IMG/VR virus record: IMGVR_UViG_3300024262_000091
Location: 1-39,836 of that record
Strand: one strand, 5' to 3'
DNA from: a virus
DNA length: 39,836 nucleotides
The notes beneath the pieces are model-generated. The model did not search any database. It was not told the DNA's origin and saw only the letters and a list, made by a program, of their open reading frames with translations. A program made the translations under genes and the position numbers. This document shows positions 1-39,836 of this stretch, piece after piece (position 1 is the first letter of the stretch; each line of letters begins with the position of its first letter).

Positions 1-127
1 AGCAAAAAAAAAAGATATGAAAAACGAAGTAGAAATGACAGAATGTACGGAATGTGAAAATGGAACTCAGCACCTCAGCAATTATGTAGCACAAATATGT
101 GATTACTGCGAAGGAAGTGGAGAAGTA
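1..127. repeat. Direct terminal repeat, copy 1 (circular overlap)
   Basis: Bases 1-127 are identical to 39710-39836. The repeat ends in the middle of a gene on the right side and is exactly 127 bp, a common assembler k-mer size. It is therefore best read as the overlap of a circular contig and not as a biological long terminal repeat. It makes the unique genome 39,709 bp and lets the genes at both ends be joined. Confidence 0.95.
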
Positions 128-145
128 AAAACGGAAGAAAACTAA
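17..145 (+). CDS. Small zinc-ribbon-like protein, 42 aa
   Basis: Too short for a usual gene caller but well placed. An A-rich leader ending in AAAGAT precedes the ATG, and the next gene starts 12 bases after the stop. The protein has two CxxC knuckles, CTEC at residues 10-13 and CDYC at 28-31, the second followed by EGSGEV. This resembles the CxxCxGxG repeat of the DnaJ zinc finger, so a single structural zinc ribbon is likely. Its first 37 codons are repeated at 39726-39836 because the contig is circular; the intact copy is this one. The partner is unknown. Confidence 0.75.
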   Translation: MKNEVEMTECTECENGTQHLSNYVAQICDYCEGSGEVKTEEN

Positions 146-156
146 AAAAAAAGATT

Positions 157-345
157 ATGAAAAACGGAATGTACAAAAGTAAATTAGCAGAGTATTACAT
201 TAAAGACAACAAAATATTGATGCTAATGAAGGGCAGATTCTATAAGACAAGTGAAAGTTTTATGCAAGGAGAATACGTAGAGCCATTAACTGACGAACAG
301 TTAGGTCAATTTGATGAAGCATACAAACAAGTTAAACATTGGTAA
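157..345 (+). CDS. Hypothetical protein, 62 aa
   Basis: Short gene lying 12 bases after the zinc-ribbon gene, with an A-rich AAAAAAGATT leader before the ATG. The sequence is mixed alpha/beta and lysine- and tyrosine-rich, with an acidic helix (LTDEQLGQFDEAY) near the C-terminus. No family recognised. Its place in the early operon that starts at the 39273 promoter suggests an early accessory function. Confidence 0.65.
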   Translation: MKNGMYKSKLAEYYIKDNKILMLMKGRFYKTSESFMQGEYVEPLTDEQLGQFDEAYKQVKHW

Positions 346-368
346 TTAATAAACAAAAAAAACAGAAG

Positions 369-584
369 ATGAAAAAAGTAATGAAAAAATTAACGCAAGA
401 ACAAATTAATGATGATGTAATTTTCACATCAACTTTAAGCAAAGAAAGAACGGAGCAGTATGAAGACACAACGCATATAGTATATGACTCGATGGAAGAT
501 AAGTATGCAAGGATAGACAGATTACAAGATGATAGTTTCTTTAATCGAAGTCCGTATAATTTTAATATAATAAGAACAAGATAA
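369..584 (+). CDS. Hypothetical protein, 71 aa
   Basis: The open frame extends upstream to 339, but the start is placed at 369. The ATG there follows the AAACAGAAG leader seen before many genes in this genome, and the upstream codons read through that leader. The product is highly charged (MKKVMKKLTQEQINDD at the N-terminus, then RTEQYEDT) with no membrane segment. No family recognised. Confidence 0.65.
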   Translation: MKKVMKKLTQEQINDDVIFTSTLSKERTEQYEDTTHIVYDSMEDKYARIDRLQDDSFFNRSPYNFNIIRTR

Positions 585-585
585 T

Positions 586-756
586 ATGCAGACATTCACG
601 ATAACAGAAAAAGCTATGAATAATATCGCATTTGAAAATATGATAAAAAAACAGAAAGGTTTTGAGTCATTCAATAAAGTAATAAAGCTAGTAAAAGAAC
701 ACCCTAACGATGAAGATTTAGGTAAAAAAGTTAGGGAATTAATCAAAAACAAATAA
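586..756 (+). CDS. Hypothetical protein, 56 aa
   Basis: A 56-codon gene that fills the gap between two others: it starts 1 base after the upstream stop, and the next ATG begins 1 base after its own stop. The product is a small basic helical protein (KKQKGFESFNKVIKLVKEHP in the middle, KKVRELIKNK at the end). Tight packing is the main support; no function can be assigned. Confidence 0.65.
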   Translation: MQTFTITEKAMNNIAFENMIKKQKGFESFNKVIKLVKEHPNDEDLGKKVRELIKNK

Positions 757-757
757 G

Positions 758-1162
758 ATGAAAGCAAAAGTAAAGACTTGGTTAGAAAATGTAGCCAATG
801 GAAAAATCAGCAACTACACAGAAGAAGTGTTAAAATGTGTTGCAAGAAATGAAACAATAAGTATGAAAGATTTAAGAGAATGGTTAGCAATATCGCATCA
901 GACTTTGACCTCCTGCTTGTCGAACCTTCACGATGAAGGATTGATAAAGGTAGTTGGACAAGAAAAGAAAGATAATAGGTATTACAGTATATACGCTTAT
1001 ATAAGCAACGAAAGTGAGAGGGAACATACAATTACACTCCGCAGGGTAGAAAAGTACATACAATGGCTTAAAAAGGCTGAAACCTATAAAGATTTGATGA
1101 GTGACAAAACCTATAACTCTATTAAAGACCAAACAAGACAATATACGTTTCCAAACTTTTAG
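758..1162 (+). CDS. Winged-helix DNA-binding protein
   Basis: 134 aa. Residues about 20-75 fit a winged helix-turn-helix: a first helix (TEEVLKCVARNETISM), a turn, a recognition-helix region (ISHQTLTSCLSNLHDEGLIKVV) and a wing (GQEKKDNRYYSIY). The pattern SxLxxLxxxGLIxxxG is typical of MarR/ArsR-like and plasmid regulators. The C-terminal half is helical and could mediate dimerisation. Being in the first early operon, it is a candidate regulator of the repeated 22-bp promoter family, but that link is inference. It starts 1 base after the stop of the preceding gene. Confidence 0.75.
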   Translation: MKAKVKTWLENVANGKISNYTEEVLKCVARNETISMKDLREWLAISHQTLTSCLSNLHDEGLIKVVGQEKKDNRYYSIYAYISNESEREHTITLRRVEKYIQWLKKAETYKDLMSDKTYNSIKDQTRQYTFPNF

Positions 1163-1166
1163 AGAA

Positions 1167-1265
1167 ATGAAAATAAAAAGAACAGTATATCCGAATGAAA
1201 AATTGACGTTCAATGAATGGATAGTTTATATATATAATGCAGTCAAAAAATCAAAAGTTAAGTAA
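1167..1265 (+). CDS. Hypothetical small protein, 32 aa
   Basis: ATG at 1167 lies 4 bases after the stop of the winged-helix gene and opens a 32-codon frame ending before the class II promoter at 1306. The peptide is basic with an aromatic centre (FNEWIVYIYNAVKK). Packing and start context support it; no homology is apparent. Confidence 0.5.
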   Translation: MKIKRTVYPNEKLTFNEWIVYIYNAVKKSKVK

Positions 1266-1305
1266 CTGAAAGTGTTGGTATTGAAGGTTATGTAATGTAC
1301 TTTCA

Positions 1306-1327
1306 AAATAAAATACTTATATTTGCA
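1306..1327 (+). promoter_or_regulatory. Promoter, class II (AAATAAAATACT type)
   Basis: Contains TATATTTG at 1318-1325, a match to the Bacteroidota -7 box TAnnTTTG. The 22 bases differ from the element at 11633-11654 at only two positions; both begin AAATAAAATACT, whereas the seven class I elements begin AATATAACTACT. An ACAAACAAAAAAACAGAAT leader and the gene at 1349 follow. It probably drives the replication operon 1349-4724. Confidence 0.65.
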
Positions 1328-1348
1328 AGACAAACAAAAAAACAGAAT

Positions 1349-1591
1349 ATGAAAGCAGAAACGAAAAGATTATCAATGTCTATCGAATATGGAGATAGAA
1401 ACGGACTAGACAAAGCACTCAAACACTTTATGAATGCAGTCAAAAACAATCGGACAAATCACGAAAGAGTAACAGTATGTGAAGCATTGCTAGAATGGGA
1501 GAATGGAATAATTTCTCTACCGAACCACAGAGTTGAAAATAATGATGGAGTTAAGTATGTTATTATTCAGTCTAAAATGAATGAAATATGA
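1349..1591 (+). CDS. Hypothetical protein, 80 aa, first gene of replication operon
   Basis: The frame is open from 1295, but 1306-1327 is promoter-like, so the start is placed at the ATG after the AAACAGAAT leader (1349). The product is mixed charge and helical at the N-terminus (GLDKALKHFMNAVKNNRTNHER), with a C-terminal beta-like stretch (GVKYVIIQSK). Its stop overlaps the start of the initiator-like gene by 4 bases (ATGA), indicating translational coupling. Family not recognised. Confidence 0.65.
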   Translation: MKAETKRLSMSIEYGDRNGLDKALKHFMNAVKNNRTNHERVTVCEALLEWENGIISLPNHRVENNDGVKYVIIQSKMNEI

Positions 1592-2331
1592 GCAGGGACT
1601 TACCGTACTTTAAATTTTTTACAAGTGAATGGTTGAATGGAGATATTACTTTAGAAGATTATGAGTTACAAGGAATTTTTATAAACTTGTGTGCCTATTA
1701 TTGGCATAAGGATGGAAACTTGGATATAGTTCAAGTCAAGAAAAAATTAAGAACAGATAGAATTTCAGAATTGATTGATATTGGATTGATAAAATTTGAT
1801 AGAAAAAAAATATCAAAGCATCCTTTTTATCTTGATGATAATGAGAAATTGGTTATTGAGTTTTTAGATGAACAACTTTCTGAATTTTCAGTTAGAAAGA
1901 AACAGTTATCAGAAGCAGGGATAAAAGGTGCTAAACGTAAAAAAGAATTAGCCTTGAATAAGCAACCGTTTAACCACCCTTCAACAACTAGAGAAGATAA
2001 AGATAAAGAGAAAGAGAAAGATAAGAGTAATATAAGAGTAGATAATAGTAATAGTAAACCCAAAACACTTATAGAACGTAAAACGGCTTTTAAGGAAAGC
2101 CTAGCATCTCACAAAGATAAGTATGAATCTAAATTATTAAACGAATTTTATTCATATTGGACAGAACACGGAGAAGATGATAAAAAGATGAGGTATGAAA
2201 AACAAACTTCATTCTCGATAGATAGAAGATTAGGAACTTGGAAAACAAACGAAAAAAAATATGGACTTAAAGGCAATATTAAAGACAATAGAGCAACGAC
2301 AACCAAAGCAGGAAGACAAGACTTCTCCTAA
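1588..2331 (+). CDS. Phage replication initiator-like protein (Lin1244/Lin1753-type N-terminus)
   Basis: 247 aa. The first about 100 residues (RDLPYFKFFTSEWLNGDI, then LEDYELQGIFINLCAYYW) match the N-terminal winged-helix domain of phage replisome organisers of the DUF4373/Lin1244 type. A lysine/glutamate-rich low-complexity linker follows at about 130-165, then a C-terminal domain (SKLLNEFYSYWTEHG...) resembling the DNA-binding tail of such proteins. The next gene encodes a DnaC-like loader, giving the O/P-like pair of lambdoid phages. A 24-bp sequence inside the linker-coding part recurs at 25402, suggesting that an origin may lie within the gene, as in lambda O. Confidence 0.8.
   Translation: MSRDLPYFKFFTSEWLNGDITLEDYELQGIFINLCAYYWHKDGNLDIVQVKKKLRTDRISELIDIGLIKFDRKKISKHPFYLDDNEKLVIEFLDEQLSEFSVRKKQLSEAGIKGAKRKKELALNKQPFNHPSTTREDKDKEKEKDKSNIRVDNSNSKPKTLIERKTAFKESLASHKDKYESKLLNEFYSYWTEHGEDDKKMRYEKQTSFSIDRRLGTWKTNEKKYGLKGNIKDNRATTTKAGRQDFS
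1969..1992. repeat. 24-bp dispersed repeat, copy 1 (candidate origin element)
   Basis: Begins TTTAACCACCCTT, then one variable base, then AACAACTAGA. It matches 25402-25425 at 23 of 24 positions and in both places is followed by purine-rich GATAA/AGATAA runs. Here it lies inside the initiator gene in the linker-coding region. An iteron-like origin element or a recombination scar are the main options. Confidence 0.6.
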
Positions 2332-2959
2332 GTATGACAAGGTAAATTTAAGGCAGACGTTTATTCAAAGATTAAATAATCTGCATTTGAAAATGTCACA
2401 CGGAAAACAAGGTTTGATTATGGACTCAGAAACCGAGAACGCTATAAATGTTATTTGTATGTATATCAACAAAGAGGTAGAGTTGGAAGACTTAGGATAT
2501 TCATTACATAAGGGACTTTGGTTATGTGGTAATTTTGGAACGGGAAAAACGCAAATGATTTTAGCTTATAGAGAGATGATTAAAGATTGTGGTTTTGTAT
2601 CTTGTAATGATATGAATATGAGGTTTATAAAAGTAGATGAGTTTAATGGTAAAGTACAAAGATTTGAAGGTATTAAGCACTTTGCTAATCAGAGAGATAT
2701 GAAAGAAAAGATATTTGATGATTTGGGAGAAGAAGAAACCACAGTTATGGATTACGGAAATAAAATTTGCGTTATGGCTCACATCATTTCTGAGAGATAT
2801 AAGGGACTTAAAGATGGGTGCATAACTCACGTAACAACTAATTTGTCAAGAAGCCAAATATCGGAAATTTATGGAGGACGTATAGAGTCAAGAATGAATG
2901 AAATGTTTAATGTTATTACGATTGGTTCAAAAATAGATTCAATAGATTACAGGAAATAA
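2261..2959 (+). CDS. DnaC-like AAA+ helicase loader
   Basis: 232 aa, the usual size for DnaC/IstB-type ATPases. Walker A is GNFGTGKT at residues 90-97. A Walker-B-like acidic stretch IFDDLGEEE is at 151-159. A sensor-1-like segment THVTTNLS is at 189-196, and the arginine-rich GGRIESRM at 205-212 is the usual position of the arginine finger. It is predicted to deliver the host replicative helicase to the origin marked by the protein encoded just upstream. The start at 2261 overlaps that gene by 71 bases; a later start would cut into the N-terminal helicase-binding part. Confidence 0.88.
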   Translation: MDLKAILKTIEQRQPKQEDKTSPKYDKVNLRQTFIQRLNNLHLKMSHGKQGLIMDSETENAINVICMYINKEVELEDLGYSLHKGLWLCGNFGTGKTQMILAYREMIKDCGFVSCNDMNMRFIKVDEFNGKVQRFEGIKHFANQRDMKEKIFDDLGEEETTVMDYGNKICVMAHIISERYKGLKDGCITHVTTNLSRSQISEIYGGRIESRMNEMFNVITIGSKIDSIDYRK

Positions 2960-3002
2960 CAGGAAAATACAGGAAAGAAATACAAGTAAGATTGGGAAAA
3001 TT

Positions 3003-3320
3003 ATGAAAAAAGTAAAAAACATTAAAGAATTAAATGTTACTCTTGAAAAATTATATAATAATGACTATCAAATCAATATTCATTTATCAGATAAACCATT
3101 TATATTTGATTTAGTTTTAAAAGATATTAGAGATAAAATTGACTGCAAGTTATCTTCATTTGGTGCAAATCTTTGGACAAGAACACAAGCAGGAATTGAA
3201 TATAAAAAGTATTCAAGAATCCAAGACCTACAAACTGCATTAAAAAAAGAAATAAAACGAAAAATTAGAACAGATGGAGAAGTAACATTTAGTTTATCTT
3301 ATGATATATCTTATCTATAA
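3003..3320 (+). CDS. Hypothetical protein, 105 aa
   Basis: Lies in the replication operon after the helicase loader, with an A-rich leader before the ATG. The sequence alternates charged helices (NIKELNVTLEKLYNND) with beta-like stretches (EVTFSLSYDISYL at the end). No motif or family recognised. Confidence 0.65.
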   Translation: MKKVKNIKELNVTLEKLYNNDYQINIHLSDKPFIFDLVLKDIRDKIDCKLSSFGANLWTRTQAGIEYKKYSRIQDLQTALKKEIKRKIRTDGEVTFSLSYDISYL

Positions 3321-3331
3321 AGACAAAAAAT

Positions 3332-3502
3332 ATGAGCGAAAAAGATGTTGTTTATGCCCTTCAAATGTTGCATATAATACAATCCAAAAAAAATGCAATA
3401 TTGTTTGCTGAATACTTAAATAAAGATTTTAATTGTTTAGCACAAAAAGAAAAAGAAAAAATTTATCAAAAATACTTAAATCACAATAAAGAAATAAAAT
3501 AA
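3332..3502 (+). CDS. Small protein, paralogue of the gene at 5654
   Basis: 56 aa. It begins MSEKDVVYALQMLH, identical at the N-terminus to the 71-aa product at 5654-5869, and the two stay alignable through QSKKNAI, xExEKIY and the charged C-terminus. Third-base differences are frequent in the shared part, so this is an older duplication under protein-level constraint and not a recent copy. It starts 11 bases after the upstream stop and ends 1 base before the NinG-like gene. Function unknown; helical. Confidence 0.75.
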   Translation: MSEKDVVYALQMLHIIQSKKNAILFAEYLNKDFNCLAQKEKEKIYQKYLNHNKEIK

Positions 3503-3503
3503 T

Positions 3504-4142
3504 ATGCCTAAATGTAAAGAATGTGGAGAAAAGTATGAGCAATATGAGTTTAACAACAAGTGGTGCAAAAAGGTAGATTGTCAAACTGCTAAAGCAATGG
3601 ATTATTTAGATAGAAAAAAAAAGAAGCAGAAGCAGAAGCAGAAGCAGGATTGGAAGCAGGAGAAAGAGAAACTTAGACCGTTTACTCACAGTAAAGAAAA
3701 TAAAGCACATTTGCAGTCAGAGATTAATAAGTTGTCCAAGTTAATTGACAAGAAGTTTGAATATGTAACTTGTATTGATTGTGGTAAGTTGTTAGATAAT
3801 ATTGATGCAGGACATTATATTGCAGTAGGAGCAAATGCAACGTTGAGGTATAATTTGAATAATATTCATTCTCAAAATAGAGGGTGCAACAGAAATGAAA
3901 GGCAAGGAAGTAGAAGCACGGGATATTATAAAGGATTGGTAGAAAGATACGGAATGGAGTATGCAGAAATGGTAGATATTGAATTGCAAAATAAGTATAA
4001 GTATTTAGGATTGAAAGAACAAGAAATATACGATAAGTTGAAGGTAGTTAGAAACCTAGTGAAGACGTTTGATACATATAAGTTTGCCAATTCGTTAAAA
4101 GCAAGAGAAATGTTAAATAAGTTAATAGGAATATATGAATGA
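3504..4142 (+). CDS. ninG: NinG/Rap-like recombination nuclease
   Basis: 212 aa. The N-terminus has a zinc knuckle (CKECGEKYEQYEFNNKWCKK), followed by a very basic K/Q repeat region (about 33-55) coded by tandem AAGCAG units. The core VTCIDCGK ... DAGHYIAVGANATLRYN ... NIHSQNRGCNRN carries the Cys/His pattern of the NinG family. Family knowledge: lambda NinG (Rap) is a Holliday-junction/branch nuclease that works with phage recombination. It probably resolves joint molecules made by the ERF annealase and exonuclease at 6586-7879. Confidence 0.9.
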   Translation: MPKCKECGEKYEQYEFNNKWCKKVDCQTAKAMDYLDRKKKKQKQKQKQDWKQEKEKLRPFTHSKENKAHLQSEINKLSKLIDKKFEYVTCIDCGKLLDNIDAGHYIAVGANATLRYNLNNIHSQNRGCNRNERQGSRSTGYYKGLVERYGMEYAEMVDIELQNKYKYLGLKEQEIYDKLKVVRNLVKTFDTYKFANSLKAREMLNKLIGIYE

Positions 4143-4311
4143 TAGAAAAGTAGAAATACTGTACAGAACAACAAGATACGGAAGGTGGAATCACTTAGAA
4201 GTGGAAGTAAAAAAAGAAGTCGTAAATGTAAGAGATTACATAGATGAATATTTGAAAGAAAAAGAAGTTGCGTATTTACAGATGCAAGTAATTAAAGTTA
4301 GAGATATATGA
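4135..4311 (+). CDS. Hypothetical protein, 58 aa
   Basis: ATG at 4135 overlaps the end of the NinG-like gene by 8 bases, and its TGA overlaps the next ATG (ATGA), so it is locked between two genes by translational coupling. The product starts MNDRKVEILYRTTRYGRW and continues as an amphipathic charged helix (DYIDEYLKEKEVAYLQMQVI). No family recognised. Confidence 0.7.
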   Translation: MNDRKVEILYRTTRYGRWNHLEVEVKKEVVNVRDYIDEYLKEKEVAYLQMQVIKVRDI

Positions 4312-4724
4312 GTGAGGTAACAGAAGAAGTTATGAAGGTTGTGGAATGGTATAAAGATTTGCCGAAAGACTATTCAAACATCACAGATATAATGTATGCA
4401 AGAAAAAAGTTAACGACTTATCAGTTCTATATGGCAGTAGAGTTAGGTAAGTTAAGAAAGTGTTGGAAGGAATGTGAGGTATCAACAGAAATGGTAAGAA
4501 GAAGGAAAGCAGTTGAGTTAATAGATGAAGGATTAGCAATGACGAAGGTTCAAGAAATTTCAAGGCAGGAAGCATTGTTAATGTTTGAAGCAGAAAAGGT
4601 AGCAGATATAGGATATCACAATATGAAGTTTATGTTGGATGCAACGCAAGAAGTAAGCAATTCGATGATGCAACACATCTCTCAGTTGAAAATAGAGCAA
4701 AAAAATATTGCTCCACAGACATAA
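4308..4724 (+). CDS. Hypothetical helical protein, 138 aa
   Basis: Last gene of the replication operon. Almost entirely helical and charged, with basic VRRRK near residue 65 and several Met-rich helices in the C-terminal half (MKFMLDATQEVSNSMMQHI). No catalytic motif seen. The operon ends after it and the next class I promoter lies about 70 bases downstream. Confidence 0.7.
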   Translation: MSEVTEEVMKVVEWYKDLPKDYSNITDIMYARKKLTTYQFYMAVELGKLRKCWKECEVSTEMVRRRKAVELIDEGLAMTKVQEISRQEALLMFEAEKVADIGYHNMKFMLDATQEVSNSMMQHISQLKIEQKNIAPQT

Positions 4725-4793
4725 CAAAAACAATGTTTTAGAAAATACTTGAATTATTTAGCGAAAATAATTGCGAAAACGTATTGCCAATCT

Positions 4794-4815
4794 AATATAA
4801 CTACTTAGATTTGCA
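4794..4815 (+). promoter_or_regulatory. Promoter, class I element 1
   Basis: AATATAACTACT followed directly by the -7 box TAGATTTG and CA. A TTG about 19 bases upstream of the box (in GTATTGCC) fits the -33 element of Bacteroidota promoters. The leader is AAACAAAAAC...AACAGAAGATT before the gene at 4845. It is one of seven near-identical copies. Confidence 0.85.
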
Positions 4816-4844
4816 TAAACAAAAACAAAAAAAAACAGAAGATT

Positions 4845-5063
4845 ATGAATTTAGAAAGTAAGATACAAGAAATAAAGAAAAGTGCTTCAAATGATATTTA
4901 CTACGCACTTATAGGATATTATAAAGACCAAGAAAAAGAGATTAACAGTAATTACAATATGGGGTTGATAACCTTCAAAGAATTTCTGAATCAAGGAAAA
5001 GTTCTGCAAATACATTGTCTGAAAGTTCTAGAAAGCGAAAACATTGAAGACATAGCAAGATAA
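4845..5063 (+). CDS. Hypothetical early protein, 72 aa
   Basis: First gene after class I promoter 1, with an AACAGAAGATT leader. The product is helical (MNLESKIQEIKKS ... YYKDQEKEINSNYN) with a hydrophobic second half (FKEFLNQGKVLQIHCLKVLE). No family recognised; early accessory gene. Confidence 0.7.
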   Translation: MNLESKIQEIKKSASNDIYYALIGYYKDQEKEINSNYNMGLITFKEFLNQGKVLQIHCLKVLESENIEDIAR

Positions 5064-5076
5064 AAAAACAAACAAA

Positions 5077-5295
5077 ATGAAAAACACAGTAACAACAGAA
5101 TTTGAAGGAATATTAGAGGTAGTAAACCTAGAAGACCTCAAAGAATACTTACACGGAATTGCTGACACATCAAATGGAGCAGACGACTTTGTAGAAAAAG
5201 TTCAATACGGATTAACAGACGAAACTTCAAATATGTCACAAGAAGACCAATACACGTTAGAAGATTGGTACTATACAAACTACCTTAATAGATAA
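5077..5295 (+). CDS. Hypothetical acidic protein, 72 aa
   Basis: Starts 13 bases after the upstream stop behind an AAACAAACAAA leader. Strongly acidic (EFEGILEVVNLEDLKEYLHG, DTSNGADDFVE, SQEDQYTLEDWYYTNY). Small acidic early phage proteins are often inhibitors or DNA mimics of host enzymes, but nothing specific shows that here. Confidence 0.65.
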   Translation: MKNTVTTEFEGILEVVNLEDLKEYLHGIADTSNGADDFVEKVQYGLTDETSNMSQEDQYTLEDWYYTNYLNR

Positions 5296-5337
5296 TTAGT
5301 TGATTACAGAACGTAAAACAAACAAAAAACATAAGAT

Positions 5338-5520
5338 ATGAGAAGATACATATATAACGATACATTAAAAAAGTATTATGCAGGGTTCGGAAATAATGGA
5401 ATGCCTACTTGGTCTGAGAAAATAAGACACGCTGAAACATTCTATTCGTTAGCAGATGCGGATGAATGGAAGTGGTTATGGGCGACTTGTGGAAGTATGA
5501 GAGTAATAACTGAAAGATAA
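5338..5520 (+). CDS. Hypothetical protein, 60 aa
   Basis: ATG preceded by an A-rich leader ending ACATAAGAT. Tryptophan- and tyrosine-rich (RRYIYNDTLKKYYAGFG, DADEWKWLWATCG), suggesting a small compact fold. The structured RNA at 5536 begins 15 bases after the stop. No family recognised. Confidence 0.6.
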   Translation: MRRYIYNDTLKKYYAGFGNNGMPTWSEKIRHAETFYSLADADEWKWLWATCGSMRVITER

Positions 5521-5535
5521 AGATATGAAAAAATG

Positions 5536-5632
5536 AGTAGTAGGGTATTGCTAACAAATAAACAAACGAGGATTGGTATTCCAAGAACGGTGGCAAGTCG
5601 TTTAGCATTGGTTCGACTCCTGCCCTATTACT
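5536..5632 (+). ncRNA. Structured tRNA-like RNA with displaced acceptor stem
   Basis: AGTAGTAGGG (5536-5545) pairs with CCCTATTACT (5623-5632), ten pairs with one G-U. The 3' part has a tRNA-like T arm, GCATTGG TTCGACT CCTGC, where GCA/TGC and GG/CC pair around a TT bulge. The centre has a D-arm-like GGA-TTGGTAT-TCC and a stem AACGG/TCGTT with a 7-base loop TGGCAAG, which lacks the expected U33. About 22 A-rich bases separate the 5' acceptor strand from the D-arm-like part, so a normal cloverleaf does not form. A competing 37-codon frame (5534-5647) exists, but it uses C/G-rich codons rare in this genome. Confidence 0.45.
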
Positions 5633-5653
5633 TATATTTAAACTAAAACAAAG

Positions 5654-5869
5654 ATGAGTGAAAAAGATGTTGTGTACGCACTTCAAATGTTGCACGTAAT
5701 ACAGTCAAAGAAAAATGCAATAGCATTTGTAGAATACTTAGATAAAAAAAACAGTCGTTTCTGTTTGCTGAGTAAAGGAGAGCAAGAAAAGATATACAAT
5801 GAATTTACGTTGCAAGAGTTTAGAAAAGAACAAAATGAAAATATAGATAGTAGTATTTTCAAAAAGTAA
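5654..5869 (+). CDS. Small protein, paralogue of the gene at 3332
   Basis: 71 aa. Its first 14 residues are identical to the 56-aa product at 3332, and QSKKNAI and EKIY are also shared. The C-terminus is longer and charged (FTLQEFRKEQNENIDSSIFKK). The two copies sit in different operons, which suggests differential expression or two related targets. Function unknown. Confidence 0.75.
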   Translation: MSEKDVVYALQMLHVIQSKKNAIAFVEYLDKKNSRFCLLSKGEQEKIYNEFTLQEFRKEQNENIDSSIFKK

Positions 5870-5874
5870 GAAAA

Positions 5875-6150
5875 ATGAAAACAGATTATAGATTAAAAGA
5901 CAAAGAGATGGACTTAAAAAACAGATTAGAGGTATTTGCAAAGTGGTTGTCAGACTATGAAGAAAATAGTTATGACTCTTACAGAGAAGGACAAATAGAA
6001 AGTATGATAAGATACGCACAAGATAGCACTATTCAAAAAGTAGGAGCAATGTTGCAAGAGATATTAGATTACGATGAAAATAGTGAAGAATGGTTTGAAG
6101 CAAAAATTGAAGCAAACGTAATTGATAAGAATAAATTGACTTATGATTGA
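5875..6150 (+). CDS. Hypothetical helical acidic protein, 91 aa
   Basis: Starts 5 bases after the paralogue gene. Helical and acidic (LEVFAKWLSDYEENSYDSYREG..., ILDYDENSEEWFEAKIEA). No motif recognised. Its stop overlaps the start of a tiny membrane-protein gene at 6143. Confidence 0.7.
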   Translation: MKTDYRLKDKEMDLKNRLEVFAKWLSDYEENSYDSYREGQIESMIRYAQDSTIQKVGAMLQEILDYDENSEEWFEAKIEANVIDKNKLTYD

Positions 6151-6226
6151 TGCGGTAATATTCAGTTGGGTATTAGGATTAGCGGTATGCCTTTATATAT
6201 TGATTATAAAATTAATTGAAAAATAA
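6143..6226 (+). CDS. Single-pass membrane microprotein, 27 aa
   Basis: ATG at 6143 overlaps the end of the upstream gene by 8 bases. The 27-residue product is nearly all one hydrophobic helix (AVIFSWVLGLAVCLYILIIK) with a short charged tail LIEK. Such small early membrane peptides can act in superinfection exclusion or envelope disturbance, but no function can be assigned. Confidence 0.55.
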   Translation: MIDAVIFSWVLGLAVCLYILIIKLIEK

Positions 6227-6249
6227 ATGAAAATAAATTAGGTTACTCC

Positions 6250-6271
6250 AATATAACTACTTAGATTTACA
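6250..6271 (+). promoter_or_regulatory. Promoter, class I element 2
   Basis: AATATAACTACT followed by TAGATTTACA. Together with the 29 upstream bases (AAATAAATGAAAATAAATT and AGGTT) it forms a 51-bp block, 6221-6271, nearly duplicated at 9865-9915. It heads the recombination operon 6306-8488. Confidence 0.85.
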
Positions 6272-6305
6272 ATAAATTAATAAACGTAAACAAAAAACAA
6301 CAAAA

Positions 6306-6596
6306 ATGACAGAAGCAAGATTTAAAAAACAGATTGAAGGAACTAAATTTCAAGAAGACTTAGGAAATGTTCTCAGAGTAAATGAATGTCAAGGGATGTC
6401 AAGGGCAGTATGGAATTTAATACTCTCAAAAAGAGATTGCAATTTATACGCAAAAGGAATCAAGCCTCACAGAATGTGGAAGATTTCAGATGTTAAATGG
6501 TACTTCGGAATAAAAGGAGGAGCGCAAAAGTGTGCTGAACAATTAGAGCAGTATTTAGAAATAGTTACACCAAAAAAAGCAAACAATGAGCAGTAA
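6306..6596 (+). CDS. Hypothetical protein, 96 aa, first gene of recombination operon
   Basis: Follows class I promoter 2. Basic protein with RDCNLYAKGIKPHRMWKISD followed by VKWYFGIKGGAQKCAEQLEQ. Overlaps the ERF gene by 11 bases, so it is translationally coupled to the recombination genes. Family not recognised. Confidence 0.7.
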   Translation: MTEARFKKQIEGTKFQEDLGNVLRVNECQGMSRAVWNLILSKRDCNLYAKGIKPHRMWKISDVKWYFGIKGGAQKCAEQLEQYLEIVTPKKANNEQ

Positions 6597-7242
6597 ATTA
6601 ACAGAAGCAATTCTCCAAGTAATGGGAGAGGTAAAAGGCATAGACAAATCTATGCAAGTTGGAACGGGAGCAATGCAGTATAAAGGAGTCCCCGACCAAG
6701 AGGTAAAAAAGATAATAGGTAGTTCGATGCAAAGACACGGATTAGTTATGTTGCCAATAAAGATAGAGCCAACAACAAGAATTGACAGATGGGAGCAGAC
6801 AGACCAATGGGGAAAGAAGCAAAAGCAATCAGTTTTCACAGAAGTATTGGCGACATACAAGTTAATGCATATAAGTGGAGAGTCGATAGAAATAAGTGGA
6901 TATGGACACGGAACAGATACACAAGATAAGGGAGCAGGGAAAGCAACAACTTATGCTCTAAAGTATGCGTTATTGTATGCATTCCTCGTCCCTACGGGAA
7001 CAATAGATGATAGCGACACTATACACTCAAATGATACAGTTGTCCCTTCTAAGGAAGTTAAAGTACCGATTAACACTAAGGCAAAACTTCCAAAAGAAAG
7101 ATTTGAAAACGCATTGAAGCAGATAGAACTTAATAAGTACGATGGAGATTCAATGAGAGCAACGTTTGAGTTAAGTAAACCGCAAGAGAAAACGTTAAAT
7201 GAATTAGAAACAAAAATGACAGAAGATGAAAAAGAAAAGTAA
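6586..7242 (+). CDS. erf: ERF-family single-strand annealing protein
   Basis: 218 aa. The ERF core runs from about residue 5 to 140: GTGAMQYKGVPDQEVKKIIG, a mid segment FTEVLATYKLMHISGES, then the signature GYGHGTDTQDKGAGKATTYA with LKYALL after it (residues 105-130). ERF proteins anneal complementary single strands during phage recombination and genome circularisation. The next genes encode the exonuclease that makes the single strands and the SSB, so this is a complete annealing module. The C-terminal 70 residues are variable and charged. Confidence 0.93.
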   Translation: MSSKLTEAILQVMGEVKGIDKSMQVGTGAMQYKGVPDQEVKKIIGSSMQRHGLVMLPIKIEPTTRIDRWEQTDQWGKKQKQSVFTEVLATYKLMHISGESIEISGYGHGTDTQDKGAGKATTYALKYALLYAFLVPTGTIDDSDTIHSNDTVVPSKEVKVPINTKAKLPKERFENALKQIELNKYDGDSMRATFELSKPQEKTLNELETKMTEDEKEK

Positions 7243-7879
7243 GTACCTAAATGAAGAAGGAGAGTTTATCGTAAGATGTTCAGCCTTAGGAAGTGTAATG
7301 GCTTCTCCAAACAAAGCAGAATTATCAGTAGGAGCGAAGACCTACGTTAAGAATGCGTTCAAAGAAACCTATCTAGAATATGAAATATTCATAGAAAGTC
7401 CGAAATTCGATAAGGGAAATATGATGGAGGAAAAAGCAATCGAGTTAATATCCGAACTTTATAAAGAGCCGTATATTAAGAATGAAGTTGAAAGAACGAA
7501 TGGCTTTATAAAAGGAACGTGTGATATATCATTTTTAAATAAGATTAGAGATGTTAAATGTCCTTGGAACAAATCTTCATATCCGTTAATACCCGAAGAT
7601 GGAAAGAGTCCGATTTACGAATGGCAAGGTCGTGGCTATATGATGTTATGGAATAAAGATGAGTTCTATTTAGATTATTGTCTTATGGACACTCCTAGAG
7701 AATTGATACCTGCTTGGGAAGGAGAAGACTTACATACCGCAAGTGATTTACCGATAGAATTAAGAGTCACAACGTTGGCATACAAGAGAGATTTGGAGAA
7801 AGAACAACAAATCATTCAAAGAGTAAGAGGTTGTCGCTTATATTGGGACTTATTAAAAGAAAATTTTAACATAAAATAA
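7226..7879 (+). CDS. YqaJ/lambda-exonuclease-like recombination nuclease
   Basis: 217 aa, overlapping the ERF gene by 17 bases. PD-(D/E)XK nuclease signs: MMEEKAIELI (E69 region), GTCDI with D100, then RDVKCPW giving D109-x-K111, and YEWQGRGYMMLW with Q134...Y138, the QxxxY motif of lambda-exonuclease/YqaJ enzymes. The spacing D100...D109-V-K111 matches the lambda exo D...ExK layout. It probably resects double-stranded ends 5'-3' to load the ERF partner. Confidence 0.9.
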   Translation: MKKKSKYLNEEGEFIVRCSALGSVMASPNKAELSVGAKTYVKNAFKETYLEYEIFIESPKFDKGNMMEEKAIELISELYKEPYIKNEVERTNGFIKGTCDISFLNKIRDVKCPWNKSSYPLIPEDGKSPIYEWQGRGYMMLWNKDEFYLDYCLMDTPRELIPAWEGEDLHTASDLPIELRVTTLAYKRDLEKEQQIIQRVRGCRLYWDLLKENFNIK

Positions 7880-7889
7880 AAATAGAAAT

Positions 7890-8264
7890 ATGAATAACGT
7901 AGAAGGAGTAATAATAGTAAAAAAAAATACAGTACAAATTTCAGATTCATTCTGTAAAAGAGAATTAGTTGTACAGACAGATGAAAAATATCCTCAAAAA
8001 ATTCCGATTGAATTTACGCAAGATAAATGTGATTTGTTAGATACAGTTAAATTAGGAGATAGTGTTAGTGTATCAGTAAACTTAGGAGGTAGATTATGGT
8101 CGAACCCAAAAACGGGAGAAGATAAATATTTTCTGTCTTTGCACGGATGGAGAATAGAAAAGGCTAGTACTGAGCAAGGGAATATTAAGCAAGGAAATAT
8201 TGAAAGAGCATTTCAAGAAGAAGCAATAAACGAAATGGACGAGGATGATGATTTGCCGTTCTAA
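7890..8264 (+). CDS. ssb: Single-stranded DNA-binding protein (DUF3127-like)
   Basis: 124 aa. The N-terminal OB-fold-like part (NNVEGVIIVKKNTVQISDSF, CKRELVVQT, PIEFTQDKCDLLD, GDSVSVSVNLGGRLW) matches the DUF3127 SSB-like family typical of Bacteroidota. The C-terminus ends in the acidic tip DEDDDLPF, the classic SSB partner-binding tail. Its operon position after annealase and exonuclease supports a role in coating resected DNA. Confidence 0.88.
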   Translation: MNNVEGVIIVKKNTVQISDSFCKRELVVQTDEKYPQKIPIEFTQDKCDLLDTVKLGDSVSVSVNLGGRLWSNPKTGEDKYFLSLHGWRIEKASTEQGNIKQGNIERAFQEEAINEMDEDDDLPF

Positions 8265-8275
8265 AAAACAGATAT

Positions 8276-8488
8276 ATGATAAAGATAGATAAGGTACAAG
8301 ATTTAAGAAATCTAGATAAAGCCGTAAGAAAAGTAATTGAAAAGAACCTAAAAGAAAAGAAGCAGACACCGACTGCATTTGCAAAGGAAGTTGGAATACA
8401 TCCTTTACAAATGTTAAGGTATATAAACGACAAAAAGAATATGAGATTCGACACCTTGATGCAGATTGGCAAAAAGGCAAAAAAATAG
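8276..8488 (+). CDS. XRE-like helix-turn-helix protein, 70 aa
   Basis: Residues about 28-68 (KQTPTAFAKEVGIHPLQMLR, then YINDKKNMRFDTLMQIGKKA) fit the Cro/XRE HTH pattern, with a recognition helix in HPLQMLRYIND. The N-terminal 25 residues form a charged helix. It ends the recombination operon and is followed at once by a terminator. It could be a small repressor or timing regulator; no C-terminal sensor domain is present. Confidence 0.75.
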   Translation: MIKIDKVQDLRNLDKAVRKVIEKNLKEKKQTPTAFAKEVGIHPLQMLRYINDKKNMRFDTLMQIGKKAKK

Positions 8489-8493
8489 AAATT

Positions 8494-8516
8494 GCACCTT
8501 AGGGTGCTTTTTTTTT
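8494..8516 (+). terminator. Rho-independent terminator
   Basis: GCACC and GGTGC pair around a TTAG loop (8494-8507), followed by nine T residues. It lies 6 bases after the XRE-like gene and closes the recombination operon. Confidence 0.9.
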
Positions 8517-8602
8517 GTAAAAAACTTTCGATTGTTAGAACCCTAAAAACAATGAAACAGAAAATACTTGAAAAAAAACTTTGTATTTTGTAGTGCTAAC
8601 TA

Positions 8603-8624
8603 AATATAACTACTTAGATTTACA
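8603..8624 (+). promoter_or_regulatory. Promoter, class I element 3
   Basis: AATATAACTACT followed by TAGATTTACA. It lies about 90 bases after the terminator at 8494 in a 166-base gap with no other gene. A GAAAATACTTGAA stretch upstream also occurs before class I element 1. It heads the operon 8655-9562. Confidence 0.85.
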
Positions 8625-8654
8625 TTCATAAACAAACAAACAAAAACAAAAAAG

Positions 8655-8900
8655 ATGAAAACAACGACAACTTTTACCACACAATTTTTAAGAAGATTTG
8701 AAGATTTAATCTTTATTACTCAATTCAATGATGATTGGGAGAAAAAATGGGAAATTCTGACAGACCATAAAGGAGATGAATTTACAGACATAGATGAAGC
8801 AATCGAATTTATCAGAAAAGAAACGAATAACGATTGGGGAGTTGGACTATCAACTTTCAATCAAGCAAAGATTGAAAATGCAGAATGGAGTAACTTATAA
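8655..8900 (+). CDS. Hypothetical early protein, 81 aa
   Basis: First gene after class I promoter 3, with an A-rich leader. N-terminus Thr/Phe-rich (KTTTTFTTQFLRRFEDLIF), then acidic and aromatic (DDWEKKWEILTDHKGDEF). No family recognised. Confidence 0.68.
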   Translation: MKTTTTFTTQFLRRFEDLIFITQFNDDWEKKWEILTDHKGDEFTDIDEAIEFIRKETNNDWGVGLSTFNQAKIENAEWSNL

Positions 8901-8930
8901 AAAAAAGACAAGAAAATAAAAAAAAAAGAT

Positions 8931-9122
8931 ATGACAAAGAGCAAAGAAATATTCAATCAAGTTAGAGAACAGTACGAAGAATTTGAAAGAAAATTAAAGT
9001 CAGCAAGTGAATGGTCAAGAGAGTATATTGAAAAAGATAAACTAGGTTTTGAGCAAGATTTAATATCCATACAAGAGTGGTGGGAATTTCAAGAATGGAA
9101 AAAAGAAAAACAAAAGAAATGA
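8931..9122 (+). CDS. Hypothetical helical protein, 63 aa
   Basis: A-rich leader ending AAAAAAGAT. One long charged helix with coiled-coil character (SKEIFNQVREQYEEFERKLK), ending in a Trp-rich basic tail (WWEFQEWKKEKQKK). Its TGA overlaps the ATG of the RadC-like gene. Confidence 0.65.
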   Translation: MTKSKEIFNQVREQYEEFERKLKSASEWSREYIEKDKLGFEQDLISIQEWWEFQEWKKEKQKK

Positions 9123-9562
9123 ATTTACCTAAGATAACGATTAAAATAAGCCGTTCTAAAGTACCCGAAGATGAAGTATATACTATCAATTCATCTAGGG
9201 ATGCAAACAAGGTATTTAAGGCAATATTTGATGCAGATACTATTCTGTGGACAGAAGAAAGCGTTATACTCTGCTTAAACAGAAAGAATGACGTAATAGG
9301 TTATCACAAGTTAAGTAGTGGAGGAATGACGGGTACAGTAGTTGATAGTAGAGTGATATTTACGATAGCATTAAAAACGGGAGCTACTTCAATAATTTTG
9401 GCTCACAACCACCCAAGTGGAAATCTGAAACCAAGCGAAGCAGACAAGCGTTTGACAACTAAGATAAAAGAAGCAGGAAGACTGCTAGATATTGATTTGT
9501 TAGACCACTTAATTATAACAGATGAATCGTACTATTCACTTGCGGATAATGATGATATGTAA
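9119..9562 (+). CDS. radC: RadC-like JAB/MPN-domain protein
   Basis: The frame is open from 9077, but ATG 9119 gives the ATGA overlap with the previous gene and removes a lysine-rich read-through segment, so it is preferred (147 aa). The JAB metal-binding motif is clear: E46/E47, H96-N-H98 in LAHNHPSG, and SEAD with D109. The region GTVVDSRVIFTIALKTGATS is the conserved RadC core. RadC-type proteins are common next to phage recombination genes; their biochemical role is unresolved. The N-terminal HhH part of bacterial RadC is absent, as usual for phage and mobile-element versions. Confidence 0.9.
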   Translation: MNLPKITIKISRSKVPEDEVYTINSSRDANKVFKAIFDADTILWTEESVILCLNRKNDVIGYHKLSSGGMTGTVVDSRVIFTIALKTGATSIILAHNHPSGNLKPSEADKRLTTKIKEAGRLLDIDLLDHLIITDESYYSLADNDDM

Positions 9563-9601
9563 AATAAATTAAAAATAATTGCGAATATGTTTGGTTTAAT
9601 T

Positions 9602-9623
9602 AATATAACTACTTAGATTTGCA
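9602..9623 (+). promoter_or_regulatory. Promoter, class I element 4
   Basis: AATATAACTACT followed by TAGATTTGCA. A TTTG 20 bases upstream of the TAGATTTG box (in ATGTTTGG) fits the -33 element. It drives a single gene, 9656-9859. Confidence 0.87.
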
Positions 9624-9655
9624 TAAACAAAAACAAACAAAAACAAATATAAGTT

Positions 9656-9859
9656 ATGAAGACATTTTTAATCACATCAAAACAAGGAGTTTCAGAATGG
9701 ATAACAGATTTCACAGAAGTTCAAATCTATATGAACAACCTACAAAGTAATGGAGTAAACAGAGCAAAAGTACAATGTTTTGAAGACAATGTATTAACAC
9801 TTCAAATAAAGTATAAGTTTAATGGAGAGAGATGGAGAAAAGTAGTTACTCCAAAATAA
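9656..9859 (+). CDS. Hypothetical early protein, 67 aa
   Basis: Monocistronic unit between class I promoters 4 and 5. Basic, beta-rich sequence (MKTFLITSKQGVSEWITDF, TEVQIYMNNLQ, VLTLQIKYKFNGERWRKVV). A dedicated promoter for a 67-residue protein suggests a dose-sensitive early role; no family recognised. Confidence 0.7.
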   Translation: MKTFLITSKQGVSEWITDFTEVQIYMNNLQSNGVNRAKVQCFEDNVLTLQIKYKFNGERWRKVVTPK

Positions 9860-9893
9860 ATTAAAAATAAATGAAAATAAATTAGGTTTAACT

Positions 9894-9915
9894 AATATAA
9901 CTACTTAGATTTACA
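9894..9915 (+). promoter_or_regulatory. Promoter, class I element 5
   Basis: AATATAACTACT followed by TAGATTTACA. The block 9865-9915 is nearly the same as 6221-6271 over 51 bases, showing duplication of a whole promoter region. It drives 9952-11189. Confidence 0.87.
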
Positions 9916-9951
9916 CTATCAAATTAAAACAAACAAAAAAAAACAGAAGTT

Positions 9952-10191
9952 ATGAAAAACAAAGGCACACACACGGGTTCATTCAAAAGAGATTCAAACG
10001 GCATTATCACGAATGGATTATACTTCTTTTCCAAATGGGATAAAGAGATAGGAGAAAAAATCGTTATTGAAGATACAAAAACAATTATTGAAGTTATCGG
10101 ATTAGATAGAAATGATACGATAGACCAAATGAACATCTTCATAAAAGAAAGTAATCACGCAAGAAGGTGTGGTAGAGTGTTAAACAAATAA
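9952..10191 (+). CDS. Hypothetical protein, 79 aa
   Basis: First gene after class I promoter 5, with an AACAGAAGTT leader. Begins MKNKGTHTGSFKRDSNG and has a beta-rich middle (KIVIEDTKTIIEVIGLDRND) and a basic end (NHARRCGRVLNK). Family not recognised. Confidence 0.68.
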   Translation: MKNKGTHTGSFKRDSNGIITNGLYFFSKWDKEIGEKIVIEDTKTIIEVIGLDRNDTIDQMNIFIKESNHARRCGRVLNK

Positions 10192-10226
10192 GCAAATAAA
10201 TAAATAAACAAATAAAAACAGAAGTT

Positions 10227-10580
10227 ATGAAAATTACAAAAGCAGAAGCAATTAGTAAATTAGAAAATGGGTTCGGCTCAATTTACACGAAAGAAGAAGT
10301 TATCGAATTGATAACTCAAATTGAAGAAACGGACGAAGTAAAAATAGACATTGACGTAGCAAAACTGACAGAACTTATCTTAAATGAAATACTAGAAAAT
10401 GACGACATAATTGATTTATCAAGTGCGGAATTAAGTATGGAATATGATAATACAGTCGAGTTAACAAATGCGAGTTTAGAAAGTCATCAAGTAGAAAGTA
10501 GTATTGATGAAGGAATTACTCAATACCTTGAAGGTTTAAGAGAAGAAAGAGAAGCTAACACAATTATTGTAAACAGATAG
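10227..10580 (+). CDS. Hypothetical acidic protein, 117 aa
   Basis: AACAGAAGTT leader. Strongly acidic with long helices (YTKEEVIELITQIEETDEVK, AKLTELILNEILENDDIIDL). The overall charge and size resemble small phage inhibitors of host enzymes, but there is no specific motif. Confidence 0.68.
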   Translation: MKITKAEAISKLENGFGSIYTKEEVIELITQIEETDEVKIDIDVAKLTELILNEILENDDIIDLSSAELSMEYDNTVELTNASLESHQVESSIDEGITQYLEGLREEREANTIIVNR

Positions 10581-10585
10581 AAGTT

Positions 10586-10822
10586 ATGAAAGTATATATA
10601 AAAGGAAGGTCAAAGAAAGAATTAAATGAAAGACTTGAAAATGGCTTTATGTTAATAGCAACAGAGTATAATATGTTTAATCCGTTAGGGTACGAAACAT
10701 TCCATAGACTAGAAGACTTAAAAAACGGAACTGCAATCTCCATATTTGAGGAAAGACAACAAGGCAATCCGATAAGCAAAAGTTATGGACTTTGGGATAA
10801 AAAAAGAAATCAAATAGTATAA
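10586..10822 (+). CDS. Hypothetical protein, 78 aa
   Basis: Starts 5 bases after the previous stop with an ATAGAAGTT leader. Mixed fold (MKVYIKGRSKKELNERLENG, then GTAISIFEERQQ). No family recognised. Confidence 0.68.
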   Translation: MKVYIKGRSKKELNERLENGFMLIATEYNMFNPLGYETFHRLEDLKNGTAISIFEERQQGNPISKSYGLWDKKRNQIV

Positions 10823-10847
10823 ATTAACAAACAAAAAAACAGAAGTT

Positions 10848-11189
10848 ATGAGTTACGCAAAACCAATATGGAATGATGTTACAAGTTGTGGATATTCAAA
10901 ATCTCCGAGTTGGGGAGGAAAGAATAATGTAAAACAGACAACGTACACGGGAAGTTCTCCAAGCAATAGTCAAGAGTTAGCAAGTATAGAAATAAGTAGA
11001 AAGTTCTACATCAACTTTGTTGCCTTCAACTACTATGTAGATGGGAAGTTATATAAGCAAAATATCAACTTTAGAAATAAAGATAAAGCAGGAGAATTTA
11101 TTCAGCAAAGAAAAAGTAATTTCTTAAACAGTATGAATGAAATGTCACACGCAATTAACAAGAAGTTGATTACAAATAAAAGTAAATAG
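10848..11189 (+). CDS. Hypothetical protein, 113 aa
   Basis: AACAGAAGTT leader. The N-terminus is Ser/Tyr/Gly-rich and probably flexible (GYSKSPSWGGKNNVKQTTYT); the second half is basic and folded-looking (EISRKFYINFVAFNYYVDGK). Last well-supported gene before the terminator at 11291. No family recognised. Confidence 0.68.
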   Translation: MSYAKPIWNDVTSCGYSKSPSWGGKNNVKQTTYTGSSPSNSQELASIEISRKFYINFVAFNYYVDGKLYKQNINFRNKDKAGEFIQQRKSNFLNSMNEMSHAINKKLITNKSK

Positions 11190-11192
11190 ATA

Positions 11193-11336
11193 ATGAAGAT
11201 AAGAATAATAGTAGCAGAAACAGAAAAATTGATTATGTTTGTAAAACTTAATATAGTTTCACTTCTGTTACTATGTTTTTGTTTGTTTGAAGGGAGGGCG
11301 TTGTTTCCCTCCCTTTTTTTAACTCAAATAAATTAA
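11193..11336 (+). CDS. Possible 47-aa membrane peptide overlapping a terminator
   Basis: An open frame starting 3 bases after the previous stop encodes a peptide with one hydrophobic segment (MFVKLNIVSLLLLCFCLF) and ends with TAA overlapping the next ATG. Its 3' half, however, coincides with the strong terminator hairpin at 11291-11320, so the coding reading and the terminator reading compete. It may be fortuitous. Confidence 0.3.
   Translation: MKIRIIVAETEKLIMFVKLNIVSLLLLCFCLFEGRALFPSLFLTQIN
11291..11320 (+). terminator. Rho-independent terminator
   Basis: AGGGAGGG (11291-11298) pairs perfectly with CCCTCCCT (11307-11314) around an 8-base loop, followed by a T run to 11320. It is the strongest G/C hairpin of the early region and ends the operon from promoter 5. 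Confidence 0.9.
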
Positions 11337-11575
11337 TGATGAAGAAAACGAAAAGAAATACAAAAGAAAGATTAATGTTAGGATTAGGATTGTCAATATT
11401 GCCATTTGCATATACGTTATGGGTGGCTGATAGATTGATGTTTACTTTAATTCCACAGTCTGACCATAAAAAGTTAGATGATTGGTTAAGTAATAAGTCT
11501 GTTATCTTTGCCTTTACAAGAGTATTTACGGCAGTCCTTATAACTTATATCTCTAAGTGGATATTTGGCTTCTAA
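11336..11575 (+). CDS. Hypothetical membrane protein, 79 aa
   Basis: Starts with two Met codons (11336 or 11339). Basic N-terminus (KKTKRNTKER), then a hydrophobic helix (LMLGLGLSILPFAYTLWVA), a polar loop with DHKKLDDW, and a second hydrophobic helix at the end (VFTAVLITYISKWIFGF). Two-pass topology with a positively charged N-terminus. It lies just after a terminator, so it needs read-through or an unseen promoter. Function unknown. Confidence 0.6.
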   Translation: MMKKTKRNTKERLMLGLGLSILPFAYTLWVADRLMFTLIPQSDHKKLDDWLSNKSVIFAFTRVFTAVLITYISKWIFGF

Positions 11576-11632
11576 GGAAGTCCTAGACAATAAATAGGTA
11601 ATAAAATACTTAGATTATTATGTGTATAATCC

Positions 11633-11654
11633 AAATAAAATACTTAGATTTACA
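11633..11654 (+). promoter_or_regulatory. Promoter, class II, upstream of tRNA-like RNA and modification operon
   Basis: AAATAAAATACT followed by TAGATTTACA, two mismatches to 1306-1327. A degenerate extra copy lies at 11599-11620 (TAATAAAATACTTAGATTAT), 34 bases upstream. The -7 box ends about 15 bases before the tRNA-like RNA, so it probably drives that RNA and the operon 11767-16678. Confidence 0.7.
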
Positions 11655-11667
11655 TACAGAACACAAT

Positions 11668-11740
11668 GCGTGTGTAGCATAATTGACAATGTACTACATA
11701 TTCCAATGAGGGAAAGGAGGTGCGAATCCTTCCACACGCT
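11668..11740 (+). tRNA. tRNA-like RNA, probably degenerate or atypical
   Basis: 73 bases with correct tRNA spacing. The acceptor stem GCGTGTG/CACACGC is 7 perfect pairs. A D-arm-like GCAT/ATGT encloses loop AATTGACA (no GG pair). The T arm GGAGG-TGCGAAT-CCTTC pairs fully, with TGCGAAT in place of the usual TTCGAAT. The anticodon arm is irregular: CT-CAT/ATG-AG pairs only with a bulged A and a 6-base loop ATTCCA, so no anticodon can be assigned safely. The discriminator is T and CCA is not encoded. It shares TATTCCAA with the RNA at 5536. Options are a decayed tRNA, or a tRNA mimic with a non-translational role. Confidence 0.5.
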
Positions 11741-11766
11741 CTAATAAACAAACAACAAAACAGAAG

Positions 11767-12189
11767 ATGAAAATTTACACTAGTTATTACGCTCAAATAA
11801 GAAATTTAAAAAAGGAAGGTATTACTCCGATTGCAATTTCTTTAGGCATTCCAAAATTTTTAAGAGGAGAAGATATGTCAAGGATATTCCTATTAGCACC
11901 AAGCAGGGATATGTTAGATTTGTCGTATGATATTTACAAAGAAAGATATATTGAAAGACTTGAAAAAGTTGATTGGAAATTAGTACACGATATGTTATCG
12001 GTTTATGAAGATAAACCCGTTGCTCTGTTATGTTACGAAGCATTAAAAACAGAAGGCGAGTTTTGTCACAGAACGATGTTGGCAGAATACATCAACAAAA
12101 ATTATTCTTACGTTTTTGGACAAGTAACCGAATGGAAAAAAGAAGAAAAAGAAGTTTCACGACAAATAGGAATGTTCGATGATAAGTAG
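11767..12189 (+). CDS. DUF488-family protein
   Basis: 140 aa, first protein gene after the tRNA-like RNA, with an AAACAGAAG leader. It carries the DUF488 marks: IPKFLRG near residue 28, LAPSRDML near 43, and ALLCYE...EFCHRTMLAEYI, with Cys89-Tyr-Glu91 and Cys100-His-Arg102. The biochemical function of DUF488 proteins is not established. Here it opens a gene set with amino-acid and amide-bond enzymes, which hints at a metabolic or modification role. The stop overlaps the next gene by 11 bases. Confidence 0.85.
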   Translation: MKIYTSYYAQIRNLKKEGITPIAISLGIPKFLRGEDMSRIFLLAPSRDMLDLSYDIYKERYIERLEKVDWKLVHDMLSVYEDKPVALLCYEALKTEGEFCHRTMLAEYINKNYSYVFGQVTEWKKEEKEVSRQIGMFDDK

Positions 12190-12610
12190 CAAAGAAAGTA
12201 TGTTAGGAGATTGCCTAAGCACGGGTTGTGGTTGGAAGTGTTGCACGTATGGAGCAGAAGGCATATTGTTATTGCCTAAAGAATACGATAGGATTGAAGA
12301 AGGAAAAGCAGAACATCTTGAAATTGTTAATGATAATTATTTAGGAGGAAAAATAGTTAAGTGTATAGCAAAGAATACGGCAAATTGTGATAAAGGTTAC
12401 AAGCCAATTCAATGTTCAGCATATCCGTTTTGGATAAGAGCAACGGATAACGATACAGATGTAGAAAATAGTCTGAGGTGTCCTATGCCTAAGAAGACAA
12501 TGAGTAAGCATAAAGACAAAGCAGTACAGTTGATTAAAGAATATGCGAAAGGAGTAGATATAGCAGATTTTTTAAAAAAAGCAAAAGTTAAGAATTATGA
12601 AAAGCATTAA
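12179..12610 (+). CDS. YkgJ-like cysteine-cluster protein
   Basis: 143 aa. The N-terminal CLSTGCGWKCC (C12, C17, C21, C22), the later NCDKGYKPIQCSAYPFW and the RCPMPKK motif give the Cys pattern of the YkgJ family, which is predicted to bind zinc or an iron-sulphur centre. The KPIQCxAYPF segment is the family hallmark. It overlaps its neighbours on both sides (11 and 14 bases), so it is a full member of the cassette. It could be a metal-dependent enzyme or an accessory electron or metal carrier for the PLP and amidoligase enzymes (inference). Confidence 0.8.
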   Translation: MISSKESMLGDCLSTGCGWKCCTYGAEGILLLPKEYDRIEEGKAEHLEIVNDNYLGGKIVKCIAKNTANCDKGYKPIQCSAYPFWIRATDNDTDVENSLRCPMPKKTMSKHKDKAVQLIKEYAKGVDIADFLKKAKVKNYEKH

Positions 12611-13064
12611 GCACGAAATACGTCAGTTGTCAATGTTGGATTGGAAGGAAGTTGTAATTCTAGAAAAAGAAGTTGCAAAGTTAGATGTTTCAATAGCAAT
12701 AGAAAGTACAGAAGATGAAATTCATAAATGCTTATTGTCAAATTTAAGTAGTGGAATTTTTGTAGATGGAGAATTAGTTTGTTATGACTTAGCATATTAT
12801 GATGATTATGAATGTATTGCTTATTCTGAAAAGTCTTATACAAAGGAGGAGCATAGAGGTAAGGGATATATGAGAATGACAATACAATGGTTGTTAGATA
12901 ATGCAAAAGAAAGAGATTATGTATTTGCAATTTGTATGGTTTCTCCAACGAATATAGGAAGCACAAAAGTTGTAGAAAGATGTGGGTTTGTAAAAGTAGC
13001 AGAAAGAAATAATGTATATGGTTCTGTAAACAAAAGAGATGTGTTTGTATGCAAATTAACATAG
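12597..13064 (+). CDS. GNAT N-acyltransferase
   Basis: 155 aa. The acyl-CoA-binding motif A is EEHRGKGYMRMTIQWLL with R87-G-K-G90, followed by the motif B region SPTNIGSTKVVERCGFVKVA. Length and order match single-domain GNATs. Probable substrate is an amino acid or amine made in the same pathway. It overlaps the PLP-enzyme gene by 16 bases, implying coupled expression. Confidence 0.88.
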   Translation: MKSIKHEIRQLSMLDWKEVVILEKEVAKLDVSIAIESTEDEIHKCLLSNLSSGIFVDGELVCYDLAYYDDYECIAYSEKSYTKEEHRGKGYMRMTIQWLLDNAKERDYVFAICMVSPTNIGSTKVVERCGFVKVAERNNVYGSVNKRDVFVCKLT

Positions 13065-13927
13065 AGGTAGAAAATATAGTTTCAAACGTTAAAGAAGCAG
13101 AAAATATTTGCCTAGATAGCGGAATAACAGTTGCCGTAATGGTAAAAGATTTTTATTCTAAACTGAGAATACAAGATAGAATTGAAAACAAAATATGGTC
13201 TTCTAAGGGAGTCAAAAATTCGTACAATTATATCTTATTCAAAAATAATATTTGGCGACACAAGGGAGGGTTAGTTACTACAATAGATGAGGTACAGAAA
13301 TTATCTAAAAGTTGCAAAAGATATAAGCGTAAGTTTCAAGGCTTTGTTCCAATAAATATGTTTGATGATAGAGAAGGATTATCAATGTTCAATGCGATAA
13401 GACTAATAAGATTTGCTAAGTATTACGAAAATAAATACTTCACATTAAAAGCAGTTTCGTTTACGAATGGTTGTTTGAAAGATGATTTGTTCTCAGTAGA
13501 TACGTTGCTAAAGTCAATATTGAAACTAAGACTGATTGGAGTAAATTACGTTAGTGTTGGAGGAAGTTACTATTTAGGTAAGTTGTTAAACGACAAACTG
13601 AAAAAAGCAATAGACGAGGTAAGAATAGGAGAATTTGTCTTATATGGAACAATTCCGTTTCACGATAAGAAAGATTATAAAATTGGATTGAATGCGTTAG
13701 ATGTAGATATGGAGATAATTGCCATATATGAAGACAGAAAACAAGCCTTGTTAAAGGGTGGCTCTAGCGACCTTGATACAGATTTGTCAGAATTAGTCAG
13801 TAAGGGTTTTGAGTTTGTTTCAGTTTCAACAGAGTACACGATTGTGAAATATGAAAATAAGCCGTTATTAGGAGATACAGTAAAATTTATACCTAACTAC
13901 CATTCAATGATAAAACTATTAAGATAA
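13049..13927 (+). CDS. Alanine-racemase-like PLP enzyme (fold type III)
   Basis: 292 aa. The N-terminus GITVAVMVKDFYSKL places K33 where alanine racemases carry the PLP lysine (VxKxxxYGHG). VSVGGSY at 168-174 fits a phosphate-binding or barrel strand. VRIGEFVLYG at 191-200 matches the R-x-G-x-x-x-YG motif whose Arg contacts the PLP ring nitrogen. The C-terminal GDTVKFIPNY resembles the end of ornithine/amino-acid racemases. It is shorter than cellular Alr (about 360 aa). It could racemise, epimerise or decarboxylate an amino acid used by the downstream amidoligase. It is rare in a 40-kb phage. Confidence 0.78.
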   Translation: MQINIEVENIVSNVKEAENICLDSGITVAVMVKDFYSKLRIQDRIENKIWSSKGVKNSYNYILFKNNIWRHKGGLVTTIDEVQKLSKSCKRYKRKFQGFVPINMFDDREGLSMFNAIRLIRFAKYYENKYFTLKAVSFTNGCLKDDLFSVDTLLKSILKLRLIGVNYVSVGGSYYLGKLLNDKLKKAIDEVRIGEFVLYGTIPFHDKKDYKIGLNALDVDMEIIAIYEDRKQALLKGGSSDLDTDLSELVSKGFEFVSVSTEYTIVKYENKPLLGDTVKFIPNYHSMIKLLR

Positions 13928-13928
13928 G

Positions 13929-15968
13929 ATGAAGTATAAGGACAACAAGGATAGAACATTCGGTATGGAAATTGAGTTTGCCGATGGAGATAAAGAAAAG
14001 ATTATACTTCCAAAAGGTTATGCGTGGACAGATAATGATTTGACTACAAGAATGATTAATAGTGATGGTAGTGTTGTAACTCACAAAGGAAATAGAGGTG
14101 GAGAAATTAATACTCGACCTTTCACAAGAAGCAAAGAAGATTTAAAAGAAATAGAAAACTTCATAAACCACTTAAAGGACTGTGGAGCAAACGCAATATG
14201 GAATACGGGTTTCGATTGCCATTTGTATGTTAAAGATTTAGGAGTAGAAGGTTTAAAGAAGATGTTTGAATTGTCTTACTATGTTGCACCTTATCTGAAA
14301 AAGATATTTGATATAGCAGAATGGTTTGAGAATAAATATGTTTGCCCTTCTCCAAGTTACGATTACGTAAAAAAAGTAAACAAAGCAGAAACGTTTGAAG
14401 ATATTGTTAAAGCATTCTCAAATGCATCTCACAGAGGTAAAATTAGATTTTGTCCAATTAATCTTTGCCCGATTACTACATTAGGCACAATAGAGTTTAG
14501 ATTGTTTAATACATCTTGGGACTTTAAAGAAAATTTAGAAACCATAAACTTTATGTATAAGTTCGTAGAGTATGCAATGAACCATAGTGTTGATGATTAT
14601 AAAAAACTGAATAGTATTGAGAAGGTAGTAAAGACTTTTGATATTAACGTAGATAGAGTACCGAAAAGAACTAATCCGTTATTGTTTGCAGGAGAAATGA
14701 CAGACTTTACAACAAGTCTAGGAAAACCCGAAAGAAAGAGTGCTAAAGTTCTAACTGAATTTGCTAAATGTGTAAAGGGTAAAAAGATACATTTAGTAAA
14801 TAGTTTTTGGATGGATATTGAACAAGCGTTTAGCAATCAAAAAATAGAAGTTTACATTAAATGCGTATTTACATTTGCTTTATATGAAATAATAAAAATA
14901 GATAGGAAAATAGAGTGGACAAAAGAGTTTGAGTTTTTGAATAAGTATTCTGAAACAAAGCAAGGAAGAATGTCTTCTCTAATTATTTTTGATAAGATGA
15001 AAGGTATGCTATCAAATAGAAAAGATAGAAAAGAATACAATGCAAAAGTATGGAAAAACTATATTAATAGTGTAGAGAAGAAAATGGCAGAGTTAATGCC
15101 TAAGTGTGAAAAGATAATTGAAAGACTAAGTAAAGACAATATAACGTATAAGATAGGAGATGTTAGAGATGCAATTAAAGATTGGAAGAAAGGAGAAGTT
15201 GTAGTTTACCAATGCGAATTTAATAATGATATGAGAGCGTGTAGTAATGCTTTAATCAGATATAGTGATTGCACTTCATTTGATAGATTCCCAACAGATT
15301 ATTATGAACTTGGTATTGAGGAAGTAGATTATGTTGTTTTCTCTAGACACTCAGCACTTGGATTAAAAAAAGTATTGAGAGATTTTAGAGCAATAATGTA
15401 TAGCAATATTGATGAGAAACCTAAGTCTTATATGAACTATAAAAAGCTAAAGACACCAAAGTTTCAAAAATTGCCTATGGAACATCAAATAACGGCAGAG
15501 TCGAAAATGCAATTTATAAGAGCAAACTCACAAGAATTAGACTATCTGAGAATGATGTATTTAAAGAAAGACATTTTATTGGGTAGAGGTAGATTTAATT
15601 TTATTTGGTTTTTGGATGGATATTGTGTTGGAGCAATGATATTTGATTACGCAAAGGGAGCAAAAGCGGCAGGAGATATAATTTGGTTAAAGTCAGATTT
15701 CGTGGTAGATTCAAATGTCCCTAAGTTATCTAAATTGCTAATAATGGCAATGAAGAAAAAAGACTTTCAAAAAGAATTAGAGGTAAGGTACAAATCTACC
15801 ATAGGAATTGTAACAACAAACGTATTTACAGATAAACCCATAAGTATGAAGTATAGAGGTATTTTTAAGTTAGATAAGCGACACAATGGTAAATTAACTT
15901 ACAATACCACTCTAGGAATGTATAAGGACGATAAAGAACTAATTAAGGACTATTTAAGAAGGATATGA
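13929..15968 (+). CDS. Amidoligase fused to a C-terminal GNAT/Mom-like domain
   Basis: 679 aa, starting 1 base after the PLP enzyme. Residues 1-230 are an Amidoligase_2 type COOH-NH2 ligase domain: FGMEIEF (E14, E16), RGGEINTRPF (E59), GFDCHLYV (H98) and GTIEFRLFNTS (E189, R191), the metal- and ATP-binding residues of the glutamine-synthetase-like fold. Residues about 230-500 are helical and unassigned. Residues about 505-679 look like a separate acyltransferase-type domain: FNFIWFLDGYCVGAMIFDYA, WLKSDFVVDS, then PKLSKLLIMAMKKKDF and KPISMKYRGIFKL. This pattern recalls Mom-like phage DNA-modification proteins. It is predicted to form an amide bond and possibly transfer the group. The 4-base ATGA overlap couples it to the ParB-like gene. 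Confidence 0.75.
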   Translation: MKYKDNKDRTFGMEIEFADGDKEKIILPKGYAWTDNDLTTRMINSDGSVVTHKGNRGGEINTRPFTRSKEDLKEIENFINHLKDCGANAIWNTGFDCHLYVKDLGVEGLKKMFELSYYVAPYLKKIFDIAEWFENKYVCPSPSYDYVKKVNKAETFEDIVKAFSNASHRGKIRFCPINLCPITTLGTIEFRLFNTSWDFKENLETINFMYKFVEYAMNHSVDDYKKLNSIEKVVKTFDINVDRVPKRTNPLLFAGEMTDFTTSLGKPERKSAKVLTEFAKCVKGKKIHLVNSFWMDIEQAFSNQKIEVYIKCVFTFALYEIIKIDRKIEWTKEFEFLNKYSETKQGRMSSLIIFDKMKGMLSNRKDRKEYNAKVWKNYINSVEKKMAELMPKCEKIIERLSKDNITYKIGDVRDAIKDWKKGEVVVYQCEFNNDMRACSNALIRYSDCTSFDRFPTDYYELGIEEVDYVVFSRHSALGLKKVLRDFRAIMYSNIDEKPKSYMNYKKLKTPKFQKLPMEHQITAESKMQFIRANSQELDYLRMMYLKKDILLGRGRFNFIWFLDGYCVGAMIFDYAKGAKAAGDIIWLKSDFVVDSNVPKLSKLLIMAMKKKDFQKELEVRYKSTIGIVTTNVFTDKPISMKYRGIFKLDKRHNGKLTYNTTLGMYKDDKELIKDYLRRI

Positions 15969-16678
15969 AGAAAAAAATTGAGATAATACAAGATGTTAAT
16001 ATTGGAGAAATAGAATTAGTAGAAACTAACGCTAATTTTATGACACAAGAAGTCTTCAATCAGTTAGTAGAAAACATAAAAAGAGATGGACAGTTGACAA
16101 GTACAATTTTCTGTATTCCTAAAGTAGAGGGAGAATACGGAAAGTATATTGTGATAAGTGGAAACCATAGACTTCAAGCAGCGAAAATGGCAGGACTATC
16201 AGCAGTACCAATTATGTTAGGACACGAATTGACAGAAGACCAAATACTAGGAATACAGATAAGCCATAATGAATTGCACGGAGAAGACGATGTAGAAGTT
16301 CTAAAACAGTTATTGGATAGAATTAACTCAGTAGATTATAAGACATATACGGGAGTAGATGAAAGTAAATTTGCAGAATTAGATAAGTTTGAATACGATA
16401 TTGTTCAGCCAACAAATGATATTGTTACTATGAACTTTACCTTTGTTGATTCAGATTTGAGTACATTTGAGGAAATAATAGATGAGATAGAGGTAAATGG
16501 AGATATCGAAAATACAGTATTAATGCCGAAAGAAGTGTATGAAAAATTCCAAAAAACGATAAGCAAAGTACAGACTCAATTCAATTTTAAGGCTTATGGA
16601 TTGTCTGTAATCAAAATGATGGAGTTGGCACGTAAACAATTGGATTATGAAAGCAAAGAAAAAGAAGACGTTAACTAA
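15965..16678 (+). CDS. ParB/Srx-like domain protein
   Basis: 237 aa. The N-terminal about 110 residues form a ParB-like domain: TQEVFNQLVENIKRDGQLTS, then YIVISGNHRLQAAKMAGLSA with the GxHR motif (usual GERR), then ISHNELHGEDD. The C-terminal half is acidic and helical and has no clear DNA-binding domain. In phages this domain often sits beside terminase or DNA-modification genes. ParB-fold members bind CTP or act as nucleases or ATPases; which applies here is not visible. It lies between the amidoligase and the small terminase (32-base overlap), linking the cassette to DNA packaging. Confidence 0.85.
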   Translation: MKKKIEIIQDVNIGEIELVETNANFMTQEVFNQLVENIKRDGQLTSTIFCIPKVEGEYGKYIVISGNHRLQAAKMAGLSAVPIMLGHELTEDQILGIQISHNELHGEDDVEVLKQLLDRINSVDYKTYTGVDESKFAELDKFEYDIVQPTNDIVTMNFTFVDSDLSTFEEIIDEIEVNGDIENTVLMPKEVYEKFQKTISKVQTQFNFKAYGLSVIKMMELARKQLDYESKEKEDVN

Positions 16679-17027
16679 AGAGGAGAAAGAGTTAAAAGTC
16701 AAGCAGGAGAGGTTTCTGCAAGTATTTGAGAAGAAGTTATGCAATATCAAGGCTACTTGTTTAGCAGTCCAAATTAGCAGACAGACGTACTATAATTGGA
16801 TGGACAAAGTTGACACCTTTAAAAAAGAGATTGCAGATGTTCAAGAAAGTTTCTTTGACGACCTCGAAACGAAGTTGTACAAGAAAGCAATAATTGATGA
16901 AGATAATACGATGTTGATATTCTTAGCAAAGACGAAAATGAAGCATAGAGGATATACTGAAAGAACAGAGATGGAAGACGTAAGCAAGAGAGAGCCAATA
17001 CAAGTGAACATAGTTAGACCTAAGTAG
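16647..17027 (+). CDS. terS: Terminase small subunit
   Basis: 126 aa. Basic N-terminus, then an HTH segment (NIKATCLAVQISRQTYYNWM) typical of phBC6A51-like small terminases, a helical oligomerisation region (FKKEIADVQESFFDDLETKL) and the tail HRGYTERTE...REPIQVNIV, also common in this family. It recognises the packaging site and recruits the large subunit encoded 2 bases after its stop. It overlaps the ParB-like gene by 32 bases. Confidence 0.88.
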   Translation: MKAKKKKTLTKEEKELKVKQERFLQVFEKKLCNIKATCLAVQISRQTYYNWMDKVDTFKKEIADVQESFFDDLETKLYKKAIIDEDNTMLIFLAKTKMKHRGYTERTEMEDVSKREPIQVNIVRPK

Positions 17028-17029
17028 AA

Positions 17030-18211
17030 ATGCAAGTACAAGCAACCTGCAACTATTTAGCCATAGATGATGCTTATGAGGAAGATATTAGAGGTATAGT
17101 ATTACCGGGTGGTACAAGGTCTTCTAAGACCATATCAGCATTGCAATGGATAATCCTTTATTGTATGAAAAACACGGGCAAGGAAATAGCAATTTGTAGA
17201 GATAGTTTGACTAATCTAAGAAGAACTGTGCTGAAAGATTTTGAAGCAATTTGTAGAGGGTATAATGATTATGATGCTTTGTACCCTCAAATGCATATGA
17301 ATAAGTCAGAGTTTACAGTTAGGCTGAATGGAAATAACATCTCGTTTTTTGGATTGAATGATGATGCAATGCGTGTGTATGGTTATGCTTGTGATGTATT
17401 CTTTATCAATGAAGCAATCAATGTTCCTAAAAACGTATTCGACCAATTAGAGCAAAGATGTAGAGAGTTTTGGATATTAGATTGTAATCCTTCTGAGCCA
17501 AATAGTTGGGTGTATCAGTTAGATATGAGAGATGATGTGCAAGAGTTTAGAAGCACTTACTTAGACAATCCGTTCTTGCCCGAAACGATTATCAGAAAGA
17601 TAACCTCTTATGAGCCAACAGAAAAGAATGATGAGCAGGGAACATCAGATGCAAGGAAGTGGTGTATATACGGAAAGGGAGAAATATATAAGGGCAGGGA
17701 GATAATCTTTAGCGAGTGGGATATGTTCAAAGATGAACCCGAAGGATATGACTATGTGTTTTATGGATTGGATTGGGGTTTCAACGATGCTTTAGCTTGT
17801 ATCAAATTAGTTATCTCAGATAATGATTTATATGTTAGGGAGATAATCTACGGAAGTAATATAGATGATTTTCAAGATGTAATAGACGTTCTAATGAACG
17901 AACCGCTATTGGCACAACAAAAAACCTACATAGTTTGTGATACGTCAGAACCAAGAAGTATTCTTACTTTAGGAAAGGCAGGACTACCTGCAATGAAAAC
18001 AAAGAAAGGAGGAGGAAGTATATTGGATGGAATTAGAAAAGTTAATCAGTACAATATTCACGTTCACGAAGATAGTGCTAACATTCAGAACGAGTTTAAC
18101 AATTATAAGTTCAAGATAGACGATAGAACAGATACGATATTAGATGTTCCCGTTGATAAACATAATCACGCTTGTGATGCAATTAGATATCCTCTTATAA
18201 CTTTTTTATAG
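17030..18211 (+). CDS. terL: Terminase large subunit
   Basis: 393 aa, PBSX-type. Walker A GGTRSSKT at 27-34; Walker B DVFFINEA at 121-128 with catalytic Glu127; C-motif region ILDCNPSEP near 148-156. The RNase-H-like nuclease has D247 in YGLDWGFND, D303 in VCDTSEP and D383 in HACDAIRYP. It translocates DNA into the prohead and cuts concatemers. It ends before a short gap that holds the late promoter. Confidence 0.95.
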   Translation: MQVQATCNYLAIDDAYEEDIRGIVLPGGTRSSKTISALQWIILYCMKNTGKEIAICRDSLTNLRRTVLKDFEAICRGYNDYDALYPQMHMNKSEFTVRLNGNNISFFGLNDDAMRVYGYACDVFFINEAINVPKNVFDQLEQRCREFWILDCNPSEPNSWVYQLDMRDDVQEFRSTYLDNPFLPETIIRKITSYEPTEKNDEQGTSDARKWCIYGKGEIYKGREIIFSEWDMFKDEPEGYDYVFYGLDWGFNDALACIKLVISDNDLYVREIIYGSNIDDFQDVIDVLMNEPLLAQQKTYIVCDTSEPRSILTLGKAGLPAMKTKKGGGSILDGIRKVNQYNIHVHEDSANIQNEFNNYKFKIDDRTDTILDVPVDKHNHACDAIRYPLITFL

Positions 18212-18241
18212 ATAGAAACCAAATTAGTTAGCGAATTTATA

Positions 18242-18249
18242 TATATTTG
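18242..18249 (+). promoter_or_regulatory. Candidate late promoter (-7 box)
   Basis: TATATTTG, a full match to TAnnTTTG, lies 19 bases before the portal ATG in the only gap (57 bases) of the head region. It lacks the AATATAACTACT block of the early promoters, as expected for a differently timed structural operon. Confidence 0.5.
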
Positions 18250-18268
18250 TTGCAAATAGTTTAGAGTT

Positions 18269-19546
18269 ATGGCTGAAAACATCATTAAGAGAGCGTTAAA
18301 TAGTTTGCAATCCAAGAGTATTACTGTGAATGCTCCCGAAACTTTAGGCAATGATGGCTTCAATCTTATCGACTCTTTTTTTAGTTATTGGCTAGGAACG
18401 GGAGGAGGGTTTGCAAAATACACAAGAGCGTATGGAGATAATCCGCTAGTGTATATGATTGTAAAAAGAATAGCTTTTTCAAGTGCTTCAATCAAAAGAG
18501 TAAAGTATGATGAAGAAGGAGAAATGTCTGAAAACTCAGTTATATTAGACTTGTTAAGAAGACCAAATCAAGATGATGATGAGATAGAGTTTAGAGAAAA
18601 GATAAATGAATTACTACTTCTCACGGGTAATTGCTTTATTAGAATAGTTAGAGGAGAGGGAGGATTAGGAGTAGAGTTAGAAATACTTTTGACTCAGAGA
18701 GTAGAAATAGTTTGTAGTGAAACGACCAACTTAATATTGAGTTATCAGTACACGTTAGCAAATGGAAGAATGATACGTTATGAAGTAGATGATGTGTTAC
18801 ATATCAAAACCTCAAACGTTGTCAATATAGATGGAGTAGGAATGAAGTACGGATTGTCGCCACTTCAATCAGCGTGGATAGTTGTTGCAAGTTCAATGGA
18901 GAAGTTAAAGGCAGATGCTTCTATCTTCAAGAGTCGAGGAATTATAGGTATTTTGACTACTGATTCAGATACTCCAATGCTTGAACCCGAAAGAGCAAAG
19001 TTGCAGAAGCAGTTTGATAAAACGGCAGGAGGAGCAGAAAATTATAATAAGATTAACGTAAGTACAAGTAGGCTAAGATATTTGCAAACGGGAATGAGTC
19101 CAACAGACCTCCAACTGCTCGATGGTATATTGGCTTCACTTAGATTATTATGTGGAGTCTATGGTATGCCTAGCGTGTTATTTAATGATACTGCGAGTAG
19201 TACTTATAACAATGTTGCTACCGCTAAGAGAACTGCATATACAGACGTTTATATTCCTTTAGCAAACAAGGTAGATAAGGAATTGTCAAAGTGGCTATCG
19301 AAACAGTTAGGAGTAGAGGAATACATAGAGGTTGACCTTACTTCAATAGAGGAGATTAAAGCAAGTACAAATGAAGTGGCACAAGCATTGAATAATTCTC
19401 AGACAAATGTATCTAGTAAAGTTATGGAGAGTATGACTAGAGATGAAGTTAGGGAATTAGTTGGCTTAGATGAATTGGATGAAAGAGGAGAGGAGTTAGC
19501 AGGAGAAACAAGTGCGACAGTAACCATAGGGAGCAATGAAAAATAA
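18269..19546 (+). CDS. Portal protein (HK97 family)
   Basis: 425 aa. Recognisable portal features are NPLVYMIVKRIAFSSASIKR, GNCFIRIVRGEGG, KYGLSPLQSAWIVVASSMEK, RGIIGILTTDS and the conserved FNDTASSTYNNVATAKRTAY, followed by the C-terminal helix TDVYIPLANKVDKELSKWL. It forms the dodecameric DNA entry channel at one capsid vertex. It stands between terminase and protease as in HK97-like phages. Confidence 0.93.
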   Translation: MAENIIKRALNSLQSKSITVNAPETLGNDGFNLIDSFFSYWLGTGGGFAKYTRAYGDNPLVYMIVKRIAFSSASIKRVKYDEEGEMSENSVILDLLRRPNQDDDEIEFREKINELLLLTGNCFIRIVRGEGGLGVELEILLTQRVEIVCSETTNLILSYQYTLANGRMIRYEVDDVLHIKTSNVVNIDGVGMKYGLSPLQSAWIVVASSMEKLKADASIFKSRGIIGILTTDSDTPMLEPERAKLQKQFDKTAGGAENYNKINVSTSRLRYLQTGMSPTDLQLLDGILASLRLLCGVYGMPSVLFNDTASSTYNNVATAKRTAYTDVYIPLANKVDKELSKWLSKQLGVEEYIEVDLTSIEEIKASTNEVAQALNNSQTNVSSKVMESMTRDEVRELVGLDELDERGEELAGETSATVTIGSNEK

Positions 19547-19625
19547 ACTGACCAAAGAGGAAGTGCAAAAGATGAAAGAAACTAAGGCACAGATAGTTAA
19601 GGAGAAAAAACCTATAAGAAAATGA
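19536..19625 (+). CDS. Small basic protein, 29 aa
   Basis: ATG at 19536 overlaps the portal gene end by 11 bases, and the TGA at 19623-19625 overlaps the protease ATG (ATGA). The peptide is lysine-rich and helical (MKNKLTKEEVQKMKETKAQI). Its double overlap supports translation, perhaps only to couple portal and protease synthesis. Confidence 0.5.
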   Translation: MKNKLTKEEVQKMKETKAQIVKEKKPIRK

Positions 19626-20440
19626 ATATAGAAGGAAAGCAGTTTGCTACAAAGAAAGAGTTGTTTGAGTACCTTCACGCTAATAAGAGTGAAATACTTG
19701 AAATGAAAAAGGCATCTAAAAAGATGTACGTAAGTACACCCGACCTTACTATATCTCAAAAGAGTACAATCAAGGCTCTAAGCACGTCCTCAGATAGTGA
19801 TACAGACAGTTTAATCAAAAGAACAATAGTTGGAAATACGTATAATTGGTTAGATAGTCACGGAGATGTTCACGTTGGAAGTACATTCGGAAAGTCTTTA
19901 GGAGAAAGAGCAGGGAAGATATGGCACTTACACGACCACGAATATAAGTTAACTGCAAAGGTAGGAACACCGACCAAAGTTTGGGAGCAAGAAGTTAAGT
20001 GGACAGACTTAGGAGTAGATAAGGCAGGAAGCACTACTTCATTGTTTATGGAGTCAGACATTAAGAAGTCGATGAATGGACAGATATTCGCTGAGTATAA
20101 GTCGGGAGCAATAGACCAACATTCAGTTGGAATGTACTACGTCAAAATGGACTTAGCAATCAATGATTCTGAGTATGAGGAGGAGTTTAAGGTTTGGAAT
20201 GATACCATAGGAAAGATTGGTAACAAATCTAAGGCAGAGGAAGCAGGGTTCTATTGGGCGGTAAAAGAAGCCAAATTAATTGAAATAAGTGCGGTATTAG
20301 AAGGTTCTAATGAATTAACACCTACTATACCCACAGAAGATATTGAGTCGCTTAAAAGCACTCATTTGAAAGAGCCGTTGAAAGACACTCTTAATAACGA
20401 AGAAAAAGGATTGGACAGAAGTTCAGTTCATTATTATTAA
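19622..20440 (+). CDS. Prohead protease (HK97/U35-like)
   Basis: 272 aa. After a charged N-terminus, residues about 75-245 fit a herpesvirus-fold phage protease. Candidate catalytic His is in WHLHDHEY (H104/H106), Ser168 is in DQHSVGMYYV, and the EAKLIEISAVLEGSNELTPT end is the conserved L-x-EiS-v-x-GsN motif. The order portal-protease-capsid supports the call. It matures the capsid by cutting the scaffold part of the major capsid protein. Confidence 0.88.
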   Translation: MNIEGKQFATKKELFEYLHANKSEILEMKKASKKMYVSTPDLTISQKSTIKALSTSSDSDTDSLIKRTIVGNTYNWLDSHGDVHVGSTFGKSLGERAGKIWHLHDHEYKLTAKVGTPTKVWEQEVKWTDLGVDKAGSTTSLFMESDIKKSMNGQIFAEYKSGAIDQHSVGMYYVKMDLAINDSEYEEEFKVWNDTIGKIGNKSKAEEAGFYWAVKEAKLIEISAVLEGSNELTPTIPTEDIESLKSTHLKEPLKDTLNNEEKGLDRSSVHYY

Positions 20441-20458
20441 TCATTAAAAAAGAAAGAT

Positions 20459-21796
20459 ATGCAAAACGCATTAAAGTTTATGACTTTCGCAGTATTCATT
20501 GAGAACAAAGGTATCTCAAATGAAGTATTTGAAGCAAAGTCGTCAGAAGAAAAAGTAGTTCTTTTAAAAGAGCATACAGAAGGTCAAGAAGCCTACATCA
20601 AGTCTATTGAGGAAGATGTAAATTCAAAAGTTTCTAAGGAAGAAATCACAGAGATGAAAAAAGACCTAGAAGTAGTTCGAAGTCGTGAGAATAAAGCCTT
20701 AACAGAAGCAGTTTCAAAACAAGGATTGGCGATTACTAAATTGCTTGACAACTTAAAAGGAGGAGGAGAACAGTTTGTTCAAAACGCTACTCAGCAAGTT
20801 AAAGCATTTATTAGTGATAATATTACTAAGATACAAGATATCAAAAATGCAGGTCACGGGTTTGTAGAAATGGAAGTTAAAGCACCAACTGATATTACTA
20901 CGGGTTCAGCTACTAATCCCGATGGTATTCCCGAGTTAGTAGGAGTTCAAGTTGCACCGCCTTCAAATGTTAATTTCAGAAACGTAATTATTGATAGCGT
21001 TGTTAACTTGTTTAACACGAATCAAGCAGTTTACGCTTATACTGAAACTACTCCAAAAGATGGAGATTATTCGTTTGTTGCAGAAGGTGGATTGAAACCA
21101 CAGATTGACTTCAAAGTAGAAACACGTTATGCAGAGCCTTGTAAAATAGCAGCACACGAAGTTTTAACTGAGGAAAGTGTTAAGGATATTCCTAACTTAC
21201 AGTCTATTGCTACGAACTTTTTAAGAGCGAAGCACGACCTTAAACGTCAGAATGGATTATTGTTTGGAACGGGTGTTTCGCCACAATGTAAAGGAGCGAC
21301 ATTATTTGGACGACCTTTCGTTGCAGGAGCAATGGCAAACTCAGTTAGTAACACTAACTTTATGGACGTTGTAAATGCTTGTATCACGGATATATGGACT
21401 ACGCATAACTACCAAGATGAATTGAATTATGTTGCAAATATTGTAATGATTAATCCCGTTGATTTTTTTACTGAATTAGTTTCAGCGAAGGACTTGGGTG
21501 GTTTACCGTTATACCCTTCTGCATCTTTATTCAATAGAGTTGTTATAGGTGGTGTTGCTATCATTCCAATGGAGGATATTCCTGCAGGAAAGATATTCGT
21601 AGCAGATATGTCTAAGTACAATGTTTCAAGTTACGTTGGTTACACAGTTAGAATTGGGTTTATAAACGACCAATTCATCACAAACAAATTTACGATTGTT
21701 GGGGAGTCTAGATTCCACGCATACGTGAAAAAGTTAGATGAACAAGCGTTTATTTACGATGATATTGCAACTGTTAAATTGGCTATTACGGCTTAA
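20459..21796 (+). CDS. Major capsid protein (HK97 fold)
   Basis: 445 aa. The N-terminal about 100 residues form a coiled-coil delta/scaffold region (KEEITEMKKDLEVVRSRENK) that the protease probably removes. The remainder resembles HK97-type shells: NPDGIPELVGVQVAPP, the E-loop and spine region EPCKIAAHEVLTEESVKD, RQNGLLFGTG, and P-domain MINPVDFFTELVSAKD with GVAIIPMEDIPAG. The leader AAAAAAGAAAGAT before the ATG is shared with the tape-measure gene. Confidence 0.93.
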   Translation: MQNALKFMTFAVFIENKGISNEVFEAKSSEEKVVLLKEHTEGQEAYIKSIEEDVNSKVSKEEITEMKKDLEVVRSRENKALTEAVSKQGLAITKLLDNLKGGGEQFVQNATQQVKAFISDNITKIQDIKNAGHGFVEMEVKAPTDITTGSATNPDGIPELVGVQVAPPSNVNFRNVIIDSVVNLFNTNQAVYAYTETTPKDGDYSFVAEGGLKPQIDFKVETRYAEPCKIAAHEVLTEESVKDIPNLQSIATNFLRAKHDLKRQNGLLFGTGVSPQCKGATLFGRPFVAGAMANSVSNTNFMDVVNACITDIWTTHNYQDELNYVANIVMINPVDFFTELVSAKDLGGLPLYPSASLFNRVVIGGVAIIPMEDIPAGKIFVADMSKYNVSSYVGYTVRIGFINDQFITNKFTIVGESRFHAYVKKLDEQAFIYDDIATVKLAITA

Positions 21797-21806
21797 TATT
21801 TGAGAT

Positions 21807-22037
21807 ATGGCAAAGAAGAAAACAGAGAAAGTACCTAGTGTAGCAACAATAACTACCAAATCGGCATCTACTAAAAAGGTAGCCGTAGAAAAAACTGCTA
21901 AGGTATCTGCAAACGGAATGGTAGATGTTGTTGTGAAAATTGCTAAGTTTGGCACATACAAAAAGGGAGATGTAATCAGTATGAATGATTCAACTGCCAA
22001 AGCGTGTGTAAAGAATGGAGCAGTAACATATAAGTAG
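21807..22037 (+). CDS. Small capsid-associated protein, 76 aa
   Basis: Located directly after the capsid gene. The first 35 residues are Lys/Thr/Ala-rich and disordered; the rest (VVKIAKFGTYKKGDVISMND, then STAKACVKNGAV) looks like a small SH3-like beta domain found in phage head-decoration or connector genes. Role as decoration or head-tail protein is inferred from position. Confidence 0.7.
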   Translation: MAKKKTEKVPSVATITTKSASTKKVAVEKTAKVSANGMVDVVVKIAKFGTYKKGDVISMNDSTAKACVKNGAVTYK

Positions 22038-22057
22038 AACATTAAAAGAGTAGAGAT

Positions 22058-22573
22058 ATGGGAATGATTCTAAGAATATCAGACTTTGAAGTAGGACGAA
22101 CTAAGATAGCCTTGAACCCCGAGCAAGAAATTGATTTGGGTACGTATATAGATAGGGTAGAAAGTGAGTATTTACCGAAGTTGTTTGGACAAGAATTGTA
22201 CCTCCTATTTGTAGCAGATTGGAATGCCCTTTTGGGTGTTCCTACTGCAACTCGATTTGTTACAGTATATGAGCCGTTTACCTTCCAAGATGAAAAGGTT
22301 ATGATACAGTCGGAAGGAATGAAAGAGATGTTAAAGAACATCGTATATTACCTTTACATAAGGGACATTGTTACACGTACCTCTACTGTGGGATTAGAAA
22401 TGGTCTTAGGAGAGAATACAGAAAGTGTAAGTGCTATTAAGCACGATGTTACTTCAAGGTATAACGAAGGTGTTGATACTTTCGATACGATTCAGTACTA
22501 TATGAATAGATATGACGAGGATAATTACCCCGAATATTTTGGTGTTGTTATAAATTTTGCAAGTATATATTGA
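22058..22573 (+). CDS. Head-tail connector-like protein
   Basis: 171 aa. Helical protein starting ILRISDFEVGRTKIALNPEQ and containing ESEYLPKLFGQELYLLFVAD, a pattern resembling adaptor (gp6-like) proteins in Bacteroidota phages. The position between capsid and tail genes fits the adaptor that binds the portal. It overlaps the next gene by 4 bases (ATGA). Confidence 0.7.
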   Translation: MGMILRISDFEVGRTKIALNPEQEIDLGTYIDRVESEYLPKLFGQELYLLFVADWNALLGVPTATRFVTVYEPFTFQDEKVMIQSEGMKEMLKNIVYYLYIRDIVTRTSTVGLEMVLGENTESVSAIKHDVTSRYNEGVDTFDTIQYYMNRYDEDNYPEYFGVVINFASIY

Positions 22574-23259
22574 TGAGCAGTAATCTAGTTGACATAGTAA
22601 GAGAGATAGTCAATAGTATTGACAGAAGACTTCCCGTTCTTTCACAAGTAGGGACTAGAATTAGATTGTGTAATACAATGCATATTACGATTGGAAAAAT
22701 TATAACAGATGAGTTCGGATATGAGTTTAAGGTTGTTGCCTTTTCGTTCAATGAATGGATAGAAATAGAGCCTTATAATCATAGTACTCCATTTAGAGGA
22801 GATATTGTGATTGCTCCGAATATATTGTTTCTTCACGGAACTCCTTCAAGTACGAATAATGAGTATTTGGTAGTGAGTCAAAGGACTATGAATAAGACTC
22901 CATTTATTTGGTTGTTGGTTTCGTATGAATATGACAATTTGCCGTTGGATAGTTCAGTTGTTGCGAGTTATAATGCAAGATTGTTTTTTATGGATTGGGC
23001 GAATACTCCAAAGTGGAATAACGATAATCACAATGATTTGGTTATAAAGCCGATGGAAAACTTGTCTAATGAGTTTATAAAAGTAATTGAAAACAACTAT
23101 ACCTTTAAGCGGTTAAATGGCTTTACAAGGCGACCTAGACCAAGATTCGGGGTTGAAATAACCAATAAAGGAAGTGATAAAACAATTATACACGAAGATT
23201 TGAGTGGAATAGATTTATCTGTTACTCTAGAGATGTACGATACTTCAATATGTTGCTAA
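22570..23259 (+). CDS. Neck/tail-completion candidate, 229 aa
   Basis: Coupled (ATGA) to the connector gene. Beta-rich with several aromatic strands (PFIWLLVSYEYDNLPLDSSV) and a C-terminal EITNKGSDKTIIHEDLSG. No family recognised; gene order (after the adaptor, before the major tail protein) suggests a stopper, neck or tail-terminator role. Confidence 0.65.
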   Translation: MMSSNLVDIVREIVNSIDRRLPVLSQVGTRIRLCNTMHITIGKIITDEFGYEFKVVAFSFNEWIEIEPYNHSTPFRGDIVIAPNILFLHGTPSSTNNEYLVVSQRTMNKTPFIWLLVSYEYDNLPLDSSVVASYNARLFFMDWANTPKWNNDNHNDLVIKPMENLSNEFIKVIENNYTFKRLNGFTRRPRPRFGVEITNKGSDKTIIHEDLSGIDLSVTLEMYDTSICC

Positions 23260-23297
23260 GAAAAATGAATAATTAATTAATATAAAAAAATAGAAAA

Positions 23298-24242
23298 ATG
23301 GGACAAATAATATGCTCTTGTGGTAATCCAAGTATGCCGAATTTAGGCAGACCAGATTGCGTTATCGAAATGAAGGCTCTAGCCTTTCCAATCATTGTAC
23401 CTCGTTACAAATCAGATGGTTCAACTAGAAACAGTCTTGACTTAACTTCTCTTACTTTAGGAGCAGATATTCAAGCATTAATTCAAACTTCAACGGCTTT
23501 GCTAGAGAGAATCTATCCTTTTCCAAGATGTGAAAATATCACTTTTGAAAGAACGGAAACTGTTTACGAAACTGCACCTTCAACACGAAAGTACAAGATT
23601 GCAGGAGTTGGTGGAGTTAGAACATTCAAATTTGAAACGTGGGGTAAAGATGCAGTACATCAAATTCTTAGAGAATTAAAGAAGATTGGTTGTTCTGATG
23701 TTGACTTCTATCTTGTAGATGTTGTAGGCTCTCTTTGGGGAATTAAAGACAACGAATTAGATACTGTAATGAGAGGTTATGAAATGGCTACTGAAACGTA
23801 TGATTCGTTTAAGGAATATGCTACTGACACAACTACTCAGAAAGCAATGATTTCTTGGGACTTAAACAACTCAGAAAGTGAAGAAAATTCTTATGCTATT
23901 ACTAGCGAAGAATTAGGTTACTCAGCTACGAGTTTAAGAGGAAATGTAAGTGGTATGCAAATCGTAACTCCATTGACAAACACAGTATTGACAAGTGAAG
24001 TTGTTGATGGGTTTGGAAGTGCAGTAGTACGTGACCATATCGTAGGATTAGTTCAAGCTAACTTTACAGTTGAAAACACAGATGTTCCTGCTGGAGATAT
24101 TCTGTTAAATTCTGTTGAGAATCCTGATGGGACTTATACGCTTACTACGTCTGCTCAAACGGCAGGAGAAAACCATAAAGTAACTGTTATCAATGCTTCG
24201 GGTTATGACGTTGCAAACGGTACTTTCGTAGCACTACCTTAG
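23298..24242 (+). CDS. Major tail (tube) protein candidate with C-terminal Ig-like domain
   Basis: 314 aa. Residues 1-210 are a compact beta-rich body (YKIAGVGGVRTFKFETWGKD, VDFYLVDVVGSLWGIKDN). Residues about 210-314 look like an added beta-sandwich: GNVSGMQIVTPLTNTVLTSE, then ENPDGTYTLTTSAQTAGENH. Position just before a strong terminator and the tape-measure cluster matches the abundant tube protein, whose C-terminal Ig-like decoration is common in siphoviruses. Confidence 0.72.
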   Translation: MGQIICSCGNPSMPNLGRPDCVIEMKALAFPIIVPRYKSDGSTRNSLDLTSLTLGADIQALIQTSTALLERIYPFPRCENITFERTETVYETAPSTRKYKIAGVGGVRTFKFETWGKDAVHQILRELKKIGCSDVDFYLVDVVGSLWGIKDNELDTVMRGYEMATETYDSFKEYATDTTTQKAMISWDLNNSESEENSYAITSEELGYSATSLRGNVSGMQIVTPLTNTVLTSEVVDGFGSAVVRDHIVGLVQANFTVENTDVPAGDILLNSVENPDGTYTLTTSAQTAGENHKVTVINASGYDVANGTFVALP

Positions 24243-24246
24243 TGTT

Positions 24247-24441
24247 ATGAAGGTTATTTACTTAGGCGAAGAAAGATTCAATGCTGATTGGTTGAAAACC
24301 ATAACAGAAAATCAAGCAGTAATGCATCTGAAAGGAGGACATAATGAAGGTCAAATTCGTAATGCGTGGAAACAAGCAAACGGGTTTAGTATGCCGAAAT
24401 ATGACTCTTTGAAAAAGCCTAAAGCAAAGAAGAAAAAGTGA
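24247..24441 (+). CDS. Hypothetical protein, 64 aa
   Basis: Starts 4 bases after the tail-tube gene. KVIYLGEERFNADWLKTITE resembles a small beta-alpha unit; the C-terminus is basic (KKPKAKKKK). It is the last gene before the terminator at 24469. Function unknown. Confidence 0.68.
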   Translation: MKVIYLGEERFNADWLKTITENQAVMHLKGGHNEGQIRNAWKQANGFSMPKYDSLKKPKAKKKK

Positions 24442-24468
24442 TTAGTAAATAGTCGTTTATTTTATTGG

Positions 24469-24502
24469 AAAGGGAATTGTTTAATCGCAGTTCCCTTTTT
24501 TT
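24469..24502 (+). terminator. Rho-independent terminator after the major tail protein
   Basis: AAAGGGAA (24469-24476) pairs with TTCCCTTT (24491-24498) around a 14-base loop, followed by a T-rich tail. Its position after the abundant head and tail-tube genes would reduce expression of the tape-measure and tip genes downstream. Confidence 0.85.
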
Positions 24503-24512
24503 ATTTAAGAGT

Positions 24513-24956
24513 ATGTGGGGAGCAATAGAAAGAATAATAGCAAATGCAAAAACGTTGGACGAAAAAGAAGCGTGGTTAGAGGTTATTGACAAAGATGTTA
24601 AGGACGAGATAATACGATTGAACACGGAAGACCAAATGTATGAAGATGGAATAGATTCACTAAATAATAAATTAGGGGACTATTCGCCTTATACAGTTAT
24701 GTTAAAGCGAAGAAAAGGACAGAAGACCTCACATATTACCTTGAAAGATACGGGTGCATTCTACGGAAGTTTTAAGGTAGAAGTAACTAGAACGGGAATT
24801 ACGATAGTAGCAGACGATGAAAGCAGATATGATATACCGCTAACAGATGATTATGGTATTGATATTTTAGGATTAACAGAAGATAACAAAATGTATTTGT
24901 TTGATTGGTTGGATGAAAATTATAATAAGTATGTCAGAAGAAAATTATTACGATAG
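24513..24956 (+). CDS. Tail-assembly-chaperone-position protein, 147 aa
   Basis: The frame opens at 24465 inside the terminator; the start is placed at ATG 24513, just downstream of it. Helical N-terminus (MWGAIERIIANAKTLDEKEA), then LNNKLGDYSPYTVMLKRRKG, with a C-terminal region IPLTDDYGIDILGLTEDNKM. Position before the next overlapping gene and the tape measure is that of the tail chaperone, but SPYTVMLKRRKGQKT could also suggest a virion protein. Confidence 0.65.
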   Translation: MWGAIERIIANAKTLDEKEAWLEVIDKDVKDEIIRLNTEDQMYEDGIDSLNNKLGDYSPYTVMLKRRKGQKTSHITLKDTGAFYGSFKVEVTRTGITIVADDESRYDIPLTDDYGIDILGLTEDNKMYLFDWLDENYNKYVRRKLLR

Positions 24957-25395
24957 CATAAAAGATATAATCTTGGTAAATTGGTGGAACGTTCAAGCAG
25001 GGAAATTTGAGTTTACTAGAAAGGATATTAAGGTAGGAACAAAGAAGAAAGATGAGTTAGCATACGAAAGAATTAACGACAGTTATATTGATGAGTTTGG
25101 TATTGATAAAATACAGTCAGAAATAATTGAATTGCAAAGAAGGATTGCTATTCTTCAATGTGACTTTGTAATAGAAGAAAAACGATTCTTGCAGAACGAT
25201 ATTAGAAAACTGCAAATAGAAATATTGGAGTTAATGACTAATAGGGGAGGAGGAGATAGAGATGGATTAGTAATTCACTTAGAAAAATGGTTAGGGTTTA
25301 GGATAGACGAAAAGAAGATAACGGCAAATAAATTCTACAAGATTGTTAGGGAATTTGAAAAGGAACAAGAACAGTTAAAAAAGGCACATCAGTAA
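24931..25395 (+). CDS. Overlapping coiled-coil protein upstream of tape measure
   Basis: 154 aa from ATG 24931 (a TTG at 24901 and ATG 24913 are also in frame). It overlaps the previous gene by 26 bases in the +1 frame. A coiled coil lies in the middle (KIQSEIIELQRRIAILQCDF) followed by RKLQIEILELM. The overlap and position resemble the G/GT tail-chaperone pair, but no convincing -1 slippery heptamer is present, so an independent start is preferred. Confidence 0.65.
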   Translation: MSEENYYDSIKDIILVNWWNVQAGKFEFTRKDIKVGTKKKDELAYERINDSYIDEFGIDKIQSEIIELQRRIAILQCDFVIEEKRFLQNDIRKLQIEILELMTNRGGGDRDGLVIHLEKWLGFRIDEKKITANKFYKIVREFEKEQEQLKKAHQ

Positions 25396-25401
25396 CCTAC
25401 C

Positions 25402-25425
25402 TTTAACCACCCTTTAACAACTAGA
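25402..25425. repeat. 24-bp dispersed repeat, copy 2
   Basis: Matches 1969-1992 at 23 of 24 bases. Here it is non-coding, in the 79-base gap before the tape-measure gene, and is followed by AGATAAGAGTAAAAGTAA and the GATAA tandem repeat. The non-coding context makes codon constraint an unlikely reason for the similarity. Confidence 0.6.
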
Positions 25426-25440
25426 TAAGAGTAAAAGTAA

Positions 25441-25460
25441 GATAAGATAAGATAAGATAA
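25441..25460. repeat. GATAA tandem repeat, four units
   Basis: Four perfect GATAA units in the leader of the tape-measure gene, directly after copy 2 of the 24-bp repeat. The number of units could vary by slippage and alter spacing to the start codon. Confidence 0.8.
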
Positions 25461-25474
25461 GAAAAAAGAAAGAT

Positions 25475-28400
25475 ATGGCTAAGAAGAAAATAAGTAAGGA
25501 AGATATAGCACCAAAAGATTTATTTAGCAACGTAATTCAAGGAGCAAAAGATTCAAAAATTCAGATTGACTTACTGACTAAAGCAGTTAATGCTCTAAAG
25601 ACATCTTCTAAAGGAATAAAGAAAGATATAGCAGGTCAAAAAGTAGGTAGCACTAAGGGACAAAAAGACTTTAATGCTTTACAAGTAAAAGCAAATCAGA
25701 CTGCAAAAGCAAAGTTACAAATTGATAAGCAATTAATTCATCACAAAACAAGGCTCTCACAGATTCAACAAGATGAAAATAAGGCTATAAGAACGACTAT
25801 TCAAGCACAATCTAAACTTACTACCACTCAGCAAAAATCTCTCGGCACATTGCAGAAAATAGAAATCTCTAGCAGACAGTTAAGAGCAGAACGTTCAAAG
25901 TTAAACTTAGAAACTAAAAAAGGACAGACAAGGTTGAAGGAAATTAATATTGAACTCGACAAGAACAATATGAAAATTCGACAGAGTGGGGATGCTATGA
26001 AAAAGCAAAGGCTAAACGTAGGTAACTATACGGGAGCAATGGGAGGTTTGAGAAAAATGCTTATGATGATGGGAGGAGCATTTGCAGTATTCAGAATAGC
26101 AAAGGGAGCGTTTAATATTGTAAAAGACTTTGAACAATCACAAGCGAATTTGGCTTCTGTATTAGGTAAGAGTGTAAGTGAAATGAAAGACTTAACAGAA
26201 CAAGCAAAATTGCTTGGAAGTACTACGACCTTTACTGCCTCACAAGTGGCAGAATTACATCTCGAATTTGCGAAATTAGGCTTCTCGCAAAAGGAGATAG
26301 AGGGAATGACGACTGCTACTTTGGCATTAGCAGAAGCAACGGGTTCAGAATTAGGAGAGTCAGCATCCGTAGTTGGTGCAACGATGAGAGGGTTTGGATT
26401 ATCTGTTGGAGAAACGCAAAGAGTTACAGACGTAATGGCTAAGTCTTTCAGTTCATCTTCTTTAGATATGTCTAAGTTTTCAACTGCTATGTCAAGTGTT
26501 GCTCCCGTGGCAAAATTGGCAGGAAAAGGCTTAGAGGAAACGACTGCATTATTAGGTACTTTAACAGATAGGGGAATTGATGCAAGTACGGCAGGAACGG
26601 GACTTAGGAATATGTTCTTACAAGCGAATAAGCACGGATTAACTTTTGATGATGCATTAGAAAAAATTAAGAATTCTACCGACCAAACATCAACGGCTAT
26701 GAAACTGTTTGGAACAAGGGGAGCAACTCTTGGAGTTATCTTGTCGAACAACTCAGAAAGTATTGAGGAATTGACTCTGAAATTATTAGATAGTGATGGT
26801 GCGGCACAACAAATGGCTGACACTCAAAGAGATACATTAGGAGGTTCAATTAAGTTACTTCAATCTGCTTGGGAAGGATTGGTATTAAAGTTTGAAGAAG
26901 GAACGGGAACGTTTGGTTTTTTAAAGGACACGATAGCATTTTTAGCAGACAATTTAGAAATGATTATCAAGTTGTTTATTGTATTAGGAACAGTCTTCGG
27001 AGTATATGCTTTAATCAACAAAACTACCAAAGCAATTAAGGCAATGAATATGGCTATGAATGCTAATCCTTGGATGGCTCTTGCATCTGTAATAATAGCG
27101 GCGGTTGTTGCTCTTAAATTGTTTATGGATGAAATGAGTACGGCTGAGAAAATTCAAGAAAATTTCAAGAATATTACGTTAGAAGCAAACAAGGCAGTAG
27201 CGGCAGAAAAAGCAGAATTAGGTACGTTATTAATGGTTGCTAAAAACAAAAAACTTTCGGACGAAGAAAGAATTGCAGCTATTGAAAAATTGAATAAGAT
27301 ATCTCCCGAGTATTTAGGCAATTTGAATTTAGAAAACATAGCAACATCAGAAGGAGTTACTGCAATAAAAAACTACATCAAAGCACTTGATAAAAAGGCT
27401 TTAGCACAAGCAATAGCATCTAAGAAACAAGCATTATATGTAAAATTATTAGAAGCAGAAGCATCCACTATTAAAGATAATGTTGCTTGGTATGAAATTG
27501 CTTGGGCGGGAATGACGACTAGCACCTATGGTCTTATGAGTGGTAAAACTGTGTCAGGTTTGGTTAAAACGGGGGTAGATAATAAAAAAGAGAGTATAGA
27601 TAGTCTTATGGCTCAGTTGGCAGCATTGGATGCAAAAACGGCTGAATTGATGGAAAGTGGAGAATTATCATTTGGAGATGTTATTGATGCAAATGGAGAT
27701 GATGGAGGAGCAGGAGGAGGAACTCCCGAAAAGAAAATTAGTTTGCTTCGTCAGATAGAAGATGCGGAAATAAAGTTAATGGCTGATTCTGAAAAGAGAG
27801 ATTTAGAAGCGGTTAGAGTAAAATTTGCTAGATTAGTTGAAGATACAAAAAAGAAAAAGACAAAGAAAAAGGAGTTTGATAAATGGGAGATACTTCAAGA
27901 TAAATTGAAGTTTGAAGAAATGAGTGTTGTAGCAACTGATTATGCTAAAAAAAGGTCAAAGTTAGCACTTGAAAATAAGATAGCAATAAGTGCAGTTAAT
28001 ATTCTAGAAAAAGAAAGTGAGTTAAATAAGATTGCAGATATATTTGAAAACTTTGAAGAAACAGAAGCATTAAGAAAAGATATTGATGATGAAAGAATAA
28101 AGCAAATAATGAATGAATCAACTTTGGCGGTTTTCTTGTCTAAAGGTTCAGAGGAGGATAAGCAAGAAATAGTAGCTGAGTCTGTTGCTAAAATAGAAAA
28201 GATAAAGAAAGAGTCAGTAGATAGAACATTAGCACACGAAATAGAAGCAAGAAAGTTAAGTGAAGAAGCATATACAAGGGCAGAAAATGAAAAGTTATTA
28301 ATCTTATTAAGAACGAACAAATCACAAGAGGAAATAGATAAGAAAATGCTTGACTTTCAAATAGAGCAGTTAAGAGAAAAGATAGCTGAATGGAAGAAGT

Positions 28401-29278
28401 TATATCCGAAATTGACAGATGAGATTCTTGCTATGGAAATTGAATTAGAAAATAAAATAAGACAGAAAGACGTAAAGGCAGATGCGGATGAAATAGCAGG
28501 GTTGAAAGATATGCAAAAAATAAGAATGGCAGCTATTGATGCAATGACAAATTACTTCGTACAGAAATCAGATGAAAGAATAGCAAAACTGAATGAAGAA
28601 ATTTCGGCACATCAAAAACAAGCAGACTTTTTGAAACAGTTAGCCATTGATGGAAACATAGAAGCGAAGGATTCATTGGCAGAAGAAAATAGATTAATCG
28701 CAGAAGCAGAACAGAAAAAAGCAGAGGAAGAAAAAAGGAAGCAACAAGTATTAATGGTGTCAGCTATATTGTCAGCGTATGTGTCTAACATTGATTCGGG
28801 ACAAGATAGTGTAACTGCGTTAGCAAATGCCATTGCTAGTAAAGCCGTTCTCGACCAATTCGTTGCAGGAATAGGTAGTTTCTTTGAAGGAACGGAAGAT
28901 ACGGGAAAAGTAAATAATCCGTTAGACTCAAAAGGAGGAAGGATAGCGGTATTGCACAATAATGAAAGAGTTATTACTGCAAAGCAAAATAAGAAAATAG
29001 GAGGTTATTCAAATGACCAAGTTGCAAATATTGTAGAGCAAAATAGATTAGGTAAATTAGCAGGAAACGCACAGATTGGAGATAGTTGGGAGTCACATCT
29101 AGTAGTTGAGCAATTAATGAAGGTAGAAGACAAGTTAGACCAAGTAAATAAGACAATCGAAAATAAGGAGGTTTCAAGTGTGGAATTAGGAGCAATAACA
29201 CAAACATCTATGAACATTGTGGAAAGACGTAAAAAGGCAGGAAACAGAACGATTAGCACATATAAAGTAAAGGTATGA
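25475..29278 (+). CDS. Tape measure protein
   Basis: 1267 aa. Long N-terminal coiled coil (about 30-185), then a TP901-type core from about 195 (SVLGKSVSEMKDLTEQAKLL, STTTFTASQVAELHLEFAKL, AGKGLEETTALLGTLTDRGI). Hydrophobic helices follow near 495-545 (MIIKLFIVLGTVFGVYALI and ALASVIIAAVVALKLFM), then a long charged coiled coil to about 1090. At roughly 0.15 nm per residue this predicts a tail no longer than about 190 nm. The leader is AAAAAAGAAAGAT. Its stop overlaps the next ATG by 4 bases. Confidence 0.93.
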   Translation: MAKKKISKEDIAPKDLFSNVIQGAKDSKIQIDLLTKAVNALKTSSKGIKKDIAGQKVGSTKGQKDFNALQVKANQTAKAKLQIDKQLIHHKTRLSQIQQDENKAIRTTIQAQSKLTTTQQKSLGTLQKIEISSRQLRAERSKLNLETKKGQTRLKEINIELDKNNMKIRQSGDAMKKQRLNVGNYTGAMGGLRKMLMMMGGAFAVFRIAKGAFNIVKDFEQSQANLASVLGKSVSEMKDLTEQAKLLGSTTTFTASQVAELHLEFAKLGFSQKEIEGMTTATLALAEATGSELGESASVVGATMRGFGLSVGETQRVTDVMAKSFSSSSLDMSKFSTAMSSVAPVAKLAGKGLEETTALLGTLTDRGIDASTAGTGLRNMFLQANKHGLTFDDALEKIKNSTDQTSTAMKLFGTRGATLGVILSNNSESIEELTLKLLDSDGAAQQMADTQRDTLGGSIKLLQSAWEGLVLKFEEGTGTFGFLKDTIAFLADNLEMIIKLFIVLGTVFGVYALINKTTKAIKAMNMAMNANPWMALASVIIAAVVALKLFMDEMSTAEKIQENFKNITLEANKAVAAEKAELGTLLMVAKNKKLSDEERIAAIEKLNKISPEYLGNLNLENIATSEGVTAIKNYIKALDKKALAQAIASKKQALYVKLLEAEASTIKDNVAWYEIAWAGMTTSTYGLMSGKTVSGLVKTGVDNKKESIDSLMAQLAALDAKTAELMESGELSFGDVIDANGDDGGAGGGTPEKKISLLRQIEDAEIKLMADSEKRDLEAVRVKFARLVEDTKKKKTKKKEFDKWEILQDKLKFEEMSVVATDYAKKRSKLALENKIAISAVNILEKESELNKIADIFENFEETEALRKDIDDERIKQIMNESTLAVFLSKGSEEDKQEIVAESVAKIEKIKKESVDRTLAHEIEARKLSEEAYTRAENEKLLILLRTNKSQEEIDKKMLDFQIEQLREKIAEWKKLYPKLTDEILAMEIELENKIRQKDVKADADEIAGLKDMQKIRMAAIDAMTNYFVQKSDERIAKLNEEISAHQKQADFLKQLAIDGNIEAKDSLAEENRLIAEAEQKKAEEEKRKQQVLMVSAILSAYVSNIDSGQDSVTALANAIASKAVLDQFVAGIGSFFEGTEDTGKVNNPLDSKGGRIAVLHNNERVITAKQNKKIGGYSNDQVANIVEQNRLGKLAGNAQIGDSWESHLVVEQLMKVEDKLDQVNKTIENKEVSSVELGAITQTSMNIVERRKKAGNRTISTYKVKV

Positions 29279-30993
29279 ACTTAGAGAGCAGACATTACAT
29301 TAATGGTATTGAAATTAGACCTAAAAACGGAGATGAAATAGGTTTGAAAATGGATTGGAGTGGAGATACTGAGGAAGCCGAACTAAATACCGACTCAATT
29401 ATACTAGAAAATAAGGCAAAGCAATTAGTAATAAGCCATATAGAAACTCTAGGAATATTTGAAGGAATACCTTATACGTTTCAAGTAGGAAATTTCAGTT
29501 TAGAATACTACATAGACTTAACAGAAAACCCCGAAATTAGTGGAGTTGGAGATTCTTCATTAGAGGTAAAAATAAAAAGGAGAAAGGCAATAGATTGGTT
29601 CAGACAACAAGCAAATGGATTGTCTTTTGAGTCTTTGAATAAGACTAACGCAATTTCGGTAGTAGATATCAAATATTTGATAGTAAAAGATAATCAGAAA
29701 GAGTTATTGATTACGTTATTAATATCGTCTTTCATCCTAACGAAAACATTGATACAAGGTATTAAGCAAATAGTTGTAACTACTACTTATTTTATTAAAA
29801 TAATTTCTGTTGGTCCTGTTGTAAATACGGGACAAATAATAGCTGCCGCATTGCTCTTTGCATCAGATATAATTTACGTTATAGCATTGATAGTGGCATT
29901 GATAGATATGACTAAGCAAATAATAGAATTAATGTTTCCTCCGATAAGAAAATTTAAAGGAGCAACAATGTTAGAATTAATGAATAAAGGTTGTCAGAAA
30001 TTAGGCTTCACTTTTGAAAGTAGTATTATTGAAAATAAGCCACAGTTAACGATAGTAGGAGTTCCGTTAGCAAATGAGAAAACAGATATTTTAAGTAAGT
30101 TGTTTACACTCACTACAACTTATTTTAATAAAGGCTATCCGACTGCTAAAGATTATGCAGTTTCAACGCTAGGCAAATTGATGGAAGCAATGCAAGAAAT
30201 GTTCAATGCAAAGTTTAGAATTATCGGAAATAATTTAGTATTTGAAAGGAGAGATTATTGGGTGTTAAATAGTGGAGTTACGATTACCAATACACTAAAC
30301 GTACAAAGTGATAGGGAGAATAGATGGGGGTACAATACGGCAGATGCTTGGAAAAGATATTATTTGCATTACCAATATGATATTGCAGATTACCACACAT
30401 TGAACGCTTTGCAAAGTACAGATTGTGAATATTCGACAGAACCCGTATCTGTAAGCAATGCAGATTTAGTTTCAATAAAAGGGTTAGTTGATATCTCAAT
30501 TCCATTTGCTTTTGGAATAAGAAAGAAAGAACTTACTTGGGTAGAAAAGCAATGTATTCCGTTTGCTAAATTGGCAGATAATACAGTAGGTTTTTTTGGA
30601 GGAAGTTCATCGTTAGAATCACAAGTAACGGGTAGAATAGGAGTAATGATGGTTGGACAAGAATTTTTCACTAAGACAAAGTTATTGTACCAAACTTCGG
30701 GAATGCAACCTGCAGATTACCAAACTATATTAAGTGCTAATTCATTATATCAGAATTATCATAAGATAAACGAAGTAAAACAGAACTTTAAGAGAGTATA
30801 TTCAGCAACCATACCATTCTCTACGAATAACTTTTTAATGTTGTTAAACAACAATTTTGTGCAAGACCAAAACGGAAACTCGCTAGAAATACTTACATTT
30901 GAATGGATTAATGAATCGAAGACTGCTGAGATAACTTATGCAGTTCTATCAGATGAAGGGTTTAACACGAAAACAATACAGATAGATGGATAA
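29275..30993 (+). CDS. Tail-tip/baseplate protein with internal hydrophobic region
   Basis: 572 aa, coupled (ATGA) to the tape measure. Residues 1-110 are beta-rich (NGIEIRPKNGDEIGLKMDWS, YTFQVGNFSLEYYIDLTENP), fitting a distal-tail-like domain. Residues about 140-220 are strongly hydrophobic (LLITLLISSFILTKTLI, then IIAAALLFASDIIYVIALIV), which is unusual for a baseplate protein and suggests membrane contact during infection. The rest resembles hub proteins of Bacteroidota phages. The assignment rests mainly on gene order. Confidence 0.68.
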   Translation: MNLESRHYINGIEIRPKNGDEIGLKMDWSGDTEEAELNTDSIILENKAKQLVISHIETLGIFEGIPYTFQVGNFSLEYYIDLTENPEISGVGDSSLEVKIKRRKAIDWFRQQANGLSFESLNKTNAISVVDIKYLIVKDNQKELLITLLISSFILTKTLIQGIKQIVVTTTYFIKIISVGPVVNTGQIIAAALLFASDIIYVIALIVALIDMTKQIIELMFPPIRKFKGATMLELMNKGCQKLGFTFESSIIENKPQLTIVGVPLANEKTDILSKLFTLTTTYFNKGYPTAKDYAVSTLGKLMEAMQEMFNAKFRIIGNNLVFERRDYWVLNSGVTITNTLNVQSDRENRWGYNTADAWKRYYLHYQYDIADYHTLNALQSTDCEYSTEPVSVSNADLVSIKGLVDISIPFAFGIRKKELTWVEKQCIPFAKLADNTVGFFGGSSSLESQVTGRIGVMMVGQEFFTKTKLLYQTSGMQPADYQTILSANSLYQNYHKINEVKQNFKRVYSATIPFSTNNFLMLLNNNFVQDQNGNSLEILTFEWINESKTAEITYAVLSDEGFNTKTIQIDG

Positions 30994-31204
30994 TAGTCAA
31001 AGCATAATAGAGTTGTTTAAAGGAGTTGAAAAAGCAATGGCTTTAGTGAATGAGCAAATGACAACAAACGTAATGGCTCAAATGAACGAAGAACAGTTAG
31101 AACTTTTAGCAGAAGCAAGAAAGGTATCTAGCAAGTCGGAGTTAAAAAAAATGACAACTAAGTTAAGTGATTTAAGTGAAAGAATGCAAAAAAACAACAA
31201 GTAA
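30986..31204 (+). CDS. Hypothetical helical protein, 72 aa
   Basis: Overlaps the previous gene by 8 bases. Entirely helical and Met/Gln/Glu-rich (MALVNEQMTTNVMAQMNEEQ). Possibly a small chaperone or tail accessory; no family recognised. Confidence 0.65.
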   Translation: MDNSQSIIELFKGVEKAMALVNEQMTTNVMAQMNEEQLELLAEARKVSSKSELKKMTTKLSDLSERMQKNNK

Positions 31205-31222
31205 TTATAGAAAAATAAAGAT

Positions 31223-34200
31223 ATGCCACTAGTAATCACAGACGAAGAATATAACGGACTACAAGGATTGTATGCAAATGCAGGAGATTGGGTAGATGCA
31301 GAAATAAATTTTTATACTAGATTTTCAGTAGGAAGTGGTACTTCAAATAAGTTTACTTATAACAATATTGGAGGTAATTATTCTTTGTCTTTGCAAAGTG
31401 GAAATGCCTCTGATTGGGGGTTTGTAGCAGGAGATACAATTATACTAACTTGGACTTTATATGTTAGTGGCAACAGTTATTCGCAAAGTCAGACAACAAC
31501 CGTATTATACACTACTGCAAATAGTGTATATATAGCCGACCAAATGACTTGGAATTATCTAGGAACTACTTCCAATCACATCAACGGAAGGCAATTCCCA
31601 ACTGATAATATGACAAGTGGATTATTAGTTAAAGCAACAAAGAGTCCTGCTTCGATAAGTATGGCTATGAATTTGACTCCAAACGGTTCAGCATTATTAG
31701 GTTCAGTTATAGATGGAGAATTGAGTCAATTTGAGTTAGAAGTTGTAACGGGAATACCAACGGGAGTACCGCAACCTATGACTCAGTTAATTAGTAAGTC
31801 TGGGAGTCTTATAAAAGATGTAGATTTAACTTTAATCAGTACAGGTGCAGATTATTATAGGAATTATAGAATACGATATAAGTTCTTTCAATGGGGTATT
31901 ATAAAGGATGGTTTCACAGAGCCAAATTACTACGATAGTGGAGATTGTTTAGCACCTATTGTTAAGATAACTGCATTTGCTCAGTATGGTAATCCAAATG
32001 GAATTAACGAAAGAACAAGTGATAACACAGAAGGTAATACGGGAGGTTTTGATGAAAATTTTAATGGAGGAGTAAGTCTGTATCAAAGTACGGGAATTAC
32101 GTGGGAAGATGAATTAGGAAATTCAATTCAAGCATTAAATTATAGTGGAGTTTCAAGTTTTGAAGCAACGGTTGAAGCACCTAGTCAGTCAAGTGTAAAT
32201 AGCACTTACAGATTAGGATTAGTTTGGCGACCAATAGATGGTTCGTTTTATCAAAACATAGCATTGACAAATTTGGGACAAAATTTATTAGTTTTAGCAC
32301 CCGAAGTAGATTTTATAGCAGATGGAATTATTAATGTAGGACCTTATTTTGGTTTGACAAATTCTAGTAGTGCAAGGTGGGACTTGTCAAACGTATCTTT
32401 TGATTTAGTAGGTACAACTTTAACTATAAAAGGAACGGTAGAGCCAAATGCACAAGCAACGGCATTATTTGCAGGAGTACCCGATGGAGGAAGGCTATCA
32501 ACTTTGTGGGTTAGCATAGGAGATAATTCAACAGATGGAACGCAATATAGCAAGAGAGTTTCGCTAAAATTATTTAATGAAGATAATATTGATGCTCCAA
32601 TTATAGGAGTTCAAATACCGAATGTTATAGATGAAGCGTTAATAGACCACGCAGGAAATATTATTACAACTCCTTTACCACAGACAACGACAGAAGATGA
32701 TGTTCTATATAGAAGCCATTTCAGTTTAATTGATGGACTTGAATACGAAGGAATAAGAACAGAGATAATAGCGTACAATACTGTAACAGAAGAAGAATTT
32801 AGTTTAGAGAATGCTTTTTTTAGTTTCAATTCAGTTCCGTTTGTTGGAGGACAATTTCAGCCTAATTTTATAGTACCTAGAGGGTTTAACCTTCCACCAA
32901 CCTCAGACAGAAATCATTTGAGTGTTACAAGAGAGCCAAGCCTTGATTCAGCAGGGAAATATGCATTGAAATTAGAGTATGGTTATTTATCACAATGGCA
33001 ATATTGGTTATCACAAAATAATGCGAATAATGACTTTTTCGATATTAACGAATTTGCATTTGATGGATTGAATAGAAATTGGCAAAGATTCTCAAATAGT
33101 GGAGATTGGATTGTTAGGATAGCCTATTATACAAGACTAGATGGAGTTGATGATTTCAATTATGAAGAAATAGGTATTAGACCTTATGATGATGTTCCAA
33201 CTATTCAGACAACTTGGGGAATAGAATTATTATCAAATAATACTTTTCCAACTAATTTTGTTGCTGATGAACTACACGAATTAACTGCTATTTTAACGTG
33301 GTCGGCAGGAGCATACACAAATCCTTGGGCAGAAATTACGATTGAAGATTTTGAAGCAGGAAATAGGTGGGTAATTTCAAGCGTTTTAGCACAAGGAGGT
33401 ATTGCAAGTAATCCATTGCAACCAATCACAGGACAGACGATGTTAGACCTTCAATTACCAAGCACAAATATTGCAGTATTAAAAGCGAACGTAGATACAA
33501 GTATAGTTTCAGCAAATAATGTCTGCGTTTCTGCAAGAATTTATTCAGAAGATGAGCCAATTCCTGATGATTGGGAATACCTAATAAGCGACCAAAAAGA
33601 TGCTTTAGTCGCTTATTCAGTTGCGAGAAGATTAGCGTTACATTATACAGGTCCATTGATTAGAGTTAGGAGAAGTTCAGATAATGCAGAACAAGATATT
33701 CCATATATAGAAATTTTAGGAGAATGGGTGTTAGATGAAGCAAATTTAATAGCATTTGTAGGCACAGGAGAATCTTCATCAGCGTGGATAGTTACAAAAT
33801 ACAACCAAGCAATAGGAGGGCAATTAGATGCTCGACAAAGTGCAATGAGTAGCCAACCTGTAATAATGATAAATGGTTCAATAGTGATAGACGCAATTAC
33901 TAACAGACCTGCTCAATATTCAGATGGAAGAAATGATTATTTTAATATAAATGGAGCAATACTTAGCAATGAATATATTTTATCTTATTCAGTATTCTCT
34001 GACATTGCTCAACAAGTTAGTCCAAAGTATAGAGTCGGTTTCGGGAAGTTTGGTTATGCTGAACCTGCGACTTTATATTGGAGAGTTCAAAATAATATAA
34101 ACCGCGCCTATTCACAAATTACTAATCCAAAAATAAAACACTTTGAAAACATTAATGATGTCGGAGGTTTTGTATTTATGATTTGGGGAAATGGAAATAA

Positions 34201-34411
34201 TCCAACAGGAGTAAGTGCTTCAATAAATGGAGTTTTTGGTGTAAGTCAAGTTAAAACATTATCAACTTCAAGAATGGACACGCTTGAAGCACACTCAAAA
34301 GGTTTCCTTCATAAAGGCTATAAATCAGAAGATGCTATATTTGGAAATGATAGAGTACAGAGTTATAGTTGGATAGAAAATAATGTTAATAGTTTTTACG
34401 TAATATTTTAA
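31223..34411 (+). CDS. Large tail-tip protein with arabinofuranosidase-B-like C-terminal domain
   Basis: 1062 aa. The N-terminal about 780 residues are Ser/Thr/Asn-rich beta domains typical of tail fibres and tips. From about residue 793, LVAYSVARRLALHYTGPLIR with VRRSSDNAEQDI, then FVGTGESSSAWIVTKYNQAI and QPVIMINGSIVID, match the conserved core of the alpha-L-arabinofuranosidase B (ABFB) type sandwich domain (xYSxRxLxxxYxGPxIRVRRSSDNxEQDI). In enzymes this domain binds or cleaves arabinose-containing glycans; in phage tails it is probably used for surface glycan binding or depolymerisation. Catalytic competence is not shown. Confidence 0.8.
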   Translation: MPLVITDEEYNGLQGLYANAGDWVDAEINFYTRFSVGSGTSNKFTYNNIGGNYSLSLQSGNASDWGFVAGDTIILTWTLYVSGNSYSQSQTTTVLYTTANSVYIADQMTWNYLGTTSNHINGRQFPTDNMTSGLLVKATKSPASISMAMNLTPNGSALLGSVIDGELSQFELEVVTGIPTGVPQPMTQLISKSGSLIKDVDLTLISTGADYYRNYRIRYKFFQWGIIKDGFTEPNYYDSGDCLAPIVKITAFAQYGNPNGINERTSDNTEGNTGGFDENFNGGVSLYQSTGITWEDELGNSIQALNYSGVSSFEATVEAPSQSSVNSTYRLGLVWRPIDGSFYQNIALTNLGQNLLVLAPEVDFIADGIINVGPYFGLTNSSSARWDLSNVSFDLVGTTLTIKGTVEPNAQATALFAGVPDGGRLSTLWVSIGDNSTDGTQYSKRVSLKLFNEDNIDAPIIGVQIPNVIDEALIDHAGNIITTPLPQTTTEDDVLYRSHFSLIDGLEYEGIRTEIIAYNTVTEEEFSLENAFFSFNSVPFVGGQFQPNFIVPRGFNLPPTSDRNHLSVTREPSLDSAGKYALKLEYGYLSQWQYWLSQNNANNDFFDINEFAFDGLNRNWQRFSNSGDWIVRIAYYTRLDGVDDFNYEEIGIRPYDDVPTIQTTWGIELLSNNTFPTNFVADELHELTAILTWSAGAYTNPWAEITIEDFEAGNRWVISSVLAQGGIASNPLQPITGQTMLDLQLPSTNIAVLKANVDTSIVSANNVCVSARIYSEDEPIPDDWEYLISDQKDALVAYSVARRLALHYTGPLIRVRRSSDNAEQDIPYIEILGEWVLDEANLIAFVGTGESSSAWIVTKYNQAIGGQLDARQSAMSSQPVIMINGSIVIDAITNRPAQYSDGRNDYFNINGAILSNEYILSYSVFSDIAQQVSPKYRVGFGKFGYAEPATLYWRVQNNINRAYSQITNPKIKHFENINDVGGFVFMIWGNGNNPTGVSASINGVFGVSQVKTLSTSRMDTLEAHSKGFLHKGYKSEDAIFGNDRVQSYSWIENNVNSFYVIF

Positions 34412-34414
34412 AAA

Positions 34415-34705
34415 ATGGAAATAGAAATAATAGAAATAACAGGGTGGAAATGGCAGACGTTAGACGAAATTGCTCAATCAGAAATACAATGTATGGATTA
34501 TTTTAAATTGCCTATGGGAGATGTAAATATAACCGACTGCGTTCTAAATGCTATGCCTTGTTATAGCGTTTATGGAGGTGTTGACTTTTACTATATTGCA
34601 TTGAAAGTACCCGACCAATTTATTCCAATTTTAGGAGAGCCTACAACATTTGAAATAACTTTAATCATTGATGAAGAAGAAAAAACAGAATCAAAAATAT
34701 CATAA
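34415..34705 (+). CDS. Hypothetical tail-region protein, 96 aa
   Basis: Starts 3 bases after the fibre-like gene. Acidic and beta-rich (MEIEIIEITGWKWQTLDEIA, EPTTFEITLIIDEEEKTESK). Adjacent to tail fibre genes; perhaps a chaperone or tip component. No family recognised. Confidence 0.68.
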   Translation: MEIEIIEITGWKWQTLDEIAQSEIQCMDYFKLPMGDVNITDCVLNAMPCYSVYGGVDFYYIALKVPDQFIPILGEPTTFEITLIIDEEEKTESKIS

Positions 34706-34707
34706 AA

Positions 34708-35568
34708 ATGAATTATAGAAATAAAATATGTTTTGATGTAATAAGATTTCCGAATGGTTTTGATGAAGAAAGCAGAGGTTTAGAAGTCTGTTGTGTTCCT
34801 CTTTTGAAATTAGCGAGTGACACAAACGATGGATATAAGAACGATATTACGGGAGTGGCAATAAAACTATCCTCTCTAACAGATATAGTTGATTTTAGCA
34901 TATTCAAATGCGGTAATCCGATAGCATTACAGAACTTGGGAACAGTTGGAAGTTATCCGCAGGATGATTTAGTTGTTGGGTTTATGTTTGATTGGAAGCA
35001 GTACCTAAGTGTATATGGAGCAGGACTATATACTATTAAAGTGGAATTTACGATTAGCGGTATTGTTGGAGGTTATAATTATGGACAGTATGATTTAAAG
35101 GCTTATTCAATTCAAACTGCAAGAGGTACAGTAAGAGTTTGGAGTGAGCCGAATAGTTACTATCAAAAAGAATTAATTGATTATAGCAACTCAAATCACA
35201 AAGACAGTCTTAGGTTTAATGGTTTCTTTGGAAATAGAACTCCAAATACAGAGATAAATAATTTGATTACGCAGGGTAGAAAAGTTGAAAAAGTAACAAG
35301 AGAAAACTTGAATCAGTACACTTTGAAATCAGATGTTGTTGATATTAGAATAACAAGAAGACTTTTAGACTTTCACTTTCTGAATGAAGATACTTTATTA
35401 TTGTCAGACCACAACGCAAGTAACCACGATTATCTCTTATTTGATGTTCCTGTTGTAGTTGACGAGTCACCCGAAATAGAGTATATTGAAAGAAGCAGAT
35501 TAGCGTGGATTACTGCAACTTTTGGAGATAGAAAGAAGTTAGACAAATCGTATTATAACATATTGTAA
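34708..35568 (+). CDS. Tail-tip protein, 286 aa
   Basis: Begins NYRNKICFDVIRFPNGFDEE. Beta-rich with aromatic strands (GLYTIKVEFTISGIVGGYNY, YGQYDLKAYSIQTARGTVRV). It sits between the large tip protein and the receptor-binding candidate, 2 bases after one stop and 1 base before the next ATG. Structural role inferred from gene order. Confidence 0.68.
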   Translation: MNYRNKICFDVIRFPNGFDEESRGLEVCCVPLLKLASDTNDGYKNDITGVAIKLSSLTDIVDFSIFKCGNPIALQNLGTVGSYPQDDLVVGFMFDWKQYLSVYGAGLYTIKVEFTISGIVGGYNYGQYDLKAYSIQTARGTVRVWSEPNSYYQKELIDYSNSNHKDSLRFNGFFGNRTPNTEINNLITQGRKVEKVTRENLNQYTLKSDVVDIRITRRLLDFHFLNEDTLLLSDHNASNHDYLLFDVPVVVDESPEIEYIERSRLAWITATFGDRKKLDKSYYNIL

Positions 35569-35569
35569 A

Positions 35570-36376
35570 ATGGCAGCAAAGATATACATAAAAGATAATT
35601 GGTTATTGGCAGAAGATTCAGAAACTAGAAAGATTTTTTTAAAGATTAGTTCAAAAGATGCAATGCATTTAAGAGATTCGAATAATACGTTTGCTTTTTT
35701 TTATAACATACCACAAAACGGAACAGAAGGAGTAGTATTTACTCAATTAGGAGCAATGCAAGAATGGAGTATTTTTAATGATGAAGATACACAGAATAGG
35801 GTTACTCAATTTGGTTTTTTAGATATAGTAAAAGAAGATGGATTGCCTTATGCAAGTGCTGATGAATTAGACAATTATTTGAATCAAGAATTAGGAGAAA
35901 AATCTTCATCAGTTCAAGGATTGACAGAGGTAACCCACGATTCTACTCTTGCTGGAAATGGGACAAAAGATAACCCACTAAGTGTGGTACCTACCGCCGG
36001 TGGATATTTTAAGGACGAAGTCTTAATTACAAGTGGCACCATTTCAGCAAGTGCTTCAGACCAGGCAGTTCCTGGCTTGACTTATACGATACCTAGTTTG
36101 AAAGGCGGAGATTATGTTTTTTATGCGGTTATTAGCGTAGATATCGACAATGATGATATGAAGCCACTTGCCATAATGCTATTTAAAAATGGAACAAAAC
36201 AAACTAATTCGGAGACAGTAGATTTCGCAAAGAAAAACGAAAAGCAATCAGTTCAACTCACCTACGCCTTAGATGGATTAGTACCTACTGACGTCATAGC
36301 GGTTTATGTCAATAACGACCATGAAAATATTAATGCTATTATTGTAGGTAGAATATTAGCGCAAAAATTCGTATAG
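35570..36376 (+). CDS. Receptor-binding protein candidate with exchangeable C-terminal module
   Basis: 268 aa. Residues 1-115 are a virion-attachment part (MAAKIYIKDNWLLAEDSETR). The linker LAGNGTKDNPLSVV (about 124-138) is the GNGTxxxPLxV hinge frequent in Bacteroidota tail fibres. Residues about 140-268 form a beta-rich jelly-roll/TNF-like domain (VPGLTYTIPSLKGGDYVFYA, VIAVYVNNDHENINAIIVGR). From about 35940 the codons change (GCC, ACC, CAG, GTC, ATC become common, CCGCCGG appears) compared with the AT-rich neighbours, suggesting the tip was acquired separately. Last gene before lysis. Confidence 0.75.
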   Translation: MAAKIYIKDNWLLAEDSETRKIFLKISSKDAMHLRDSNNTFAFFYNIPQNGTEGVVFTQLGAMQEWSIFNDEDTQNRVTQFGFLDIVKEDGLPYASADELDNYLNQELGEKSSSVQGLTEVTHDSTLAGNGTKDNPLSVVPTAGGYFKDEVLITSGTISASASDQAVPGLTYTIPSLKGGDYVFYAVISVDIDNDDMKPLAIMLFKNGTKQTNSETVDFAKKNEKQSVQLTYALDGLVPTDVIAVYVNNDHENINAIIVGRILAQKFV

Positions 36377-36410
36377 ATGTAGCGATATAAGAATATTAAA
36401 ATAAAAGTTG

Positions 36411-36418
36411 TAATTTTA
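36411..36418 (+). promoter_or_regulatory. Weak candidate promoter before lysis genes
   Basis: TAATTTTA, close to the TAnnTTTG box, lies 11 bases before the first lysis-region ATG in a 53-base gap. The -33 element is unclear. Confidence 0.25.
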
Positions 36419-36429
36419 CAAAAAAGAAA

Positions 36430-36747
36430 ATGGATTTTGGAGTTGTAGGTTTAGAAATAATAATTTCAGTAATTTCTGGAATGGCGGGTGCGATAGGTGC
36501 TTATGTGAAGTTAAAAAGTTCGATTGACGTTTTATTACAAAAAGATGTGACTCAGCAAAACGAAATAAATAACATTAAAGAAACTAAAAAAGAAATGAGT
36601 ATTTTAATTCATAAGCGTATTGATGCGATTAAAACTGACTTAACAACTTTACAGATTGACGTTACTAAAGGGCATAATAATTTACAGACATCAATGGCAC
36701 AAATGGAATTAAGAATAGTTAAAGAAATTCAAAAATTACAGAAATGA
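36430..36747 (+). CDS. Membrane-anchored coiled-coil protein (holin-associated)
   Basis: 105 aa. One N-terminal membrane helix (FGVVGLEIIISVISGMAGAI), then a long coiled coil (ILIHKRIDAIKTDLTTLQID, VTKGHNNLQTSMAQMELRIV). This topology matches haemolysin XhlA-like proteins and similar phage lysis accessories. It overlaps the next holin-like gene by ATGA. Confidence 0.7.
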   Translation: MDFGVVGLEIIISVISGMAGAIGAYVKLKSSIDVLLQKDVTQQNEINNIKETKKEMSILIHKRIDAIKTDLTTLQIDVTKGHNNLQTSMAQMELRIVKEIQKLQK

Positions 36748-36926
36748 AAGATAGATTAGTAAGAAATTATTTAACGACAGTATTAGGATTAGGATTAGTC
36801 GTTTATTGTGCGTATATGATGCATAGAGGAAGTGCCGTAACAGATATGGCAGGATTCTTCGGAATGGCAGGATTGCTACTTAGAAGTAAAGACAGTTTGA
36901 TTGGTTTCTCTAAAGAAGAAAAATGA
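36744..36926 (+). CDS. Holin-like protein, 60 aa
   Basis: Two hydrophobic helices (YLTTVLGLGLVVYCAYMM and VTDMAGFFGMAGLLL), basic N-terminus (KDRLVRN) and a charged C-terminus (RSKDSLIGFSKEEK): class II holin topology. Coupled by ATGA on both sides, directly before the cell-wall enzyme, which is the standard lysis order. Confidence 0.78.
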   Translation: MKDRLVRNYLTTVLGLGLVVYCAYMMHRGSAVTDMAGFFGMAGLLLRSKDSLIGFSKEEK

Positions 36927-37537
36927 CATCAGTAAAAAACTATACAGACAAAGAATTGCTTGATAGAGTAAAGGGATTAGAAGGTTTCAAAAGAATACCC
37001 GAAGGACATTGGATTATCGGAGTTAGAAGCACAGAAGATTTGTACGATACTTTTGATGATAAATTCTACGAGTATGTAGGAGAGCAATTCATTAGGGTTT
37101 TAACGGGTACAACTAATCCTGCAGGAAGGCAGTTAAAGGGAGGTTTCAAGTCGTTTAACAAGTATGGTTCAGCTATTTTAAAAGGGGATGAATGGTATTA
37201 TGATGTTTGGCAATATGGACTACATAGAAGACGTATGCCTGCATTACGTCAAACGGGAGCAAAGGTTATAGTTTTTCGGGATGGAAATATGAATAACAAG
37301 TCAGAAGAATTAGGTAAGCCAACAAGTGGTTGGTATGGAATAAACTACCATACGAATACGTATGATTTTAGTGAAAGAAGTTTAAGAATTGTTAAGTGGT
37401 TTATCGGAGGTTGGTCAGCAGGATGCCAAGTAATTAATGACAGAGAGCAGTATATGGAGCAAATGGACACGTTCAGATACCTTCATAACACGGGAGAACA
37501 AACAAGTGTAAGTTATTGCTTATTAAACGAATTTTAA
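36923..37537 (+). CDS. Endolysin candidate with H...SAGC (L,D-transpeptidase-like) motif
   Basis: 204 aa. The core is YGINYHTNTYDF (H143) and GGWSAGCQVINDREQY (S165-A-G-C168), spaced like the H...[S/T]xGC catalytic site of YkuD-type L,D-transpeptidases. No signal peptide is seen, so it would depend on the holin. The N-terminal 60 residues have no clear cell-wall binding domain. Predicted Cys-dependent cleavage or remodelling of peptidoglycan. Holin before and spanin-like genes after support a lysis role. Confidence 0.8.
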   Translation: MTSVKNYTDKELLDRVKGLEGFKRIPEGHWIIGVRSTEDLYDTFDDKFYEYVGEQFIRVLTGTTNPAGRQLKGGFKSFNKYGSAILKGDEWYYDVWQYGLHRRRMPALRQTGAKVIVFRDGNMNNKSEELGKPTSGWYGINYHTNTYDFSERSLRIVKWFIGGWSAGCQVINDREQYMEQMDTFRYLHNTGEQTSVSYCLLNEF

Positions 37538-37539
37538 GG

Positions 37540-37806
37540 ATGGAATTTTTGACGATTAAAAACATATTAATACTTATATCCATTGTGTATGTTATTAGTC
37601 TTATAGAGAGATTAATGAAGACTCCAAGCAAGTCGGAGATATTAGTTGAATATCAAGAAAGTAAAATTGATATGCAGAATCAGATAATAAGTTTAACGAA
37701 TAAAGTACATCAGTATGAAAACACTATTATGCAAAATAGCCTTGATATTCTTAGTATGTCAAGCAGAGAACGTGATAGCACAAGAGAATTGCTCAATCCA
37801 CGGTAG
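37540..37806 (+). CDS. Inner-membrane spanin-like protein (Rz-like), 88 aa
   Basis: The frame opens at 37516, but ATG 37540 lies 2 bases after the endolysin stop and is preferred. N-terminal membrane anchor (NILILISIVYVISLI), then a periplasmic coiled coil (ESKIDMQNQIISLTNKVHQY). The overlapping frame at 37715 starts inside it, as Rz1 does in Rz. Predicted to disrupt the outer membrane together with that partner. Confidence 0.75.
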   Translation: MEFLTIKNILILISIVYVISLIERLMKTPSKSEILVEYQESKIDMQNQIISLTNKVHQYENTIMQNSLDILSMSSRERDSTRELLNPR

Positions 37807-38086
37807 CAAATGTTTTCATTATTCGGAACGTCAAGATATTAGATGTTTAGATTGTTTAATGAATGAGCCTTGTAAAAATGAGTTAATTATACTCAAAGAC
37901 TCCATTATTACTAGGCAACAGATGTTTATAGAGTCCACAGACTCAGCAATAAAGACCTTAGATGCAGAGTTAATCAAGACCAAATTAGCCTTAGTTGATA
38001 TGACTAAAAAGCGTAAAAATGCCTTCATATTGGGAGGTGCTACGTCTTTAGGTGCAATTATATTGACTTTTTTTTTAGTTCGTTAG
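37715..38086 (+). CDS. Spanin-like partner with signal peptide and C-terminal membrane helix, 123 aa
   Basis: Starts inside the Rz-like gene and overlaps it by 92 bases in another frame. N-terminal signal (MKTLLCKIALIFLVCQAENV, likely cleavage near VIAQ), a Cys-rich segment (CSIHGSKC, CLDCLMNEPC), a helical spacer (LKDSIITRQQMFIESTDSAI), and a C-terminal hydrophobic helix (FILGGATSLGAIILTFFLV). No standard lipobox (FLVC has Val at -1), so it is not a textbook Rz1 lipoprotein. It may be a spanin of the form seen in Bacteroidota phages. Confidence 0.7.
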   Translation: MKTLLCKIALIFLVCQAENVIAQENCSIHGSKCFHYSERQDIRCLDCLMNEPCKNELIILKDSIITRQQMFIESTDSAIKTLDAELIKTKLALVDMTKKRKNAFILGGATSLGAIILTFFLVR

Positions 38087-38162
38087 ACTCCTAACAACAA
38101 CGTTTCAGCATATTTCTTAAAAAATAATTGAAAAATAATTGTGGAAAAGTAATGCTATAACC

Positions 38163-38184
38163 AATATAACTACTTAGATTTGCA
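38163..38184 (+). promoter_or_regulatory. Promoter, class I element 6
   Basis: AATATAACTACT followed by TAGATTTGCA in the 122-base gap between late and early regions. The upstream AAAATAATTGAAAAATAA also precedes class I element 7. It marks the start of early transcription. Confidence 0.87.
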
Positions 38185-38208
38185 CAAACAAACAAAAACA
38201 AACAAACA

Positions 38209-38355
38209 ATGATAAACAAGACAGACATAGTAGTTCTAATCACAATAGTAGGATTATTTGTATTAAGCATTGCAGGGTGTGTAGCAGTTAAAAAAGTAAC
38301 TCACGGGAACGGCACAATCGAAACAGAAAAATTAATCCAAACAAGAATCAAATAA
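38209..38355 (+). CDS. Small lipoprotein, 48 aa
   Basis: First gene after class I promoter 6, with an A-rich leader. Hydrophobic N-terminus (DIVVLITIVGLFVLSIAGC) with lipobox LSIAGC; Cys24 would be lipidated, leaving a 25-residue polar tail. Early expression of a short lipoprotein suits superinfection exclusion, but an outer-membrane spanin is an alternative. Confidence 0.7.
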   Translation: MINKTDIVVLITIVGLFVLSIAGCVAVKKVTHGNGTIETEKLIQTRIK

Positions 38356-38367
38356 AAAACAGAAGTT

Positions 38368-38625
38368 ATGAAAACGTACAAAGAAGTAAAGAGTATTTTA
38401 GAAGAACTGAGTAACAAAAAAATTGGAGGTTTCACTTTCAAAATTGTGCCACATACTTTGGCATATCCAATGACTAAAAATGAAGATAAGTTTGATTTCT
38501 CAATAGTTACTCTGAAAAGTGATGAAAGTTTTTTAGACCTTAATATGATAGAAGGAATGGGGAATATAAAGATACATAGATTTAACAACGAGTTAACAGT
38601 AATATTTGCAGTTAACCATTATTAG
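38368..38625 (+). CDS. Hypothetical protein, 85 aa
   Basis: AACAGAAGTT leader. N-terminal charged helix (TYKEVKSILEELSNKKIGGF), then beta-rich (KFDFSIVTLKSDESFLDLNM, NELTVIFAVNHY). No family recognised. Confidence 0.68.
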   Translation: MKTYKEVKSILEELSNKKIGGFTFKIVPHTLAYPMTKNEDKFDFSIVTLKSDESFLDLNMIEGMGNIKIHRFNNELTVIFAVNHY

Positions 38626-38647
38626 TAAACAAAAAAAAACAGAAGTT

Positions 38648-38881
38648 ATGAGCAATATGAGTTACTGCCGATTTGAAAACACGCTATCCGATTTAAAGGA
38701 TTGTATTGAACCACTATATCAAGGTTGTTTAGTAAATGAAGATGAGTATGGAGATTTTCTAAGTCAATCTGAATTTAATTCAGCACTTGAATTAATTGAA
38801 AGGTGTAGAGAAATTACAGAAATGTACGAACATTCAGATTTGGATGAAGTAAGACAGTTAAGAAATAAATTAGAACAGTAA
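38648..38881 (+). CDS. Conserved phage protein with N-terminal MSYCRFENT motif, 77 aa
   Basis: The frame opens at 38606, but the AACAGAAGTT leader puts the start at 38648. SNMSYCRFENTLSDLKDC is a widespread signature of short phage and mobile-element proteins of unknown function. The C-terminal half is an acidic helix (FNSALELIERCREITEMYEH). Confidence 0.72.
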   Translation: MSNMSYCRFENTLSDLKDCIEPLYQGCLVNEDEYGDFLSQSEFNSALELIERCREITEMYEHSDLDEVRQLRNKLEQ

Positions 38882-38892
38882 AAACAGAAGAT

Positions 38893-39231
38893 ATGGAATA
38901 TGGAATAGCAGATGGAAAAACTCTCACAAGATTTGTAGGAGCAGATACCTTAGAAAAATTAGGAAGCAGATACCTAAAGAGAAAAGTAAAAGAAGAAGGA
39001 TATGCCTTCAATAAAAAAGGAATGAAAGACTATTTAGAAAGTTGGTGTGAAATGAGTCACGAATGGGATGAACCCGTAAGCGAACCCGATTACATCATAG
39101 ATTATGTAACAGATATATTAGTTTGCTCTAATATACACTTCATTAATTGCGATAAGATGAGTCAAATAAGTAATAACGATAGAAACATAGTTTCAAACGA
39201 AATATACAGACTACTAAAAACCGCTATTTAG
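38893..39231 (+). CDS. Hypothetical protein, 112 aa
   Basis: AACAGAAGAT leader, 11 bases after the previous stop. Basic first half (LGSRYLKRKVKEEGYAFNKK), then acidic and aromatic (DEPVSEPDYIIDYVTDILVC). Last gene of the operon from class I promoter 6. No family recognised. Confidence 0.68.
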   Translation: MEYGIADGKTLTRFVGADTLEKLGSRYLKRKVKEEGYAFNKKGMKDYLESWCEMSHEWDEPVSEPDYIIDYVTDILVCSNIHFINCDKMSQISNNDRNIVSNEIYRLLKTAI

Positions 39232-39272
39232 AAAATAATTGAAAAATAAATTGTTAAACGTGATGCTTATTA

Positions 39273-39294
39273 AATATAACTACTTAGATTTACA
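39273..39294 (+). promoter_or_regulatory. Promoter, class I element 7
   Basis: AATATAACTACT followed by TAGATTTACA. An ATG at 39297 lies only 3 bases downstream and would fall at the expected transcription start, so the functional start is placed at 39324. This promoter drives transcription across the circular junction into 17-1265. Confidence 0.85.
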
Positions 39295-39323
39295 TTATGA
39301 AACAAACAAAAACAACATCAATT

Positions 39324-39707
39324 ATGCTAACAAGAGAAGAAATTCAAGCAAAGTTAGAAGACTGTAACAAAGATTACCTAGCAGGAAAGTTAGGCAGTTA
39401 CAAGAACTACAAAAGAAAGTATGACGCAATCAGAAATCTTAACAGTATTACGAACCAAATCAAAAGGTTGGGAGGTAAAGTTACAAGAAGTAAAGAACTA
39501 ATGTCAACTTACATTTATCACGGCAAAAATTTCACAGTCGAATTAACAGAAGCAAGTTGCGAAACAACTTGGTGGGAAGTTTGCATTCACGGAGAAAATG
39601 TAGCCAAAGAAGTTTTCGACTGTTATTGGAACGAAGATAATATGTTTGAAAACAAGAGAGAATGCTTATATTCTCTATTAAGATTAGACCAAGAATTAAG
39701 TAATTAA
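39324..39707 (+). CDS. Hypothetical early protein, 127 aa
   Basis: The frame opens at ATG 39297, but that is almost at the predicted transcription start, and codons 1-9 read through an AAACAAACAAAAACAAC leader of the usual type; ATG 39324 is preferred. The product is basic and helical at first (MLTREEIQAKLEDCNKDYLA, YKNYKRKYDAIRNLNSITNQ), then has Trp/Cys-rich beta strands (FTVELTEASCETTWWEVCIH). No family recognised. Confidence 0.7.
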   Translation: MLTREEIQAKLEDCNKDYLAGKLGSYKNYKRKYDAIRNLNSITNQIKRLGGKVTRSKELMSTYIYHGKNFTVELTEASCETTWWEVCIHGENVAKEVFDCYWNEDNMFENKRECLYSLLRLDQELSN

Positions 39708-39709
39708 AA

Positions 39710-39836
39710 AGCAAAAAAAAAAGATATGAAAAACGAAGTAGAAATGACAGAATGTACGGAATGTGAAAATGGAACTCAGCACCTCAGCAATTATGTAGCA
39801 CAAATATGTGATTACTGCGAAGGAAGTGGAGAAGTA
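39710..39836. repeat. Direct terminal repeat, copy 2 (circular overlap)
   Basis: Exact copy of bases 1-127. It should be removed when circularising; the gene at 39726 then continues at base 17. Confidence 0.95.
39726..39836 (+). CDS. Zinc-ribbon-like protein, partial duplicate at contig end
   Basis: The first 37 codons of the 42-aa zinc-ribbon gene at 17-145, cut by the contig end. Not a second gene; it shows that this gene belongs to the operon started at 39273, 18 bases after the 127-aa gene. Confidence 0.9.
   Translation, partial: MKNEVEMTECTECENGTQHLSNYVAQICDYCEGSGEV

Follow-up and report, generated by a model that had tools for sequence, protein, structure and literature searches.

A phage operon that carries its own glycine-type tRNA suggests that phages attach amino acids to their DNA via charged tRNAs. 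The operon is found in the window (the whole 39,836-nucleotide stretch of viral DNA that was analysed), and its sequence makes it fairly probable that this gene cassette modifies phage DNA and draws on a dedicated charged tRNA to do so.

The features are listed in Table 1. The cassette is real. As a sequence-only reading had described, six tightly packed ORFs occupy 11767–16678 (+) upstream of terS; their successive junctions are overlaps of 11, 14 and 16 nt, a gap of 1 nt and an overlap of 4 nt, and the 3′ end of the last (ParB-like) ORF overlaps terS by 32 nt. The cassette was found in some 15 distinct phages and MAG contigs, with gene set and order nearly unchanged, and is conserved at 26–47% identity while the neighbouring terminases are unrelated. 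Co-occurrence of these genes in relatives, on which the sequence-only reading had made itself depend, is strong. A contig scan with A1 gave no matches, and one with A11 gave two MAG contigs.

Table 1. Features of the cassette and its immediate context, in window coordinates.
Feature	Coordinates	Strand	Evidence
tRNA-Gly-like RNA	11668..11741	+	RF00005; cassette-tRNA covariance model
DUF488 protein	11767..12189	+	PF22751 just under cut-off; conserved in AMI loci
Cys-rich protein	12179..12610	+	Alignment; fusion sizes
Stand-alone GNAT acetyltransferase-like protein	12597..13064	+	PF00583 5.4e-7; phrog_1249
Fold-type-III PLP enzyme	13049..13927	+	Predicted model and structure comparison; conserved residues
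Amidoligase – Dam-fold – Mom-like GNAT fusion, 679 aa (core enzyme)	13929..15968	+	Pfam; model; fold search
Amidoligase domain, aa 6–~250	13944..14678	+	GCS2/glutamine-synthetase-like structures; invariant residues
Dam-methyltransferase fold, aa 266–495	14724..15413	+	E. coli Dam and T4 Dam matches; alignment
Mom-like GNAT domain, aa 521–664	15489..15920	+	Mu Mom 8bv8 match; profile–profile comparison
ParB-like protein (phrog_7405)	15965..16678	+	ParB_N; phrog_7405; phrog_498
Terminase small subunit terS (context)	16647..17027	+	phrog_4044

The tRNA is the sole Rfam match in the window (39.6 bits, gathering threshold 29), and scores 74 bits with a covariance model of cassette tRNAs whose training set included the window. 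It has G1-C72, C2-G71 and U73, and carries UUCC in an irregular anticodon arm. ARAGORN gave it no definite isotype and a two-base anticodon, ‘tc’. In the minimum free energy fold the anticodon arm does not form, and there is no 5-bp stem with a 7-nt loop. The orthologous RNA inside the L003 cassette is a tRNA-Gly(TCC) with a standard anticodon arm, while the tRNAs of the amidoligase group have defective arms. Judged by sequence, the window RNA is a tRNA-Gly-like molecule with a defective anticodon arm. It had earlier been taken as a header element of the cassette, and is rather, probably, a dedicated aminoacyl donor.

Pairing of tRNA and enzyme is seen across loci. Many phages have a core of Dam-like, GNAT and ParB components without amidoligase, and a tRNA lies within 1 kb upstream of the enzyme in 17 of 19 BRI clusters and 17 of 42 ACT clusters. 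The null was provided by ParB-Dam loci in the same position near terminase; 8 of these 65 controls have an upstream tRNA, of mixed isotypes and never Gly (P = 5e-14 for BRI and 4e-6 for ACT; for the Gly isotype, 16/17 against 0/8, P = 8e-6). It replaced a first null, the frequency of tRNAs in other parts of the loci under study (0.8% per kb window), which proved too generous. Even without the cassette, tRNAs are somewhat frequent upstream of ParB and terminase (12% of control loci).

The cassette tRNAs, usually single, are almost only Gly, Lys or Arg, in a labelling that disregards a small number of additional Met, Ser and Phe tRNAs close to certain loci. Isotype changes only 3 times on the enzyme tree (15–22 in shuffles), and twice within BRI (7–12 in shuffles). 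Every scorable cassette tRNA has C2-G71. The first pair is G1-C72 throughout ACT and in each scored AMI (amidoligase) tRNA, and C1-G72 in BRI tRNAs, alike for Lys, Arg and Gly (2 of 29 deviate). The acceptor-stem pairs track the enzyme and not the amino acid. N73 suits the respective synthetase in the Gly (U) and the Lys (A) tRNAs. These comparisons of sequence strongly support tRNA–enzyme pairing. The cassette tRNAs, with their conserved C2-G71 and altered D loops, resemble the non-proteinogenic tRNA-Gly of Staphylococcus aureus, which lack G18G19 and whose 2-71 pair is recognised by FemX (PMC4052509).

In roughly half of the AMI loci no cassette tRNA could be detected (L004/L191, L013, L014–16, L018 and L192), so the tRNA can be dispensable or host-supplied. 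A tRNA-Val in the L004 record, and a tRNA-Met and another tRNA in the L013 record, are far from the cassette and were judged unrelated.

Phages often carry tRNAs, and the DNA might be modified by a GNAT using acyl-CoA or a free metabolite, with the tRNA merely aiding phage translation or codon supply. The upstream tRNAs of some control loci and the AMI loci that have none agree with such an aid to translation, and the BRI tRNA-Lys and tRNA-Arg are largely normal in appearance and could serve in decoding. Codon supply does not, however, predict one isotype per enzyme clade, usually as a single tRNA, with no Gly in the controls, nor an acceptor signature that follows the enzyme, and the anticodon arms of the amidoligase group are ill suited to it. 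We consider this alternative unlikely, although it carries some weight.

The core enzyme had been read as an amidoligase plus an acyltransferase-like domain. Both are present, but a Dam fold between them was overlooked, giving three domains. Pfam matches are PF12224 (Amidoligase_2; 1.8e-10, 41.5 bits against a cut-off of 22), PF22559 (GNAT-phage-like; 1.8e-29, 103 bits against 27, matched also by 24/24 aligned members) and, weakly, PF22555. In an alignment of 17 sequences the amidoligase has an invariant ExE (E14, E16), E59, H98 and ExR (E189, R191). Its model matches YbdK/GCS2 structures (1tt4, Z 10.8; 1r8g, Z 10.3; alignments running loosely to aa 460) and glutamine synthetase (8oon, Z 9.6 over aa 7–243). 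It thus keeps the fold and active-site residues of the Amidoligase_2/GCS2 family, and differs from that family in its fusion to Dam and Mom-like domains.

The predicted Dam fold matches E. coli Dam (2ore, Z 10.0) and T4 Dam (1yf3, Z 9.6). In the alignment it has YQCEF (YQxEF) in place of a DPPY-type motif IV, while amidoligase-less relatives keep NPPTY or FPPF. The loss of the NPPY-type motif kept by relatives counts against a role in DNA modification.

For the GNAT domain the top VIA match is Mu Mom (8bv8_A, Z 10.8, rmsd 3.3, 137 aa), which lends support to the analogy with Mom drawn earlier. Its lead is small, because other GNATs reach Z 10.0. Profile–profile comparison with the Mom family (hhalign) is weak but significant (E 1.3e-5, probability 81). 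The window protein has no match to phrog_1384, the Mom family (Mu Mom itself, 7.8e-84), and a mixed Mom alignment shows no conserved stretch. A PDB sequence search with the GNAT profile gave no matches, so the link to Mom rests on structure and hhalign. The window enzyme therefore has the fold closest to Mom and a comparable phage DNA-modification setting, but falls outside the Mom sequence family (PHROG 1384) and carries extra Dam and amidoligase domains. As modelled, the core protein is a GCS2/glutamine-synthetase-like amidoligase joined to a Dam fold and a Mom-like GNAT. The PF22559/phrog_7858 proteins of Gordonia, Mycobacterium and Faecalibacterium phages share the Dam and GNAT core and the ParB gene after it, and often have a tRNA upstream, but their loci lack the amidoligase, PLP, Cys and DUF488 genes.

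The ParB-like assignment is upheld by ParB_N (PF02195; 5.4e-6, 26.8 bits against a gathering threshold of 26.3), phrog_7405 (6e-54) and the ParB-methyltransferase family phrog_498 (1e-13); a match to the free serine kinases SerK/SbnI (E 1e-3) was not preferred. ParB is the constant partner of the Dam-GNAT enzymes, and in other phages it occurs as a fusion with DNA methyltransferases, shortly before terminase. ParB-Dam methyltransferase genes (e.g., Streptococcus phage Javan316) likewise place ParB and a Dam fold just before terS/terL, but use methyl from SAM and have no GNAT and no dedicated tRNA isotype. The earlier suggestion of DNA targeting before packaging gains from the Dam fold, the Mom-like GNAT and these ParB fusions, and DNA as the target is well supported.

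Mom is a proven DNA modifier, and the base made by Mu Mom is N6-carbamoylmethyladenine. Among Mom homologues (80 loci, ~490 kb), all 7 strict tRNAs are Gly, and each touches or overlaps mom or lies within 40 nt of it. tRNA-Gly is also annotated in phages Antuna and GodPhather, and some Mom homologues adjoin ParB as well as tRNA-Gly. In Mu itself no tRNA adjoins mom.

Amidoligases and PLP enzymes of the racemase fold take part in the chemistry of peptides and cell walls, and together with the degenerate motif IV this could mean that a protein, peptide or small molecule (a peptide tag, the envelope, a virion protein) is glycylated or amidated. Such a target is distinctly unlikely, given a Dam fold placed between two catalytic domains, the intact motif IV of relatives, the constant ParB partner, and the tRNA-Gly that also neighbours the DNA modifier Mom. 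Still more improbable is that cassette and tRNA travel together only through a terminase-proximal hot spot for cargo genes: the control loci with tRNAs fit this, but it predicts neither isotype restriction, tree congruence nor the acceptor signature. Least probable of all is that the GNAT, like the TacT-type GNAT toxins that acetylate Gly-tRNA, acetylates host Gly-, Lys- or Arg-tRNA and stops translation while the phage tRNA serves as a resistant replacement, which would suit the co-evolution of enzyme and isotype but leaves the Dam fold, ParB partner, terminase-proximal place and Mom link unexplained, and many of the phage tRNAs look unfit for normal decoding.

The accessory assignments fared unevenly. 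The stand-alone GNAT lies above its Pfam cut-off. DUF488, conserved in AMI loci, falls just below its own (PF22751, 1.2e-5, 26 against 27 bits). The proposed YkgJ-like protein is a conserved Cys protein (GCGWxCC...CD.GYKP.QC..YP), but no match to YkgJ itself was obtained, and among Pfam families DUF3109 came closest (E 0.0044); from its sequence it probably binds metal, and from fusion sizes it is fused to the following GNAT in L005–L009. For the Alr-like PLP enzyme, sequence support is weak but the predicted model (pLDDT 89.5) is clearly fold-type III, with Z ~20 over 282 residues (VIA: beta-hydroxyaspartate aldolase 20.7, D-Ser dehydratase 20.5, D-Thr aldolase 20.3, Ala racemase 20.0). K33, the PLP lysine, is invariant, with SxGGS and RxGE conserved, and the model places the enzyme in the D-threonine aldolase/D-serine dehydratase/alanine racemase group.

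For tRNA-fed DNA modification, we infer the chemistry of transfer as follows. Host GlyRS would charge the phage tRNA, which its unusual anticodon arm and elbow would exclude from the ribosome. From Gly-tRNA the GNAT domain would take glycine, and not an acyl group from CoA, and move it onto an exocyclic amine of a base that the Dam-fold domain presents, with ParB aiding DNA loading just before packaging. FemX and L/F-transferase offer a possible parallel, in that a GNAT-type fold uses a charged-tRNA donor, although they modify peptidoglycan or proteins and not DNA. In the window version, the glycyl adduct is probably built up further: the PLP enzyme and second GNAT would prepare an amino acid or amine, which the fused amidoligase would join to the adduct through another, ATP-driven amide bond. 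That these two make the amino acid that the amidoligase couples is plausible. Virion DNA would in this way become hypermodified and withstand restriction.

N6-glycyl-adenine and N6-carbamoylmethyl-adenine are isomers, both adding C2H4NO, and glycyl transfer followed by intramolecular rearrangement could therefore give the Mom base. Evenly balanced, in our judgement, is the full proposal that GNATs put Gly, Lys or Arg on DNA bases from phage aminoacyl-tRNAs, that Gly-tRNA is the Mom donor too, and that the amidoligase extends the window adduct.

No report of tRNA-dependent DNA modification was found in a search of published papers, few of them from subscription journals; the paper on the Mom structure 8bv8 may already name the donor. 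If the proposal is true, tRNA also serves to donate amino acids to DNA, tying the translation machinery to genome modification, and Mu Mom has a testable candidate co-substrate. It would also give a function to PF22559/phrog_7858, a family in many phages, and predict positively charged Lys- or Arg-DNA in some of them. The lone tRNA of some phages would likewise be accounted for; in about half of 20 records, no tRNA other than that of the cassette reaches the Rfam level.

The sequence-only reading described six closely packed ORFs, overlapping or 1 base apart, that run into terS, and this layout was found as stated. Its gene assignments held in part: GNAT, amidoligase and ParB score above the Pfam cut-off, DUF488 is slightly under it, and the PLP and Cys proteins are weak sequence matches. 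PF22559 (GNAT-phage-like) is also above its cut-off in the cassette. The sole Rfam match across the 39,836-base virus record is a tRNA (11668-11741), which adjoins DUF488. A perfect 17-nt direct repeat, AATAAAATACTTAGATT, lies immediately upstream of it (11600-11616 and 11634-11650, 34 nt apart), and is possibly a promoter or regulator site. The early region of the window encodes a RadC-like JAB protein, NinG and ERF recombination proteins (9077-9562, 3504-4142 and 6586-7242).

The 679-aa core protein (13929-15968) was modeled with AlphaFold (17 sequences, mean pLDDT 79, pTM 0.60), and is predicted to consist of three domains, shown in the table.

Predicted domains of the core protein, with fold matches from VIA-align
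Domain	Residues	Match
Amidoligase	6-~250	GCS2/YbdK and glutamine synthetase, Z 9.6-10.8; YbdK alignments extend loosely past the domain
Dam methyltransferase fold	266-495	2ore, Z 10.0
GNAT	521-664	Best match phage Mu Mom 8bv8, Z 10.8, rmsd 3.3, 137 aa

The lead of Mom over other GNATs is just 0.8 Z. Profile comparison of GNAT-phage-like domains (n = 24) with Mom-family proteins (n = 9) gave a probability of 81% (E 1.3e-5) over the N-terminal half, and the usual CoA-binding R/QxxGxG/A motif was not seen in this alignment when read by eye. Alignment also indicates that amidoligase residues E14, E16, E59, H98, E189 and R191 are invariant, and that Dam motif IV is YQxEF in the window, compared to NPPTY or FPPF in amidoligase-free relatives.

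Relatives of the whole protein came from IMG/VR and from two MAG contigs (one Bacteroidetes, one Gastranaerophilales), giving about 15 distinct amidoligase-type (AMI) loci with core proteins 25-47% identical. These keep the order DUF488, PLP enzyme, amidoligase/GNAT and ParB, followed in most by terS, while the Cys and GNAT proteins are separate, fused, or diverged beyond detection. All six genes occur in the window order at locus L003, with a standard tRNA-Gly(TCC) 12 nt downstream of DUF488. In L003, L005-L009, L012 and L032, a tRNA of the window kind separates DUF488 from the Cys/GNAT gene; L017 and L033 carry one solely on the opposite strand, and none was detected in L004/L191, L013, L014-L016, L018 or L192. 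Anticodon arms are irregular in most of this group. L005 and L008 also carry a tRNA-Phe about 290 nt upstream of the tRNA-Gly-like gene, which there precedes a Cys-GNAT fusion.

Amidoligase-free homologues occur in phages of Mycobacterium, Gordonia, Faecalibacterium and Microbacterium, with ParB next in every case. GodPhather has an annotated tRNA-Gly immediately upstream of its Dam-GNAT homologue, and FP_Brigit a tRNA-Lys at this locus. Two scans gave 145 further minimal loci, which were clustered at 80% identity before counting. Using strict ARAGORN, a same-strand tRNA was found within 1 kb upstream in 17/19 clusters of the FP_Brigit type (BRI) and 17/42 of the actinophage type (ACT), rising to 19/19 and 22/42 with relaxed settings; a covariance model picks up more. 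Apart from a few adjoining Met, Ser or Phe tRNAs left out of the labels, ACT tRNAs are Gly save one, and BRI tRNAs are Lys, Arg or Gly. One locus (L151:893) has two tRNA-Gly-like genes and one Trp-like in tandem upstream of a single Dam-GNAT gene (relaxed ARAGORN). Upstream of the Dam-GNAT gene, four others (L110, L115-L117) have long tRNA-like RNAs whose T arm, acceptor stem and CCA are clear and whose 5' half is abnormal; these may be further degenerate donor RNAs.

To ask whether the place rather than the enzyme draws tRNAs, we scanned for ParB-Dam methyltransferase genes at the same pre-terminase place. Of these 65 control loci, 8 have a tRNA upstream, of isotype Lys, Met, Val with Arg and Trp, or Ser with Thr, and none has tRNA-Gly there. 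Treating clusters and control loci as independent, the excess of upstream tRNAs has P 5e-14 for BRI and 4e-6 for ACT, and the restriction to Gly has P 8e-6.

The tRNA and the enzyme are paired. Of the 84 enzymes in a maximum-likelihood tree, 51 have a labeled tRNA; along this tree isotype changes 3 times, against 15-22 in 500 shuffles (within BRI, 2 against 7-12). The Arg and Lys enzymes are sister groups, and BRI Gly enzymes form a single clade nested inside the Lys group. Every ACT and every scored AMI tRNA has G1-C72 as its first pair, and 27/29 BRI tRNAs have C1-G72, across Lys, Arg and Gly, while for Gly (U) and Lys (A) N73 tracks the charging enzyme. Since the acceptor pairs follow the enzyme group and N73 the charging enzyme, the acceptor end looks fitted to the transferase and the remainder of the tRNA to the synthetase. 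C2-G71 is constant in all cassette tRNAs scored; FemX also reads the 2-71 pair (PMC4052509). Canonical elbow motifs occur less often in ACT tRNA-Gly (11/31) than in the other tRNAs found at these loci (15/20; P 0.009), and the non-proteinogenic tRNA-Gly of S. aureus lacks G18G19 (PMC4052509).

Some Mom homologues show a similar arrangement. In Microbacterium phage Antuna, ParB, a Mom homologue (E 3e-8 to Mu Mom) and tRNA-Gly(ccc) adjoin one another. Across 80 loci of related Mom genes, about 490 kb in total, strict ARAGORN found seven tRNAs, all Gly and each overlapping mom or within 40 nt; because several loci are near-duplicates, fewer of these are independent. Others come from relaxed settings and the covariance model. 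No tRNA lies near mom in Mu or seven other Mom loci read, and these would therefore have to rely on a host tRNA-Gly. L230 and L233 show the Dam and Mom pairing in split form, with a Mom-like gene directly beside a gene annotated as a DNA methyltransferase.

The results strongly suggest that the target is DNA, and we infer that glycine passes from charged tRNA to a DNA base. The phage tRNA would be charged by GlyRS, and the Dam fold would present an exocyclic base amine, to which the GNAT domain would move the glycine. The amidoligase would then attach another unit, itself shaped by the PLP enzyme and stand-alone GNAT. This scheme gives no step to DUF488 or the Cys protein. The model of the PLP enzyme (pLDDT 89.5) aligns with beta-hydroxyaspartate aldolase at Z 20.7, and D-serine dehydratase, D-threonine aldolase and alanine racemase score within 1 Z of it, so that aldolase and racemase roles cannot be told apart. 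Glycine is consumed or released by aldolases of this type, consistent with a glycine-based system but no proof of one. N6-glycyl-adenine and N6-carbamoylmethyl-adenine are isomers on chemical reasoning, and therefore the known Mom base could come from glycyl transfer followed by rearrangement. No report of tRNA-dependent DNA modification was found in the literature searched, a set without preprints and most subscription papers. ParB would be a helper on DNA near packaging. The window ParB-like protein (15965-16678) has weak full-length similarity to the ADP-dependent serine kinase SerK and to SbnI (E 1e-3), and judged by sequence these partners could be kinases instead of DNA clamps.
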